Origin: Bacteroidota bacterium
Lineage (GTDB): Bacteria > Bacteroidota > Bacteroidia > NS11-12g > UBA955
Length of the DNA stretch: 64,000 bases
Direction of reading: 5' to 3'
NCBI GenBank assembly: GCA_023957335.1
Contig: JAMLHC010000004.1
Location: forward strand, 1-64,000
Below, in pieces: positions 1-64,000 of this stretch. Both the position numbers and the translations under genes were made by a program. Under the pieces are notes generated by a model. That model saw only the letters and a list, made by a program, of their open reading frames with translations. It was not told where the DNA came from and made no database searches. Numbering within the stretch: the stretch's first letter is position 1; every line of letters begins with the position of its first letter.

Positions 1-121
1 TTTTGCAGCTATAAGAAGTTGGCGATTTCGAAGCGCAAAACTGTCCATCTGCACGAAAGTTTGATTGAAAAACTGAACTTCATTTACCCACTGAACCGCC
101 AATTTCTTATAGGTGCTGTTA
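1..121 (-). repeat. attC-like imperfect palindromic repeat (cut by window edge)
   Basis: Arms at 9-24 and 97-112 are complementary at 15 of 16 positions, with an outer GCA/TGC pair (5-7 and 114-116). Read on the minus strand the element opens with TAAC (118-121) followed by AGCACC. This is the same opening order as the palindrome behind the barstar gene at 52124, and both arms end in GGCG/CGCC. The closing GTTA expected at the other end would lie outside the window. It is probably a family of structured intergenic repeats. Relationship to integron attC sites is a hypothesis, as no integrase is in view. Confidence 0.55.
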
Positions 122-350
122 GGTGCTGGTGTTCTTGTCCACCGTCCTTGTAAACCATTGTCATTATTGGGTTTTCGTGTCATTGTCTGTGTCGGCTGTG
201 CGTTGTGTTTTTTATTTTTTTTGAAGCGTTGGAAATTTTTTAAAAACAATTTTTCTTGCGTTGGCTTTGCAAGCTCTTTGACAAAGCTTTGCCTTGCGGG
301 TTGGCTTGTGGGGCTTTGGCAATGTGCTTGCAAATAGCGTTGGCATTAAA
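122..350. other. intergenic stretch downstream of the first hsdM
   Basis: No credible gene is seen here. The stretch holds an AT-rich block (206-254) that recurs in inverted orientation at 7681-7725, and an imperfect hairpin around 269-292 centred on CTTTG-A-CAAAG. The hairpin could end the RM operon, but no T-run follows it directly. A GTG-started open frame at 113-337 has an unlikely composition and is not called. Confidence 0.4.
206..254 (+). repeat. AT-rich flank repeat, copy 1
   Basis: Two blocks, 206-222 (T/A run around a single A at 214) and 235-254, reappear as reverse complements and in matching order at 7710-7725 and 7681-7699. The stretch between them is not conserved. The blocks are low in complexity, so their value lies in their paired order on either side of the RM operon rather than in either match alone. 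Confidence 0.35.
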
Positions 351-2003
351 TTAAATCGGTTTCAATCCTAACTCTTTCAAATATTCGTTGTGTTTTTCTT
401 TGTTTACTTTTATGCTTTTATTTATTTCTGTCAATTTAGTATTTACATCTTCCAAGTCAATTTGAACTTCATCTTCTGAAGTACTCACATATCTTGAAAT
501 GTTCAAATTGAAGTCGTTCTTTTTGATTTCGTCCATTGAAACTCTGCGAGCATATCTTTCAATGTGTTTTGGTCTAAATTGATACGTTTCTATGATTTTT
601 TGAATATCATCAGGACCGCCATTTTTCCCTTCTCGTAGTGTATTCTGTCGCTTACCTTTTTCGTAATGCTCACTAGCGTTGATGAATAAAACGTCATCTT
701 GTTTTTTGCATCTTTTCAATACCAAAATGCAAACGGGAATACCTGTCGAGTAAAATAAATTTGACGGCAACCCAATTACAGTGTCAATATAATTTTCTTT
801 CAATAGTTTTTCTCTGATTCTTGCTTCTACACCGCTTCGGAAGAGAACTCCGTGAGGCAGAATAATAGCCATAGTTCCTTCTTTAGATAAAAAGTGAAAG
901 CCGTGTAAGAGAAAAGCAAAGTCTGCTGCTGATTTTGGTGCTAATCCGTAACCTTTGAATCGGAAATCTTCTGCTAAAGTGTCGGTTGGCTCCCAACGTA
1001 AACTAAATGGTGGATTGGCTACAATTGCATCAAACTCGATTTTTTTGCTCGGATTCATTTCATTGAGTAAATCCCATTGATTGAGCAAAGTATCTCCGTG
1101 GAATATCTCAAACTCGGTGTCTTTCATACCGTGTAAAAGCATATTCATTCGGGCAAGGTTATAAGTCGTAATATTTTTTTCTTGTCCAAAAATTTTGCCG
1201 ATGTTTCCTTTAGCTTTCTTTAGTTGCGTTCTTACATTTAAGAGCAAAGAACCCGAACCACAAGTGAAATCCAAAACCTTGTTTAATTTGGTCTTATAAC
1301 CAGTTGTTGGGTCTTGAGAATCTAACAGAACAATTCTTGACAGAATCGTTGAAATTTGTTGGGGCGTATAAAATTCACCTGCTTTTTTCCCTGAACCTGC
1401 TGCAAATTTCCCAATCAAATATTCGTAAGCATCACCAAGCGTATCGTTATCAGTAGAAAAATCAGCAATACCTTCCGCTATTTTGGTTATTATCTTACAA
1501 AGTTTATCATTTCTTTCTTTAGGTGTTTTACCGAGTTTTTCAGAATTCAAATTGATTTCAGAAAACAAACCTTTAAAAGAACTTTCAAACGAATCATCTT
1601 CTATATATCGAAATCCTTTTTGGAGTGTTTCTAATAATTCTCCGTTTTGAGTTCGTGCTAATTCGGTGATGTTGCTCCACAAGAATTTTGGCTTGATAAC
1701 ATAATGCACTTTTTTTCGCATCTGTTCCTCAAACTCATCAATGTCGCCTTTATTTTTTTTGTACCAAATTTCCAAAGGCGGTGGCACTAAAAAATCTGCT
1801 CTTAAATCTTTAGAAGGACTTGGCGGATAATCTTTACCTAATTCCTTTTTTGCAGCTTCTTCATAGTTGAAGGACAAGTACCTGAGGAAGAGGAATGAAA
1901 GCATATAATCACGGAAATCATCCGCATTCATAACGCCTCTCAAATCATTGGCAATATCCCAAAGGGTGTCACCTAATTTTTTATGTTGATTTTTTTGTGT
2001 CAT
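351..2003 (-). CDS. hsdM: Type I restriction-modification system, DNA methylase subunit HsdM
   Basis: This is an N6-adenine methyltransferase subunit that, with HsdS, methylates the recognition site and protects host DNA. The 550 residues contain the HsdM N-terminal helical region, the linker motif ending in GEFYTP (about 209-214), the AdoMet motif DFTCGSGS (245-252) and the catalytic NPPF (330-333). It is the last gene of the minus-strand operon HTH-hsdR-hsdS-ATPase-hsdM and starts 5 nt after the ATPase gene ends. Having hsdM last, behind a PrrC-like gene, is an unusual order. No frameshift is seen, and all motifs needed for activity are present. Confidence 0.95.
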   Translation of the reverse strand: MTQKNQHKKLGDTLWDIANDLRGVMNADDFRDYMLSFLFLRYLSFNYEEAAKKELGKDYPPSPSKDLRADFLVPPPLEIWYKKNKGDIDEFEEQMRKKVHYVIKPKFLWSNITELARTQNGELLETLQKGFRYIEDDSFESSFKGLFSEINLNSEKLGKTPKERNDKLCKIITKIAEGIADFSTDNDTLGDAYEYLIGKFAAGSGKKAGEFYTPQQISTILSRIVLLDSQDPTTGYKTKLNKVLDFTCGSGSLLLNVRTQLKKAKGNIGKIFGQEKNITTYNLARMNMLLHGMKDTEFEIFHGDTLLNQWDLLNEMNPSKKIEFDAIVANPPFSLRWEPTDTLAEDFRFKGYGLAPKSAADFAFLLHGFHFLSKEGTMAIILPHGVLFRSGVEARIREKLLKENYIDTVIGLPSNLFYSTGIPVCILVLKRCKKQDDVLFINASEHYEKGKRQNTLREGKNGGPDDIQKIIETYQFRPKHIERYARRVSMDEIKKNDFNLNISRYVSTSEDEVQIDLEDVNTKLTEINKSIKVNKEKHNEYLKELGLKPI

Positions 2004-2008
2004 TCTTT

Positions 2009-3100
2009 TTATTTAGGAATTTTAAAACCAAATTTTTCTTTATCCATTAACCTACCCAATATATCATTGAATAACTCTAGGTTGTCAGGTACTGGTTTGT
2101 CGTTTTGTTGGTAATATACATTCAAATGCGATAGTGCATTGACTATAAAGGCTACACGTTCTTTATCTTTAATGCCGATTTGCTCCAATACATAACCAAA
2201 TTGTCCAACACCAAGGAAAGACGCTATATTTTCTAACACTTGCCTTAAAAGGGCAAAGTGATATGTATATACTTTTTTGGACTTGGCAGCTTGATTTAAA
2301 ATTTGCAGTAATCTTAAATGATATAGAAATACTCCATTTTTTGTTTTAACAAGAGACAAATCGTCTCCGTTGCCCTCAAGAATGAATTCCTGATACTTTT
2401 TAGATTTGTCTCTGTTTCTAAATTTGTCAGCATACTCACCTTTACCCAACATATCTGACAAAATGGTTAGAAAGCCAAAATGGTGTGACGTAATAATGAT
2501 TTTACGTTTTTCAAACTCTTTTAGAATCACGTCAAACACCGTATAAGCTGTAACATAAATGTTGTGGTCATCCAAACTTGAAACAGGGTCGTCAATGAAG
2601 AAATGAGCATTTTGTGTATCAGCCCAACCTTCAACCTCCAAAAGAGCCAAGAAGAAACACCAGACAAAAATTCGTTCTTCGCCTCTTGAAATTTTTATTG
2701 GGGTTCTATTTTCGGTGTCTTCTAATTTGTAAAAAGTAACAGAGGCAAACCCCTCTTTTTCAAAGTCTTTACTTGGATTAAAAAAGAAGTTGTATTTCCT
2801 TTTATAGGGAATGAGTTTTTTTTCCACATCCTCTTCTGTCATCGAAGAATGAAGTTTACTTAAATTACTTGGTTCAATTTCAAGTTTCACATTGTCATTA
2901 TCCCAAACAAATAGGTCTTCACTGAATGCATTGTAGTAAACACCTATATGGTCTCCGTTTTTAGGATTTTTAGTTATGTTTTTGTACTCAACCGACAGCC
3001 GAGTTTTTCCAGTTGCGTTAAAAGCATATATAAGGATGATGTTTTCCTTCGTGTCCTTTAACTCATTTGCTATTTCAATTACAGTACTCATTTTATTCAT
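2009..3100 (-). CDS. PrrC/RloC-like ATPase, candidate anticodon nuclease
   Basis: This is an ABC-type ATPase of 363 residues. It has Walker A AFNATGKT (26-33), signature SRGEER (138-143), Walker B and D-loop in FFIDDPVSSLDD (167-178) and a switch histidine in TSHH (204-207). The C-terminal third carries R286-x3-E290 and H325. PrrC is known to use an Arg-x3-Glu...His triad in its tRNA-cleaving domain, with similar spacing (R320, E324, H356 in E. coli PrrC). PrrC sits inside type I hsd loci and is held silent by the restriction complex until a phage inhibits it. The gene overlaps hsdS by 8 nt, which fits that regulation. The ATPase call is firm. Nuclease function is inferred from triad spacing and locus. 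Confidence 0.75.
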   Translation of the reverse strand: MNKMSTVIEIANELKDTKENIILIYAFNATGKTRLSVEYKNITKNPKNGDHIGVYYNAFSEDLFVWDNDNVKLEIEPSNLSKLHSSMTEEDVEKKLIPYKRKYNFFFNPSKDFEKEGFASVTFYKLEDTENRTPIKISRGEERIFVWCFFLALLEVEGWADTQNAHFFIDDPVSSLDDHNIYVTAYTVFDVILKEFEKRKIIITSHHFGFLTILSDMLGKGEYADKFRNRDKSKKYQEFILEGNGDDLSLVKTKNGVFLYHLRLLQILNQAAKSKKVYTYHFALLRQVLENIASFLGVGQFGYVLEQIGIKDKERVAFIVNALSHLNVYYQQNDKPVPDNLELFNDILGRLMDKEKFGFKIPK

Positions 3101-4340
3101 TCATTTTCGGAAATAAACCTTGCATCAATCCTTTTTTATGTTGTTTTAATTGTTCTATTTTCTCAGTCTGTTCTTTGATAAGTTCATCTAAAGAAGAAAG
3201 ACACCAAGCGATTTTTTGTTGTTCTTTGGGATTCTTTGGATATAGTATTTTAGAATCTTCCAAATCACTTTTTGAAAAGCCTTTAATAGATGTACCTTGA
3301 CTTAAAGATTCCAACGCATTTTTATTAGCTGAATAATAATACGCAATAAATAAATTTAAAACTCCTGCTGGAATGAAACTTGTAAAATCTTGGCTTGTGC
3401 AAAGCTCTTCATTATTGATTGCCAATTTTCCTACACCAACCCTTGACACAAATAGAATACTTCCTTTAGGAATTATCTTAGTTGCTGATTCAATAATTGC
3501 ATTCTCATTTATGTATTGAGATATAGAAATATTGTGAATATCATCTTCCTTAATATCCGAACTTGAAATCCACGGGATATTTCCAGTCCAGTAATCATCA
3601 TTCGACCTGCTTGGTGTTCCACCTCCTAAAAAATGCCCTAAGTCACCTAATCTCTTTTTTGCCCAAATTCCATCTTTTTCAAACTCCTTAAATCGAACCT
3701 TCGGCACTTTCTCGCCTTCTTGCGGAAAAAGGTTTTGCATCAAGCCTTTTTTTTGGTCTTTGAGTAAATCCAATTTTTGGTTGTTGCCTTCAATCAACTC
3801 GTCTAATGATAAAAGACAGGAAGCGATTCTTTGTTGTTCAGACTTGTTATTGACTATTGGTAATTGACAAGTAATGATTTGACTAGGATAAATGTGCTTT
3901 ACAGTTGTTCCTGAAACTAGTTTAATAATTTCCTTTTTAGAATGATTTAGTAAATAGCTTAGAAAAATTGAATTAAAACTTTTTTTTGGTCTGAGAATAT
4001 TCATATCTCCACCCAAAACAACATTATCAAGCATTATTGCTGAAGCTTTTGCTAATCCATCTGGTGTTACATCAGAACTCGGCATTAAAATATCTCCAAC
4101 TTTACTTTTGAATCCGTCCCTTTTATTTGTTTTTGAATAAATAGTAGAAATTACTTCATTATACCTTGTGAACAACTCACCATAATGAATACAAGGAACA
4201 GAGCCATTTTCATCCATATCAGCTTTGGAGAATGTACCACCCCTGTACACATCACACATATCCGACACAGAAATAATATCCCAATTTTCTGAGAACTCAG
4301 GAAAACGCAATTCGGGTATTAGTTTTTTCTTCTTACTCAT
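3093..4340 (-). CDS. hsdS: Type I restriction-modification system, specificity subunit HsdS
   Basis: The subunit selects the bipartite DNA target for both the methylase and the nuclease. The 415 residues show the usual duplicated layout: target recognition domain 1, a conserved helix with LLSLDELIEGN, a second TRD, then a second conserved helix with CLSSLDELIKEQ. The repeated tail motif KKGLMQ.LFP (about 207 and 404) marks the end of each half-repeat. The start overlaps the hsdR stop by 8 nt and the end overlaps the ATPase start by 8 nt, so translational coupling is likely. Both halves look intact. Confidence 0.93.
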   Translation of the reverse strand: MSKKKKLIPELRFPEFSENWDIISVSDMCDVYRGGTFSKADMDENGSVPCIHYGELFTRYNEVISTIYSKTNKRDGFKSKVGDILMPSSDVTPDGLAKASAIMLDNVVLGGDMNILRPKKSFNSIFLSYLLNHSKKEIIKLVSGTTVKHIYPSQIITCQLPIVNNKSEQQRIASCLLSLDELIEGNNQKLDLLKDQKKGLMQNLFPQEGEKVPKVRFKEFEKDGIWAKKRLGDLGHFLGGGTPSRSNDDYWTGNIPWISSSDIKEDDIHNISISQYINENAIIESATKIIPKGSILFVSRVGVGKLAINNEELCTSQDFTSFIPAGVLNLFIAYYYSANKNALESLSQGTSIKGFSKSDLEDSKILYPKNPKEQQKIAWCLSSLDELIKEQTEKIEQLKQHKKGLMQGLFPKMNE

Positions 4341-7329
4341 AAGCCGCTAGTCCTGAAATTTTACGCCCTTGGGCAAGTTTTTTTAATTGTGGCACCAAAT
4401 CTTCCATTAATGCCAATTCTCTTACTCTGCGTTCTTTCCAATTCAAATCCAATGGAGCTAAAACGTCAGTGAGTTTTTCACCATCAAAAATCATTCGGCT
4501 CATTATCTTATCTATGAATTTTTTCAAGTCTGCCGTTTGAATGCCGTGTTTGTTTGCAATAGAAGCTATTTCCTTATTGTATTTATTGTCTTTGAAAGTG
4601 TCATAACCCTTGCGAAGCGTTTCAACATCTTGTCCGCTCTCCCAATCCAAACTATTGATGTACTCGGTTAAATCTTCTTCCTCATCCATTAAATTAGAAT
4701 TTGATTTCAACAAGCTAATCACTTGTGATTTGGTCATTTTTTGCTTGGCAGGTTTCTTCTGTGTGCTGTCTGCAATTAGATTCATTATGTAGTCATAATC
4801 AATCACGGCAGAAGCAAACAATACAAATTCAAAATCGAGTTGTTGAATTTCGGGCGGAGCATTTTCACCTTCCTTTTGCTGTATCTCTCGTAATTGTTTT
4901 GCTGTTTCAATATATGAACTGCGGAACTCTTGCAAGGTATCATCAGGCAAAATGGCTTTAATTTTCGCTTTTTGCTCTTCGTCTATATCTGTGTATTGGT
5001 CAAGCTGTGTTTTGAGGCGTTGTACTTCCTTAAAGTTTTGTACAAAAGCTATTCTTGCTGCATCACCTTTCAAATTATAAACTTCTTGTGGCTCGTTCAC
5101 CAAATTATGCTCCTGCATAAACACCCCTAATTTCTCAACGGCTTCTTTGTATTTGTCAATCATTACAGGGGCAGGGTCAACCAACCAAATTTCTCTTGCC
5201 TTGCCGTTGTCTTCTCCTGAGAAAAGTGCAATCGCCTGATTTACGCTTTCTTGTTGAGAACGAAAATCTAAAATGTTACCGTAAGGCTTGGTGTCATTCA
5301 ATACACGATTGGTGCGTGAAAATGCCTGAATCAATCCGTGGTATTTCAGATTTTTGTCCACATACAAAGTATTCAAGTATTTGCTATCAAAACCTGTAAG
5401 CAACATATCTACCACTATGGTAATGTCAATTTTGTTTTCGTGCGGATAATCTTTGTTGCTGTATTGTTGGTCTTTTATTCTTCTTTGAACATCCTGATAG
5501 TACAAATCAAATTCGTTGATGCTGTGATTCGTATTGAATTGCTTGTTGTAATCGTCAATAATTCCAGTAAGTGCTTTTTTCTTTTCTTCTGGGTTTTGCT
5601 TGTTGTCTTCACGCTCTTGTGTTAAATCTTCCTGCAATTGCTTGATGTCAGCTGCATTTTTTTGACTTTGTTGGTCTCCTTGTTTTGCAATGAGTTGAGA
5701 GGGTGGCGAAAACACACAAGCAATGTTTAGCGGAACATATTCAGGATTTTCATTTTGTTTTTTCTTTTGTAATTCTTTGAAAAGTTCATAGTACTCAATG
5801 GCATTATTGATTGAAGCCGTTGCCAAAACAGCATTGAACTTTCTTGAATTTGTCGCAGCATTGTGTTTGTTCAAAATGGCTTCTACTACTGCCTGTCTTG
5901 AAATTGCTTCTCCGGGTTTTTGGTTTTTATTTCCTTTGAAATAGTCAATATGAAAACGTAAAACGTTTTTATCATCTATTGCGTGGGTAATAGTATAAGA
6001 GTGTAGCCTTTGTTGAAAAATGTCCTCCGTAGTTTTGTACGAAGCATATTCTCCTTCTCTAATGCTGTATGTTGCGTTTTCATCAAAAATAGGTGTACCC
6101 GTAAAACCAAATAATTGAGCATTAGGGAAAAACTCTTTAATCGCTTTGTGATTCTCACCAAATTGCGAACGGTGGCACTCGTCAAAGATGAAAACCACAC
6201 GTTTTTTGCTTAGTGGCTCTAATCTTTCTTTATAGTTCTTTTTATAAGTTCCATCTAATGCCAAGCCCAATTTTTGAATGGTAGTAACAATCACCTTGTC
6301 GGCATAATCTGAGGAAAGCAAACGTCTTACTAAAGTTTCTGTATTGGTGTTTTCTTCCACACTTCCTTCCTGAAATTTATTAAATTCCTCTCGGGTTTGT
6401 CGGTCAAGGTCTTTACGGTCAACCACAAACAAACATTTTTCAATTTCGTGATTGTCCTTTAAAAGGGTAGAAGCTTTAAAAGAGGTCAAAGTTTTACCGC
6501 TTCCTGTTGTATGCCAGATATAACCGTTTCCTCTGTTTTGTTTCACACATTCTTCAATCGCTTTTACTGCATAAATCTGATACGGTCGCATTACGAGCAA
6601 TTTTTGTTCGCTTTCAACCAAAACCATATACTTGCTAATCATTTCACCAAGTGTACACTTGCTCAGAAACTTTTCAGCGAATAAATCTAGGTGCGTAATT
6701 TTCTTATTTGTTTCGTCTGCTAATTGGTAAATCGGCAAAAACTGTTCGTCTGCATTAAATTGAAAATGTTGTATTTTGTTGTTGGCAAAATAATATGTGT
6801 TTGTTCTGTTGCTCACAATAAACAACTGCATAAAGCAAAGCAATGAATTTCCGTAACCGTTGCCAGGTTCGTTTTTGTAATCCACAATTTGTTGCATTGC
6901 TTTTCTTGGCGAAATATCAAGTTTCTTCAACTCGATTTGCACCACTGGCAATCCATTTATTAATAAAATGATGTCGTAGCGTTGATGACTGTTTTCTGTG
7001 TTGATGCGTAATTGACTAATAACTTCAAAGTCATTTTTGCACCAATCTTTGATATTTACTAAAGTATAATGCAAAGGCGTTCCGTCCTCACGTTGAAAGT
7101 ATTGTCTTTCACGTAATTTTTTTGACGCAAGGAAAACATCTGAATTGATGATTTCCTCTCTAAGTTTCAAAAACTCATTATCTGATAAGTGAACACGGTT
7201 GAGTTCTTCAAATTTTGCTTTGAAGTTTTGTTCAAGCGTTTTCCTGTCAACTATGTCAGGGCGGTAGCTATATTTCAACCCTTTTAGTTGTTCTATGAGG
7301 TTTAGTTCTATTTGATTTTCTTTGCTCAT
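4333..7329 (-). CDS. hsdR: Type I restriction-modification system, endonuclease/translocase subunit HsdR
   Basis: This 998-residue subunit is the ATP-driven translocase and nuclease. The N-terminal nuclease core has D119 and E133-x-K135. The helicase domains show HTTGSGKT (Walker A, about 275), FDECHRSQ (DEAD-type box), FTGTP (motif III), LLTGFDS and QAFSRTNRV (motif VI). Length is typical of the family. The ATG overlaps the stop of the upstream regulator gene by 4 nt. No internal disruption is seen. Confidence 0.95.
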   Translation of the reverse strand: MSKENQIELNLIEQLKGLKYSYRPDIVDRKTLEQNFKAKFEELNRVHLSDNEFLKLREEIINSDVFLASKKLRERQYFQREDGTPLHYTLVNIKDWCKNDFEVISQLRINTENSHQRYDIILLINGLPVVQIELKKLDISPRKAMQQIVDYKNEPGNGYGNSLLCFMQLFIVSNRTNTYYFANNKIQHFQFNADEQFLPIYQLADETNKKITHLDLFAEKFLSKCTLGEMISKYMVLVESEQKLLVMRPYQIYAVKAIEECVKQNRGNGYIWHTTGSGKTLTSFKASTLLKDNHEIEKCLFVVDRKDLDRQTREEFNKFQEGSVEENTNTETLVRRLLSSDYADKVIVTTIQKLGLALDGTYKKNYKERLEPLSKKRVVFIFDECHRSQFGENHKAIKEFFPNAQLFGFTGTPIFDENATYSIREGEYASYKTTEDIFQQRLHSYTITHAIDDKNVLRFHIDYFKGNKNQKPGEAISRQAVVEAILNKHNAATNSRKFNAVLATASINNAIEYYELFKELQKKKQNENPEYVPLNIACVFSPPSQLIAKQGDQQSQKNAADIKQLQEDLTQEREDNKQNPEEKKKALTGIIDDYNKQFNTNHSINEFDLYYQDVQRRIKDQQYSNKDYPHENKIDITIVVDMLLTGFDSKYLNTLYVDKNLKYHGLIQAFSRTNRVLNDTKPYGNILDFRSQQESVNQAIALFSGEDNGKAREIWLVDPAPVMIDKYKEAVEKLGVFMQEHNLVNEPQEVYNLKGDAARIAFVQNFKEVQRLKTQLDQYTDIDEEQKAKIKAILPDDTLQEFRSSYIETAKQLREIQQKEGENAPPEIQQLDFEFVLFASAVIDYDYIMNLIADSTQKKPAKQKMTKSQVISLLKSNSNLMDEEEDLTEYINSLDWESGQDVETLRKGYDTFKDNKYNKEIASIANKHGIQTADLKKFIDKIMSRMIFDGEKLTDVLAPLDLNWKERRVRELALMEDLVPQLKKLAQGRKISGLAAYE

Positions 7330-7514
7330 TCTTCTTTCAATAAATCTTTGGCGTTAACGTCCAAAATTTTTGCAATTCTGTACAAATCTTCAAGGCTCGG
7401 TTGTCTCACATTGCGAGAATACTCGTTAATTGTGTTGTAACTTTTGTCCAACTTCTTAGCAAGCCAAGTTTGGGAAATGCCTTTTTCTTTAAGTACTTCT
7501 TTAATTCGGTTCAT
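7326..7514 (-). CDS. XRE-family HTH regulator of the RM operon (C-protein-like)
   Basis: This 62-residue protein is almost entirely a Cro/C1-type helix-turn-helix (core GISQTWLAKKLDKSYNTINE, about 12-31). A start at 7631 is possible in the same frame, but the ATG at 7514 is preferred. A TAnnTTTG element (7541-7548) and a perfect 7-bp inverted repeat (7555-7575) lie just upstream of 7514 and would otherwise be inside the coding region. It is the first gene of the operon and overlaps hsdR by 4 nt. Controller proteins of RM systems commonly bind such sites and time expression. That role is inferred here. Confidence 0.8.
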   Translation of the reverse strand: MNRIKEVLKEKGISQTWLAKKLDKSYNTINEYSRNVRQPSLEDLYRIAKILDVNAKDLLKEE

Positions 7515-7540
7515 TGAAGCCTTATTAATTTTTAACAGGT

Positions 7541-7575
7541 CAAAGATAGTAAAATTACACTGTCCAATAGTGTAA
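7541..7575 (-). promoter_or_regulatory. Probable promoter and operator of the first RM operon
   Basis: Read on the minus strand, TATCTTTG (7541-7548) fits the Bacteroidota -7 element TAnnTTTG and lies 26 nt before the ATG at 7514. Upstream of it is a perfect inverted repeat TTACACT-N7-AGTGTAA (7555-7575) covering the place of the -33 element, where a TTG is also present. The layout suggests autorepression by the XRE protein. Confidence 0.6.
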
Positions 7576-8389
7576 ATGTCCACAATATTGTCGTGGGTGG
7601 GTAGAGGCAAGCTCTTTTGGTTTTTTAGCATTGGCTTTTGCGTTGGAAAAAACTAAATGTGCTTGACCGTACGGCTGGCTAAAATTGTTTTTAAAAAATG
7701 TGCGGTGGGAAAAAAATAAAAAACATTGGGTTGGTCAGCGTGTCGGGTTAATTGCTGTCCGTTTGTAATATCGATTCTCTGTCTTTGGTCACCTGTCAAA
7801 ATGGTTTACTTTTTTTTATTTTTCTGTCCGCAATTTTCTGTCGGGTCGTTGTCTTTTACGCTTGCACACAACTCTTAAATATGCGAAATTATACAATCAA
7901 TAATAAATACACTAACAAAACCGCCCTATTTTCTCTTGCACCTGAAAATCAATAGGATATACCTTGTTTAAGTTTTCGGGATTTGTATATCTATCCTATG
8001 AAAGATGTTGCGGATATTTTTTTAGCTATTCAAAATACAAAAGCATGGAAACTCAAAACTTCTACTCCAAAAATCACACGTTTGAACCCGCACAATAAAC
8101 TATTCATTGATGTCCTCAAACAAACAGTAAAAGCTAAATAGAGTAATAAGCACAAAATGGGGATATTATAAAGTAGTTTCCAAACAAGCAGCATTGAAGT
8201 ATTCTTAAATGTAAAATCACTAATAATCAACTGTAGAAATAGTCCATTGCTGATGAATACAAAAGGACTGAAACTACTCCAAGTATCCGTTTAGTATTTG
8301 AATATGCACCCATTACAAAGTCCAATTCTTCTAAACATATTTCTCCTCAAATTAGGACACCTCTGTGCCATTGATATGAAAAGGTTTCA
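7576..8389. other. Non-coding boundary between RM locus and core genes
   Basis: About 800 nt without a gene I would defend. It contains the second AT-rich flank repeat (7681-7725). A 47-codon open frame at 7998-8141 (+) begins MKDVADIFLAIQ and ends LKQTVKAK. Its lysine-rich composition could be real, or a gene remnant, but there is no recognisable domain. Other small frames look like chance. The stretch marks the change from accessory to core DNA. Confidence 0.4.
7681..7725 (-). repeat. AT-rich flank repeat, copy 2 (inverted)
   Basis: The 19-nt block 7681-7699 and the 16-nt block 7710-7725 are reverse complements of blocks at 235-254 and 206-222, in matching order. The two copies thus point towards each other around the whole RM operon. 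Confidence 0.35.
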
Positions 8390-8397
8390 TACTTTTG
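8390..8397 (+). promoter_or_regulatory. TAnnTTTG promoter element
   Basis: TACTTTTG lies 5 nt before the ATG at 8403, with a TTG at 8371-8373 (16-nt spacer). If used, transcription would begin at or next to the start codon. Confidence 0.45.
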
Positions 8398-8402
8398 CTC
8401 AC

Positions 8403-9461
8403 ATGTATTTGCGCATTGTAAAGTTATCCGTTCTTATGGTTTTTGTATTACCCTTGAACTTGTTCGCACAAAAAATCAAAGAAAAAAATGTGTTGAGAAT
8501 CTCATACTACAATCTCAATAATCTCTATGATACACTTGCAAACTCTCACGTTGATGACACAAGCTACATTCCCACAGGGAAATACCTGTGGAATACCGAA
8601 AAATACTTCTCCAAAATCAATAATTCCGCACAAGCAATCAGTTCGTTACACGACAGCATGGGTGCAGACTTGATTGGTATTTCGGGAGTTGAAAACGAGC
8701 AGGTGGTGAAAGATTTGATTATGGCTCCGTCTTTATTGCACATGAAATACGGTTTTATTTTCTCAAAAGGTGAGAAGCGCGATGGGTTGGGAACCGCAAT
8801 ACTCTATAAGACCAAAAAGGTCCAATATATTTGGGATAGTTCTTTTTCTGTGACCGGAACCAAACAACCATGGGAGAAACCCATAGTGGATGGAATGCAC
8901 GCTAAGTTCAAAGTCAAAAAGGATATCTTTGATATCGTGTTGATTGATTTTCCTAACCCTTTTGAACACATCACCGATAATTATTATGCGCTTCGGTTGA
9001 ACGCACTCAATCTATTGTCTGTGTATCTTAAAAAACAATCCCTGACCGATGGGTTGCACACGATGATTTTGGGAACCTTGAGTATGACACCGCAAAACCC
9101 TATGCTGACATTACAATTACAAACTTCTCATCCCGATTCTGCCGTTTTCAGATACCAAAAAATGGTTCCTTTGGCTTTATTTTGTGATTCACTTTCCGGC
9201 ACATTTTTCAAAGACAGAATACCCTATCAATTTGACCAAGTTCTTTTGTGCAAAGCACTTTATAGAAATATAGCCGGTTGGCAATACCTCAAAGGCTCTT
9301 ACTCCATATTCTCACCTGACTGGATGCTTCATCCAGAGAAGATAAACACGGGACATCCCTATGATAATTTTTTCCAAGACAAATGGATAGGTGGATACAG
9401 CAATCATTTCCCTATTTCTTTTACACTCATTTATGCAAAGAAGAGAAAAGAGGTTAATTAA
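8403..9461 (+). CDS. Secreted EEP (DNase I-like) family protein lacking the catalytic residues
   Basis: The 352 residues begin with a signal peptide (MYLRIVKLSVLMVFVLPLNLFAQ, cleavage about 23), which is why this start was chosen over in-frame starts at 8298 and 8376. The rest follows Bacteroidota endonuclease/exonuclease/phosphatase proteins: YYNLNNLYDT (35-44), a W..E.Y..K segment, ADLIGISGVEN (88-98), FDQVLL (277-282) and GGYSNHFPI (330-338). The usual active-site positions are changed: NVEN to NLNN, LxEVEN to ISGVEN, NHWPSR to IDFPNP, GDFND to GTLSM, and SDH to SNH. The fold is probably kept without nuclease activity. It overlaps the start of ppk1. Confidence 0.8.
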   Translation: MYLRIVKLSVLMVFVLPLNLFAQKIKEKNVLRISYYNLNNLYDTLANSHVDDTSYIPTGKYLWNTEKYFSKINNSAQAISSLHDSMGADLIGISGVENEQVVKDLIMAPSLLHMKYGFIFSKGEKRDGLGTAILYKTKKVQYIWDSSFSVTGTKQPWEKPIVDGMHAKFKVKKDIFDIVLIDFPNPFEHITDNYYALRLNALNLLSVYLKKQSLTDGLHTMILGTLSMTPQNPMLTLQLQTSHPDSAVFRYQKMVPLALFCDSLSGTFFKDRIPYQFDQVLLCKALYRNIAGWQYLKGSYSIFSPDWMLHPEKINTGHPYDNFFQDKWIGGYSNHFPISFTLIYAKKRKEVN

Positions 9462-11499
9462 CAGAGAACTCAGTTGGCTCTCTTTTAATGCCAGGGTATT
9501 GCAAGAAGCCGCAGATCTCAGTGTTCCACTGTTCGAAAGACTTAGATTCTTGGGGATTTTTTCCAATAATCAGGACGAATTTTTCAGAGTGCGAGTAGCA
9601 ACAAACCGTAGGATGTTGTTGGTCAAAAAGGGTGATTTTGATACAGAAAGTAACAAGAACGAGATCAAAAAGACATTGCAAGCAGTGCAGCGCGAGGTTG
9701 TGAGTCTGCAAAAACGTTATGACAAAATTTTCTTTGATTTAATTGAAGAATTCAAACGCCAGAATATAATATGGATAGACGAAAAAAGGCTTAATTCACT
9801 ACAAGAACATGAGGTTAAGCGTTATTTTAAAGATGAAATATTATCTCATTTGTTTCCGGTTTTGTTGGATGAGAACAAAGAACCGCCACCACTGAAAGAT
9901 TCTGCCATTTATCTCGGTGTTAAAATGACCAAGCACAATACAGCACAAGTTCAGTACGCTATTGTAGAGATCCCTACCCGAAGCAAAGAACGCTTTTACT
10001 GGCTTCATTCCCAAGATAGCAAACACTATATCCTCTTTCTGGATGATGTAATCAGGGCAAACCTGAGAACTATATTTAGCATTTTTGATTATGATACATA
10101 CGAAGCCTACACTATCAAAATAACCAGAGATGCGGAATTAGATATAGAAATGGCAGTGTCGGCAAGCTTATACGACAAAATCAAAAGAGCTTTAAAATTG
10201 CGTAATCAGGGCGAATTGGTTCGATTTATATATGACAAGGAGATGCCCAGAGATATGCTCAAATTCTTTTTGAATAAATTAGGGCTAACCAAGGAGAGTA
10301 CAATTCCAGGACAACGCTATCACAACTTCAAAGACTTGATGAAATTCCCTATTCCTTCCGGGATGGAGACAATGTTGTATCAGCCATTCGAGCAAATTCC
10401 TGTGCGTGACTTTGAGACTGCCGGTAATCTTTTTGACAAAATTTCTAAGAAAGATTATCTACTCACACATCCTTACCAATCTTTTGATTATGTCATCCGT
10501 TTTCTTAAGGAATCTGCCCTTGACCCCAATGTGAGTGAAATTAAGATTGCGCTTTATCGTGTGGCGGAATATTCCAATGTGGTCAATGCGCTGATCAATG
10601 CTGCCAACAATGGAAAAAGAGTGTTTGTGATGATGGAACTCAAAGCAAGATTTGACGAAGAGTCCAACATTTATTGGAGCAAAAAGTTGATAGAAGCAGG
10701 TGCAACGGTTTTTTATGGTTATGACAAGCTCAAAGTACACTCAAAAATCTGTATAGTTTACAGACAAGAAGAAGGTCGAAGCAGTAAACATTATGTTCAT
10801 ATCGGAACCGGCAATTACAACGCTGTAACTTCAAAATACTATGTTGACCATTCTTTGTTTACGCAAGATACACGAATCACTTCGGAGGTGGACAGCGTTT
10901 TTAATGCCATTGAAAGATTCGAAGAATACAAACCCGAATTCCAACATTTGCTGGTTTCACCTTACAACACACGTTCGTCTATTATGGCAAAAATTGACAG
11001 GGAAATACAGCATATACAAGCAGGCAAAACTGCATGGATTAGATTTAAACTCAACAACCTAACCGATCCGATTCTAATTGAAAAACTGTACGAAGCTTCG
11101 CAAAAAGGTGTAAAAATAGACATGATTGTGAGGGGAATTTGCAGTTTGGTTCCACAAGTCAAAGGTTTGAGTGACAATATTCAGGTTATCAGCATAGTGG
11201 ACAGGTTTTTGGAACATTCTCGGCTGTATATATTCTGCAACAACAACAGTCCCGAATACTATTTTGGAAGTGCAGACCTGATGCAACGCAACTTAGACAA
11301 TAGAATTGAAGTGGTTACCCCTATTCTTGACGAAGACATCAAGATAGAACTCAACACCTTTTTTGAAATTCAGTGGCAAGACAATGTGAAAGCACGCATC
11401 ATTGACGCCTACAACCACAATGAATACAGAATTCCGTTTGAACCTAAGGTACGGTCGCAGGAAAAGATTTATAAACTCATGAGTTCGGGTACAACATAG
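9433..11499 (+). CDS. ppk1: Polyphosphate kinase 1
   Basis: The enzyme reversibly builds polyphosphate from the terminal phosphate of ATP. The 688 residues begin with the family N-terminus RLINRELSWLSFN. An in-frame ATG at 9391 would add 14 residues not typical of the family, so 9433 was chosen. The phosphorylated histidine is H436 in KVHSKI, equivalent to E. coli His435. H456 lies in VHIGTGNYN, and H595 in EHSRLYIF corresponds to the second PPK1 histidine. The start overlaps the preceding gene by 29 nt, and a strong terminator follows. Confidence 0.95.
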   Translation: MQRREKRLINRELSWLSFNARVLQEAADLSVPLFERLRFLGIFSNNQDEFFRVRVATNRRMLLVKKGDFDTESNKNEIKKTLQAVQREVVSLQKRYDKIFFDLIEEFKRQNIIWIDEKRLNSLQEHEVKRYFKDEILSHLFPVLLDENKEPPPLKDSAIYLGVKMTKHNTAQVQYAIVEIPTRSKERFYWLHSQDSKHYILFLDDVIRANLRTIFSIFDYDTYEAYTIKITRDAELDIEMAVSASLYDKIKRALKLRNQGELVRFIYDKEMPRDMLKFFLNKLGLTKESTIPGQRYHNFKDLMKFPIPSGMETMLYQPFEQIPVRDFETAGNLFDKISKKDYLLTHPYQSFDYVIRFLKESALDPNVSEIKIALYRVAEYSNVVNALINAANNGKRVFVMMELKARFDEESNIYWSKKLIEAGATVFYGYDKLKVHSKICIVYRQEEGRSSKHYVHIGTGNYNAVTSKYYVDHSLFTQDTRITSEVDSVFNAIERFEEYKPEFQHLLVSPYNTRSSIMAKIDREIQHIQAGKTAWIRFKLNNLTDPILIEKLYEASQKGVKIDMIVRGICSLVPQVKGLSDNIQVISIVDRFLEHSRLYIFCNNNSPEYYFGSADLMQRNLDNRIEVVTPILDEDIKIELNTFFEIQWQDNVKARIIDAYNHNEYRIPFEPKVRSQEKIYKLMSSGTT

Positions 11500-11509
11500 T
11501 AACTCAAAA

Positions 11510-11539
11510 AAAAGCCCCACTCGGTTGAGCAGGGCTTTT
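11510..11539. terminator. Bidirectional terminator between ppk1 and groEL
   Basis: AAAAGCCC (11510-11517) pairs with GGGCTTTT (11532-11539), with an inner CTC/GAG pair and a GGTT loop. A-runs on one side and T-runs on the other let it end transcription from both convergent genes. Confidence 0.85.
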
Positions 11540-11559
11540 GCATAACGACAATTTTAATT

Positions 11560-13224
<1,665 letters not shown>

Positions 13225-13241
13225 TTAAAATTTTATATGAT

Positions 13242-13517
13242 TTAGATAATGGCAAGAATATCAGACTCTCTCATAATAAGATAATCCTTTCCTTCAAGTG
13301 AAATGTCTGTTCCTGAATATTTTCCATAAAGCACTGTATCACCTGATTTTACAGTAAGGGGCTCATCTTTTTTGCCATTTCCAACAGCAACCACAATACC
13401 ACGTTGTGGTTTTTCTTTTGCTGTGTCGGGAATATAAATTCCGCTTGTTGTTTTTTCTTCTGCTGCTGCAGGTTCTACGAGAACTCTGTCTGCAAGTGGT
13501 TTAATATTAACTGCCAT
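13242..13517 (-). CDS. groES: 10 kDa co-chaperonin GroES
   Basis: This is the lid of the GroEL folding chamber. The ATG at 13517 gives the canonical [17 protein letters not shown]-terminus and 91 residues, so the longer in-frame start at 13562 was rejected. The mobile loop ([21 protein letters not shown]) and C-terminal strand ([12 protein letters not shown]) are complete. It is the first gene of the groESL operon. Confidence 0.98.
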
Positions 13518-13559
13518 AATTCTTAGATAATTAATTACTTTCTTTGTCCGCTCTTTTCC

Positions 13560-13599
13560 CAAAGCTATGCCAAAGAGATTGTTGTCAGTAAATCTGACA
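13560..13599 (-). promoter_or_regulatory. groESL promoter with inverted-repeat operator
   Basis: On the minus strand TAGCTTTG (13560-13567) fits TAnnTTTG. A perfect inverted repeat TGTCAG-N5-CTGACA (13583-13599) covers the -33 position. No CIRCE sequence (TTAGCACTC-N9-GAGTGCTAA) is present, so heat-shock control here probably uses a different regulator. The operator role is inferred from position and symmetry. Confidence 0.55.
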
Positions 13600-13747
13600 T
13601 TTTAGGTGCGGATTCCTAAACTATTGAGTGCCAAAATGACTTATATCTAAGCATATTCAAGTATAATCTCAATCATTAGACAAAATACTTTTTTCATAAT
13701 CAGCAATAAAGTAGAAAAATAGTGCACAACCCAAATAGTGATAAACC

Positions 13748-13755
13748 TATTTTTG
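13748..13755 (+). promoter_or_regulatory. TAnnTTTG promoter element of carA
   Basis: TATTTTTG ends 8 nt before the ATG at 13764. Its position inside the longer in-frame reading (start 13722) argues for the shorter carA start. Confidence 0.5.
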
Positions 13756-13763
13756 CGGCTCAA

Positions 13764-16153
<2,390 letters not shown>

Positions 16154-16164
16154 ATTAACGGGTT

Positions 16165-16182
16165 TGAGTTGGTTCGGACTCA
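16165..16182. terminator. Weak hairpin between eno and the flippase gene
   Basis: TGAGT (16165-16169) and ACTCA (16178-16182) can form a short stem between the two convergent genes. There is no clear T-run, so the call is weak. Confidence 0.25.
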
Positions 16183-16184
16183 GC

Positions 16185-17696
16185 TCAATAATGTTTAAAA
16201 TTTCTGTCTTTGACACGTTGAATCAAATTGTTAATCACTCTGTTCATCTCTTCTGACCACTTGGTTTTGTAGAGCACCCAGACAAACATCCCCCCCGCAA
16301 TGAAAGTTCTCAAACTTGCGTCAAGCCAAGCATTGTCAATGGTTGGCAATACGTAGTTTAGTCCCAAAACAGCGATCACTAGCAGGCTGGTTTTGAGTTG
16401 TGTTAAGGTAAAAGAATGTATGCCCAATCGAGTGTATAGTGTAACTCCAATGATAATCTGTTGAATGATAATGGTAGTAGCAGTAGCAACAGCAGCCCCG
16501 TTTATGCCATAGAGTGGAATAAGCCACAGATTGAGAAATATCCCTATAATCATAGTACCTATTGTCATCAAAAACATTACATAATAATAGCGTGAATACA
16601 ACAGAATGATTTGCCCCATGCTGGTCAACAATTCTACTGCTTTGGAAATTGCCAATATGATAATAACCGTACTCCCTGTATTAAACTGATCGCCATTAGG
16701 CATGATTTTATAAAGATTATTTATATTGATTAAGATACAAAGCAATAAAAAAACTGCGGCTATATACAACACGGTTGATGTCTTTTTGTATATAAGCTCT
16801 ACGGCTGCATAGTTGCTATCTTTTAACTGTTCAGAAATTCTACCGGAGAGGATTTGAGCCAAAGACCTGCGTGGAATTTCGATGACGGTTGACATATAAA
16901 ATGCAATCACATAAACACCCGTAAACCCAAGCCCCATCTTGGCACTAATCATAATCATATCAATCTTGGTCAATAGGACTCCGCTGATACTACCGATGGT
17001 AATAAGCGCAGTATATTTGAAAAAATCCTTGACCATCGGTTTGTTTTGTCTAATAAAATCAAAGTCAGGCCTCAGGTGAATCTTGCGTAAACTTGAAGAA
17101 TATATAAATATCAACACCAAAGGCACAAAATAGGAGATTACCAATAACCACACAGACTGATTAAAACTAAGCCAACCGAAGTAATAGGTGAGAAAGGCAA
17201 CCGCATTCAATATTCGCATCAAAACTTCTTTGATAAATTTGGGGACTACAATCCTCCCCTCAATCGAAGCAGTAACCTCAAAAACAGTAGAGAATACCTG
17301 CGAAAAAACAAGAGGCAACAACAAGAGATAATACTCTAAAAATTCAGCTGCTTTGGCACTAAAATACGCAATAATCCAGCCTTTGGTTACGACCGTGATC
17401 AGACAAACCACTAGGAAACCTACTAAGGGCACAAGTGCAGCCCAGAAATCAAATCCATGCATTCTTCCTTTGGGGTCATCTTTAAAATGATGGAAATACC
17501 GATACATAGAACTATAAATGCCGAGTGACGAAAAACCCACAAGCATATCCGTGTTTTCTGTCAGCATTTTGATTAGACCAATCTGCTCTCCTGTAAAAAT
17601 CAAGGGCATGAGGATGACAAGATTCAGAAAACCAAATGCTACACCGATATAGTTTGTGATTGATGCTTTAAATGTCTGCCTGATTACAACCCCCAT
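16185..17696 (-). CDS. Polysaccharide flippase, Wzx/MATE-like membrane protein
   Basis: This multi-spanning inner-membrane protein of 503 residues has evenly spaced hydrophobic segments over its whole length, as in lipid-linked oligosaccharide flippases of the polysaccharide biosynthesis family. The ATG at 17696 gives MGVVIRQTFKASITNYIGV. The in-frame ATG at 17711 falls inside a TAnnTTTG element and is rejected. It is divergent from the FkbM-GT4 genes, which fits a role in surface glycan export. The substrate is not predictable. Confidence 0.85.
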   Translation of the reverse strand: MGVVIRQTFKASITNYIGVAFGFLNLVILMPLIFTGEQIGLIKMLTENTDMLVGFSSLGIYSSMYRYFHHFKDDPKGRMHGFDFWAALVPLVGFLVVCLITVVTKGWIIAYFSAKAAEFLEYYLLLLPLVFSQVFSTVFEVTASIEGRIVVPKFIKEVLMRILNAVAFLTYYFGWLSFNQSVWLLVISYFVPLVLIFIYSSSLRKIHLRPDFDFIRQNKPMVKDFFKYTALITIGSISGVLLTKIDMIMISAKMGLGFTGVYVIAFYMSTVIEIPRRSLAQILSGRISEQLKDSNYAAVELIYKKTSTVLYIAAVFLLLCILININNLYKIMPNGDQFNTGSTVIIILAISKAVELLTSMGQIILLYSRYYYVMFLMTIGTMIIGIFLNLWLIPLYGINGAAVATATTIIIQQIIIGVTLYTRLGIHSFTLTQLKTSLLVIAVLGLNYVLPTIDNAWLDASLRTFIAGGMFVWVLYKTKWSEEMNRVINNLIQRVKDRNFKHY

Positions 17697-17708
17697 AACA
17701 AGAAGACG

Positions 17709-17716
17709 CAAAGGTA
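17709..17716 (-). promoter_or_regulatory. TAnnTTTG promoter element of the flippase gene
   Basis: On the minus strand TACCTTTG lies 12 nt before the ATG at 17696, and it decides the start choice. Confidence 0.5.
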
Positions 17717-17810
17717 TTTCTTTGCGCTTATTTTAATAATTTCTTATTTCTACACGATTCCTTGTATTTTTCCTTTTCTTTGCTGATTCAAAATTATTTA
17801 CAACAAAATA

Positions 17811-18620
17811 ATGCTACGAGGTTTTATTGTGTTTTTCTTTGGTGGGCTTCCGAAAGCATTGATAGATACGCAATATAGAAAACTGTTCTTTTTGGGACTC
17901 AAACTCTTGTTAATTCCCGGAAATAAATTCAGGGTTGATGGAAACCAATTCATCATCAATGATAAATTGGGGTTCTTTTGGCAATTTTATGAAATTTTCT
18001 ATAGAGAACATTACCTTTTTAATGAAGGTAAGCAATTGCCCCAAGTGATTTTGGATTGTGGCGCCAACATTGGTTTAAGTGCATTTTGGTTTGTAAAAAA
18101 CTTTCCAAACGCTCAGGTTCATTGTTTTGAACCGGATTCACAAGTATTTGACAAATTAAGACACAACCTTGCTTCTTTTTCCAATTCACAGCTCACACTT
18201 TACAATGAAGCAGTTTATATCAAAGACGATACGCTTAATTTTATTGCAGACGGTAGGGACGGAGGCATGCTCAAAGAGGATAGTTCTCACGAGCAAACGG
18301 TTAAAGTCAAAGCCATTGACTTTAAAAAATTCCTTAATTCCTTTGATTGTATTGATATGTTGAAAATAGATATTGAAGGTGCAGAGGAACAATTAATTCC
18401 CCATATAAAGGATGAACTGCATAAAGTTCAAAATATCTTTATTGAATACCATCAAAGAGAAGTAAACGGTGCATTTCTTTCCGACATTTTAAAGATTTTA
18501 GAAGAACAGGGGTTCCATTATCATATTGAAGTTCCGGTAAAAGTCAAACATCCCATGACTAATAAGAGAATCATTAATGGCTGTTATTTACAGGTAAATA
18601 TCTTTGCATCCAAGGTATAA
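17811..18620 (+). CDS. FkbM-family methyltransferase
   Basis: This 269-residue AdoMet-dependent O-methyltransferase has motif I LDCGANIGLSAFWF (about 80-93), the acidic ribose ligand in HCFEPDS, and the FkbM segment MLKIDIEGAE. Family members often methylate sugars of surface polysaccharides. The stop shares one base with the ATG of the glycosyltransferase that follows, so the pair is translationally coupled. The acceptor is unknown. Confidence 0.88.
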   Translation: MLRGFIVFFFGGLPKALIDTQYRKLFFLGLKLLLIPGNKFRVDGNQFIINDKLGFFWQFYEIFYREHYLFNEGKQLPQVILDCGANIGLSAFWFVKNFPNAQVHCFEPDSQVFDKLRHNLASFSNSQLTLYNEAVYIKDDTLNFIADGRDGGMLKEDSSHEQTVKVKAIDFKKFLNSFDCIDMLKIDIEGAEEQLIPHIKDELHKVQNIFIEYHQREVNGAFLSDILKILEEQGFHYHIEVPVKVKHPMTNKRIINGCYLQVNIFASKV

Positions 18621-19777
18621 TGAAAGTCTTGCATATCAACACCAACATGGGCGGAGGAGCCGGAGCAGCCGCTATTAGGATTCACAAAGCTTTGTACGAA
18701 TCGGGGGTTGACAGCCATATTTTGTTTTTGAAAGGCAAACCACCCAAGCACTTGCCAAATGCCCATACATTGCAAGACTTCATGCCGTCTCTGTTTGTTT
18801 CTTTCTTGGACAAACTCAATAGAATATTAAATTATCGTTTCCAACTTGGCAGACAAAAGTGTTTTTTCAATTCTCCACGCTCTTTGTTTAGGTTACACAA
18901 ACTCAAATTTGTACAAGGGTTTGACATCATTCAACTTCATTGGGTAGTTAAATTTGTGGACATTCCGAGTTTCTTTAATAAAATAAACAAACCCGTTGTT
19001 TGGACTATGCACGACATGAATCCTTTTTCCGGTGGGTTGCACTACACAACTGATTTTCCGGAACAAGACTATCAGAAATTGGAAAACAAGTTTCGTCAAA
19101 TCAAAGCCAAGTCTTATTTACACACAAAGATAGCCTTAGTCAGTCCTTCTGTTTGGTTAATGGACGAAGCCAAAAAATCAGGAACATTCCCCGGGGACAC
19201 TCTCTTTGTCAATATCAAAAACCCTATCAACCTATATAAATACACCCCTTCTGAAAACAATGAACCTGAACCAAACGTATTATTTGTTGCCGAAAAATCG
19301 AGTGACAAACGCAAAGGAGTGGGTTATCTATATAGTGCAATATCACTATTGGGCAAAGACACGTTTCATTATGTGGTCATAGGCAATCCCGACAAAAATT
19401 GCCCCTCTTTTGTACAACAGTTGGGTTTTGTCAGATCAAAAACCGAAATGATTCACAGATACCGAACTGCAAGCGTTTTTGTGATTACATCTGTTGAAGA
19501 CAACCTGCCGAATACGGTAGTGGAAGCAATGGCTTGCGGTGTGCCGGTGGTAGGATTTGATACGGGCGGAATCAAGGATATGATAATGCATAAAAAGAAC
19601 GGGTATTTAGTGCCGGTAAAGGATTTTAAGGAACTGGCAGAAGGCATTCGATATGTACTTGAAAACCGTGTAACATTGTCACAATCTGCAAGAGAATTTG
19701 CCGAACAAAATTTCTCCTATGCTTTGATTGCGCAACAATACAAAGATGTTTACAAACTAATGATAAGAGGGCTGTAA
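18620..19777 (+). CDS. Glycosyltransferase, GT4-type (GT-B fold)
   Basis: The 385 residues have a glycine-rich N-terminal acceptor-domain loop (NMGGGAGAAAIRIHKAL) and a C-terminal donor domain with EDNLPNTVVEAMACGVPVVGFDTGG, where the E-x7-E motif binds the nucleotide sugar. It overlaps the methyltransferase by one base. It probably adds a sugar to a lipid-linked or surface glycan. Donor and acceptor are not deducible. Confidence 0.9.
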   Translation: MKVLHINTNMGGGAGAAAIRIHKALYESGVDSHILFLKGKPPKHLPNAHTLQDFMPSLFVSFLDKLNRILNYRFQLGRQKCFFNSPRSLFRLHKLKFVQGFDIIQLHWVVKFVDIPSFFNKINKPVVWTMHDMNPFSGGLHYTTDFPEQDYQKLENKFRQIKAKSYLHTKIALVSPSVWLMDEAKKSGTFPGDTLFVNIKNPINLYKYTPSENNEPEPNVLFVAEKSSDKRKGVGYLYSAISLLGKDTFHYVVIGNPDKNCPSFVQQLGFVRSKTEMIHRYRTASVFVITSVEDNLPNTVVEAMACGVPVVGFDTGGIKDMIMHKKNGYLVPVKDFKELAEGIRYVLENRVTLSQSAREFAEQNFSYALIAQQYKDVYKLMIRGL

Positions 19778-19786
19778 CTAAACAAG

Positions 19787-19815
19787 TTGCTCAATACTCT
19801 TTCTCTGTATATTTG
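19787..19815 (+). promoter_or_regulatory. Bacteroidota-type promoter of the YfhO gene
   Basis: TTG (19787-19789), an 18-nt spacer and TATATTTG (19808-19815), followed 25 nt later by the ATG. This is the best full match to TTG-N17-23-TAnnTTTG in the window. Confidence 0.65.
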
Positions 19816-19840
19816 AACCCCAAATAAACCCCACCCTAAT

Positions 19841-22270
19841 ATGAATAATTTTTTTCAGAAAAATAAGCTGCATTTTATAGCTATTGCGTCTTTTCTGTTG
19901 GTATCATATATTTATTTTCTTCCCACTTTCAACGGAAAAACCTATAAAATGGAAGACGTACGTCAGTCTAAATTAAGTATGACCGAAGGCATAGAATATT
20001 ATGAAAAGGAAGGCAATGCTGTAGGTTGGACAAATCAGATTTTCAGTGGGATGCCGGCAGATTTGGTTTATTTAGGTCCTGCCGCTAATTTTTATGAACA
20101 AACTTCCTATCTGTTTTTTGCTCAAAAAGCCTCTTATCCTTTCCAAAACCTGTTTTTATGCTTCATAGGGTTCTATATTTTTCTACTTTGTTTAAGAATA
20201 GATCCTTTGTTAGCATTCTTCGGCTCCTTAGCTTATGGCTTTATGACATTTACTTTTTCGAGTTTAGAAGCTGCCCATATCAACAAAGTTTTTGTAATGG
20301 CATTGATGCCTGCGGTGATTGGTGGTTTTTATCTAATTGCCAAAGAAAAATACCTGAGTGGATTTGTTGTATTCACTTATAATCTTGCTATTCAAACACT
20401 TTATTTCCACTATCAAATAACGTACTATACGCTCATTATTCTTTTTGTATTAGGAGCATATTATTTTGTAAAACACCTGTTGAACAAGAATTTCAAAGCG
20501 GCTTTGCTTCTGGTGGGTTTGTCTGTGCTGGGTGGAGGCTTGGGAGTTGTATCTAATTTGCAAAGATTGGTTACAACACAAGAATATGCCAAAAGCACTA
20601 TGCGCGGAGGTTCTGCACTGAGCGAACACAATGCTAATGCACCTCACGATGGACTTGAAAGAGATTATGCTTTCAGTTGGAGTTACGGCATTGGCGAAAC
20701 ATTTACATTGCTTGTGCCAAGACTTTATGGGGGGAGCAGTGCAGAAGGAATTACCAAGAACACACCTATTTACAAACAATACAACAATCCTCAATTACTT
20801 GAACAAAAATTGCCGCTTTATCACGGCTCTATGCCAAGCACTTCAGGACCCGTTTATTTTGGGGCTATCATTATCTTTTTATTTGTATTGTCTTTCAAAT
20901 TGGTAAAGGCTGATATCAAATGGGTTTTATATGCAATTACAGCTCTCGCGTTGATGCTATCATGGGGTAAAAATTTTCCTGCCCTCAACTATTTCTTGTT
21001 TGACTACCTGCCTTTCTATAACAAATTCAGAACACCCATGATGGCGATGTCCATTGCGCAGGTATCAGTCATAGCATTGGCAATTATGACGCTATCAGAA
21101 CTGTTTAATACAAAAATCACCAAAGAGTTTTTGAAAAAGAATGTGCTTCCATCTTTCTATATCGTAGGTGGGTTATTGGTGTTTTTGATGTTATTTGGAG
21201 CTTCGTTGGTTGGCACATCCAGCGTAAATGATGCAAAATATTTGGGCGATAATAGCGAAGTGATAAAATTAGTGCAAGAGACCCGTTCCTATTATGTATG
21301 GACTGACAGCTTACGCAGTCTGTTGTATATAGGAGCCGCATTACTTATTATATGGCTTTTTTTCAAAGAAAGAATCAAAAAGCAGTGGGCGGTTTTGATA
21401 ATAGGCTCACTCATGGTCATTGACCTTGTGGGAGTTGACATGAGATATTTAACTTGGGCTGATTTTAAATTTCCTATTACCACTTTTGAGAAACCCCAAC
21501 CCGACCAAGTGGATTTGGAAATAATGAAAGATGCAGACCCATATTATAGGGTAATTGACATTTCTAACCCCTTCAACTCCAATGATGCTGCTGCTTTTCA
21601 TAAATTAGTGGGCGGGTATCATGCAGCTAAACTCAGCAGGTATCAGGATTTGATTGATGAATATATTGCACCGGATTCTTCACGTGAAAGATCTTTGGAT
21701 ATGCTTAACTGCAAATATATACTTGGCTATAATCAACAAGACAATCAACGTGTCTATCAAAAGCGCGAAACAGCGTTGGGAAATGCTTGGTTTATCAACG
21801 ACATTATAACTACAATGTCTGACAGGGAAGAGATGGACAGTCTTAAGAAAATCAATCCGGCAACACAGGCAGTAATCAATATCAGCAACCAAAAATTACA
21901 GGTTACGGAAGATATTGCTATGGAAGATGAAAATGAATCTATCAGTTTGTATTCATACCACCCCGACACATTGCGTTACACATACAATAGCACTTTTCAA
22001 CGCTTTGTTGTTTTTTCAGAAGTATATTATGACCATTGGAAATTGTTTGTTAACGGTCAAGAAACTCCCCTCTATAAGGTAAATTATACCCTTCGCGGAG
22101 CAGTACTTCCACCCGGCAAAGGCGATATTCAGATGGTTTACACTTACAATCCTGCCAAAGTATTTTATGCAGAAACGCGCTATACCTCACTCTTGGTAAT
22201 ATTGTTGGCATTAGCTTGGGTGCTCCGGAGCATTATCAAGGAGTATAAGTTTGCATCACCAAAATCATAG
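19841..22270 (+). CDS. YfhO-family multi-spanning membrane protein
   Basis: The 809 residues start with one transmembrane helix and a short ectodomain (TYKMEDVRQSKL...). They then have around a dozen hydrophobic segments to about residue 570 and a soluble C-terminal beta-rich domain, closed by a last helix and basic tail. This is the architecture of YfhO proteins. In Firmicutes, YfhO is linked to glycosylation of teichoic or lipoteichoic acid as a GT-C-type membrane transferase. In Bacteroidota the substrate is unknown. Its place in a glycan block supports a polyprenyl-phosphate-sugar-dependent role. Confidence 0.85.
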   Translation: MNNFFQKNKLHFIAIASFLLVSYIYFLPTFNGKTYKMEDVRQSKLSMTEGIEYYEKEGNAVGWTNQIFSGMPADLVYLGPAANFYEQTSYLFFAQKASYPFQNLFLCFIGFYIFLLCLRIDPLLAFFGSLAYGFMTFTFSSLEAAHINKVFVMALMPAVIGGFYLIAKEKYLSGFVVFTYNLAIQTLYFHYQITYYTLIILFVLGAYYFVKHLLNKNFKAALLLVGLSVLGGGLGVVSNLQRLVTTQEYAKSTMRGGSALSEHNANAPHDGLERDYAFSWSYGIGETFTLLVPRLYGGSSAEGITKNTPIYKQYNNPQLLEQKLPLYHGSMPSTSGPVYFGAIIIFLFVLSFKLVKADIKWVLYAITALALMLSWGKNFPALNYFLFDYLPFYNKFRTPMMAMSIAQVSVIALAIMTLSELFNTKITKEFLKKNVLPSFYIVGGLLVFLMLFGASLVGTSSVNDAKYLGDNSEVIKLVQETRSYYVWTDSLRSLLYIGAALLIIWLFFKERIKKQWAVLIIGSLMVIDLVGVDMRYLTWADFKFPITTFEKPQPDQVDLEIMKDADPYYRVIDISNPFNSNDAAAFHKLVGGYHAAKLSRYQDLIDEYIAPDSSRERSLDMLNCKYILGYNQQDNQRVYQKRETALGNAWFINDIITTMSDREEMDSLKKINPATQAVINISNQKLQVTEDIAMEDENESISLYSYHPDTLRYTYNSTFQRFVVFSEVYYDHWKLFVNGQETPLYKVNYTLRGAVLPPGKGDIQMVYTYNPAKVFYAETRYTSLLVILLALAWVLRSIIKEYKFASPKS

Positions 22271-22274
22271 GTCT

Positions 22275-23021
22275 GTGCCCGAAACTCCATCATTTTTAAT
22301 CAGTATTATTACCGTAACCCGTAATAATCTTTCGGGGCTGAAAAAAACGGCTACTTCTATTAACGCTCAAACCGTGCGCAATCAAATCCAATGGGTTGTG
22401 ATAGACGGCAAATCTTCGGATGGTTCTGTTGCGTTTGTCCAACAACAACAAAAGGAAGGTGATTATCTTGTGTCCGAACAGGACAAGGGGCTTTATGATG
22501 CCATGAACAAAGGAATACGGTCAGCACAAGGCGAATTTTTGTGGTTTCTTAATGCCGGTGATACTTTGTTTGCTGAAAACATAGTGCAACTGCTCAACCC
22601 GTTCTTTGCAAATGCTGATGTAATATACGGTGAAACCATGTTAACCGACATGGGGGGCAAGAATTTGGGTACCCGCAGTGAACAGACTACCCGAAAACTA
22701 CCCCAAACACTCACACTTCAATCCTTGTTGGGAGGTATGATTGTCAACCATCAATCTGTTATTGTCAAAAAAGAATTTTGTCCCGAATTTGATATTCAAT
22801 GGAAAATAGCAGCCGACTACGATTGGCTTTGCAATGTACTCAAACAGAACCTTAGAGTAAAGAACAGTTGGCTTATTCATTCAGGATTTGAATTGGGAGG
22901 GCTGTCATCTCAGAAAGTGAAAGCCAGTTGGAAAGAAAGATTCAACATTATGAAAAAACATTTTGGGCTTTTAAAAACCATGATAGCCCACGTTAAGATT
23001 GTTTTGAGGACAATGAAATAA
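22275..23021 (+). CDS. Glycosyltransferase family 2
   Basis: This GT-A enzyme has ISIITVTRNNLSGL at the N-terminus, IDGKSSDGS, and a catalytic segment running through EQDKGLYDAMNKGI and FLNAGDTL (DxD-like position). The GTG at 22275, just after the YfhO stop, yields about 248 residues. A TTG at 22251 overlapping yfhO is the alternative, but it lies within a TAnnTTTG element. It completes the glycan block with the GT4 enzyme and YfhO. Confidence 0.88.
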   Translation: MPETPSFLISIITVTRNNLSGLKKTATSINAQTVRNQIQWVVIDGKSSDGSVAFVQQQQKEGDYLVSEQDKGLYDAMNKGIRSAQGEFLWFLNAGDTLFAENIVQLLNPFFANADVIYGETMLTDMGGKNLGTRSEQTTRKLPQTLTLQSLLGGMIVNHQSVIVKKEFCPEFDIQWKIAADYDWLCNVLKQNLRVKNSWLIHSGFELGGLSSQKVKASWKERFNIMKKHFGLLKTMIAHVKIVLRTMK

Positions 23022-23084
23022 CTGCAATATCGTCTATTTATCAAATATTCTATTTGAGTTTTCTCTGTTTACAATTTGAAAAGC

Positions 23085-23092
23085 TATATTTG
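23085..23092 (+). promoter_or_regulatory. TAnnTTTG promoter element of the FNR gene
   Basis: TATATTTG lies 37 nt upstream of the ATG at 23130. No well-spaced -33 TTTG is seen. Confidence 0.45.
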
Positions 23093-23129
23093 CGTGCATA
23101 AATCCGATTGTTGGTAATTCTAAGCGCTT

Positions 23130-23840
23130 ATGGAAGATAAACTTAATTCAAAAAATTGTGCATTCTGCGGTCATCGCAGCCACTCAATCTTTTGCAATTC
23201 AAGTGGTGACAACATCAATGAAATCAATGATGGCAAGGTTACTTCGGAATACAAGAAAGGACAGTTTTTATTTTATGAGGGCGCACACCCACACGGACTA
23301 TTTTGTATCAACAACGGCAAAGTAAAGTTATCCCAAATGGGTGATGAAGGCAAAGAAACCATTGTACGCCTTGCCAAAAGCGGAGATATTATTGGGTACA
23401 AAGCTTTGTTAGGAGGAAACAGATACACTGCTTCTGCTATTGCACTCGAAGACAGCACTATTTGTTTCATACCCAAAGAGACCTTTTTTACAGTCCTAAA
23501 AAAAGACCCTAATTTATCCTTCTCACTTCTAAGTTTATTGAGTTCTGAGCTTCATAATGCTGAAAACAAGATTGTACAACTTGCGCAGAAACCGGTTAGA
23601 GAACGACTTGCAGAAGCCCTTCTTTTTCTTAGAGAAACCTATGGAATGGAAGCAGATGGCGCAACATTAGATGTACAACTGTCCAGAGAAGAAATCGCCA
23701 ATATCGTGGGAACTGCAACTGAATCCACAATACGTTTGCTGTCTGAATTCAAAAAGGATGGTATCATTGACATAGTGGGCAAAAAAATCAAAGTGCTTGA
23801 CAAAGACAAATTGGTAAAAACTGCCAATGTTCCTTATTGA
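23130..23840 (+). CDS. FNR-type Crp-family regulator with probable iron-sulphur cluster cysteines
   Basis: The 236 residues form a cyclic-nucleotide-binding-like fold followed by a winged HTH (LSREEIANIVGTATESTIRLLSEF). Cysteines C10-x2-C13-x8-C22 lie at the N-terminus. C112 in STICFIPKETF aligns with E. coli FNR Cys122 (SMVCEIPFETL). This matches the four ligands of the oxygen-labile [4Fe-4S] cluster. Glu and Arg of the FNR recognition helix are kept, while the Ser is Ile. It lies upstream of a hemerythrin-like gene and a CcoI-type ATPase, so it probably controls micro-oxic genes. Confidence 0.85.
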   Translation: MEDKLNSKNCAFCGHRSHSIFCNSSGDNINEINDGKVTSEYKKGQFLFYEGAHPHGLFCINNGKVKLSQMGDEGKETIVRLAKSGDIIGYKALLGGNRYTASAIALEDSTICFIPKETFFTVLKKDPNLSFSLLSLLSSELHNAENKIVQLAQKPVRERLAEALLFLRETYGMEADGATLDVQLSREEIANIVGTATESTIRLLSEFKKDGIIDIVGKKIKVLDKDKLVKTANVPY

Positions 23841-23867
23841 TTTTAAGTTTATAATATTTTATTCAAA

Positions 23868-23881
23868 CTGACTTTTGTCAT
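23868..23881 (+). promoter_or_regulatory. FNR/DNR-like binding site
   Basis: CTGAC-TTTT-GTCAT is a symmetric 5-4-5 site close to the Crp/FNR-family consensus (TTGAY-N4-RTCAA). It lies about 50 nt before the hemerythrin-like gene and directly behind the gene for an FNR-type protein. Binding is inferred. Confidence 0.5.
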
Positions 23882-23930
23882 TTTTAATACCTGAGGCGCT
23901 GACTATGTTTGCTGCGAAATTTTCACGGTT

Positions 23931-24446
23931 TTGAAAAGTTACCCAAACATAGATTTTTCTTCATTTTCTATTATTGAATCATGCGATTTTGTTTCCGACA
24001 GAATCCATCAAGATATAAGCCGAAACATGAATGCTCTCACCAAGAGCCTATTCGAAAATGATGGTCTTTTTTTGGAAACCGACAAAGAACAAGTATTGAG
24101 TATTTTATTTGTACAACTGAAAGACGAATGCGAACAACTCATTCGCTTAGAATCCTTTGTATTTCTGCCTTTTTTGAGAAAGAAAATCATATTGGATGAT
24201 TATACACTTCCCGAATCTGCGGTTGACAAAATCTTCAACTACCAACATACTGTATTGACATTGCTCTATAGGTTAAAGCATCATGTCAATGATTTCAAAA
24301 TAAACCAGCACCTTTTACCGGTCGAACAGATTATTATCAATGATTTGAGCCACTTGGAAATTTTAATGTCAGATTGGACGAATATTGTACGCGAAAAAAT
24401 CGTCAAATCGATTAGGAACAAATTGTCCGATAATGAGTTTGCATAG
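23931..24446 (+). CDS. Putative hemerythrin-like four-helix protein
   Basis: This 171-residue all-helical cytoplasmic protein has segments reminiscent of hemerythrin domains. RLESFVFLPFLRK resembles the H...EE..LFP helix, and NYQHTVLTLLYRL resembles the EH...L..L helix. Several iron-ligand histidines of the family are missing or replaced, so a di-iron site is doubtful. The position between an FNR regulator and CcoI suits an oxygen- or NO-related role. Identification is tentative. It overlaps the ATPase start by 14 nt. Confidence 0.5.
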   Translation: MKSYPNIDFSSFSIIESCDFVSDRIHQDISRNMNALTKSLFENDGLFLETDKEQVLSILFVQLKDECEQLIRLESFVFLPFLRKKIILDDYTLPESAVDKIFNYQHTVLTLLYRLKHHVNDFKINQHLLPVEQIIINDLSHLEILMSDWTNIVREKIVKSIRNKLSDNEFA

Positions 24447-26886
24447 AGTCACCGCTGACAAGGAAATACATACATCTCCAACTTCTATCTCGTGTTATCA
24501 TTGCGGTGAAGAATGTCCCGACAAATCCTTGCATATTGATGAAAAACACTTCTGCTGTCATGGTTGTATGACGGTTTACAGTCTGCTGAACAATGCCGGA
24601 CTCTGTAATTATTATGAACTGAACCAAAAATCAGGCATCAACCGAAGAACCAAAGCACGAAAAGAAAAATTTGCATTTCTGGAAGATGAAAAAGTACAAC
24701 AATCTTTGCTTTCGTTCAGAGAGGCGGAACAATCGCACGTAACTTTCTATATCCCTGTCATCCATTGTAGTTCTTGCCTATATCTACTTGAAAACCTGCA
24801 CGTGTTGCACAAAGGCATCCTAAGGGCTGATGTACAGTTTCTCAAAAAAGAAGTTTCCATTGTTTTTGATGAAAAACAAACCACTTTGAGGGAAGTGGTT
24901 GAAACCCTTGAAGATATTGGATATGAGCCTTATATCAGTCTTAAAAATCTCAATCACCAAAAGAACAAAGTTGACAAATCGCTCATTTATAGATTAGGAG
25001 TAGCAGGATTTGCATTTGGAAATATCATGCTGCTGAGTGTTCCTGAATATTTTTCTAACGATTTGCAGCAAGAAGCCTACTTGGGATTAATTTTCCGTTA
25101 TATAAGCTTTGCGCTTGCATTACCTGTTTTCTTCTATAGCGCACAAGTTTATTTTAAATCAGCTTGGAAAGGAATTCGACACAGGCATTTGAATATTGAT
25201 ATTCCCGTTGCCTTGGCAATTTTGGTAACATTTGTGCGAAGTGTAGTTGATGTGTTTGTGTTTGACACTGCCGGATATTTTGACTCTATGGCGGGTATCG
25301 TATTTTTTATGTTGATAGGCAGGGCTATTCAAAACAAAACATACGGACAACTGTCTTTTGATCGAGATTACACAGACTATTTTCCTATTTCTGCAAGCGT
25401 TTTACAAGACGGGCAAGAAAAACCCACCCCGCTTCCTGACATCCAAACCGGAGACATTTTGCTGGTGCATAGTCAAGAACTGTTGCCCGCAGACGGCATT
25501 GTTTCCAAAGGTAAAGCAGAGATAGACTATAGTTTTGTTACGGGTGAATCCGCACCTGTTTCCAAAGCAATTGGCGAGCAAGTATATGCAGGAGGCAGAC
25601 AATTAGGTGGGGCTATTGAAGTCATCACATCCAAACCGGTTGCACAAAGTTATCTGACAAATCTATGGAACAAAAATGCTAAAGACCCTCTCGAAGAGTT
25701 TGATGACAATCGCAATAGTTTTGTACATAAACTGGGACGTAATTTTACATGGGTTGTGCTTGTTATAGCTCTGGTTTCAGCAATTTATTGGTGGATACAC
25801 GACTCTTCCCTCATCTGGACTTCTGTTACAGCAGTATTGATTATCGCATGCCCTTGCGGTCTTTTACTTACTTATACATTCACCAATGGTTTTCTGATAA
25901 GGGATCTCGGACGACATGGATTGTATCTGCGCAATTCTTTTGTAATTGAGAATATCTCCAAGCTAAATTATTTGGTTTTTGACAAAACAGGTACTTTAAC
26001 TTCGGCTGAAAACATGACGGCAAATTTTGTCGGGAATGAATTGTCCGAATTTGAAAAAAGTCTTATTACAAGCCTCACTAAACCAAGCATTCAATCCATC
26101 AAACACCCCATCATCAAGCTATTAGGCAATACAAAACTTTTTGAAGTGCACAATTTCAGCGAAGAATCCGGACTGGGTGCAGAGGGCAACATAGAAGGTC
26201 ATAGTGTTAAAATAGGTACAGCACCTTATTTTGAAGAATCATTACCCAAAGATGATAATGGCACAGTGTTGTATTTGTTTATTGACCATCAGTACAGAGG
26301 CTACTTTCTGTTGCGACAAGGACTGAGAACAGGTATTGCAGATATGCTCAAAAATCTTGGTCAAAAAATCAGGTTTGCACTCATTTCGGGAGACAAACCT
26401 ACCCAACAATCATATTTTCAAAACATTTTGGGCTCCAATACAGACGTGCGTTTTGAACAAAACCCTGATGATAAACTGGAGTTTATAAAAGAAGTTCAAC
26501 GCAAAGGCAATATGGTTGCCATGATTGGAGACGGGCTCAATGATGCGGTTGCTCTCAAACAAAGCAATGTGGGGATTTGTCTGGCAGAAGATATCAATAA
26601 TTTCAGCCCCTCGGCAGACGCAATCTTGGCAGGAAAAGAACTTGCTAACCTTGACAAACTGATTGTACTCGCACAAAAAAACAGATTTATCATTCGTTCA
26701 TGTTTCGCTTTTTCGGTCAGCTACAACCTAATAGGAATTTATTTTGCTGTTCAAGGGCTGCTCTCACCATTGGTATGCGCCATTCTCATGCCCGCAAGCA
26801 CCTTGACTATTGTGTTGATTACGTTTTTGACCAGTTCATATTGGACAAAAAGATTATTTGCTTCAAGAATTAGGATAAAACTTTGA
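24433..26886 (+). CDS. ccoI: Heavy-metal P-type ATPase, CcoI/FixI type
   Basis: This copper-transporting P1B ATPase is of the kind needed to assemble cbb3-type cytochrome oxidase. The start at 24433 gives 817 residues. The N-terminus has a cysteine-rich segment (CYHCGEEC, FCCHGC), then an HMA-like domain with HCSSC typical of CcoI. The membrane CPC motif is in IACPCGLLLTY, the phosphorylation site is DKTGTLT, and the hinge is GDGLNDAVAL. In most genomes ccoS and ccoNOP follow. Here the next gene is convergent, with a 17-nt overlap. Co-regulation with the FNR protein is likely. Confidence 0.92.
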   Translation: MSLHRVTADKEIHTSPTSISCYHCGEECPDKSLHIDEKHFCCHGCMTVYSLLNNAGLCNYYELNQKSGINRRTKARKEKFAFLEDEKVQQSLLSFREAEQSHVTFYIPVIHCSSCLYLLENLHVLHKGILRADVQFLKKEVSIVFDEKQTTLREVVETLEDIGYEPYISLKNLNHQKNKVDKSLIYRLGVAGFAFGNIMLLSVPEYFSNDLQQEAYLGLIFRYISFALALPVFFYSAQVYFKSAWKGIRHRHLNIDIPVALAILVTFVRSVVDVFVFDTAGYFDSMAGIVFFMLIGRAIQNKTYGQLSFDRDYTDYFPISASVLQDGQEKPTPLPDIQTGDILLVHSQELLPADGIVSKGKAEIDYSFVTGESAPVSKAIGEQVYAGGRQLGGAIEVITSKPVAQSYLTNLWNKNAKDPLEEFDDNRNSFVHKLGRNFTWVVLVIALVSAIYWWIHDSSLIWTSVTAVLIIACPCGLLLTYTFTNGFLIRDLGRHGLYLRNSFVIENISKLNYLVFDKTGTLTSAENMTANFVGNELSEFEKSLITSLTKPSIQSIKHPIIKLLGNTKLFEVHNFSEESGLGAEGNIEGHSVKIGTAPYFEESLPKDDNGTVLYLFIDHQYRGYFLLRQGLRTGIADMLKNLGQKIRFALISGDKPTQQSYFQNILGSNTDVRFEQNPDDKLEFIKEVQRKGNMVAMIGDGLNDAVALKQSNVGICLAEDINNFSPSADAILAGKELANLDKLIVLAQKNRFIIRSCFAFSVSYNLIGIYFAVQGLLSPLVCAILMPASTLTIVLITFLTSSYWTKRLFASRIRIKL

Positions 26887-27739
26887 GTTTGCCTTTGCAC
26901 TCAAATACAAGGTCTTGAGCTGCCGTGACAGGTTCTCCGTCAATATGGGCTATATCGGAATGTTCTCTTTTAATAGAAATTTTCAAACCTGAAATTAGAT
27001 AGAAATACCTCCCATTATGGATTTTACCCATGAATATTCTGCACATTACTACCGGTGCCTCAATCAAATTGAATTTTTTTATTGCCACTACGTCCAAAAT
27101 CTCATCCTGTGGATTGGCGTGAGGAGCTATTCGGACATTGTTACCCCATTGGCTTGCATTGGCTACCGAAATGAGAAATGCCTTGCCATGCCATGTGTCT
27201 GCTCCATTGCTGATGGTATAGCTTTGTGATTTGTAGCCCAATTCACGTATTACGGCTTTTAAATATCCCCAAAATCCGCGTTCATTTTTTAGGGCAAATA
27301 CGTGACTGATATGCGCGTCAAAACCTGCTCCCGCCACATTGATAAAATGAGAATCATTCATCAAACAAGTACTGACAATGGTTTCAGATGTTTTTTCAGC
27401 CAAAGATTGAATGGCTTTAACCGTATTCATCGGGATATTGAAATGTCTTGCAAAACCATTGCCCGAACCCAAAGGAAAAATATAGAATCTTTTGTCTGTG
27501 TCAACTAATTCTTTGGAAACCGTATTGGCAGACCCGTCACCACCGGCTGCCACCACAATATCCGCATCTGATTGACTTGCTTGTTTACTCAATACCTTCA
27601 TGTGTTCTGCCGATACAGAAGACCATAATGCATAGTCGAACTTATCTTTATCCAAAAAACTATTCACTAATGACGGTAAATCAATGCCACGTTTGGCTCC
27701 TGAAATAGGGTTGTATATGATGATGACCTTTTGTTTCAC
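26870..27739 (-). CDS. Diacylglycerol/sphingosine kinase-family lipid kinase
   Basis: The 289 residues carry the DAGK catalytic signature (VVAAGGDGSANTV), IIYNPISGAKRG at the N-terminus and a FPLGSGNGFARHF segment that completes the nucleotide site. The family phosphorylates lipid hydroxyls at the membrane using ATP. It overlaps the upstream DUF4159 gene by 4 nt (ATGA), so both belong to one unit. The lipid substrate is unknown. Confidence 0.9.
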   Translation of the reverse strand: MKQKVIIIYNPISGAKRGIDLPSLVNSFLDKDKFDYALWSSVSAEHMKVLSKQASQSDADIVVAAGGDGSANTVSKELVDTDKRFYIFPLGSGNGFARHFNIPMNTVKAIQSLAEKTSETIVSTCLMNDSHFINVAGAGFDAHISHVFALKNERGFWGYLKAVIRELGYKSQSYTISNGADTWHGKAFLISVANASQWGNNVRIAPHANPQDEILDVVAIKKFNLIEAPVVMCRIFMGKIHNGRYFYLISGLKISIKREHSDIAHIDGEPVTAAQDLVFECKGKLKVLS

Positions 27740-28410
27740 CGGTTATCTGTAAAAACAAACTGAATAATATTAGCACCCATCTTGAGTGCCTGCTGGCGTT
27801 TCTCTTCAGGATCATTATAAACACTTTGATCTTCCCAACCATTACCCAAATCACATTCATACGTGTATAGACACACCAACCTACCTTTATAAATTAATCC
27901 AAAAGCTTGTGGTGGTTTGCCATCATGTTCATGCACTTTGGGCAAACCCTTGGGGAAACTATACTTTTGATTAAAAATAGGGTGTGAAAAAGGTAGTTCA
28001 ACCATTTCCAACTCAGGAAATACTTTTTTCATTTGCGGACGCACAAAAGGGTCTAATCCGTAATTGTCATCAATATGTAAAAAACCACCGGAAATAAGAT
28101 ACTTTCTTAAATTCTCTGCTTCATCACTATTGAAAACAAAATTACCGTGCCCGGTCATATAGATATATGGATAGTTAAATAAATCTTGGCTTGCAACATC
28201 CACAATATCATCCGTCTCAGCGAAAGAAGTACCAATATTTTTATTGCAAAACTTAGCCAGATTGGGCAAAGCGGTTCTGTCTGCATACCAATCTCCACCT
28301 CCTCTGTACTTGAGTTTTGCTAATTTTATTTGAGGGGACAAGACAAAACTGCCGAACAATGCAGGAATCAACAATACAAACAGATATAGAAATGCCTTCT
28401 TAGGTTTCAT
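27736..28410 (-). CDS. DUF4159 domain protein, probably exported
   Basis: The start at 28410 gives a signal-like N-terminus (MKPKKAFLYLFVLLIPALFGSFVLS), and a TAnnTTTG element sits 11 nt upstream. The in-frame start at 28500 is therefore less likely. The mature part contains KYRGGGDWYADRTALPNL, FMTGHG-like YMTGHGNFVF and GGFLHIDDNYGLDPFVR, features of DUF4159 with a glutamine-amidotransferase-like fold. Function is unknown. It is coupled to the lipid kinase gene. Confidence 0.85.
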   Translation of the reverse strand: MKPKKAFLYLFVLLIPALFGSFVLSPQIKLAKLKYRGGGDWYADRTALPNLAKFCNKNIGTSFAETDDIVDVASQDLFNYPYIYMTGHGNFVFNSDEAENLRKYLISGGFLHIDDNYGLDPFVRPQMKKVFPELEMVELPFSHPIFNQKYSFPKGLPKVHEHDGKPPQAFGLIYKGRLVCLYTYECDLGNGWEDQSVYNDPEEKRQQALKMGANIIQFVFTDNR

Positions 28411-28421
28411 CAGATATTCTG

Positions 28422-28429
28422 CAAAAATA
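28422..28429 (-). promoter_or_regulatory. TAnnTTTG promoter element of the DUF4159 gene
   Basis: TATTTTTG on the minus strand, 11 nt before the ATG at 28410. Confidence 0.5.
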
Positions 28430-28519
28430 GTCAAGAAGCGTTTTGTTATACTCATTATCAATAATGCAGAAATATACCAAACAACACTCCCAAACTTCAA
28501 TGAGTGTTTAAAAGCAAAC

Positions 28520-30724
28520 CTACAAAGACATATCAGAAATAAATTGCAATCTGCAAAGTCTCAATTCTTCTAAAGAAAAATCACCGTCAAAGGCTTTGAG
28601 AGCAGCTTCTATATTGTCCTCTTCCTGTTGCTTTAAGAAATCAAATATTTCATCCAGATACTCCTCATCCATCAATTCTGTAAGGTAATACATCAGGTCG
28701 AGCTTGGTTCCGGCAGAAACCATTTGCTCAAGTTCTTCAATAAACTCACTAATCCCTACCCCCAATGACTTGGCAATATCTTCGATATCCACTTTCTTGT
28801 CAATATTTTGAATAATGGCAATTTTCTTGCGCGATTTTTCGCCTGAAGTTTTAACCACAAAATCATCCGGACGGTCTATATCATTCTCTTCCACATACGT
28901 GGCAATCAGCTTGACAAATTCTTCACCGTATTTTTCAGCTTTATTTTTACCTACTCCATGCACACTCCCAAGGTCTTCAATCGTAATGGGGTATTTCATT
29001 GCCATATCTTCCAAAGATGGGTCTTGGAAAATAACATACGGAGGAAGTTTATATTTTTTGGCTACGGTTTTACGCAGGTCTTTGAGCATGTTAAAAAGAA
29101 CGGTATCGGTAGAGCCTTCCACCTTTGCTGATTCAAAGTCTTCTTCATCAACACTTTCATATTCAACATCAATTGCCATTTTCAATGAATAGGGCTTCTT
29201 AATAAACTCTCTACCCTTTTCAGACAAACTGTAAAGCCCATATTTTTCAATGTTTTTTATAAGAAAATCATTCAGATAAGCCAGACGACTGATACTTTTC
29301 CAAAACAAATTGTCTTTGTCTTTTCCATATCCGAAATCTTTTGCTTTGTTATGTCCGTAATCTTTAATGGAATCGGATTTTTTGCCCACAGCAAAATTGA
29401 CAAGGTGGTGCACATTGTATTCGCCTTTGAGCGTTCCATCCATCACTTTCAAAAATGCCTCCATTTCGTCCTGTACTTCATGTTTTGGCTTAGGATGGCG
29501 GCAGTTATCACACATTTCATTGCAGTTGGTTTCGTCAAACTCTTCACCAAAATAGTGTAACAAGAATTTGCGTCTGCACTGGCTGGACTCCGAAAAAGCG
29601 GAAGTTTCATCAATCAATAAAGTCCCAATCTCTTGCTCTGCAACAGGTTTATCCTTTAAAAACTTTTCGAGTTTTTCAATGTCATTGGGGTTGTAATACA
29701 TGATACAATCACTTACAATACCATCTCGCCCCGAACGACCCGTCTCTTGGTAATATCCTTCCAAACTTTTGGGCACATCATAGTGCATCACAAAACGCAC
29801 ATCTGGCTTGTCTATCCCCATTCCAAAAGCAATGGTAGCCACAATCACATCCGCATCTTCCATCAAAAAGGCATCTTGGTTTCTTACCCTTGTTTTAGCA
29901 TCCAGTCCGGCATGGTACGGCAGCGCTTTAATGCCATTGATGGCAAGCATCTCGGCAATTTCCTCTACTTTTTTTCTACTCAAACAATAGATTATACCCG
30001 ATTGTCCGTGGTGTTGCTTGATATAGCTCACCATGTTTTTATACACCTTCTCCTTACTGCGTTTTGGTCTGATATCATAATACAGATTTTCTCGGTTAAA
30101 CGAAGATTTGAAAACCTCTGCATCAAGCATGTCAAGGTTTTTCTGAATATCATATTGAACTTTTGGTGTGGCGGTGGCAGTCAAAGCCATAATCGGGACA
30201 GACGAATCCAGCTGGTGTACCATAGCCTTAATTCTTCTGTACTCAGGTCTGAAATCGTGTCCCCACTCTGAAATACAATGGGCTTCATCAACTGCCACAA
30301 AGGATACCTTGATGGTTCTAAGGAACTCAAGTGTTTCTTCTTTTTTGAGCGTTTCTGGCGCTACATAAAGAAGTTTTGTATTGGTTGCGGAAATATCTTC
30401 TTTGACAATTGAAATATCTGTCTTGGAGAGAGAAGAATTGAGGAAGTGTGCAATTTTTTCGGTACTTGAAAATCCCCGAATGGAATCAACCTGATTTTTC
30501 ATCAGTGCAATCAGCGGAGAAATGATAATGGCAGTCCCATCCTGCATCAAAGCCGGAAGCTGATAACACAAACTCTTGCCTGCACCTGTTGGCATAATCA
30601 CAAAACAATCGTTACCATCCAACAAGCACTGTATCACTTTTTCTTGTTCGCCTTTGAAAGAATCGAAACCGAAGAATTGTTTCAGGGCTTCTTTGGGAGT
30701 CAATCTTTTATCTAATACGCTCAT
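28520..30724 (-). CDS. recQ: ATP-dependent DNA helicase RecQ
   Basis: This 3'-5' helicase acts in recombination and fork repair. The start at 30724 (ATG) gives 734 residues. It has the Walker A MPTGAGKSLCYQLP, VDEAHCISEWGHDFRPEY (DEAH box and aromatic-rich loop), TATATP, GRSGRDG (motif VI), the RecQ zinc-binding cysteines ending MCDNC, a winged-helix domain and an HRDC domain. About 100 further residues at the C-terminus are helical and acidic. An in-frame GTG at 30730 is the alternative start. Confidence 0.97.
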   Translation of the reverse strand: MSVLDKRLTPKEALKQFFGFDSFKGEQEKVIQCLLDGNDCFVIMPTGAGKSLCYQLPALMQDGTAIIISPLIALMKNQVDSIRGFSSTEKIAHFLNSSLSKTDISIVKEDISATNTKLLYVAPETLKKEETLEFLRTIKVSFVAVDEAHCISEWGHDFRPEYRRIKAMVHQLDSSVPIMALTATATPKVQYDIQKNLDMLDAEVFKSSFNRENLYYDIRPKRSKEKVYKNMVSYIKQHHGQSGIIYCLSRKKVEEIAEMLAINGIKALPYHAGLDAKTRVRNQDAFLMEDADVIVATIAFGMGIDKPDVRFVMHYDVPKSLEGYYQETGRSGRDGIVSDCIMYYNPNDIEKLEKFLKDKPVAEQEIGTLLIDETSAFSESSQCRRKFLLHYFGEEFDETNCNEMCDNCRHPKPKHEVQDEMEAFLKVMDGTLKGEYNVHHLVNFAVGKKSDSIKDYGHNKAKDFGYGKDKDNLFWKSISRLAYLNDFLIKNIEKYGLYSLSEKGREFIKKPYSLKMAIDVEYESVDEEDFESAKVEGSTDTVLFNMLKDLRKTVAKKYKLPPYVIFQDPSLEDMAMKYPITIEDLGSVHGVGKNKAEKYGEEFVKLIATYVEENDIDRPDDFVVKTSGEKSRKKIAIIQNIDKKVDIEDIAKSLGVGISEFIEELEQMVSAGTKLDLMYYLTELMDEEYLDEIFDFLKQQEEDNIEAALKAFDGDFSLEELRLCRLQFISDMSL

Positions 30725-30831
30725 ATTCACTTATATACTTTAATAACTATTTTTTTTCTTTGGGTGCACTAAATTAACATAAAAAGAATTTAAAAAAAGA
30801 TATTTGCCTTTAATTTTAATTTGCGGAAGTT

Positions 30832-31800
30832 TTGACACCTGAAAAAGAAATAATTAAACTCGGAAAAAAAGCATTGTCTGATGAAATTGCAGGTTTGCAA
30901 GAATTAGAAAAATCATTCCCCTTGGATTTTGCACCGCTTGTGAATGCTATTCTAAATACCAAAGGCAGAATCATCCTCACCGGAATCGGCAAAAGCGCCA
31001 TCATTGCAAATAAGATAACAGCCACCCTAAACTCAACGGGCACACCCTCTATTTTTATGCATGCTGCTGAAGCTATACACGGTGATTTGGGGATGGTGCA
31101 AAAAAACGACCTTATCATTGCACTCTCACACAGCGGTAATACACCCGAAATCAAGTACTTAGCCGGGTTAATTAGCAAAATGGGAAATCCGCTTGCCTGT
31201 ATCTGCGGAAACAGCAACTCTGCTTTGGCTAAGACATCTAAATGGGTGTTGGCTTATCACATAACTAAAGAAGCTTGTCCATTGAACTTAGCCCCTACCA
31301 CCAGCACTACCTTGCAACTGGCTCTGGGCGATGCGTTAGCAATCGCACTGTTGAGCAGCCGAAAATTTACCGCCAATGATTTTTCCAAATACCATCCGGG
31401 CGGTAGTCTGGGCAAAAAAATCTATCTGACCTGTGGTGAAATTGCAGCACAAAACGACAAACCGGCTGTGCAAACCACAGACACTATCCCAAAAGTAATT
31501 GTCGAAATTTCCGAAAGAAGATTGGGTGCAACAGCAGTTTTGGAAAAAAATAAACTTGTGGGAATAATTACTGATGGCGATATTAGACGAATGCTCGAAA
31601 AGGATGTTAATTTGCAAGACCTTACAGCAAAAGACATTATGAGCTTAAAACCAAAAACATTTTCTTCTATGAACCTTGCTGCAGAAGCACTTGAGCTTTT
31701 AAAACAATTTAAAATTTCGCAGTTAATAATTACTGACGAAAAAGGAAAATACGCAGGGATGATACACATTCACGATTTATATAAGGAAGGATTAGTCTAA
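30832..31800 (+). CDS. KpsF/GutQ-type arabinose-5-phosphate isomerase
   Basis: The enzyme interconverts ribulose-5-phosphate and arabinose-5-phosphate, the first step to KDO of lipopolysaccharide. The 322 residues have an N-terminal SIS domain (GIGKSAIIANKI, HAAEAIHGDLG, LSHSGNTPE) and two C-terminal CBS domains. The start is TTG, since no in-frame ATG precedes the SIS fold. It lies 3 nt upstream of the mannose-1-phosphate guanylyltransferase gene in the same direction, consistent with an envelope-sugar operon. Confidence 0.93.
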   Translation: MTPEKEIIKLGKKALSDEIAGLQELEKSFPLDFAPLVNAILNTKGRIILTGIGKSAIIANKITATLNSTGTPSIFMHAAEAIHGDLGMVQKNDLIIALSHSGNTPEIKYLAGLISKMGNPLACICGNSNSALAKTSKWVLAYHITKEACPLNLAPTTSTTLQLALGDALAIALLSSRKFTANDFSKYHPGGSLGKKIYLTCGEIAAQNDKPAVQTTDTIPKVIVEISERRLGATAVLEKNKLVGIITDGDIRRMLEKDVNLQDLTAKDIMSLKPKTFSSMNLAAEALELLKQFKISQLIITDEKGKYAGMIHIHDLYKEGLV

Positions 31801-31803
31801 GCT

Positions 31804-32898
31804 ATGCAGAAATTGAATAAAAATCACTACGCCATTATTATGGCCGGAGGAATAGGAAGCCGTTTTTGGCCATGGAGTAAAAAGGCTTACCCAAAACAAT
31901 TTTTGGATATTATGGGAACAGGTCAAACTTTGTTGCAACTCACATACAGCAGGTTTAAAAACATTGTTCCCCCAGAAAATATTTATATCATCTCAAACGA
32001 TATTTATACTCCACTCATTAAAGAGCAGATAACCGAAATAAGCTCTGACAACATTATTAAAGAGCCTCAAGCAATGAACACGGCACCTTGTGTTGCGTAT
32101 GCTACTTCCAAAATTCATGCTTTGAACAAAAATGCTGTTTGTGTATTTGCACCCAGCGACCACCTGATTCTCAAAGAAAAGACCTTCATAGACATCGTAT
32201 TTGAAGGGCTTAATTTTGCAAGCAAAGAGAACTCTTTGGTTACACTCGGCATTACCCCAAATCGTCCGGATACAGGATATGGTTATATTCAGTTTATTGA
32301 TAATCCCAAAGATAAGTTAGCACACAAAGTCAAGACCTTTACCGAAAAACCAGACCTTGAAATTGCCCAAACTTTTATTGACAGTGGCGACTTCCTTTGG
32401 AATGCAGGAATTTTTATCTGGACTTCCAAAACTATATTGGATGCCTTTGAAAGAATGCAACCTGATATGTATAAATTGTTCAAAGACGGCAACAAATTTT
32501 ACAACACTCCCGAAGAAGAAGAATACATCAAAAAAATTTATCCTCAGACCAAAAATATTTCTGTTGATTATGCCATTATGGTAAAGGCAGATAATGTCTG
32601 TGTCATCCCTGCAGACCTTGGCTGGAGCGACCTTGGAACTTGGAAATCATTGTTTGAAGTGAGAGAAAAAACATCGGAAAACAACGTTATTCACGGTGAT
32701 AAAATAATGGTTTTAGACACCAGAAATTCATTGGTGCTCAACCAAGAAAAAGAAAAAGTGGTGGTAGTAAATGGACTCAATGACATGATGGTAATAAATA
32801 CCGAAGATGCGCTACTGATATGTAACCTCAACCGCGAACAAGAGGTCAAACTCATTGTCAACGAAATCAGAAATCGTTTTAAAGACAAATTTTCGTAA
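31804..32898 (+). CDS. manC: Mannose-1-phosphate guanylyltransferase
   Basis: The enzyme makes GDP-mannose from GTP and mannose-1-phosphate. The 364 residues show the nucleotidyltransferase signature IIMAGGIGSRFWP, the metal/sugar segments FAPSDHLI and FLWNAGIFIW, and TEKPD. It is the short form without a fused phosphomannose isomerase domain. It follows the isomerase gene by 3 nt. GDP-mannose may feed the glycan genes upstream in the window. Confidence 0.94.
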   Translation: MQKLNKNHYAIIMAGGIGSRFWPWSKKAYPKQFLDIMGTGQTLLQLTYSRFKNIVPPENIYIISNDIYTPLIKEQITEISSDNIIKEPQAMNTAPCVAYATSKIHALNKNAVCVFAPSDHLILKEKTFIDIVFEGLNFASKENSLVTLGITPNRPDTGYGYIQFIDNPKDKLAHKVKTFTEKPDLEIAQTFIDSGDFLWNAGIFIWTSKTILDAFERMQPDMYKLFKDGNKFYNTPEEEEYIKKIYPQTKNISVDYAIMVKADNVCVIPADLGWSDLGTWKSLFEVREKTSENNVIHGDKIMVLDTRNSLVLNQEKEKVVVVNGLNDMMVINTEDALLICNLNREQEVKLIVNEIRNRFKDKFS

Positions 32899-33025
32899 TT
32901 CATTCTGAGAACTGATTGTGTCTTGGCTTGATGATTGAAAATACTCTACAGTAAAATATTTAGACATAAGACACATTTGGTGAGCGTTATTTTTGCGCAA
33001 CCCAAAAACACAAAGTATAGTTTCT

Positions 33026-33033
33026 TACTTTTG
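33026..33033 (+). promoter_or_regulatory. TAnnTTTG promoter element of the TolC-like gene
   Basis: TACTTTTG ends 5 nt before the ATG at 33039, implying a very short or absent leader. Confidence 0.5.
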
Positions 33034-33038
33034 CTTTC

Positions 33039-34466
33039 ATGAAAATTAAGTCCTTGGCAATTGTAAGTATATTGCTTGTTGCCACAACAAACCAATCTTA
33101 TGGACAAACTATTCTTACCCTAAAGGATTGTATTGCTCTTGCTTATCAATATAACCCTCAAATCAAGTCCGCAGAATGGCAAGCAAAAATTGCCAAATTA
33201 GATATGACGGGGTCGCAATATGCAATGCTGCCTTCTGTATCTTTTGGCATGAATCACGGATATAATTTTGGACGTTCTATTGACCGTTTCAGCAATCAAT
33301 TTGCAACCAAAAGAATACTCACTGATTATTTTTCTTTGAATGCTGACTGGGTGATTTATAATGGCTTACAGAAACAAAACACAATCCGACTACAAAAATT
33401 TAACTATCAAGCAAGCCTCAAAGATTTGGAAGCCTTTAAAAATCAAATTGCCCTCAATGTTGCAACAGCATATCTATCACTATTAATGGCAAAAGAACTT
33501 GTAAAAAGTATGGAAAGCCAAGTGAATATAACCAAACAACAGTTAGAACGAACCCGTAAATTAGTTCAATCCGGTTCAACAGACAAAAGTGCGGAGCTCA
33601 GTCTGGAAGCACAACTTGCCAATGAAAATCTTTCTTTGGTAGAAGCACAAAATCAGAGAGAGCTCGCAAAGGTAAACCTGCTCAACCTGATTCTGATTCC
33701 GCCTGATACCAACTGGGATATAGAAGAGCCTAAATTGATATTGCAACAAAGTACCCCTATCTATGAAACTGAGCAGGTTTATAACAACGCCCTCAAACAT
33801 CTTCCGGAAATTGAAAGCAGTACACTCAAAGTTCAAAGTTCCGAAATAAACGAAAAGATAAACAGAGGATTACAAGCCCCCGTGTTGTCAATGTATGCCA
33901 ACATGAGTACGGTTTTTTCTCAAAATGCGGTGCAAATCACCGGTATGACACAGATTGGAACACAACCTATAGGTTATGTTGACGGGTCAAACGAAATCGT
34001 TTATCAACCTACATTCAGAACAGAAACCAAAGTGGTTCCAATGAATGAACAACTGAACAACAACTTTGGACAAACCGTTGGGGTGAGCCTTAGTTGGAAC
34101 ATTTTCAATGGAATGTATGTACACAATAACATCCGTAAGAGTACACTTAACAAAGAAATTCAACGCAACAATCTTCAACAAACTCAAAACACTCTCAAAG
34201 CCAATATTGCCAAAGCAATCACAGACTATAATGCTTCTGTATCCAAACAAATAGCAAGTGAAAAAGCCTTAGAAGCCGCACAATTACAAATGGATTTTGC
34301 CCAAAAACGCTTTGAAAACGGTTTGCTCGACATCTTTGATTATAACAATGCCAAAAATCAGTTGCTCAAAGCCGAAATATCGGCCTTGCAAGCACGATAC
34401 GAATTATTGTTTAACCGGATGATAGTTGAGTTTTATAACGGCAGTGTTATTGAAATAAGTCGATAG
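33039..34466 (+). CDS. TolC-family outer membrane efflux protein
   Basis: The 475 residues start with a signal peptide (cleavage after ...SYGQ, about 23). They have the duplicated long helical hairpins of outer-membrane factors, with the family opening LTLKDCIALAYQYNP and a second repeat around LEAAQLQMDFAQKRFENG. It makes the trimeric exit channel of a tripartite pump. A HlyD-type adaptor follows 88 nt downstream with its own promoter element, but no inner-membrane MacB or RND partner is beside it. Confidence 0.92.
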   Translation: MKIKSLAIVSILLVATTNQSYGQTILTLKDCIALAYQYNPQIKSAEWQAKIAKLDMTGSQYAMLPSVSFGMNHGYNFGRSIDRFSNQFATKRILTDYFSLNADWVIYNGLQKQNTIRLQKFNYQASLKDLEAFKNQIALNVATAYLSLLMAKELVKSMESQVNITKQQLERTRKLVQSGSTDKSAELSLEAQLANENLSLVEAQNQRELAKVNLLNLILIPPDTNWDIEEPKLILQQSTPIYETEQVYNNALKHLPEIESSTLKVQSSEINEKINRGLQAPVLSMYANMSTVFSQNAVQITGMTQIGTQPIGYVDGSNEIVYQPTFRTETKVVPMNEQLNNNFGQTVGVSLSWNIFNGMYVHNNIRKSTLNKEIQRNNLQQTQNTLKANIAKAITDYNASVSKQIASEKALEAAQLQMDFAQKRFENGLLDIFDYNNAKNQLLKAEISALQARYELLFNRMIVEFYNGSVIEISR

Positions 34467-34517
34467 TTAGGACAAAGCTAAATCATAAATGGAAGTGCGT
34501 AATTAACAATAGTTTTC

Positions 34518-34525
34518 TACTTTTG
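34518..34525 (+). promoter_or_regulatory. TAnnTTTG promoter element of the HlyD gene
   Basis: TACTTTTG, 29 nt before the ATG at 34555. Confidence 0.45.
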
Positions 34526-34554
34526 CCCTTGTCAATCCTGCCATTCAAACTTAC

Positions 34555-35859
34555 ATGAAAACCAAACTCATTATTGCTGTTGCTATTGTAATTATTGTTG
34601 TATTGTGGCTGGTAGCCGGCAATCGCAAGAGCACTGCAGTCAAAGTGATGACCGAAAAAGCAGCCAAGCGCGACATTGTCGAAAGTGTTGCCGCTTCCGG
34701 TAGAATATATCCCGAAGTTGAAGTAAAAATAAGTTCGGATGTTTCGGGCGAAATCATTGAATTGCTCGTATCTGAGGGCGACACCGTAAAACAAGGACAA
34801 TTATTGTGCAGAATCAACCCGGAATTATATGAATCTGCAATGACAGAAATGAAAGCTACACTAAACAATGCAAAAGCAGGATTAGCCACCTATGAAGCTC
34901 AGGTTTCCAGAGCCAAAGCCAACCTCAAACAACAAGAAGCAAATTATAAAAGACAACAAAAGTTGTTTGCAGACAAAGTTATTTCTTTGTCAGAATTTGA
35001 ATCCGCAGAAGCAGCCTACAATATGGCAAAAGCTGATAGTGAAACTGCGGAAAAGAATGTGCTTGCTGCAAAATTTACAGTAGAAAGTACTGCCGCCAGA
35101 CTTGAAGAATCCCAGCGAAACTATGGCAGAACAAGTATTTATTCACCCATCAGCGGTATTGTAACCTCACTGTCTGTCGAAAAGGGTGAACGCGTTGTGG
35201 GTACAAGCCAAATGGCCGGTACAGAAATGATGCGCATCTCTCAATTTGCTTTTGTGGAAGTCAGGGTAGATGTAAACGAAAATGACATTATCAGAATTCA
35301 TAAAGGAGATACAGCCAATGTTGAGGTAGATGCCTATAAAGGTCAAAAATTCAAAGGGGTGGTAAGTCAAGTAGCACGCTCCGTTAAATCAGCACTTAGT
35401 ACTACCGACAATCAGCAGGCGGTAAATTATGAAGTCAGGGTACGCATTATTCCTTCATCGTATCAAGATCTGATAAACAAAGGCAACACACTGCCTTTTT
35501 TGCCCGGCATGACTGCTTCGGTTGACATTGTTACCAAAGTAGAAAAAAGCATATTGGCAATTCCGGTCTCTGCCGTTACCATGCGCAATTCGGAACAAAT
35601 AGGTGAAGACAGCGCAAATACTGACCCATTGACCCACCAGAGCAATAGAGTGGAAGTGGTTTTTGTAGAAAAAGCCGGAAAAGTGTCTGCACATAGGGTA
35701 AAGAGCGGTATTCAAGATAGAAATTATATTCAAATAACAGAAGGGATTTCGGAAGGAGACAATATAGTTTCAGGTCCCTATGGAATATTGTCCAATATCC
35801 TCAAAAACGGTATGGCAGTAGAGGTGTCAGACAAAGCTGATATATTTAAATCTCAGTAG
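34555..35859 (+). CDS. Periplasmic adaptor of an efflux pump (HlyD/MacA-like)
   Basis: The 434 residues begin with an uncleaved membrane anchor (KTKLIIAVAIVIIVVLWLVAG). A lipoyl half (SGEIIELLVSEGDTVKQGQLLCRINPE), a long coiled coil rich in Ala, Lys and Glu, the second lipoyl half and beta-barrel domains follow. The order resembles MacA-type adaptors. The partner transporter is not in the window. Its 3' end overlaps the convergent phosphodiesterase gene by 14 nt. Confidence 0.9.
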   Translation: MKTKLIIAVAIVIIVVLWLVAGNRKSTAVKVMTEKAAKRDIVESVAASGRIYPEVEVKISSDVSGEIIELLVSEGDTVKQGQLLCRINPELYESAMTEMKATLNNAKAGLATYEAQVSRAKANLKQQEANYKRQQKLFADKVISLSEFESAEAAYNMAKADSETAEKNVLAAKFTVESTAARLEESQRNYGRTSIYSPISGIVTSLSVEKGERVVGTSQMAGTEMMRISQFAFVEVRVDVNENDIIRIHKGDTANVEVDAYKGQKFKGVVSQVARSVKSALSTTDNQQAVNYEVRVRIIPSSYQDLINKGNTLPFLPGMTASVDIVTKVEKSILAIPVSAVTMRNSEQIGEDSANTDPLTHQSNRVEVVFVEKAGKVSAHRVKSGIQDRNYIQITEGISEGDNIVSGPYGILSNILKNGMAVEVSDKADIFKSQ

Positions 35860-36355
35860 TTCTGCGACCCAATTCAATCACATCCGCTTTGGTTATTTTG
35901 CCGGCATTAATTTCAATCCTCACCATCGTTCTGAAAATGTGAAAGCCATGCCTGCCACAAGCACCGGGATTGATGTGTAATACGCTTAATTCCTTATCCT
36001 GCATGATTTTAAGAATATGTGAATGTCCACATACAAAAAGAGTGGGGCGATGAATACGAAGTTTATCTTTAATACCTGCTGAATATCTACCGGGATAACC
36101 GCCAATATGTGTCATAAAAACTTTGACCCCCTCTGACTCAAAAATATTTTCATTGGGTAGTACAACCCTGAGTTTACCCCCGTCAATATTTCCATACACA
36201 CCTTGTATGCGTTTTCCTAACTTTTCTAACTGCTCAAGCACTTCCATATTGCCCCAATCACCGGCATGCCAAATCTCATCTGCTTGCACAACGTGTTTGA
36301 TAACATCTGCCTCAAGCAAGCCGTGTGAATCCGAAAGAATCAATACTTTTTTCAT
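35846..36355 (-). CDS. YfcE/MJ0936-family metallophosphoesterase
   Basis: The 169 residues have the dinuclear metal ligands in order: SDSHG (about 8-12), HAGDWGN (about 31-37), VYGNIDG, THIGG and CGHSH. The family hydrolyses phosphodiesters. The physiological substrate is usually unknown. It is convergent with the HlyD gene. Confidence 0.92.
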   Translation of the reverse strand: MKKVLILSDSHGLLEADVIKHVVQADEIWHAGDWGNMEVLEQLEKLGKRIQGVYGNIDGGKLRVVLPNENIFESEGVKVFMTHIGGYPGRYSAGIKDKLRIHRPTLFVCGHSHILKIMQDKELSVLHINPGACGRHGFHIFRTMVRIEINAGKITKADVIELGRRTTEI

Positions 36356-36475
36356 TTGTGTGATGGGCGCACAAAGGTATGCAAGGTATTTATTTGCTCA
36401 GAGTATTCAGTAAATTTTAGAATTACACAAAAAAACCAAACAGATTGCACGGAACAATGAATCCTAAAAATCATT

Positions 36476-36483
36476 TAAATTTG
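36476..36483 (+). promoter_or_regulatory. TAnnTTTG promoter element of the metal-efflux operon
   Basis: TAAATTTG ends 8 nt before the ATG at 36492 and may drive the small secreted protein gene and the Cus genes behind it. Confidence 0.45.
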
Positions 36484-36491
36484 CAAGCTCA

Positions 36492-36884
36492 ATGAAGAGG
36501 CTGATTGCCATCTTATTTTTACTGTGTTTTTTGAACACTAATGCAGGTCTGGGTGAAATGCTTAAGTTGCCCGTATTGGTACATCATTATTTTGAACACC
36601 TGAAAACCATTGGCAAAATTGATTTTATAGATTTTATGAGCGAACACTATGCAGCTCATATTAATCACACCGATGCAGACGACCACGACCACGAAAAACT
36701 ACCTTTCAGGTCTATTGACAGTTCTACAAGCACTCTTATTACGACTTCGCCTGACGACACATCACTTATGTTAGATTTGCCTTGTGCATTTGAAAAATCC
36801 GAAAGTCTTGTTTTTGAACAGTCACAATATTCAAACGATTTTCTCACTCAAATCTGGCAACCGCCCAGGACTCTTTTTATTTAA
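36492..36884 (+). CDS. Small secreted His/Asp-rich protein of the metal-efflux operon
   Basis: This 130-residue protein has a signal peptide (KRLIAILFLLCFLNTNA). Histidines are scattered as HHYFEH and HYAAHINH, and an acidic-histidine patch HTDADDHDHEKLPF follows. Such patches can bind transition metals. Similar small proteins often precede Cus/Czc genes in Bacteroidota. A periplasmic metal-binding or sensing role is inferred from this patch and from its place 85 nt before cusA. Confidence 0.6.
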   Translation: MKRLIAILFLLCFLNTNAGLGEMLKLPVLVHHYFEHLKTIGKIDFIDFMSEHYAAHINHTDADDHDHEKLPFRSIDSSTSTLITTSPDDTSLMLDLPCAFEKSESLVFEQSQYSNDFLTQIWQPPRTLFI

Positions 36885-36969
36885 TTCAGACTTATGACAA
36901 TGGCAAATCCTGCATGGCTTGCCTGTTGTAATTATTTACCCAAAAGAAATTAAATTAAAAGAGAAAAAA

Positions 36970-39900
36970 ATGCTTCATAAAATCATTGAGTTTTCCATAA
37001 AGAACAAACTCATCATAGGGTTGTTAACGGCTGCCCTTGTGCTTTTTGGTGTGTATGAAACCACCCGATTGCCCATAGATGCCGTTCCTGATATTACCAA
37101 CAATCAGGTTCAGATAATAACCTCTGCGCCCTCGCTCGGTGCAACAGAAATAGAGCGTTTAGTTACTTTCCCGATTGAGTTAGAAAACAGCAATATCAAA
37201 GGGATAGAAGAAATCCGGAGTTTTTCGCGATTTGGATTATCCGTTGTTACTATCGTCTTTGCAGACAATATTGATATATATTGGGCAAGGCAGCAAATAG
37301 CTGAGCGACTGCAACTGATTCAAAAAGATATTCCTGCTGAAATCGGTTCACCGGAATTGGGTCCTATCACAACCGGTTTAGGAGAAATTTATCAATATGT
37401 GGTCAGGGCAAAAAAAGGCTATGAAGACCGTTACGATATTACCCAACTACGCACCATTCAAGACTGGATTGTTCGCAGACAGTTGTTGGGAGTAAGCGGT
37501 GTAGCCGAAGTCAGCAGTTTTGGCGGCAAACTCAAACAGTACGAGATAGCGGTGGATGCCCACAAATTGCAATCTTTTGGTTTGTCATTAACTGACTTGT
37601 TTGAAGCTTTGAAAAAAAATAACCAAAACACCGGAGGAGCCTATATAGAAAAAGGTCCCACAGTGCTTTATATACGTAGTGAAGGTTTGATTCAAAGTAT
37701 AAGCGATATTGAAAAAATTGCGGTCAAATCTACATCTGAAGGTATTCCTGTTTTTGTAAAAGACATTGCAACGGTCAAAATTGGTTTTGCAACCCGATAT
37801 GGTGCTTTGACATACAACGATGAAGGTGAGGCAGCCGGTGCTATTGTGATGATGCTAAAAGATGAGAATAGTAGTGAGGTGGTCAAAAATGTTAAGAAAA
37901 GAATAGAGTCTATTAAAAATACCTTACCGGAGGGAGTTACGATTGAGCCTTTTCTGGATAGAACCAAAATGGTCAACAATGCCATTCACACAATTTCAAA
38001 AAACCTAAGCGAAGGGGCTTTGATTGTAGTCTTTGTGCTGGTTTTGTTTTTGGGCAATTTCAGAGCGGGCTTTCTTGTAGCTTCCGTGATTCCCTTATCC
38101 ATGCTTTTTGCCATCATCATGATGAATATTTTTGGGGTGAGCGGCAATCTGATGAGTTTGGGCGCACTCGACTTTGGGCTTATTGTGGACGGAGCGGTTA
38201 TCATTGTAGAAGCGGTAATGCACCAGTTGCACAGCGGAAAAAAATTTGCTGCATTTAACAAAATTACACAAAAAGAAATGGATGCAGAAGTAAGTTCTTC
38301 GGCAACCAAAATGGTTAACAGTGCCGTTTTTGGTCAAATCATCATCCTTATTGTCTATTTGCCCATATTCTCATTACAAGGGATTGAAGGCAAAATGTTT
38401 AAGCCGATGGCACAGACAGTCACTTTTGCATTGTTGGGGGCATTTATCCTTTCACTTACCTATATACCCATGATGAGTGCTTTAGTTATCAGCAAACAAA
38501 AGATTCATGCTGAAAATTGGTCTGACAAATTGATGGCTCGTTTTGGAAATTGGCATACGAAATATTTGAAGAAAATTTTGCAATACCCAAAATTAGTGAT
38601 TGGGACAGTTGTATCATTGTTCATCGTTGCTATTATTGTGTTTGCGAGAATGGGTGGAGAGTTTATTCCCACTTTGGAAGAGGGGGATTTTGCTATCGAG
38701 TTGCGGGTATTAACCGGCAGTAATTTGAATACCACCGTTGAAAATGCACAGAAAGTAGCTCATATTCTGAAAAAAGAATTTCCGGAGGTTATAACAGCAG
38801 TAACCAAAATCGGGAGTGGAGAAGTTCCAACAGACCCAATGCCAATAGAAGCCGGAGATATGATAGTCTTACTCAAGAACAAAAAAGAATGGACATCTGC
38901 CAAAACATTTCCGGAACTTGCAGAGAAAATGAGCAAAGCTCTGGAAGCAATACCCGGGGTTAGCATTGGGGTCATGTATCCGGTTCAAATGCGGTTTAAT
39001 GAATTGATGACAGGAGCAAAGCAAGATGTGGTTTGCAAAATTTTTGGCGAAAACCTCGACAGTCTCGCTGTTTATGCTCAACAAATGGGAGAAATAATTA
39101 AAACAGTCGAAGGGGCAGAAGCTCTTTATATAGAGCCCATTACCGGTTTGCCTCAGATTCTGATTCAATATGATCGTGCTCAGATTGCACAATATGGGTT
39201 GGACATTTTTGATGTAAATAATGTGGTCAATACAGCCTTTGCAGGTCAGAGTGCCGGATATGTGTATGAAGGAGAAAAACGCTTTCACTTAGTATTGCGA
39301 TTGGATGAAAAACAGCGTACCCATCTTGAAGATATTCAAAATCTGCTTGTATCCACACCGCAAGGAACACAAATTCCTTTGTCGCAGTTGGCAAAGGTGA
39401 GCATTGAGAATGGTCCTGCGCAGATTCAACGCGAGGATGCAAAAAGAAGAGTAGTGGTTGGGTTTAATATACACGGACGCGATGTCCAAAGTATTGTGGA
39501 AGAGTTGCAAAGTAAAGTGGGCAAGCAGCTTAGGTTCGCCCCCGGATATTATACAACCTATGGAGGTGCCTTTGAAAATCTTCAGAAAGCCAAAGACAGG
39601 CTGATGATTGCTGTTCCGGTAGCACTCATTTTAATTTTTATTTTACTCTTTTTTGCATTCAATTCACTCAAAGAAAGTCTGTTGATTTATACCGCCATTC
39701 CCCTTTCAACTATTGGCGGAGTATTTCTTTTGGCATTGCGCGGAATGCCTTTCAGTATCAGTGCCGGAGTTGGGTTCATAGCTTTGTTTGGAGTGGCGGT
39801 TCTCAACGGAATTGTGTTGATAGCAGAATATAATCGCCTCAAAAAAGCAGGTGAATCAGACCTTGTTCAAATAGTGTTACAAGGCACTCACACCCGTCTG

Positions 39901-41292
39901 AGACCTGTATTAATGACCGCCTTAGTCGCATCTCTTGGTTTCTTGCCTATGGCACTGAGTCACGGTTCGGGAGCAGAAGTCCAAAGACCTTTGGCTACCG
40001 TGGTAATCGGAGGTTTACTTTTTGCTACTTTCCTTACGCTCTTTGTCTTGCCTACACTTTTTATCATCATAGAAAAAATAAAATTACCTAAAATGAAAAT
40101 CGGAAAAAAATTACTGACTATCTGTGTGTTACTTCTGATTCAACTGCCTGTCTTTGCGCAGCGTATCTCCTATCAAGATGCAATTTCATTGGCAGAACAG
40201 AACAATCTTACAGTACAAAATTCCAAACTCATGTCAGAATATTATGCCAAAAGAAAAGCAGGTTATTTTAATGTATCGCACACCAATATTTCAGGTGAAT
40301 TCGGTCAAATTAATTCTAATGTCAGTGACAACAAGCTGGGCGTATCGCAGGTATTTGATTTTCCTACTGTTTACAGCGGGCAAAAGAAAATAATGCAACA
40401 AGAATGGCAACAATCACTATTTATCCAAAACCTCAGCAAAGCCGAAATCAGAAAAGAGCTCAGTTTGGTTTTTTATCAAATACTTGTACTCAAAGAACAA
40501 GAAACTAAATTGTTACAGTTGGATAGTCAGTATGCTCTTTATGTTCAGAAAGCCAAACTGAGATTTGACAAAGGCGCAAACAACATTCTGGAACTTAGTT
40601 CGGCAGAAATAGAAAAAGAAAATATCAGCAACAAACTGAAATCAATTCACAACGACATAGAATTAGCTCAAATCCACATGCAGTTACTGCTGAATTCCGA
40701 TATCCGATATGAGCCTGAATCCTCCGACATATTCTTTGATATCAGTGGATTAGTAAAAGATTCTACACCGGATTCTCATCCTATTATTTTGGCGGCACAG
40801 CAAGAAATAAACATAGCTCAAACTCGTATGGGCGTAGAAAATTCAAAGTTATTACCCAATTTTTCGCTGGGTTACTATAACCAAAGTTTCCATGACATAG
40901 GCAATAACAGATATGGTAGTTATGCAGTCAGCGTAGGTATTCCGATATTCTTTGGTTACCAAAAAAGCAATATTCGCTCACAAAAGAAAATGATATCACT
41001 TGCAGAAAATCAACTGGCAATCAAAAAACAGCAATGGATTGCAGAATATAAATCCGCGCTTCAACAGTATCAAACCCGACTTCAGATAGTTCAAAACTAT
41101 ATAGACAAACAATTGCCAAAGGCAGACTTGATTTTGCAAACCGCAAGACAACAATATGACAAAGGCGAAATTAACTATCTGGAAATGGTGTTAATCAACA
41201 ATCAAGCACTCCAAATTCAATTAAATTATTATGAAGCAATGATGCAACTCAATCAGACTGCTATTCAGCTTCAATACTTAACAACAAAATAA
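36970..41292 (+). CDS. cusA: CusA/CzcA-type metal efflux RND transporter fused to a TolC-like domain
   Basis: This 1440-residue fusion is a proton-driven heavy-metal pump. Residues 1 to about 1040 are a complete RND transporter with 12 predicted membrane helices, and the proton-relay acidic residues lie in DFGLIVDGAVIIVE (about 401-414). From Met1042 a second N-terminus begins, with a Sec-type signal (KIGKKLLTICVLLLIQLPVFAQ) leading into an outer-membrane-factor domain with TolC hairpins. The start at 36970 was chosen because MLHKIIEFSIKNK is the family N-terminus. Whether the joint is cleaved, or TolC is also made from an internal start, is open. The adaptor gene follows by 6 nt. Confidence 0.93.
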   Translation: MLHKIIEFSIKNKLIIGLLTAALVLFGVYETTRLPIDAVPDITNNQVQIITSAPSLGATEIERLVTFPIELENSNIKGIEEIRSFSRFGLSVVTIVFADNIDIYWARQQIAERLQLIQKDIPAEIGSPELGPITTGLGEIYQYVVRAKKGYEDRYDITQLRTIQDWIVRRQLLGVSGVAEVSSFGGKLKQYEIAVDAHKLQSFGLSLTDLFEALKKNNQNTGGAYIEKGPTVLYIRSEGLIQSISDIEKIAVKSTSEGIPVFVKDIATVKIGFATRYGALTYNDEGEAAGAIVMMLKDENSSEVVKNVKKRIESIKNTLPEGVTIEPFLDRTKMVNNAIHTISKNLSEGALIVVFVLVLFLGNFRAGFLVASVIPLSMLFAIIMMNIFGVSGNLMSLGALDFGLIVDGAVIIVEAVMHQLHSGKKFAAFNKITQKEMDAEVSSSATKMVNSAVFGQIIILIVYLPIFSLQGIEGKMFKPMAQTVTFALLGAFILSLTYIPMMSALVISKQKIHAENWSDKLMARFGNWHTKYLKKILQYPKLVIGTVVSLFIVAIIVFARMGGEFIPTLEEGDFAIELRVLTGSNLNTTVENAQKVAHILKKEFPEVITAVTKIGSGEVPTDPMPIEAGDMIVLLKNKKEWTSAKTFPELAEKMSKALEAIPGVSIGVMYPVQMRFNELMTGAKQDVVCKIFGENLDSLAVYAQQMGEIIKTVEGAEALYIEPITGLPQILIQYDRAQIAQYGLDIFDVNNVVNTAFAGQSAGYVYEGEKRFHLVLRLDEKQRTHLEDIQNLLVSTPQGTQIPLSQLAKVSIENGPAQIQREDAKRRVVVGFNIHGRDVQSIVEELQSKVGKQLRFAPGYYTTYGGAFENLQKAKDRLMIAVPVALILIFILLFFAFNSLKESLLIYTAIPLSTIGGVFLLALRGMPFSISAGVGFIALFGVAVLNGIVLIAEYNRLKKAGESDLVQIVLQGTHTRLRPVLMTALVASLGFLPMALSHGSGAEVQRPLATVVIGGLLFATFLTLFVLPTLFIIIEKIKLPKMKIGKKLLTICVLLLIQLPVFAQRISYQDAISLAEQNNLTVQNSKLMSEYYAKRKAGYFNVSHTNISGEFGQINSNVSDNKLGVSQVFDFPTVYSGQKKIMQQEWQQSLFIQNLSKAEIRKELSLVFYQILVLKEQETKLLQLDSQYALYVQKAKLRFDKGANNILELSSAEIEKENISNKLKSIHNDIELAQIHMQLLLNSDIRYEPESSDIFFDISGLVKDSTPDSHPIILAAQQEINIAQTRMGVENSKLLPNFSLGYYNQSFHDIGNNRYGSYAVSVGIPIFFGYQKSNIRSQKKMISLAENQLAIKKQQWIAEYKSALQQYQTRLQIVQNYIDKQLPKADLILQTARQQYDKGEINYLEMVLINNQALQIQLNYYEAMMQLNQTAIQLQYLTTK

Positions 41293-41298
41293 AAATCA

Positions 41299-42438
41299 AT
41301 GAAAAAAATATTCATCCTAACTTATAGTTTGCTCATTCTCTGGGGATGTTCAAACAAACCAAAAAGTCAATCCGATGCCCAAGACCATGAACATGAAATG
41401 GAAGTGCATCTCACTGATGCACAGATGCAAAATATATCAATCTCAACAACTCAAATAAAGGAAGATGTCATTTCTCAAACACTGATTCTCAATGGCAAGA
41501 TTGATGTTCCACCACAGAACTTAGTATCGGTCAGTGTGGCGTTAGGCGGCTATCTCAAATCCACCAAAATGCTACCGGGTTCTCATTTCAACAAGGGCGA
41601 AGCCATTGCGGTTATGGAAGACAATCAATACATTCAACTGCAACAAGATTATCTGTCTGTAAAAGCACAACTGCAAAATGCAGAAGCAGAGTACAAGCGT
41701 CAGACTGAATTGAACCAAAGCAAGGCTGGCAGCGACAAGGCATTGCAAATAGCCAAAGCAGAATACGAAATGCTACAAATCAATAAAGCCGCGTTAGAAC
41801 AAAAATTGAGTTTAATCAATATCAATTACAACAAGTTGAATATTAACAATATCAGTCCCACCATTTCCATCTTTGCTCCCTTTGATGGTTATGTAACCCA
41901 AGTTTTGGTTAACGTGGGCAAATATGTTGCCCCTTCGGATGTGTTGTTCGAACTTGTGGACCCGCGAGATTTGCACTTAGACTTAAAGGTATTTGAAAAA
42001 GACATAGATAAAATTCGAATTGGCGATCCACTGACCGCGTACACTAACAGTAATCCAAACAAAAAGCACAAAGGCAAACTCTTGTTAATAGGCAAAAATA
42101 TATCGGAAGACAGAGCGGTAGAAGTTCATGCACATTTTGAACAATATGACCCCTCATTGATTCCGGGAATGTATATGACTGCGGAAATAGAGATTTTGGG
42201 CAACAAAGTTTGGTCAATGCCTAATGAGTGTATAGTGTCTTTTGAAGGAAAAAACTATGTGTTTAAAGTCTTGTCTCAAAACAGTTTTCAAATGGTGGAG
42301 GTAAAAGTAGGAACAGTCGGAAATGGTTTTACGGAAATTCTTAATGCAGAAGATTTGAGAGCTGCAACGATTGTCCACCATGGCGCTTACACATTATTGA
42401 TGTCCATGAAAAATAAGGGAACTGACGACCATCATTGA
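41299..42438 (+). CDS. cusB: CusB/CzcB-type periplasmic adaptor lipoprotein
   Basis: The 379 residues begin with a lipoprotein signal (lipobox LILWGC, Cys about 17). A His/Glu-rich stretch follows (DAQDHEHEMEVHL), then the lipoyl, coiled-coil and beta-barrel domains of HlyD-type adaptors. It links the RND pump to the outer-membrane channel. The acidic His segment may bind the metal before handover. It lies 6 nt after the CusA-TolC gene and closes the operon. Confidence 0.92.
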   Translation: MKKIFILTYSLLILWGCSNKPKSQSDAQDHEHEMEVHLTDAQMQNISISTTQIKEDVISQTLILNGKIDVPPQNLVSVSVALGGYLKSTKMLPGSHFNKGEAIAVMEDNQYIQLQQDYLSVKAQLQNAEAEYKRQTELNQSKAGSDKALQIAKAEYEMLQINKAALEQKLSLININYNKLNINNISPTISIFAPFDGYVTQVLVNVGKYVAPSDVLFELVDPRDLHLDLKVFEKDIDKIRIGDPLTAYTNSNPNKKHKGKLLLIGKNISEDRAVEVHAHFEQYDPSLIPGMYMTAEIEILGNKVWSMPNECIVSFEGKNYVFKVLSQNSFQMVEVKVGTVGNGFTEILNAEDLRAATIVHHGAYTLLMSMKNKGTDDHH

Positions 42439-42458
42439 GAAAAGCATTGGGTCGGTCA

Positions 42459-43448
42459 TTAAAAGTACCGAAGCCACAAGAATTTATACTGAAAAACCAC
42501 CACTGCCAAGAGCAGTATAATGTGCAGAATTTTGCGAATCCACTTGAGTTTGTTGTCAACTGTATAGTAATGAGCCAGAATCAAACCGAAAGGGATTGCA
42601 CAGAGCAAACTCTCTTGTACAGAATTTTCATTCCCTGTAAAGGTAAGTAGTATGCTGAGCCCCAGATAGATATACAACAAAATAATAATCCTGCGAATTT
42701 TTATGGTGTTACGCCAATAATTGTTGGCAATCCTAATAGAAGCAGGAATAGCAATCAATGCAATGATGAGAAGAGGTGTAAATAGGATTTGGTCTTGGAT
42801 TGTTTTTGTATCAAATGAATTAAACTGAAGATAATCGGGCACAGCAACTCCATTGATGAGATAATTCAATGCAAATGCCATAAAAACAGGTAACACAAAA
42901 CCCAGAAGTGAGGCAACAATTTCGGTAATTTTGATTGCCCTGAAAAACATGATACCGACAATCATATACAAGAAAATTAAAATATAAGATATGCTGAACA
43001 ACACACTTACTCCCGATAAAATACCAATAAGAAAAATATTATCATAAGGATAGGGAACTTTATACAAATCAAACATCCTTTGCATGGCTATGATCATCAA
43101 CAGATTGATAAAAATGGCGGAGCCTAAAAGGTAATATTCGGGTAAAATAGAGGCAATGAGACAGTAAAAATAGGCACCCAGATAATTGCGTTTGAATAGA
43201 ATATCATGCTGAATTATCATGTTATTGAACAACAATGCAGACACATAAACAATAGCCGTACTCAGTATGAATGCTATATATAGGTTTTGGTTGAGTATTG
43301 AAAATACATACTCGGTATAATTATGATTTTCGGGTTTCCAATCAAACTGACCTGCATATCCAATCACAAAGAAAACCCTTACGCACAGTAGAAAAAACAA
43401 CAGTGCCAGAGGGTTTACAGCCTTTATATCAGAGAAAAACTTAATCAA
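42459..43448 (-). CDS. Multi-spanning membrane protein (DUF6427-like)
   Basis: The 329 residues have about nine or ten hydrophobic segments and no catalytic motif I recognise. Length and layout fit the Bacteroidota DUF6427 family, though the assignment is from memory of the family and tentative. It overlaps the preceding secreted-protein gene by 4 nt (ATGA), so both are probably expressed together. Confidence 0.6.
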   Translation of the reverse strand: MIKFFSDIKAVNPLALLFFLLCVRVFFVIGYAGQFDWKPENHNYTEYVFSILNQNLYIAFILSTAIVYVSALLFNNMIIQHDILFKRNYLGAYFYCLIASILPEYYLLGSAIFINLLMIIAMQRMFDLYKVPYPYDNIFLIGILSGVSVLFSISYILIFLYMIVGIMFFRAIKITEIVASLLGFVLPVFMAFALNYLINGVAVPDYLQFNSFDTKTIQDQILFTPLLIIALIAIPASIRIANNYWRNTIKIRRIIILLYIYLGLSILLTFTGNENSVQESLLCAIPFGLILAHYYTVDNKLKWIRKILHIILLLAVVVFQYKFLWLRYF

Positions 43449-44938
43449 GGGTTTGATTTTTTGTTATAGGTTAGTTTAATGATGGAATAATCACGTTCTC
43501 TTAATATGGGCACAACCAATCTGTTATATCCGGTCTGCCTGCCTTCTACAGGGATAATGTAAGTATATACTTGTTCTGCCGGAAACAGAATTTCAGACTT
43601 GATTTCTCCTTCTTTTGTTATGGTATATTGAAGCACATCTTTGGATTTATTCATCCGGTCATTATACAAGATGGTAATTAAGTCAGGGGTAACTGCCACC
43701 AGAATTGAACTGAAATATCCATAATCATCCTGTGATGTCTGCTGTTTTTGGATTACCTGATTCCAAGTGATTTTTCCAAGTGTATCCAAACAAATCAATA
43801 TAACTTCATCATAATGATAGAGCCTATGTGATACCGTTATAGGTGCCCCATTCATCCAAACTTGATCTGAATAAATGTCCGAATAATATCGCTCCGCAAT
43901 CAGAATACTTTTGTTTTCAGTTGTTCTGACTATTTTCTTTATGTAATACTGACTCAACAAAGAGCCTTGATTTAAGTTCTTTTCTCCAAGCACTTCCCCC
44001 ACAAAGGAAATTGGGATATCTGTAAATGTATTCACTCTGATTTCGCCTGATAATTGGTCAACTCCAATCTGAAAGACACCTTTTTGATAGCCATTGATTT
44101 CAGCCCCAAAAAAACCGTTTGCAAAAACAACATTCATACTATCGTCACTTGTAAAGCCTACGCCTTTAATCATAAAGCCGTTTTCAGCAATAGGAATATG
44201 AACAAACTTATCCTGACTCAGATTGCAATAAACCAAATCTGTTACATATCTCCCTTCACCTATCTTCTTGCTGTTATTGCTATGTTCGATAGTCATATAA
44301 AAATTTCCCTTATTATCAATATATACATCTGACACATCACTCTCTTCAAATTTATAATTAATAAAAAAAGTATGGGTCAGGACTGTATCTAAATCTTCAT
44401 TAAAAAGGTTATAATAAAGCACCTTACCTGTTTCTTGCGGACTATCAATAAATCCAAAAACACCAATTTGGTTGAAGTCGGGAGTATTTCTTACCTTAAA
44501 AAAATAATCCTGAGAGCGTGATTTCACATTGAGTGTCATAAGAGGTATCTGCCTCGCAAAACCATCCAATTTTTCATCTAATAAATATCCTGTAACCGTT
44601 TGCGTACCAGCCTTTTTGGAAATGGGACCTAAGGCAAAAAATACATTTTCTTTCAATATTTGAATTCTCAGCAATTTCTGCCCGCGTTGTTTGATAGATT
44701 TACTGTTTTGAAAAAATAAATCATGGTTGTAACGTTCAATCGCAAATCTAGCTATGTCTTCTTTGCGGCTTGAATGGCTGAGCATATAGATTCCACTTTG
44801 GTTTTCACCAACTGTCATAAAATAGCTATTAACAGAATTACTGCGCGGATCTTCTCCCCATGTTACTTGTTGAGACTGTGCCTCAAATGCAACAAAGGTT
44901 AAAATGGCTAATAGAGTATAAAATCGGCTCTTTTTCAA
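43445..44938 (-). CDS. Secreted protein of unknown function
   Basis: The 497 residues begin with a signal peptide (KKSRFYTLLAILTFVAFEAQSQ). The rest is rich in beta-strand-like repeats with no recognised domain. Alternating hydrophobic and aromatic segments suggest a beta-propeller or similar, but this is a guess. It is coupled to the membrane protein gene downstream and lies 30 nt after the T9SS cargo gene. Confidence 0.6.
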   Translation of the reverse strand: MKKSRFYTLLAILTFVAFEAQSQQVTWGEDPRSNSVNSYFMTVGENQSGIYMLSHSSRKEDIARFAIERYNHDLFFQNSKSIKQRGQKLLRIQILKENVFFALGPISKKAGTQTVTGYLLDEKLDGFARQIPLMTLNVKSRSQDYFFKVRNTPDFNQIGVFGFIDSPQETGKVLYYNLFNEDLDTVLTHTFFINYKFEESDVSDVYIDNKGNFYMTIEHSNNSKKIGEGRYVTDLVYCNLSQDKFVHIPIAENGFMIKGVGFTSDDSMNVVFANGFFGAEINGYQKGVFQIGVDQLSGEIRVNTFTDIPISFVGEVLGEKNLNQGSLLSQYYIKKIVRTTENKSILIAERYYSDIYSDQVWMNGAPITVSHRLYHYDEVILICLDTLGKITWNQVIQKQQTSQDDYGYFSSILVAVTPDLITILYNDRMNKSKDVLQYTITKEGEIKSEILFPAEQVYTYIIPVEGRQTGYNRLVVPILRERDYSIIKLTYNKKSNP

Positions 44939-44968
44939 TAGTTCATTTATTCGAGTGCAAATTATCGG

Positions 44969-46885
44969 TTATTTAGATATCACAAGTAACTTCTCGAAGC
45001 CAAGTTGTTTTCCGTCCAAAAAATATCTGACAATATAACTGCCAATTGCAAATCCTGACGTGGAGAAAGTCATCCTGTATTCGCCCGGAAACAATATATC
45101 TGAAAACAAATCTGATACTAATTTTCCATTCATATCAAAAATCTTAACCTTATACTCACCCGATTTTGCTGCAATAAAATTAAACGTAACTGTTTGCGAA
45201 GGATCGTCCACCGGGTTAGGATATAGTCTTTGCGTTCCGACATTCTGTTCAATATTATCCCGGCTCACGATTTTTCCATTCCAGTTTTTCCAATGTCTGG
45301 GTATTGCAGATCCTGATGTAAAAAAACCATAGGAGCCCATCACCCATACTTCGGGTCGAGAAGCATTGTATTTTTTGGCAATCCCTGAATAATCACCCCA
45401 ACGTGTCTGGTTATTTTGGGGGTAAATACTGACAAAGCTCTCGCCTTCTTTGACAGTAACAGGTGTACTAAAATTCATTTCGTTGTCGCAGGTAAGCACT
45501 CCAATGTCCGGATATTTGACTGCACTTGAAGATGTATAAACGATAAGGGTCGTTAATACGTCATTTTGGGTCGAAAAAGGTGCTATTGCCGAAAAAGCAT
45601 AATCGGTACCATTTTCAGAAAAACTCTTTGTCTTTACTTCTTTCGTCTTTGCGTCAATTCTGGCATATATAATAGTTGAAAAACTATATCCGGCAGGACG
45701 AGCATTCCACACACAATGGATAACACCATGCTGAATATATGCATTCTTCATCCTTGAATCACCCGAAATCAACCTTACCGGAGAAGCACCGACACCACCG
45801 GAAAACTGAGAAGATAAATTTTCTTGAGTATAATAGGGTATCTGGGCTGCACTGATCTCCATAGAAGGGTTGTTATTAAGACCTTCTGTAATTCTATAAA
45901 CATAAATCTTGTTACCTGAACCCGAGTTGGTACTGACAAACCACATATCACTCGCATTGTCTCCGGCAAACCCATAATATGCAGGAACCATTGTAAATGG
46001 GAGGTCTCCGTCACTGTTTTGCAACCTCCCTCCACCCAATGTAATCCCACCCCAAGTCCTTGAACTTATGTTGTTCGTTCCGGCATAGCCACCCATTTTA
46101 TCAATCTGAAATATGACTTGATTGGCATAACTACGAGAATCCGTAAAAAGATTACCGGTAATAAACAATTCATTTTTGTTAGTGCCTATATTGGGATAAT
46201 CAAACCACAGCCCATTGCCAAAAGGGTTTCCATTGAATGTATAATAATGCCACCCGTCAACATCCGGTCTATTACTCTTAGAAAAACAAACTAAAACTTT
46301 GGAAGTGGCAGAAGTTGAGCCGTGCAAAACAACCAAAATAAATCTGTCATTATCAGGGTCATATAGTACACGTGGGTCATATATGGTTCCGGTAAGTGTG
46401 TTATCACCAAAAAAAGTTTTATTCATCACTCGATATAGAAGAGTTGTGCCCAAAGTGTCTGAAATCACAATATTTGTGTTAATCACACTTACAATAATGC
46501 CATCATTGGATATTGCTATGTGGTTATCCATTGGAGTGAGTCCTGAGAAAGGGTTGGATTCATATCCAAACTCAACCTTCAAACTGTCAGTAAGAAAATT
46601 GCTGCGTCTGCTGTTTCTTGATGCAATAGCCTGTGAAATACTATCTTTTAGAGCAATATGTTCCCAATCCGGAGGCTGTTTAGCAGGGCTTGGGTTCACT
46701 CTCTTGATGGATACATATTGAGGGTCAAAAGGATAAATACCGGCAAGACCGGCTTTCTTTACTTGGATTAGATTAGAAGCTACATCTACTTTGTTAAACG
46801 CTTGTAATTTACTTGTGGTGTCTTGCGAAATAACAGATTTTGAAATTAAAAGAAATGTGCCAAGTAGAAGAATATAATGACGCAT
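44969..46885 (-). CDS. Secreted protein with type IX secretion C-terminal sorting domain
   Basis: The start at 46885 gives a signal peptide (MRHYILLLGTFLLISKSVISQ). In-frame Met codons up to 46939 are alternatives. The mature part resembles surface beta-sandwich or propeller proteins, with repeats such as DPRVLYDPDNDRFILVV. The last 80 residues are a type A T9SS signal: RLYPNPVDD, VKIFDMNGKLV, GEYRMTFSTSGFAIGSYIVRYF, ending in KLLVISK. The protein is therefore expected at the cell surface or secreted. Ligand unknown. Confidence 0.88.
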   Translation of the reverse strand: MRHYILLLGTFLLISKSVISQDTTSKLQAFNKVDVASNLIQVKKAGLAGIYPFDPQYVSIKRVNPSPAKQPPDWEHIALKDSISQAIASRNSRRSNFLTDSLKVEFGYESNPFSGLTPMDNHIAISNDGIIVSVINTNIVISDTLGTTLLYRVMNKTFFGDNTLTGTIYDPRVLYDPDNDRFILVVLHGSTSATSKVLVCFSKSNRPDVDGWHYYTFNGNPFGNGLWFDYPNIGTNKNELFITGNLFTDSRSYANQVIFQIDKMGGYAGTNNISSRTWGGITLGGGRLQNSDGDLPFTMVPAYYGFAGDNASDMWFVSTNSGSGNKIYVYRITEGLNNNPSMEISAAQIPYYTQENLSSQFSGGVGASPVRLISGDSRMKNAYIQHGVIHCVWNARPAGYSFSTIIYARIDAKTKEVKTKSFSENGTDYAFSAIAPFSTQNDVLTTLIVYTSSSAVKYPDIGVLTCDNEMNFSTPVTVKEGESFVSIYPQNNQTRWGDYSGIAKKYNASRPEVWVMGSYGFFTSGSAIPRHWKNWNGKIVSRDNIEQNVGTQRLYPNPVDDPSQTVTFNFIAAKSGEYKVKIFDMNGKLVSDLFSDILFPGEYRMTFSTSGFAIGSYIVRYFLDGKQLGFEKLLVISK

Positions 46886-47124
46886 ACTAATGTATATAGG
46901 CTTCATAGAAACGGCAAATTTAACACTATTGATGTGCATTTAAAAGTTAAGCAATCAGCGTTAAAATAAATTTGATAAAAGCAAACGACACCTTTGTCGC
47001 AACACGAAAATAAATTCATTCGGAATGAAAGTGTCTGATAACAAAAGGAATCAACGAATTTCTATTTATTAAATAGCAAAAACACAGTCATAAAGGTTTA
47101 TTTTCGCGTCAAAATTTGAGAAAA

Positions 47125-48303
47125 ATGAAAGAAGTATTTATTGTTTCCGCTGTCAGAACAGCTATTGGCAGTTTCAATGGTTCTCTATCTGGAGTATCCG
47201 CAACAGAATTAGGTGCCACAGCCATTAAGGGCGCTTTGTCAAAAATTAACCTTGACCCCAAACATGTCAAAGAGGTTTATATGGGATGTGTATTACAAGC
47301 AGGCTTGGGACAAGCTCCCGCAAGACAGGCTGCTATTTTTGCAGGATTGCCTCCCAGTGTTCAATGCACAACTGTAAACAAAGTATGTGCATCAGGCATG
47401 AAATCAGTTGCGTTAGCAGCACAATCCATTATGTTAGGATTGGAAGACTGTGTAGTTGCAGGAGGTATGGAAAACATGTCACAGGCTCCTCATTATCTCA
47501 AGAACGGCAGAACCGGAACCAAACTTGGCGACATGAAACTCATTGACGGTCTTGTGTTTGACGGTTTGACAGATGTGTACAACCATTATCACATGGGGAA
47601 TGCGGCAGAGCTTTGCGCCAGAGAGTACCATTTCTCCAGAGAGGATCAAGATAATTTTGCAATTAATTCATACAAGCGCTCTGCCAAAGCATGGGACGAA
47701 AACAGATTTAAAGACGAAATTGTTCCTGTTGAAATCAAAGACAGAAAAGGAAATATCACAATCGTTGACAAAGACGAAGAATATACCAACGTCAAATTTG
47801 ACAAAATCCCTTCCCTCAACCCTGTTTTCCAAAAAGACGGAACCGTTACAGCTGCAAATGCATCCACCATTAATGACGGAGCTGCTGCTTTGGTGCTGAT
47901 GAGCAAAGAAAAAATGGAAGAGTTAGGATTAAAACCTTTGGCAAAAATTGCCGGTTTTGCAGATGCAGAACAAGAACCGGAATGGTTTACCACAGCACCG
48001 GCCAAAGCTCTACCCAAAGCTATTAAAAACGCAGGACTTCAAGCTTCTGACATTTCCTATTATGAATTGAATGAAGCATTTTCTGTCGTAGGTTTGGTAA
48101 ACACTAAGATACTAAACCTTGACCCTGAAAAAGTAAACGTAAACGGTGGTGCGGTTTCTCTTGGACACCCCTTAGGCGATTCAGGAGCCAGAATATTGGT
48201 TACTTTAATCAATATTTTAGCTCAAAATCACGCCAAATACGGTGCTGCAGGTATTTGCAATGGCGGTGGTGGTGCTAGCGCAATGGTAATCGAGAAATTA
48301 TAA
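47125..48303 (+). CDS. Acetyl-CoA C-acetyltransferase (thiolase)
   Basis: This thiolase condenses or cleaves acetyl-CoA/acetoacetyl-CoA. The 392 residues have the acyl-accepting Cys in NKVCASGMKS, the His in GGAVSLGHPLG, and the second catalytic Cys in GICNGGGGASAMV. A TTG at 47116 is in frame, but the ATG at 47125 gives the usual MKEVFIVSAVRTAIG. It is flanked by unrelated genes. Whether it serves beta-oxidation or synthesis cannot be told. Confidence 0.95.
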   Translation: MKEVFIVSAVRTAIGSFNGSLSGVSATELGATAIKGALSKINLDPKHVKEVYMGCVLQAGLGQAPARQAAIFAGLPPSVQCTTVNKVCASGMKSVALAAQSIMLGLEDCVVAGGMENMSQAPHYLKNGRTGTKLGDMKLIDGLVFDGLTDVYNHYHMGNAAELCAREYHFSREDQDNFAINSYKRSAKAWDENRFKDEIVPVEIKDRKGNITIVDKDEEYTNVKFDKIPSLNPVFQKDGTVTAANASTINDGAAALVLMSKEKMEELGLKPLAKIAGFADAEQEPEWFTTAPAKALPKAIKNAGLQASDISYYELNEAFSVVGLVNTKILNLDPEKVNVNGGAVSLGHPLGDSGARILVTLINILAQNHAKYGAAGICNGGGGASAMVIEKL

Positions 48304-48378
48304 TGATTGGAAAATTGATTTAAAAAACTTTTGGAATTGTTTTTGAATACTCTGACAATAAATAACGTTAGATACAAT

Positions 48379-49230
48379 ATGTTCCAAAAGTTTTTTATTC
48401 TTCTTTTACTACTATTTTCCTCTGTACTGTCTTTTGCTTCGGGCTATGATACTACGGTTTTTAACCCCATGCTCCGGCAGATGAAGCACTATTCTGACAC
48501 TTTACGCAATTCTTACAATCAACAAAAAAGATTTGTGTACAATGATTCCTTTAAAACCATTCTTCGAAAGTTTGTAGAAACCGAAGGCTCCTTTGATGTA
48601 GATGCAGATTCAATCAATACAGTCATGTTCAAACGCAGTGAAGACCGAAAAGTTCGGGCAATCACATGGCTGATGGCAGATAATGACGGCAACTACAAAA
48701 GTTATGGTGTGGTGCAGTACAAGCAAAAACATAACATTGAAAATTTTTGGCTTAATGAAAAATTAGGCAGAGAAAAAAAAGAACTTGAAAACAACGATTT
48801 CACACAAGCCGAGTGGCCCGGAGGGTTGATTTATCAAATATATGAGTTCAAATACAAGCGCAAAAAACGCTACATGATAATGACTTTTCATGGGTTAGAC
48901 ACTAAGGTAAACCGCAAATCAATCGATGTTATGACCATTGACAAAGAAGGAATCACGTTCGGACTACCTGTCTTCAAACGTTATGAAGACGACCAAGATC
49001 CCGATTATAGGGTATTATTTACATATTCCGATCAGGCGACAATGACCTTGCGTTATGATGACAAAGACAAGATGATTGTTTTTGATAAACTTGTTCCCGC
49101 AGCCGGTTTTGTCTCGGGTGTTGACGAATTTCTTATTCCGGATGGTACTTATAGTGCCTACAAGCCCTTACGCAAAGGTAAATGGGTAAGACTGGAAGAT
49201 TTTGGGGAATATAAGGATTTGGAAAAGTAA
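48379..49230 (+). CDS. Secreted Bacteroidota protein of unknown function
   Basis: This 283-residue protein starts at 48379 with a clear signal peptide (FQKFFILLLLLFSSVLSFASG). A TTG at 48331 would put 16 extra residues before the signal. The mature domain is rich in charged residues and aromatic pairs (WPGGLIYQIYEFKYK) and has no motif I recognise. It stands alone between the thiolase and a convergent lipoprotein. Confidence 0.65.
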   Translation: MFQKFFILLLLLFSSVLSFASGYDTTVFNPMLRQMKHYSDTLRNSYNQQKRFVYNDSFKTILRKFVETEGSFDVDADSINTVMFKRSEDRKVRAITWLMADNDGNYKSYGVVQYKQKHNIENFWLNEKLGREKKELENNDFTQAEWPGGLIYQIYEFKYKRKKRYMIMTFHGLDTKVNRKSIDVMTIDKEGITFGLPVFKRYEDDQDPDYRVLFTYSDQATMTLRYDDKDKMIVFDKLVPAAGFVSGVDEFLIPDGTYSAYKPLRKGKWVRLEDFGEYKDLEK

Positions 49231-49263
49231 GGTGTTCAGCATTCAACCTGAGCAGGTTCTACG

Positions 49264-49851
49264 CTATTTTTTCAATTCTTTCAATTCGTACATAGTACCA
49301 TCTTGCAAACAGAGGTATATCAATCCATATCCTTGTGCAAATTTGATTTCTTTGAATGCACCCTTGCGTTTGGTCTTAAGTTTCCAAACACCTTGATAGG
49401 ATATACCACCGAGTGTATCCGCTCCAATTTCTTTCAAATCATCTCCAATTTCAGCGTAAAAGTGATGAGGTTGAGACCAAACAAAAGCGGATAGGATTTT
49501 TTGACCTCCATCCTCAACCAGAAAAGCTATTCTATCTGCATAATCAGTAGGACCAACTTCGCATCTGATATTGATTTTGTAATGATCATCGCGCACAAGG
49601 TCATAGGATATAATCTCCGAATTGTTTTCATTGCGAATACTCCTGATTTTGTTTTTCAATGTAAAAGTAGCGGTTTGAGAAATAGAAGAATCCGAAATCA
49701 CATTATATACCCATTGTGTGTTTTCAGCAAAGTTGAAATATTGATTGGTACGCTGGATTAATAAAGCAGGTTCATCTTTGCTGTCTTTGCAACCCGCAGA
49801 TATAATAACACCAAATAGAATACCTATTAAAAAAAATTTTGAAAAACTCAT
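49264..49851 (-). CDS. Lipoprotein of unknown function
   Basis: The start at 49851 gives a lipoprotein signal with lipobox ISAGC (Cys about 21) followed by KDSKDEP. An in-frame start at 49902 would put 17 residues before the signal. The mature part of about 175 residues is probably a beta-rich domain without known motifs. It is divergent from the amidohydrolase gene. Confidence 0.65.
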   Translation of the reverse strand: MSFSKFFLIGILFGVIISAGCKDSKDEPALLIQRTNQYFNFAENTQWVYNVISDSSISQTATFTLKNKIRSIRNENNSEIISYDLVRDDHYKINIRCEVGPTDYADRIAFLVEDGGQKILSAFVWSQPHHFYAEIGDDLKEIGADTLGGISYQGVWKLKTKRKGAFKEIKFAQGYGLIYLCLQDGTMYELKELKK

Positions 49852-49921
49852 GCGTGTTTTGGTTTGGCAAAAGTCGTTATTTTGTTGCAAATATAAAGAC
49901 AAATATATTGACCACTTTTTT

Positions 49922-51118
49922 ATGATTACAGAACTCTTTAAATCTCAATCAGATGCTCTTTTTGAGCGTTTGGTCAGCATCAGACGACACATACATTCCA
50001 ACCCTGAACTCTCATTTGAAGAGCACAATACAGCAAAATATGTTGAATCTATGCTAAATGAATGGGGTATTCCCAACCAAAGAATGGCAGGCACAGGTGT
50101 TATTGGGTTAATTGAAGGGGCTCAAAGTGGCAAAACCATTGCTCTCAGAGCAGATTTAGATGCGTTGCCCATAATCGAAAAAAATGATGTTCCTTATAAA
50201 TCTCAAAACGAAGGGGTAATGCACGCTTGTGGTCATGATGTGCATACAACTTGTCTGCTGGGTGCTGCTTACATTTTGAACCAAAACAAAGATAAAATCA
50301 AAGGCAAAATCAAATTGATTTTTCAGCCGGGAGAAGAAAAACTACCCGGAGGCGCAAGTTTATTGATTAAGGAAGGTGTTTTAGGAAATCCCAAAGTCGA
50401 TATGATAGTGGGACAACATGTAATGCCTTTGATAGATGTGGGAAGCGTGGGTTTTAGAGAAGGTTTGTACATGGCGAGTACCGATGAAATATACCTGACC
50501 ATCAAAGGCAAAGGTGGGCATGGTGCTATGCCTCATTTGGGCATAGACCCTGTTACGATTGCCGCAACACTGATTGTGGAATTGCAACAGATAGTAAGCA
50601 GATTTTGTCCTCCGCATATACCCTGTGTGTTAACGTTTGGAAAAGTACAAGCCAACGGAGCCACTAATGTTATCCCCGATGAAGTTTATTTAGAAGGGAC
50701 TTTCAGAACCCTCGATGAGGAATGGAGAGCCAAAGCGCATAATCTTATCCATGATTTTGTTAAAAATACGGTAGAAGCCAGAGGTGCGAGTTTTGACTTG
50801 AATATTGAACATGGATATCCTTTTCTGAAAAACAATCCTGAACTCACACGCAAATGCAGAGCTTCTGCCCTCAAATATATGGGCGAAGAAAAGGTCGAAG
50901 AATTAGGAATCTGGATGGCTGCTGAGGATTTTGCATGGTATTCGCATCAAGTTCCTGCTTGTTTCTATAGACTTGGTATCCGCAATCAGGCGAAAGGAAT
51001 TGTGAACAACGTACACAATCCTCAATTTGACATTGATGAACAAGCTATCAGAACCGGTGCGGGTTTGATGGCATTTATTGCGATAGATGTGTTGGATGAA
51101 CCCACGATTGTTTCATAG
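49922..51118 (+). CDS. M20-family amidohydrolase (N-acyl-amino-acid hydrolase type)
   Basis: The enzyme hydrolyses an amide bond of an N-acylated amino acid or similar. The 398 residues show LRRHIHSNPELSFEE-like IRRHIHSNPELSFEE, ALRADLDALPI, the metal site HACGHDVHTT, FQPGEEKLPGG and a dimerisation domain. The start at 49922 removes a 59-residue extension that overlaps the divergent lipoprotein gene and has no family match. Substrate is uncertain. Confidence 0.93.
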   Translation: MITELFKSQSDALFERLVSIRRHIHSNPELSFEEHNTAKYVESMLNEWGIPNQRMAGTGVIGLIEGAQSGKTIALRADLDALPIIEKNDVPYKSQNEGVMHACGHDVHTTCLLGAAYILNQNKDKIKGKIKLIFQPGEEKLPGGASLLIKEGVLGNPKVDMIVGQHVMPLIDVGSVGFREGLYMASTDEIYLTIKGKGGHGAMPHLGIDPVTIAATLIVELQQIVSRFCPPHIPCVLTFGKVQANGATNVIPDEVYLEGTFRTLDEEWRAKAHNLIHDFVKNTVEARGASFDLNIEHGYPFLKNNPELTRKCRASALKYMGEEKVEELGIWMAAEDFAWYSHQVPACFYRLGIRNQAKGIVNNVHNPQFDIDEQAIRTGAGLMAFIAIDVLDEPTIVS

Positions 51119-51606
51119 AAACCTTTTTTAAGCAGTTTCCAAGTTAGATGAGTTGAATATACATGGCATTAATGTATGCACAAGTCTAAACCGTTTTTTA
51201 GCGATTAACTTGAGAATAGTGTATCCAACCTCACTGCTGTCCAATATAATTCAGCTATGGTTGATGTTGTCACCAGGTGCAAAAAATTGTACGGCTGAGT
51301 TTCCAGCTTCAGCAGGAAGTATCTAAGCCAACAATTTTTGTGAAGGATTTTCTCAGCCTAAAAAAACAGATCCAATTCTATTTGAGTTTATCAAACCAAA
51401 CTTCGAATTCTGAATATCCATATTCTTTCCTCTACTAAATATCTAATTTTATTCGCTTTAAAAATATCTGCAAATATAATCAATAACAATAAAGCAGAAT
51501 GCAGACTTCTGTCAAAAAATAAATTCACTTGCATGAATGGAAGGTTTGATTTAGTATTGCGGATATTTATGAGTTATGGGTAATACTAACAGACGACAAA
51601 TAGACA
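51119..51606. other. Non-coding stretch at the core/accessory boundary
   Basis: About 490 nt without an intact gene. On the minus strand 51128-51352 reads protein-like (LPAEAGNSAVQFFAPGD, VGYTILKLIAKKRF) but with two in-frame stops, so it may be a decayed gene end or chance. The rest is AT-rich and featureless by eye. It marks the end of the core segment. Confidence 0.35.
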
Positions 51607-52107
51607 ATGGCAACATTTCAAAATAATCCTGACGAATGGCAACGACTTGACTGGTCAATTTTGCAAAATGGCTGGACAAGTTTGTATTGGAAAAAGGAAA
51701 TTTTAGAAACTGATTTGATTTGGTTTAAAAGCGAAAACTATTCAATCGTAGAATTTGACTGCAAAACGTGGACAGGCGAGAACGAAATGCATAAGCGGCT
51801 AAAGGATAAATTGATGTTCCCTGACTATTACGGAGAAAATTGGGACGCACTCAATGACTGTTTATCGGACTTAGAAATAACTAAGGCTGGACAAATTGTA
51901 GTATTCCGGCACTTGGACAACTTGGACACCAAGAGCGTTCATACGTTGCTTGACATTTTTGCACGCAATTCAAGACTGCAAATGCTATTCGGCAAACGGC
52001 TTATAGTTTTAGCTCAGGTTGACAATCCAAATTATCAAATTGACCAGGTTGGTGCGACTCCTGTAATGTGGAATGGAGCAGAATGGTTAGACTCAAACAG
52101 AAAATGA
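51607..52107 (+). CDS. Barstar-family protein
   Basis: The 166 residues contain the barstar (ribonuclease inhibitor) fold. The segment MFPDYYGENWDALNDCLSDL (about 76-95) has the conserved Tyr, Asn-Trp-Asp and acidic surface used to block barnase-like nucleases. It has about 45 extra N-terminal residues compared with barstar. No ribonuclease gene is adjacent, so it may be a free antitoxin or immunity gene. It is followed 17 nt later by an attC-like palindrome, as expected of a captured cassette. Confidence 0.82.
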   Translation: MATFQNNPDEWQRLDWSILQNGWTSLYWKKEILETDLIWFKSENYSIVEFDCKTWTGENEMHKRLKDKLMFPDYYGENWDALNDCLSDLEITKAGQIVVFRHLDNLDTKSVHTLLDIFARNSRLQMLFGKRLIVLAQVDNPNYQIDQVGATPVMWNGAEWLDSNRK

Positions 52108-52123
52108 AACAAAGCACTACCCA

Positions 52124-52249
52124 TAACAGCACATTTGCAATAGGCGGGGTTTCGTGCTCCGCAGACAGTTTAGTGGTAGCCGAAAGTTTTGTGCTCCGAA
52201 TAAGCATTAGTGGTAAAAATCCCGCCCATCGCAAATCTGCCAACCGTTA
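52124..52249 (+). repeat. attC-like imperfect palindrome behind the barstar gene
   Basis: The 126-nt element opens with TAAC (52124-52127) and closes with GTTA (52246-52249). Inner arms at 52134-52150 and 52219-52235 match at 14 of 17 positions, and GCA/TGC pairs just outside them (52129-52131, 52238-52240). Inside are two units 37 nt apart sharing GTGCTCCG (52154, 52191) and TAGTGGTA (52171, 52208). Its size and nested pairing resemble integron attC sites. The core GTTAGCA is only near the GTTRRRY consensus. Confidence 0.55.
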
Positions 52250-52330
52250 GCACTCACCCTAAAAACCGACACGACCGACAATAAACGAACAGAAAAATGA
52301 AAGATGAGAATGCCAACGCTTCAGCAAAAT

Positions 52331-52386
52331 CAAAAGAGCTGCATCCCCACGCTCAAAGCCAATGCAATGCAGCACATTTGCTTTTG
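52331..52386. repeat. Interrupted inverted repeat upstream of the second hsdM
   Basis: CAAAAG (52331-52336) plus GCTGCAT (52338-52344) pair with ATGCAGC (52367-52373) and CTTTTG (52381-52386). GCACATTTGC, found next to the other palindromes in this region, recurs here (52372-52381). Confidence 0.4.
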
Positions 52387-52446
52387 CCCCAACGCACCGT
52401 CCGACATTAGACATGGTTTCACAACAATAACAGGGCATTTAAAAAT

Positions 52447-52454
52447 TAACTTTG
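52447..52454 (+). promoter_or_regulatory. TAnnTTTG promoter element of the second RM operon
   Basis: TAACTTTG, 31 nt before the hsdM ATG at 52486. It is the only such element seen before the six-gene operon. Confidence 0.5.
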
Positions 52455-52485
52455 ACGATTAAAAATTTAGAATAACAGACAACAA

Positions 52486-54018
52486 ATGAGCGAGAATTTA
52501 GAATTAGAAAAAACCCTTTGGCAAGCAGCCGACAAACTTCGCAACAATATGGATGCGGCTGAATACAAACACGTTGTTTTGGGTTTGATATTCTTAAAAT
52601 ATATTTCAGATGCTTTTGATGAACTCTATAACCAATTAGAAGCGACCAAACACGAAACAGGAGCCGACCCCGAAGACAAGGACGAATACACAGCCGAGAG
52701 AGTTTTTTATGTGCCACCGCAAGCACGTTGGAAATGGCTACAAGGCAGGGCCAAATTGCCGACAATCGGGAAAGACATTGATGAAGCAATGGACAGCATT
52801 GAAAGAGATAATGCTGTTCTGAAAGGCGTTTTGCCAAAAGACTATGCCCGACCTGCACTCGACAAACAAAGACTTGGTGAACTCATCGACCTGATTGGGT
52901 CAATCACCTTGAGCAAAGGCGGAAACGGAAAAGGCAAAGACGTTTTGGGCTTTGTGTTTGAATATTTCTTAGGACAGTTTGCAGATGCCGAAGGCAAAAA
53001 AGGCGGACAGTTTTATACGCCTGCCAGCATTGTAAAACTCTTGGTTGAAATGCTTGCCCCCGAAGCTGAAAAACGAGTGTATGACGGCTGTTGCGGAAGC
53101 GGTGGAATGTTTGTGCAAAGTGAAAAATTTATTGAAATGCACGAACACCGAAAAGGTAAAATTTCCATTTTCGGACAGGAAAGCAACCCAACCACTTACA
53201 AGTTGGCAAAAATGAATTTGGCTATTCGTGGGATTGATGCCAAAATTGAATTGGGTGATACCTTGATGAATGACAAATTCCCTGAATTGAAAGTGGATTA
53301 CATCATAGCCAATCCACCTTTCAACATCAGCGACTATAACATCAACAAAGCCGAAACCCACAAATGGAAATTTGGCATACCGCCAACAGGCAATGCCAAC
53401 TACGCTTGGTTGCAACACTTTGTGAGCAAACTTGCCCCTTTTGGCACAGCAGGAATTGTTTTGGCAAACGGCAGTATGAGTTCTGAAATAGCCACCGAAG
53501 GTGAAATCAGAAAAGCAATGATTGAAGCCGACTTGGTGGATTGTATGGTTTCTTTGCCTTCGCAGTTGTTTTACAATACTCAAATACCCGCTTGCTTGTG
53601 GTTTTTGGCTCGCAACAAAACCGAAACCACCAAATTCAGAAACCGAACCAATGAAGTGCTTTTTATTGATGCACGGGAATTTGGCACAATGATAAGCCGC
53701 AAACAGCGTGAACTAACAGACAACGACATTGTCAACATTGCCGATACTTACCACAAGTGGCGAAGCAAAGAGCAATTTGCCGAATACAAAGACATTGCAG
53801 GTTTTTGTAAGTCTGCCAACATTCAGCACATCCGCAAAAACAACTATATCCTGACCCCGGGGCGATATATTGACTTTAAGGAAGTGGAAGAAGATGGACA
53901 AGCATTTGACGAGAAAATGCAAATGCTCACTTCTACCCTTTCAGAACAAATGCAGAAAGCGAATGAATTGGACGAAGCGATAAAAGTTAACTTAGAGAAA
54001 ATTGGATTTTTAATTTGA
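52486..54018 (+). CDS. hsdM: Type I restriction-modification system, DNA methylase subunit HsdM
   Basis: This 510-residue N6-adenine methyltransferase subunit has the HsdM N-domain ([17 protein letters not shown]), [11 protein letters not shown] (about 173-183), AdoMet motif DGCCGSGGM (200-208) and catalytic NPPF (276-279). Its sequence is clearly different from the first hsdM in the window, so the two systems are independent. It is the first gene of a six-gene operon, and the kinase gene starts 4 nt after its stop. Confidence 0.96.
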
Positions 54019-54022
54019 AAAT

Positions 54023-56071
54023 ATGGCTCTAATAAATCAAACACTGAATGGATATACCTTCACCGAATTTATTGGTGCAGGTGGATTTGGTTCAGTATAT
54101 AAGGCTACAAAAGATGGCAGCCTATATGCGATTAAGGTTTTCCGAGAAGATTACATACTTCAAGAATACAAGCAAAGCGGGCAAAACAACCGTATTCAGC
54201 GAGAAATTGATATAATGAAAACCGTTAATCATCCTTACTTGATAAAATATGTGGATGATTTCAAAGGCAGTGATTTAAGTGTGCCATCTTACTTTTTGGT
54301 AATGGAATTTGCCGAAGGAGAGACACTACAGAAGCTAATTAAAAGGAATGCCCTTCAAAGCGAAGGACAAATCATTTCCATTTTTAAAAATATACTACAA
54401 GGTATCAAAGCATTACACCAAATCAGGGGCAATGATGATGGCAAAGGAATTATTCACAGGGATTTGAAGCCTGAAAATATAATTGTGAATGGAGATAAAG
54501 TTAAAATTCTAGATTACGGAATTTCTAAAGTAATTGACTATACAACCCTGACAAGTACAGGTAATTTTTTAGGCTCTCCGCTTTACTCATCACCTGAACA
54601 AATAACAGACAGTAAAAATATTGACAAGAGAAGCGATTTATACACCTTAGGAGTAATTCTATATGAAATGTTAACTTCAAAAGTTCCTTATGAATTTAAC
54701 AATCTTCCCGAGTTAATTGATAAGATAAAGAACGAAAACCCTATACCCCCAAGAAAATACTTTGCTGATATCAAAAACAAATATGAAAACATAATTTTTA
54801 AACTTCTTGAGAAGAATCCCTATCAACGTTATTTGAATATAGACGAATTGATTTCTGTCTTTGAATCAGATGAAGCAATTCCAAAGCGTGAATATGATTT
54901 GAGTCCGAGATTTGTTTTGCGTTTATGGAATGATGGTTCAGCTTTAGAAGTTTATTTAAAAGACCACAATGAAACGTTGAATGTGGATTTTCCTGCAATC
55001 CACCAATTTCAGCAGAAAAAATTATTAGAACGTATTCAAGGACCTGAGTTCTGCACTATTATCGACCCTGAAACTGTTCGTTTCGCTTACGACACATATA
55101 CGGACACAGTTGGGCTGAAAAAACTTCCATACTGTCCAGAAAATTTTGAAGTGATTACACCTGCCTATTTGAATTCATACCGAAAGCAGCAGGAATACGT
55201 AAAACTCGTCATTGATGAAGAAGCCAAATTAGGTGCTGACATTTTTGTTTCACCGTATCATTATACGCATAACACGAATGTGTTACCTACCTACAAGCAA
55301 AATCCAGTAGAACAATGGTTTGATTTAGATATTAAATTACTCAAAGAAGCCATTGATTATAAAAATTCAATACCTGAGTATGCTGACAAAAAACTTTATG
55401 CAGGTATATGTATAAATAGCGGTAGTCTAACCGACAATCAATACAAAAATGACCTTCTAAACTATTATTCTGCCCACGAATGTGATGGATATATTGTGTA
55501 TGCTGATGGTATTGATAAGAATACTACACAAGTTACTCTTTATCATTACATTGATGCACTATTGAAACTTCAAAGATTTACAGGGAGACCAGTAATTGCA
55601 GGACGTTTGAATAGCTTGGGATTGGGGCTTATTTCATTAGGCTTGGCAGGTTTTTCCGCAGGTGCAGCAAGGTTTGAAAGTTTTAGCGAAGAATTACACA
55701 AAGATAGAACTCAAGGATTTAATCTTTACGAAAGGTATTATTTCCCTGAGTTGTTGGGTACTGTTTCCATTGAAAAGAAAAGACCGACCAGATTAAATCA
55801 AATTTCAAGTGTTTTGGGTGCTTGTCAGTGTTTATACTGCCTTGGTAAAGCAGCAGAAGATGTAATACAAGCACAGAACAATAAACTGCATTACATTCAT
55901 TCGGTAACCCAAGAAGTAGAGACAATTAAAAACACTACGGACAAGCGAGAATATTTTTTAGATAGAATTGATGCAGCTATAAGAAATTATCAACGCTTGA
56001 CAGCCGTTTATAAGCGTGATGACTACAAACACCTTTTAGTTTGGAAAGAAGTTTTTGAAAATATTAGATAG
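54023..56071 (+). CDS. Ser/Thr protein kinase fused to a barrel-like C-terminal domain, inside an RM operon
   Basis: Residues 1 to about 285 form an apparently active eukaryote-like kinase: GAGGFGSV (18-25), AIK with K38, HRDLKPEN (145-152), DYG (164-166) and SPE (190-192). No membrane helix follows. Residues 290-682 contain successive strand-helix units (GADIFVSPYHY, LYAGICINSG, CDGYIVYADG, RPVIAGRLNS, AGFSAGAARFE), which suggests a TIM barrel. CQCLYC (601-606) with H623/H626 follows, recalling the CxCxxC zinc site of tRNA-guanine transglycosylases. The kinase call is firm. The barrel assignment is inference. Its place between hsdM and hsdS suggests a defence role. Confidence 0.85.
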   Translation: MALINQTLNGYTFTEFIGAGGFGSVYKATKDGSLYAIKVFREDYILQEYKQSGQNNRIQREIDIMKTVNHPYLIKYVDDFKGSDLSVPSYFLVMEFAEGETLQKLIKRNALQSEGQIISIFKNILQGIKALHQIRGNDDGKGIIHRDLKPENIIVNGDKVKILDYGISKVIDYTTLTSTGNFLGSPLYSSPEQITDSKNIDKRSDLYTLGVILYEMLTSKVPYEFNNLPELIDKIKNENPIPPRKYFADIKNKYENIIFKLLEKNPYQRYLNIDELISVFESDEAIPKREYDLSPRFVLRLWNDGSALEVYLKDHNETLNVDFPAIHQFQQKKLLERIQGPEFCTIIDPETVRFAYDTYTDTVGLKKLPYCPENFEVITPAYLNSYRKQQEYVKLVIDEEAKLGADIFVSPYHYTHNTNVLPTYKQNPVEQWFDLDIKLLKEAIDYKNSIPEYADKKLYAGICINSGSLTDNQYKNDLLNYYSAHECDGYIVYADGIDKNTTQVTLYHYIDALLKLQRFTGRPVIAGRLNSLGLGLISLGLAGFSAGAARFESFSEELHKDRTQGFNLYERYYFPELLGTVSIEKKRPTRLNQISSVLGACQCLYCLGKAAEDVIQAQNNKLHYIHSVTQEVETIKNTTDKREYFLDRIDAAIRNYQRLTAVYKRDDYKHLLVWKEVFENIR

Positions 56072-56075
56072 TACT

Positions 56076-56711
56076 ATGTTTAGATACGAAAGTGAAATGA
56101 TACCAGTATTGATTGACAACCTTTCCAAGGTTTTCAAAACAGAATACATTGCCACTGAATTCAGCACAGGAAATGGTGTTGCCGATTTGGTTTTTACAAC
56201 TGAAATGAATGATGAAGATTTATTTTTAAATGACTATTCGTTAATGTCTCTTTTTGTCAGCCTGTTTCAACAAAATAAGCATATAACAACAAAGAAATTA
56301 CAGAAAAGCAACCTAGATAAAAACAAGCTTAAGAAGTTGCTTATCCAACTTGAAGTGAATGATTTTATTGAGTATGATGGTGAAGTGATAAAAAGGAATA
56401 GAAAGTATAAGGCTCACACCCGTAATTTGTTGTCGGTTGAAGCTAAACTGAATGATTGGAAATCGGGATTTTATCAAGCCTTGCGGTACAAGTTTTTTTC
56501 GCATCAATCCTATTTAGCCTATCCTGAAAAAAATATCCATCGAGTAGATTTAGACTTGCTTAAAGAACACAATATCGGTTTAATCTCAGTTGGAGAAGAT
56601 AGGATTCGATTTATATCCAAACCAAAAACAGAGAAGCCCAAGGATTTAACATCCTACTTTTTTCTGTCTGAGCTTTTCGCTCAGCAATTTAAAGCAACGC
56701 AAGTAATATGA
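56076..56711 (+). CDS. Putative winged-helix/PD-(D/E)XK nuclease-like protein of the RM operon
   Basis: The 211 residues have a split nuclease-like core: GVAD (D37) near the N-terminus, then E122-A-K124 in SVEAKLNDW, followed by GFYQALRY (Q134). This is the D...ExK...QxxxY pattern of restriction-endonuclease-like folds. Between them (about 50-105) lies a helical segment that reads like a winged HTH. The start at 56076 was chosen over a TTG at 56055 inside the kinase gene. It follows the kinase by 4 nt and overlaps the next gene by 4 nt. Nuclease activity is inferred only. Confidence 0.65.
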   Translation: MFRYESEMIPVLIDNLSKVFKTEYIATEFSTGNGVADLVFTTEMNDEDLFLNDYSLMSLFVSLFQQNKHITTKKLQKSNLDKNKLKKLLIQLEVNDFIEYDGEVIKRNRKYKAHTRNLLSVEAKLNDWKSGFYQALRYKFFSHQSYLAYPEKNIHRVDLDLLKEHNIGLISVGEDRIRFISKPKTEKPKDLTSYFFLSELFAQQFKATQVI

Positions 56712-57199
56712 TACTTACCAATAACCAAACAGCTGAAATAAAAGGAGCAATCGCATCTTCATTAGAGCGAGTTTACAGTCAGGACTTTTCATTGATTCAA
56801 AGAGAAGCACACGAAAGGTCAATCGCTTTCAGGTTTGGACTTTATTTTTCAGAAATCATTTCATTTACTTCTTTTGGAGATGATGAAGAACTGACTATTG
56901 ATTTTGATTACAACCGCAATGGCGAAGGCGTAAAGGATATGAAAGGCTTTTCTTTAAGTCACGGTGTTTATCCTGATATAATTTTACACCGTAGGAGCTT
57001 TAATAATAAGAATGTTGTAGCATTAGAGTTTAAAGGCCATTGGACAGCAAATGGTAGAGATGAAGAAAAACTAATTGGCTTTACACACCCAACACGAAAT
57101 AACTATCAATACGGATTAGGTTTATTCATTCGCCTTGGACGGACTTTGGACGAATGTGAATTAGTGTATTACAAAGAAGGAAGAATTGAAAATGACTGA
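56708..57199 (+). CDS. Putative PD-(D/E)XK nuclease-like protein of the RM operon
   Basis: The 163 residues contain PD90 in YPDIILHRR and E107-F-K109 in VVALEFKGHW, spaced as in PD-(D/E)XK folds. An early helix contains E36 (EAHERSIAFR). RDEEKLIGFTHP and YGLGLFIRL fit the following helix and strand. It overlaps the upstream gene by 4 nt (ATGA) and hsdS by 8 nt. It may cut nucleic acid or be a non-catalytic relative. The sequence alone does not decide. Confidence 0.65.
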   Translation: MILTNNQTAEIKGAIASSLERVYSQDFSLIQREAHERSIAFRFGLYFSEIISFTSFGDDEELTIDFDYNRNGEGVKDMKGFSLSHGVYPDIILHRRSFNNKNVVALEFKGHWTANGRDEEKLIGFTHPTRNNYQYGLGLFIRLGRTLDECELVYYKEGRIEND

Positions 57200-58382
57200 T
57201 TGGAAAACATATAGGTTGGGGGAGTTTACAGACATAAACCCACGAGTTACTTTGAAACAGGGTAATGAATATTCATTTATTGAAATGAAAGATTTGAATG
57301 CCACTTTCAAATATGTTTCGCCATCCGCAAAAAGAGAACTCAAAGGCGGTTCAAAATTTCAGAATGGAGATACCCTTTTTGCACGAATTACACCTTGTTT
57401 GGAAAATGGGAAAATCTGTCAAGTAAAAAAACTTGAAAATAATGTAGGATTTGGGTCAACTGAATTTTTGGTTTTCAGGGGCAAAGAAAATGTGTCTGAT
57501 AACGATTTTGTTTACTACTTGTCAAGGTCTGAATTTGTAAAGAATAATGCTGTCCAGATGATGACAGGTACTTCGGGTCGGCAAAGAGTTGAAAAGTCAG
57601 CTTTGGAACAATTGGAAATCACCACCCCCGACCTACCCACCCAACGCCAAATCGCCCAAATCCTTACTTCCCTTGACGACAAAATAGAACTCAACCTGCA
57701 AATGAACCAAACTTTGGAAGCTATGGCACAAGCCATTTTCAAAGAGTGGTGTACAACGGAAAATGATGAAATACCTGACGGTTGGAATGTAAAAGAATTA
57801 GCCGATTTAGCAGATGTTTCTTCAAGCAAACGAATTTTTAGAGAAGAATACACTTTGTCAGGCGTTCCTTTTTATCGTGGCAAAGAAGTCACCCAGCTTT
57901 CCAATGGTGAGAGTATTAGCACAGAACTTTTTATATCAAATGAGAGATATGAAGAAATAAAAGAAAAGTTTGGAGTACCACAGGTTGGGGAGATATTAAT
58001 TACTTCAGTTGGAACAATTGGTTCAATTTGGTTAGTGGATAATGACTCACCTTTTTACTTCAAAGACGGAAACGTTACTTGGATTAAAAACTATAAAACA
58101 CAAGTTAGCGGTGAGTTTATATATCAATGGTTAAAGACTAAAGATGCTCAAGAACAAATAAAATCTGTTACAATTGGAAGCACTCAACAAGCATTGACAA
58201 TTTCAGCATTAAAGGGTTTGAAAATTTTGATTCCAGACGAGCAAACAGTAATTGGTGTAGTTGAACAATTAGGAAAAATCAATGCCAAAAGGATTAATAA
58301 CACAAATCAGATTCATTCATTAGCTCAAACCCGTGAAACGCTTCTACCCAAGTTAATGAGCGGACAATTAGAAGTAGTATGA
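57192..58382 (+). CDS. hsdS: Type I restriction-modification system, specificity subunit HsdS
   Basis: The 396 residues form two target recognition domains separated by conserved helices. The first TRD ends in [24 protein letters not shown] (first half-repeat) and the second in [14 protein letters not shown] with [12 protein letters not shown] at the C-terminus. The ATG at 57192 was chosen over a TTG at 57186. It overlaps the upstream gene by 8 nt and hsdR by 4 nt. It recognises a different target from the first system's HsdS, as the TRDs are unrelated. Confidence 0.93.
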
Positions 58383-61300
58383 GAAACAGCATCACCGAAA
58401 ACGAAATAGAAGAAATTGCCCTTAGCTACCTGCAAGGTTTGGGCTATACCTATCAGTTGGGAACAGTCATTTCCCCTGATGGCGAGCACCCCGAAAGGCA
58501 ATACAACGAAGTGGTGTTGGTTACTCGTTTGCGTGATGCCATAGACAAACTCAATCCCAACATTTCGCAAGATGCCAAAGAAGATGCCCTGAAAAAAGTA
58601 TTGCGTACCGAAAGCCCCAATGCCTTAATCAACAACGAAACATTTCACCGCTACCTGACAGATGGCGTAGATGTAGAAATGAGAACCGAAAGCGGCATTC
58701 GTGGTGAGAAAATTTATATCGTTGATTTTGAGAACCCTGAGAACAACGAATTTTTAGCCGTCAACCAGTTTACGGTAATTGAAGGCAACCAAAACAAACG
58801 CCCCGATATTATCCTGTTTGTGAACGGCCTGCCCTTGGTGGTGATAGAACTCAAAAATGCCGTGGATGAAAACGCCAACCTGAAATCGGCATTCAATCAA
58901 CTGCAAACCTACAAACAAGCCATTCCTTCGCTGTTCACTTACAATAGTTTAATGGTAATCAGTGATGGTTGGGATGCACGTTGCGGCACCATTACCAGCG
59001 ATTATGGCAGGTTTATGACTTGGAAAACTAAAGACGGACAGACCACAGCCGACCATTTGCAACCCCAAATGGAAGTGATGTTTCACGGAATGTTGAACAA
59101 ACAAACGCTGTTGGATTTAATCCGCCAGTTTATCGTATTTGAAAAAAGCGACAGTAAAACACTCAAAAAGGTTGCTGCCTATCATCAATATTATGCTGTA
59201 AATAAAGCCGTAGAAAGCACCGTAACCGCCAGCGGAAGCAATGGCGACAGGCGTGGCGGTGTAATTTGGCACACACAAGGAAGCGGCAAAAGTTTGAGTA
59301 TGGTTTTCTTTTCAGGGAAGCTCATCATTGAGCCGAGAATGGAAAATCCAACCTTGGTAATTCTGACCGATAGAAACGACTTAGACGAGCAACTGCACGA
59401 AACTTTTACCAATTGCCAACAACTTTTAAGGCAAGAACCCCAAAAAGCCGAAAGCCGCAGAGAATTACGCCAATTACTCAAAGTGGCATCAGGTGGTATT
59501 GTGTTTACCACCATTCAGAAGTTTATGCCAATGCCTTCCGACATTGTGCAGCCCGAAAATGAAAATGTAGTAAACGAGCCAAGTGTAGAATATATCGGTG
59601 CAGACATACAGGCACTCAGCGAACGGAAAAATATTGTAGTCATAGCAGATGAAGCCCACAGAAGCCAATACGATTTTATTGATGGCTTTGCCAAACATTT
59701 GCGTGATGCTTTGCCCAATGCCACTTTTATAGGTTTCACAGGTACACCCATTGAAACCACCGACAAAAACACCCAAGCCGTATTCGGCAACTATGTGGAC
59801 ATTTACGACATTCAGCAAGCCGTAAATGACAAAGCCACCGTTCCGATTTTCTATGAAAGCCGTTTGGCAAAAGTCCATTTTAACGAAGACGAAAAAGTAA
59901 GCCTTGACGAACAGTTTGAAGAACTCACCGAAGGCGAAGAACTGAGCAACCGCCAGCAAATGCGGGCAAAATGGACACGCTTGGAAGCCATTGTTGGCAA
60001 CCCCAACCGTTTGCAGAAAATAGCCGAAGATTTGGTGTATCACTTCGAGCAACGCAATGCCGTGTTGGACGGCAAAGCAATGATAGTGTGTATGAGCCGC
60101 AGAATTTGTGTGGAACTCTATGAAGCCATTATCAAAATCCGTCCGTTGTGGCATTCAGATGATGACGACAAAGGCACGATAAAAGTAATAATGACAGGCA
60201 GCAGCAGTGATGCCTTGAATATGCAAGCCCACATTCGCAACAAACCGAGAAGAAAAGCTATTGGCGACCGTTTGAAAAATCCGAACGACCCTTTGAAATT
60301 GGTCATTGTTCGGGATATGTGGCTTACAGGATTTGATGCCCCTTGTTTGCATACGCTTTATGTGGACAAGCCAATGCGTGGTCACAACCTAATGCAAGCC
60401 ATAGCACGGGTAAACCGAGTATTTACCGAAGGCAAAGAAGGCGGTTTGGTGGTGGACTATTTGGGCATTGCACAGGAACTGAAAACAGCCTTAGCTGACT
60501 ACACTGCAAGCGGTGGCGAAGGCAAACCCACACTTGACCAGGAATTGGCAGTTGCCAAAATGTTGGAACTGCACGAAGCAATAGACTATCAATTAAGGCA
60601 TTTTGATTGGCGTAAATTCTTCACGCTTACACCCGAAGAAAAATTGAAATTCATTCCCGTTATCGTGGATTACATTTTCAGTCAGGAAAACGGAGAGCAG
60701 AGTTTTACCGAAAACACCAAAAACTTATTGAAAGCCTTTGCGATTTCTGTTCCCCACGAGCGGGCAATGGCCATTCGTGATGATGTGGCGTTGTTTCAAG
60801 CCATCAAATCAAGGTTGGTAAAAATATCCGACCGAAACGAAGGCGGTAAAACGGATGAAGAAATGGAAACCGCCATCAAGCAAATCATTTCAGACGCCAT
60901 CACAGCCGACAATGTAATTGACATTTTTGATGCCGCAGGTCTGAAAAAACCCAACATTGAAATCCTTGACGAACGCTTTTTGCAAGAACTGAAAGACTTG
61001 CCACAAAAGAATTTAGCCGTTGAGTTGTTGAAAAAACTACTCAAAGACGAAATCAAGAAGCGGACAAAAATCAACTTAGTGGAGAGCAAGAAATTTTCAG
61101 AAATGTTGGAAGATGCTATCAAACGCTACCACAACGGAATGATTGACACAGTAGAGTTTTTAGAAAAAGTGCTTATTCCTTTTGCCCAACAAATGAAAGA
61201 AGCCGACCAACGTGGCGACAAATTGGGATTGGATTACAGAGAATACGCCTTTTACACCGCTTTGGAAGTAAACAACAGTGCAGTAGCTGTATTGGGTGAC

Positions 61301-61534
61301 GACATTCTAAAACACATTGCCCAAGAACTATTAAAAACCGTCCGCAACAGCACGACCATAGATTGGACAATTAAAGAAAGCGTACAATCGGCATTAAGAC
61401 GAAACATTAGAAGAATACTAAGACTACACGGTTATCCGCCAGACTTACAAGAAAAAGCGGTTGACACGGTAATCACACAAGCGAAAATGTTAGCAGAAGA
61501 CTTGGTAAAAAACGGAGACAAAAAAGAAGAATAA
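58379..61534 (+). CDS. hsdR: Type I restriction-modification system, endonuclease/translocase subunit HsdR
   Basis: This 1051-residue nuclease and translocase has D143 and E157-x-K159 ([10 protein letters not shown]...VIELKN) as the nuclease site, HTQGSGKS as Walker A, ADEAHRSQ as DEAD-type box, [14 protein letters not shown] and AIARVNRVF. It begins within the hsdS stop (ATGA). It is intact and ends the operon. A hairpin follows 21-65 nt after the stop. Confidence 0.96.
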
Positions 61535-61551
61535 GCCCACGCTATTGGTGG

Positions 61552-61603
61552 CACATTTGCAAAACCGTTCAAGCCAACACACAAGCCAAGTTTTGCAAAA
61601 GTG
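61552..61603 (+). terminator. Hairpin after the second RM operon
   Basis: TTTGCAAAAC (61556-61565) pairs perfectly with GTTTTGCAAA (61590-61599). CAC/GTG pairs outside one mismatch, partly using the first bases of the IS. No T-run follows, so it may be a structured repeat rather than a true terminator. It shares GCACATTTGCAA with the palindrome at 52124. Confidence 0.4.
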
Positions 61604-61652
61604 TCTTGTCCTGAAATAAGTTTACACATTTTAACCTTTAAAAAAGTAAACT

Positions 61653-62074
61653 ATGACAGACAAAAAAACAGAAAATCAGTTGTTTAAAAAGCAAAAAAGA
61701 ACGCTTACTTTTCACGATGACGAATTCAAAAGAAAAGTTATTGCAGAGTATTTGGATGGTAACGCTTCCAAAGAATCAATTCAAAAAAAGTACGGTATTA
61801 AAGCAGACAGTGCCATTACCCGTTGGATGCGAAAATTTGGAATGTAGATCCTTTTGCAAAACGCCTTACCTTGGCTTCGTGAAAGAACATCATTTAAAAA
61901 AGAAAAGGCAGGGCAAATTGGAGCTTGAAAACAAAGCGCTTCAGAAAAAAATCAGAGACCCTGGAAGCCAAACTAACACAAGAAAAACTGCGTGCAGAAA
62001 TGTATGCCAGAGTGATAGAAAAGGCTGAAAATGAAATGAATATCCCTATCTTAAAAAGTCAGACACCTAAGTAA
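61653..62074 (+). pseudogene. IS3-family transposase orfA, broken
   Basis: The first 64 codons encode the HTH region (DDEFKRKVIAEYLDG, IKADSAITRWMRKFGM), and a premature TAG ends it at 61847. The coiled-coil end (ELENKALQKKI, then LTQEKLRAEMYARVIEKAENEMN) is readable only after at least one more frame change near 61960. No functional product is expected. Confidence 0.85.
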
Positions 62075-62082
62075 TCCTTGAG

Positions 62083-62982
62083 ATGAAAATGACCTATTCG
62101 CAACATAGCCTAAGCGATTATTGTCGGTTATTTGGTGTTCCAGGCAATCGTTCTATCAGCATTTTAGAAAAAAAGAACATAAAAGTTTCCACAACGAAAT
62201 GATTCTACAACAAGTCAAAATGATTCGGGAAGAACATCCACGATTGGGTACCAGAAAACTCATGGTTTTGCTGTACCCTTTCCTCCATGAACATCAAATT
62301 ACATTAGGCAGAGATGCTCTGTTTGACCTTCTGGGGCATCACAAAAATGCTTGTTAAAAAACGAAAAAGACAGGTACAAACAACCTTTTCTAAACACTGG
62401 ATGCGCAAGTGGCCCAACCTTGTAAAAACTATGAGGCAGACACCATAAACCACCTTTGGGTTAGTGACATCACTTATTGGAAATCCGGCAACCACACCTT
62501 TTACATTAGTTTGATAACCGATGTGCGTTCACGTAAAATCATCGGATACAGCCTGGATAATAACCTAAAAGCTCAATCAAGTCTGGAAGCCTTAAATATG
62601 GCTATCTCCTACAAACCCCATCAAACCGCCCACATCATCCATCACTCAGACAGAGGCTCTCAATACTGCTCTGCCGAATATGTAGCCAAGCTCCTAGAAA
62701 ACAACATCAAAATAAGCATGACCGAGTCAGGCGAACCCGACAGACAATGCCTACGCTGAAAGAGTAAATGGAATTTTAAAAGAAGAATACCTTTACCAAT
62801 ACAACCCTAAAAACATGGCTCAAGCTAAAGCTATTTTGGCTCAAACTATTCAACTTTACAACCAAAAAAGACCTCATTTGAGTTTAGAAAATCAAACCCC
62901 AAACCATGTTTTTAAAACCCATACACGAAAGTTTAATAGACTTTGGAAATCCTATCAAAAAACTAATTTTGTAAACCCATGA
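62083..62982 (+). pseudogene. IS3-family transposase orfB (DDE), broken
   Basis: The integrase core can be read in pieces: YSQHSLSDYCRLFGV, then after a shift near 62140 RQSFYQHFRKKEH and EEHPRLGTRKLM. After shifts near 62340 and 62415 come WVSDITYW (first Asp) and HHSDRGSQYCSAEYV (second Asp). After a shift near 62745 comes AYAERVNGILKEEYL (catalytic Glu). At least four frameshifts make it inactive. Confidence 0.88.
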
Positions 62983-63059
62983 CAGGATGTAAATATTATT
63001 GTAAACTTGTATCAGGATTTAGCAACACAAACTGTAAACTTTTTTTAGGACGAGACAAT

Positions 63060-63134
63060 ATGCAACTTTTCAAAAGAACAGGAAGAGGACTTTATTCAAT
63101 AACCGAAAAAGCAAAAAATTATGTTGGAAGATAG
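63060..63134 (+). pseudogene. 3' remnant of a gene cut off by the IS
   Basis: Directly after the right inverted repeat, 24 codons read LFKRTGRGLYSITEKAKNYVGR and stop. This looks like the end of a small winged-helix protein rather than a complete gene. The matching 5' part is not on the left side of the IS. Confidence 0.45.
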
Positions 63135-63354
63135 TAATGCACTTTACGAAGTTTTACAAAAACTTGGGGCTAAAAAACCTTATTTAGAATATGCAGGACT
63201 TTCAAAATCGGGAGAAAAATCATACAACAAATTGGTAAGTGTCATTTATTCTCTTGAAAAAATGGGATTTGCCGTAAATGCAAATGATATTATTGATAAA
63301 CTTGATAAATTCACAACAGAAGCCGAATTTAGCCCAACTTGGTTTGAAAAATAA
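63121..63354 (+). CDS. Small hypothetical protein upstream of Fic
   Basis: The 77 residues are mainly helical and charged (KKPYLEYAGLSKSGEKSYNKLVSVIYSLEKMGF) with no recognised domain. The ATG overlaps the remnant upstream by 14 nt, and the stop is 6 nt before the Fic ATG, so the two would be translated together. It may be a Fic partner or antitoxin, by position only. Confidence 0.5.
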   Translation: MLEDSNALYEVLQKLGAKKPYLEYAGLSKSGEKSYNKLVSVIYSLEKMGFAVNANDIIDKLDKFTTEAEFSPTWFEK

Positions 63355-63360
63355 TTAGAA

Positions 63361-64000
63361 ATGAAAAAGAAGTTACAAATAATTCCAACAGATTTGCTTG
63401 ATACTTATTTTAAGCAAGTACCAAAAACTTTGAAAATAACTTTTGAAGCGTTGGAAGACGCAGAAATTTCAACTGACACATTTAGTTTTTATGTATCGGT
63501 TTCGTCAGTATATAGTAGTAAAATTGAAGGCGAAAAAATAGAATTGGACAGTTATATTAAACATAAAAAATTTGGTATTGAATTTATACCCGATTACACC
63601 CAAAAAATTGATGATTTATACAATGCTTATACTTTTGCTAAAAGCAATGAACTCAATCAAAAAAACATTGCAGAAGCACATAAGTTATTAAGTAAACATA
63701 TAGTAGCGACAAATTGGCAAGGAAAATTCCGAAATCAAAATATGTATGTTACTACATCAGACGGAAAAATTGAGTACGTTGCAGCTTCACCTTACGAAGT
63801 AGAAAGTGAAATGAAAAAATTTTACAACGATATTTCTGTTTTACTCAAAGAAGATTTAAGTATTGAAGAAGTATTTTATTTTGCTTCATTTATTCATCTG
63901 ATTTTTGTGAAAATCCATCCTTGGAATGACGGAAACGGAAGAACTGCAAGACTACTTGAAAAATGGTTTTTGGCTCAGAAATTAGGGCATAAAGCGTGGT
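63361..64000 (+). CDS. Fic-domain protein, partial at window end
   Basis: The frame is open to the end of the window (213 codons seen). The catalytic Fic motif HPWNDGNGRTAR is complete, with Trp in place of the usual Phe after HP. Fic enzymes transfer AMP or related groups to protein hydroxyls. SSKIEG near residue 54 fits the inhibitory-helix motif (S/T)xxxE(G/N) in the N-terminal region, so it is probably self-inhibited. The C-terminal part, often a winged helix, is outside the window. Confidence 0.88.
   Translation, partial: MKKKLQIIPTDLLDTYFKQVPKTLKITFEALEDAEISTDTFSFYVSVSSVYSSKIEGEKIELDSYIKHKKFGIEFIPDYTQKIDDLYNAYTFAKSNELNQKNIAEAHKLLSKHIVATNWQGKFRNQNMYVTTSDGKIEYVAASPYEVESEMKKFYNDISVLLKEDLSIEEVFYFASFIHLIFVKIHPWNDGNGRTARLLEKWFLAQKLGHKAW

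Follow-up and report, generated by a model that had tools for sequence, protein, structure and literature searches.

A Hanks-type kinase fused to a predicted TGT-type barrel and linked to a nuclease-fold partner in restriction loci and beyond

INTRODUCTION

Why does a protein kinase fused to a barrel resembling a tRNA-guanine transglycosylase (TGT) sit within a restriction–modification (RM) operon, and could such a barrel still exchange bases? TGT-type enzymes carry out base exchange in tRNA and, as DpdA, in DNA. The gene in question lies in a stretch of 64,000 nucleotides from a Bacteroidota bacterium (contig JAMLHC010000004.1), referred to here as the window. An earlier note, made from the letters of the window, had read the C-terminal part of the kinase as a distant TGT relative with a zinc site, and had raised the possibility of a link between the kinase and base exchange or base recognition. 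Here, we analyze the fold, the active-site residues and the genomic company of this protein.

RESULTS

The operon that hosts the gene is a type I RM system, with hsdM, hsdS and hsdR all present (Table 1). The kinase–barrel gene and the gene that follows it, termed the partner, are placed as a pair between hsdM and hsdS. The ORF, its Pfam match and the model described below bear out the earlier picture of a TGT-like barrel fused to a kinase inside an RM locus, and residue 290, where the barrel region starts, does correspond to base 54890.

Table 1. Features of the RM operon and of the kinase–barrel and partner genes (window coordinates)
Feature	Position	Strand	Basis or remark
hsdM, type I RM	52486..54018	+	Pfam N6_Mtase, E 4.5e-108
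Kinase–barrel ORF	54023..56071	+	682 aa; inside DNA-restriction gene cluster
Hanks-type Ser/Thr kinase domain (residues 1–270)	54023..54832	+	Pfam PF00069, E 3.6e-51
Predicted TGT-type barrel with C-terminal zinc/helical subdomain (residues 290–682)	54890..56068	+	AlphaFold2, Foldseek, VIA-align, ten-homologue alignment
D348 codon (domain D59), inferred equivalent of TGT Asp102 and of the DpdA DSG Asp	55064..55066	+	Conservation, profile match
S545 codon (domain S256), inferred Asp280 position, without Asp	55655..55657	+	Spacing argument
CQCLYC, presumed zinc-binding C601, C603 and C606	55823..55840	+	Invariant in ten homologues, kept in Priestia
H623 codon, presumed fourth zinc ligand	55889..55891	+	17 residues after last Cys; invariant in ten homologues
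Partner gene, predicted PD-(D/E)XK nuclease fold with inserted winged helix	56076..56711	+	211 aa from ATG; alignments, AlphaFold2, VIA-align
163-aa gene resembling PD-Lambda-3_A	56708..57199	+	PADLOC, E 4.2e-14
hsdS, type I RM	57186..58382	+	Pfam Methylase_S, E 4.2e-33
hsdR, type I RM	58379..61534	+	NCBIfam hsdR, E 2.8e-196

The Pfam protein kinase match covers residues 11–270. All features of a Hanks-type Ser/Thr kinase (Gly loop, VAIK Lys, HRD, DFG and APE) are present, here as GAGGFGSV, AIK, HRDLKPEN, DYG and SPE, and the key residues are conserved in 13 aligned homologues. With its motifs intact, the kinase looks active. A Hanks kinase domain is common to the defence kinases PD-T4-6, Mad6 (of MADS), Stk2 and PglW, with E-values down to 1.9e-61 (PD-T4-6), and M and S genes are a further feature in common with MADS, but the matches end at the kinase domain. 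Judged by the set mad1–8 the locus is not MADS: similarity to mad2, mad5 and mad6 is general, runs through the M, S and kinase domains, and stays below the NCBIfam cut-offs. To our knowledge, none of PD-T4-6, Mad6, Stk2 and PglW combines a TGT-type barrel with a nuclease partner.

Residues 290–682 were modeled with AlphaFold2 from an alignment of ten homologues (pLDDT 71, pTM 0.76, a middling confidence overall). The model has strands alternating with helices and a helical C-terminus. Its top Foldseek match in the PDB was a TGT (3bll, E 4.7e-6), and a TGT also gave the highest query-normalized TM (0.49); class II aldolases ranked behind. VIA-align 2 was then run on Foldseek's best 1000 chains, and the best 50 entries listed were all TGTs (Z 18.8–20.4), from mouse, human, Zymomonas and Pyrococcus. 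These superpositions took in ∼300 of the 393 residues, including the C-terminal part, at an rmsd of 3.3–3.8 Å. For the predicted model, the structure search thus pointed to a TGT-type barrel, as the earlier note had supposed.

Sequence comparison gave a different picture, in keeping with a distant relationship as earlier supposed. The region has no family model match in Pfam, NCBIfam or PADLOC, and the PF01702 and TIGR TGT models matched none of 20 barrel members at E up to 10. Searches of Pfam, NCBIfam, PHROGs, PADLOC and PDB sequences, with single proteins and with profiles, returned nothing useful for TGT recognition; a lone match to archaeosine synthase was weak (E 0.019) and was set aside. 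In HH-suite comparisons, the barrel family scored P 0.006 against TGT and P 0.07 against DpdA, and the true pair of TGT and DpdA scored P 0.03. Among decoys, P was 0.3–0.4 for class II aldolase and Dus, and 0.0006 for DHDPS. Because this last decoy barrel outscores TGT, profile scores were not counted as evidence. What speaks for TGT is therefore the predicted structure, together with a zinc motif that comes after the barrel as in TGT. On these grounds, residues 290–682 very probably form a TGT-type barrel.

The zinc motif itself is well conserved. C601, C603, C606 and H623 are invariant in ten homologues at 50–97% identity, and are kept in the Priestia homologue, which is 25% identical. Thus the CxCxxC...H site that the earlier note had described after the barrel is indeed there, with H623 and H626 standing, as it had counted, 17 and 20 residues past C606. 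H623 is likely the fourth ligand, since it is invariant and H626 varies. Its spacing of 17 compares with 26 in TGT. In shuffles of the domain, which contains seven Cys, CxCxxC appeared in 37 of 20,000, so its occurrence is above chance. The site is absent from the Kocuria, Polaromonas and Natribaculum members and from some of the RES-linked barrels described below. Among canonical TGTs of Bacteroidota (L024–L045), many appear without the CxCxxC cysteines, with the downstream HN motif retained.

In Zymomonas TGT, the nucleophile is Asp280, assisted by Asp102 (PMC6165067). The equivalent of Asp102 appears to be kept. D348 sits in a conserved [IL]D[PT] motif, where TGT has D102 (DSGG) and DpdA has DSG, and the region gives a local profile match to DpdA 'kifldsga'. 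The column is Asp in 24 of 26 relatives and Glu in the other two. The equivalent of Asp280 is another matter. The nucleophile follows the end of strand 7 by 17 residues in TGT (MGVG-TPEDLLEAVARGVDMFD) and by 16 in DpdA (GFG-ITSRPLMERYPWYSCD); in the kinase–barrel family, 16 residues past strand 7 reaches Ser545 (IAGRL-NSLGLGLISLGLAGFS). This register rests on spacing, as the model is weak (pLDDT 31–48) over domain residues 250–290, the stretch that holds the nucleophile position. Across the 26 relatives, the column is Ser, Thr, Ala, Gln, Glu or Cys, and in none is it Asp; the kinase-linked proteins have Ser, Thr or Ala. The position of TGT D156 falls in a conserved Pro-aromatic-His stretch (P-Y-H), and pocket residues other than D348, P411 and glycines differ between the kinase-linked and RES-linked branches.

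As judged from these alignments, the barrel would be unable to form the covalent TGT intermediate. Of the catalytic Asp residues, for which the earlier note had suggested a check, the Asp102-like one is thus present and the nucleophile Asp absent at its inferred position. Base exchange, one of the two functions suggested earlier, is not supported, Ser545 and its column being without Asp. General scans of the neighbors recognized no preQ0-pathway, dpdB–K or queuosine-type genes. A loose alignment had offered E552 (domain E263) as the nucleophile, and this candidate was rejected, its distance from strand 7 being 23 residues versus 17 in TGT and 16 in DpdA. That register is further weakened by a lack of conservation in remote members, and the model there is too weak to settle it.

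The partner is predicted to have a PD-(D/E)XK nuclease core with an inserted winged helix (wHTH), in an AlphaFold2 model with pLDDT 88. VIA-align matched it to PaqCI (Z 10.5), XisH (9.8), Can2 (8.5) and VC1899 (8.4), as well as to EcoT38I, HindIII, Hjc and BamHI. Its motif residues are E, D, ExK and QAxR, within an invariant pattern E..E..G.G..D..E-A-K-L..W..G..YQA.RYK. The window protein and its Priestia counterpart are homologous (E 8e-16), and the nuclease motif E..D..ExK..Q is kept in all partner sequences, including those of Priestia, Natribaculum, Kocuria and Polaromonas, the last of which is without the wHTH. Hence the partner is, by its model, a PD-(D/E)XK nuclease fold with an intact motif, and a putative nuclease.

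To what extent do these genes travel together? Kinase, barrel and partner occur together in 16 of 16 loci, from Bacteroidota, Chlorobiota, Bacillota, Actinomycetota, Pseudomonadota and one haloarchaeon; some of these are metagenome bins, in which a mobile gene may be credited to the wrong organism. One genome scan supplied eleven homologous loci, and a partner search those of Kocuria, Polaromonas and Natribaculum. The barrel profile recovered these three (E 8e-25, 1e-8 and 2e-13, respectively), none of which had been used to build it. In one arrangement, a fused kinase–barrel gene is followed by the partner. In Priestia and in Kocuria (where the fused ORF encodes 696 aa), the partner is convergent with the fused gene. 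Kinase and barrel are separate adjacent genes in Natribaculum and Polaromonas, and in Natribaculum partner, kinase and barrel form three genes within 2.8 kb.

The surroundings vary more than the module. Four loci (L002–L005) have hsdM, kinase–barrel, partner, the 163-aa gene, hsdS and hsdR in this order, as far as the contigs extend. The 163-aa gene is found only in RM-embedded versions of the module, and probably belongs to the RM operon rather than to the module. At another locus (L009:5208-12409), the pair is flanked by mod and res of a type III RM system, and at three more (L007, L008 and L010) no RM genes were recognized beside it. No viral homologues were found. Wider surveys of genomes from the same phylum and family yielded almost no further copies, which fits a rare mobile module. 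These data show that kinase, barrel and partner are a portable module, mobile between RM types and plasmids. In Priestia, a protein with repeated treble-clef zinc fingers (DUF4379, CapR) adjoins the module (L013:11837-13561).

The barrel also has relatives without a kinase. The Priestia barrel as query reached stand-alone proteins of 380–460 aa on Gordonia plasmids (E 1e-6), and these in turn led to many more. At the plasmid loci examined, an Xre/MbcA/ParS antitoxin gene adjoins the barrel gene in 14 of 14 cases and a RES toxin gene lies beside it in 13; at the Gordonia bronchialis locus only Xre was found. In a tree, one branch with support 82/75 splits the kinase-linked from the RES-linked barrels. 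Thus, relatives of the barrel sit beside RES-Xre toxin–antitoxin pairs, and the barrel is therefore associated with growth-arrest effectors of different kinds. Known RES-Xre modules consist of two genes, whereas at these plasmid loci the barrel gene is an additional third; searches of the open-access literature turned up no account of a TGT-like third gene in RES-Xre loci. In Alphaproteobacteria the barrel gene and Xre-RES point the same way, and in most of the Actinobacteria examined they are divergent (L046–L057, L144, L145). On a Celeribacter plasmid (L054:3956-8918), the barrel-Xre-RES trio lies directly upstream of the anti-phage genes qatA and qatB.

DISCUSSION

We propose, at a probability of roughly 0.55, that the gene encodes the sensor-kinase of a three-part module, in which kinase, nucleophile-less barrel and nuclease-fold partner would serve as an alarm-and-kill device against viruses. 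With the nucleophile lost, the role of the barrel is probably to bind a base or nucleic acid, without exchange. As to what is sensed, which way the kinase is switched, what it phosphorylates and whether defence is the purpose, we infer the following scheme. The ligand may be the anticodon region of tRNA, or DNA that is modified, nicked or single-stranded, and the trigger may be an attacking phage or a breakdown of the RM system. Sensing by the barrel would switch the kinase. The kinase would phosphorylate and so release (license) the partner nuclease, a guess from gene linkage, and the outcome would be a response of the abortive-infection type.

The barrel can be set beside several relatives of known function. 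It has in common with the TGT family (PF01702: bacterial TGT, archaeosine TGT and QTRT1) the predicted barrel, the C-terminal zinc site and the Asp102-like residue, but differs in being fused to a kinase, in having no detectable sequence match and in lacking the nucleophile Asp. Like it, DpdA of the Dpd system and deazaguanine phages is a TGT-type protein in a restriction setting, with a DSG-type Asp on the same strand. Yet DpdA has Asp at the inferred nucleophile position (CDSSSW/VDSSTW) and is accompanied by preQ0 genes (phage 9g), of which none was recognized here. QTRT2, the noncatalytic TGT subunit, offers a precedent of the same fold: it keeps the zinc site, has lost catalytic residues (the equivalents of Asp102 and Asp280 being Cys and Glu) and acts as a binding partner (PMC6165067). 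QTRT2 lost catalysis by another route than the kinase–barrel family, which keeps the Asp102-like residue and lacks the Asp280 equivalent, and it is without linkage to a kinase or nuclease. TGT homologues are also found in BREX-related capture systems, where they are proposed to be DNA-modifying enzymes (PMC12839542).

Other systems resemble the module in its layout. In immune loci that often adjoin RM genes, ssDNA activates the kinase CapK, which acts on a partner, and in the VapKSC form a nuclease is activated in this way (PMC13373217). CapK/CapS and VapKSC are thus alike in pairing a kinase with a protein partner in immune loci and, for VapKSC, in controlling a nuclease. But CapK belongs to the GHKL kinases and CapS is a STAS-wHTH repressor, whereas the kinase of our module is of the Hanks type, carries a TGT-type barrel and is joined by a PD-(D/E)XK–wHTH partner. 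The EcoprrI type I RM locus includes PrrC, which the linked RM system keeps silent and a phage anti-restriction factor releases (PMC2610378). PrrC too is a guest linked to a type I RM operon, with a connection to tRNA, but is an anticodon nuclease of the ABC-ATPase kind and a single protein. No kinase–TGT–nuclease module turned up in searches of the open-access literature. We regard the module as apparently undescribed and as kin to kinase-controlled effector modules, and there is some likelihood that it is more than that.

Alternative explanations have to be weighed against this proposal. Control of RM systems by linked regulators is known, and the pair could regulate its host operon, by phosphorylating HsdM or HsdR or by repressing transcription through the winged helix of the partner. 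The location between hsdM and hsdS and the wHTH are what this predicts; but the pair also occurs in a type III system and outside recognized RM loci, all partners have the nuclease motif and the Polaromonas partner has no wHTH, and we consider such a role unlikely. Lower still we place an altered chemistry, such as that of an N-glycosidase, in which the barrel itself would be the toxic effector, with the kinase or Xre-RES holding it in check. Conservation of D348 and of residues at strand ends, and the association with toxin loci, would be accounted for, yet every module already has another effector-like protein (nuclease fold or RES), and beyond D348, P411 and glycines the pocket varies between the two branches.

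The remaining two alternatives concern the barrel itself, and both seem to us less probable again. That it is a TIM barrel unrelated to TGT, with a convergent zinc motif, is what one might suspect from sequence searches that never reach TGT, from the better profile score of DHDPS and from the class II aldolases among the Foldseek matches. A chance resemblance sits poorly with VIA-align entries that were TGTs throughout the best 50 listed and extended into the C-terminal part, with the top Foldseek TM and with a zinc motif that stands, as it does in TGT, past the barrel. Least probable, in our view, is an active DpdA-like or TGT-like transglycosylase, regulated by the kinase, that inserts or removes a modified base so that the RM operon restricts by the mark. 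The fold, the Asp102-like residue and the zinc site would suit such an enzyme, and E552, seven residues past the nucleophile position and Asp or Glu in most relatives, could substitute. But the nucleophile position is without Asp in 26 of 26 relatives, E552 is replaced by a non-acidic residue in Kocuria, Polaromonas, Natribaculum and Shinella members, P-Y-H stands where TGT has D156, and neither preQ0 nor dpd genes were recognized nearby.

The sensor-kinase proposal can be extended, tentatively and with more doubt than belief, to the barrels beside Xre-RES. Dead TGT-type barrels might be general immunity sensors of the modification state of tRNA or bases (7-deazaguanine-modified phage DNA or damaged tRNA, for example) that trigger different killers, one branch acting via a kinase and a PD-(D/E)XK nuclease and the other via the NAD-depleting toxins of Xre-RES. 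If true, a nucleophile-less TGT branch tied, in bacteria and archaea, to kinase–nuclease and toxin–antitoxin modules would represent a base-recognition fold recruited as an immunity sensor. The module is a small, testable unit of three genes, cleanest on the haloarchaeal plasmid, and the stand-alone barrel would be an unrecognized third gene for RES-Xre toxin–antitoxin loci.

The host operon in the window shows traces of its own history. Compared with three of the loci of the same gene order (L002, L003 and L005), hsdM, kinase and partner are 87–99% identical and the 163-aa gene 71–74%, with hsdS only 28–32% identical. The region 56708-58382 looks like a specificity swap that took along the small 163-aa gene. 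Just upstream of the operon lies a gene for a Barstar-like inhibitor (51607-52107; Pfam E 1.5e-19), and directly downstream of hsdR are fragments that, by eye, resemble an IS3-type transposase (61717-62759).
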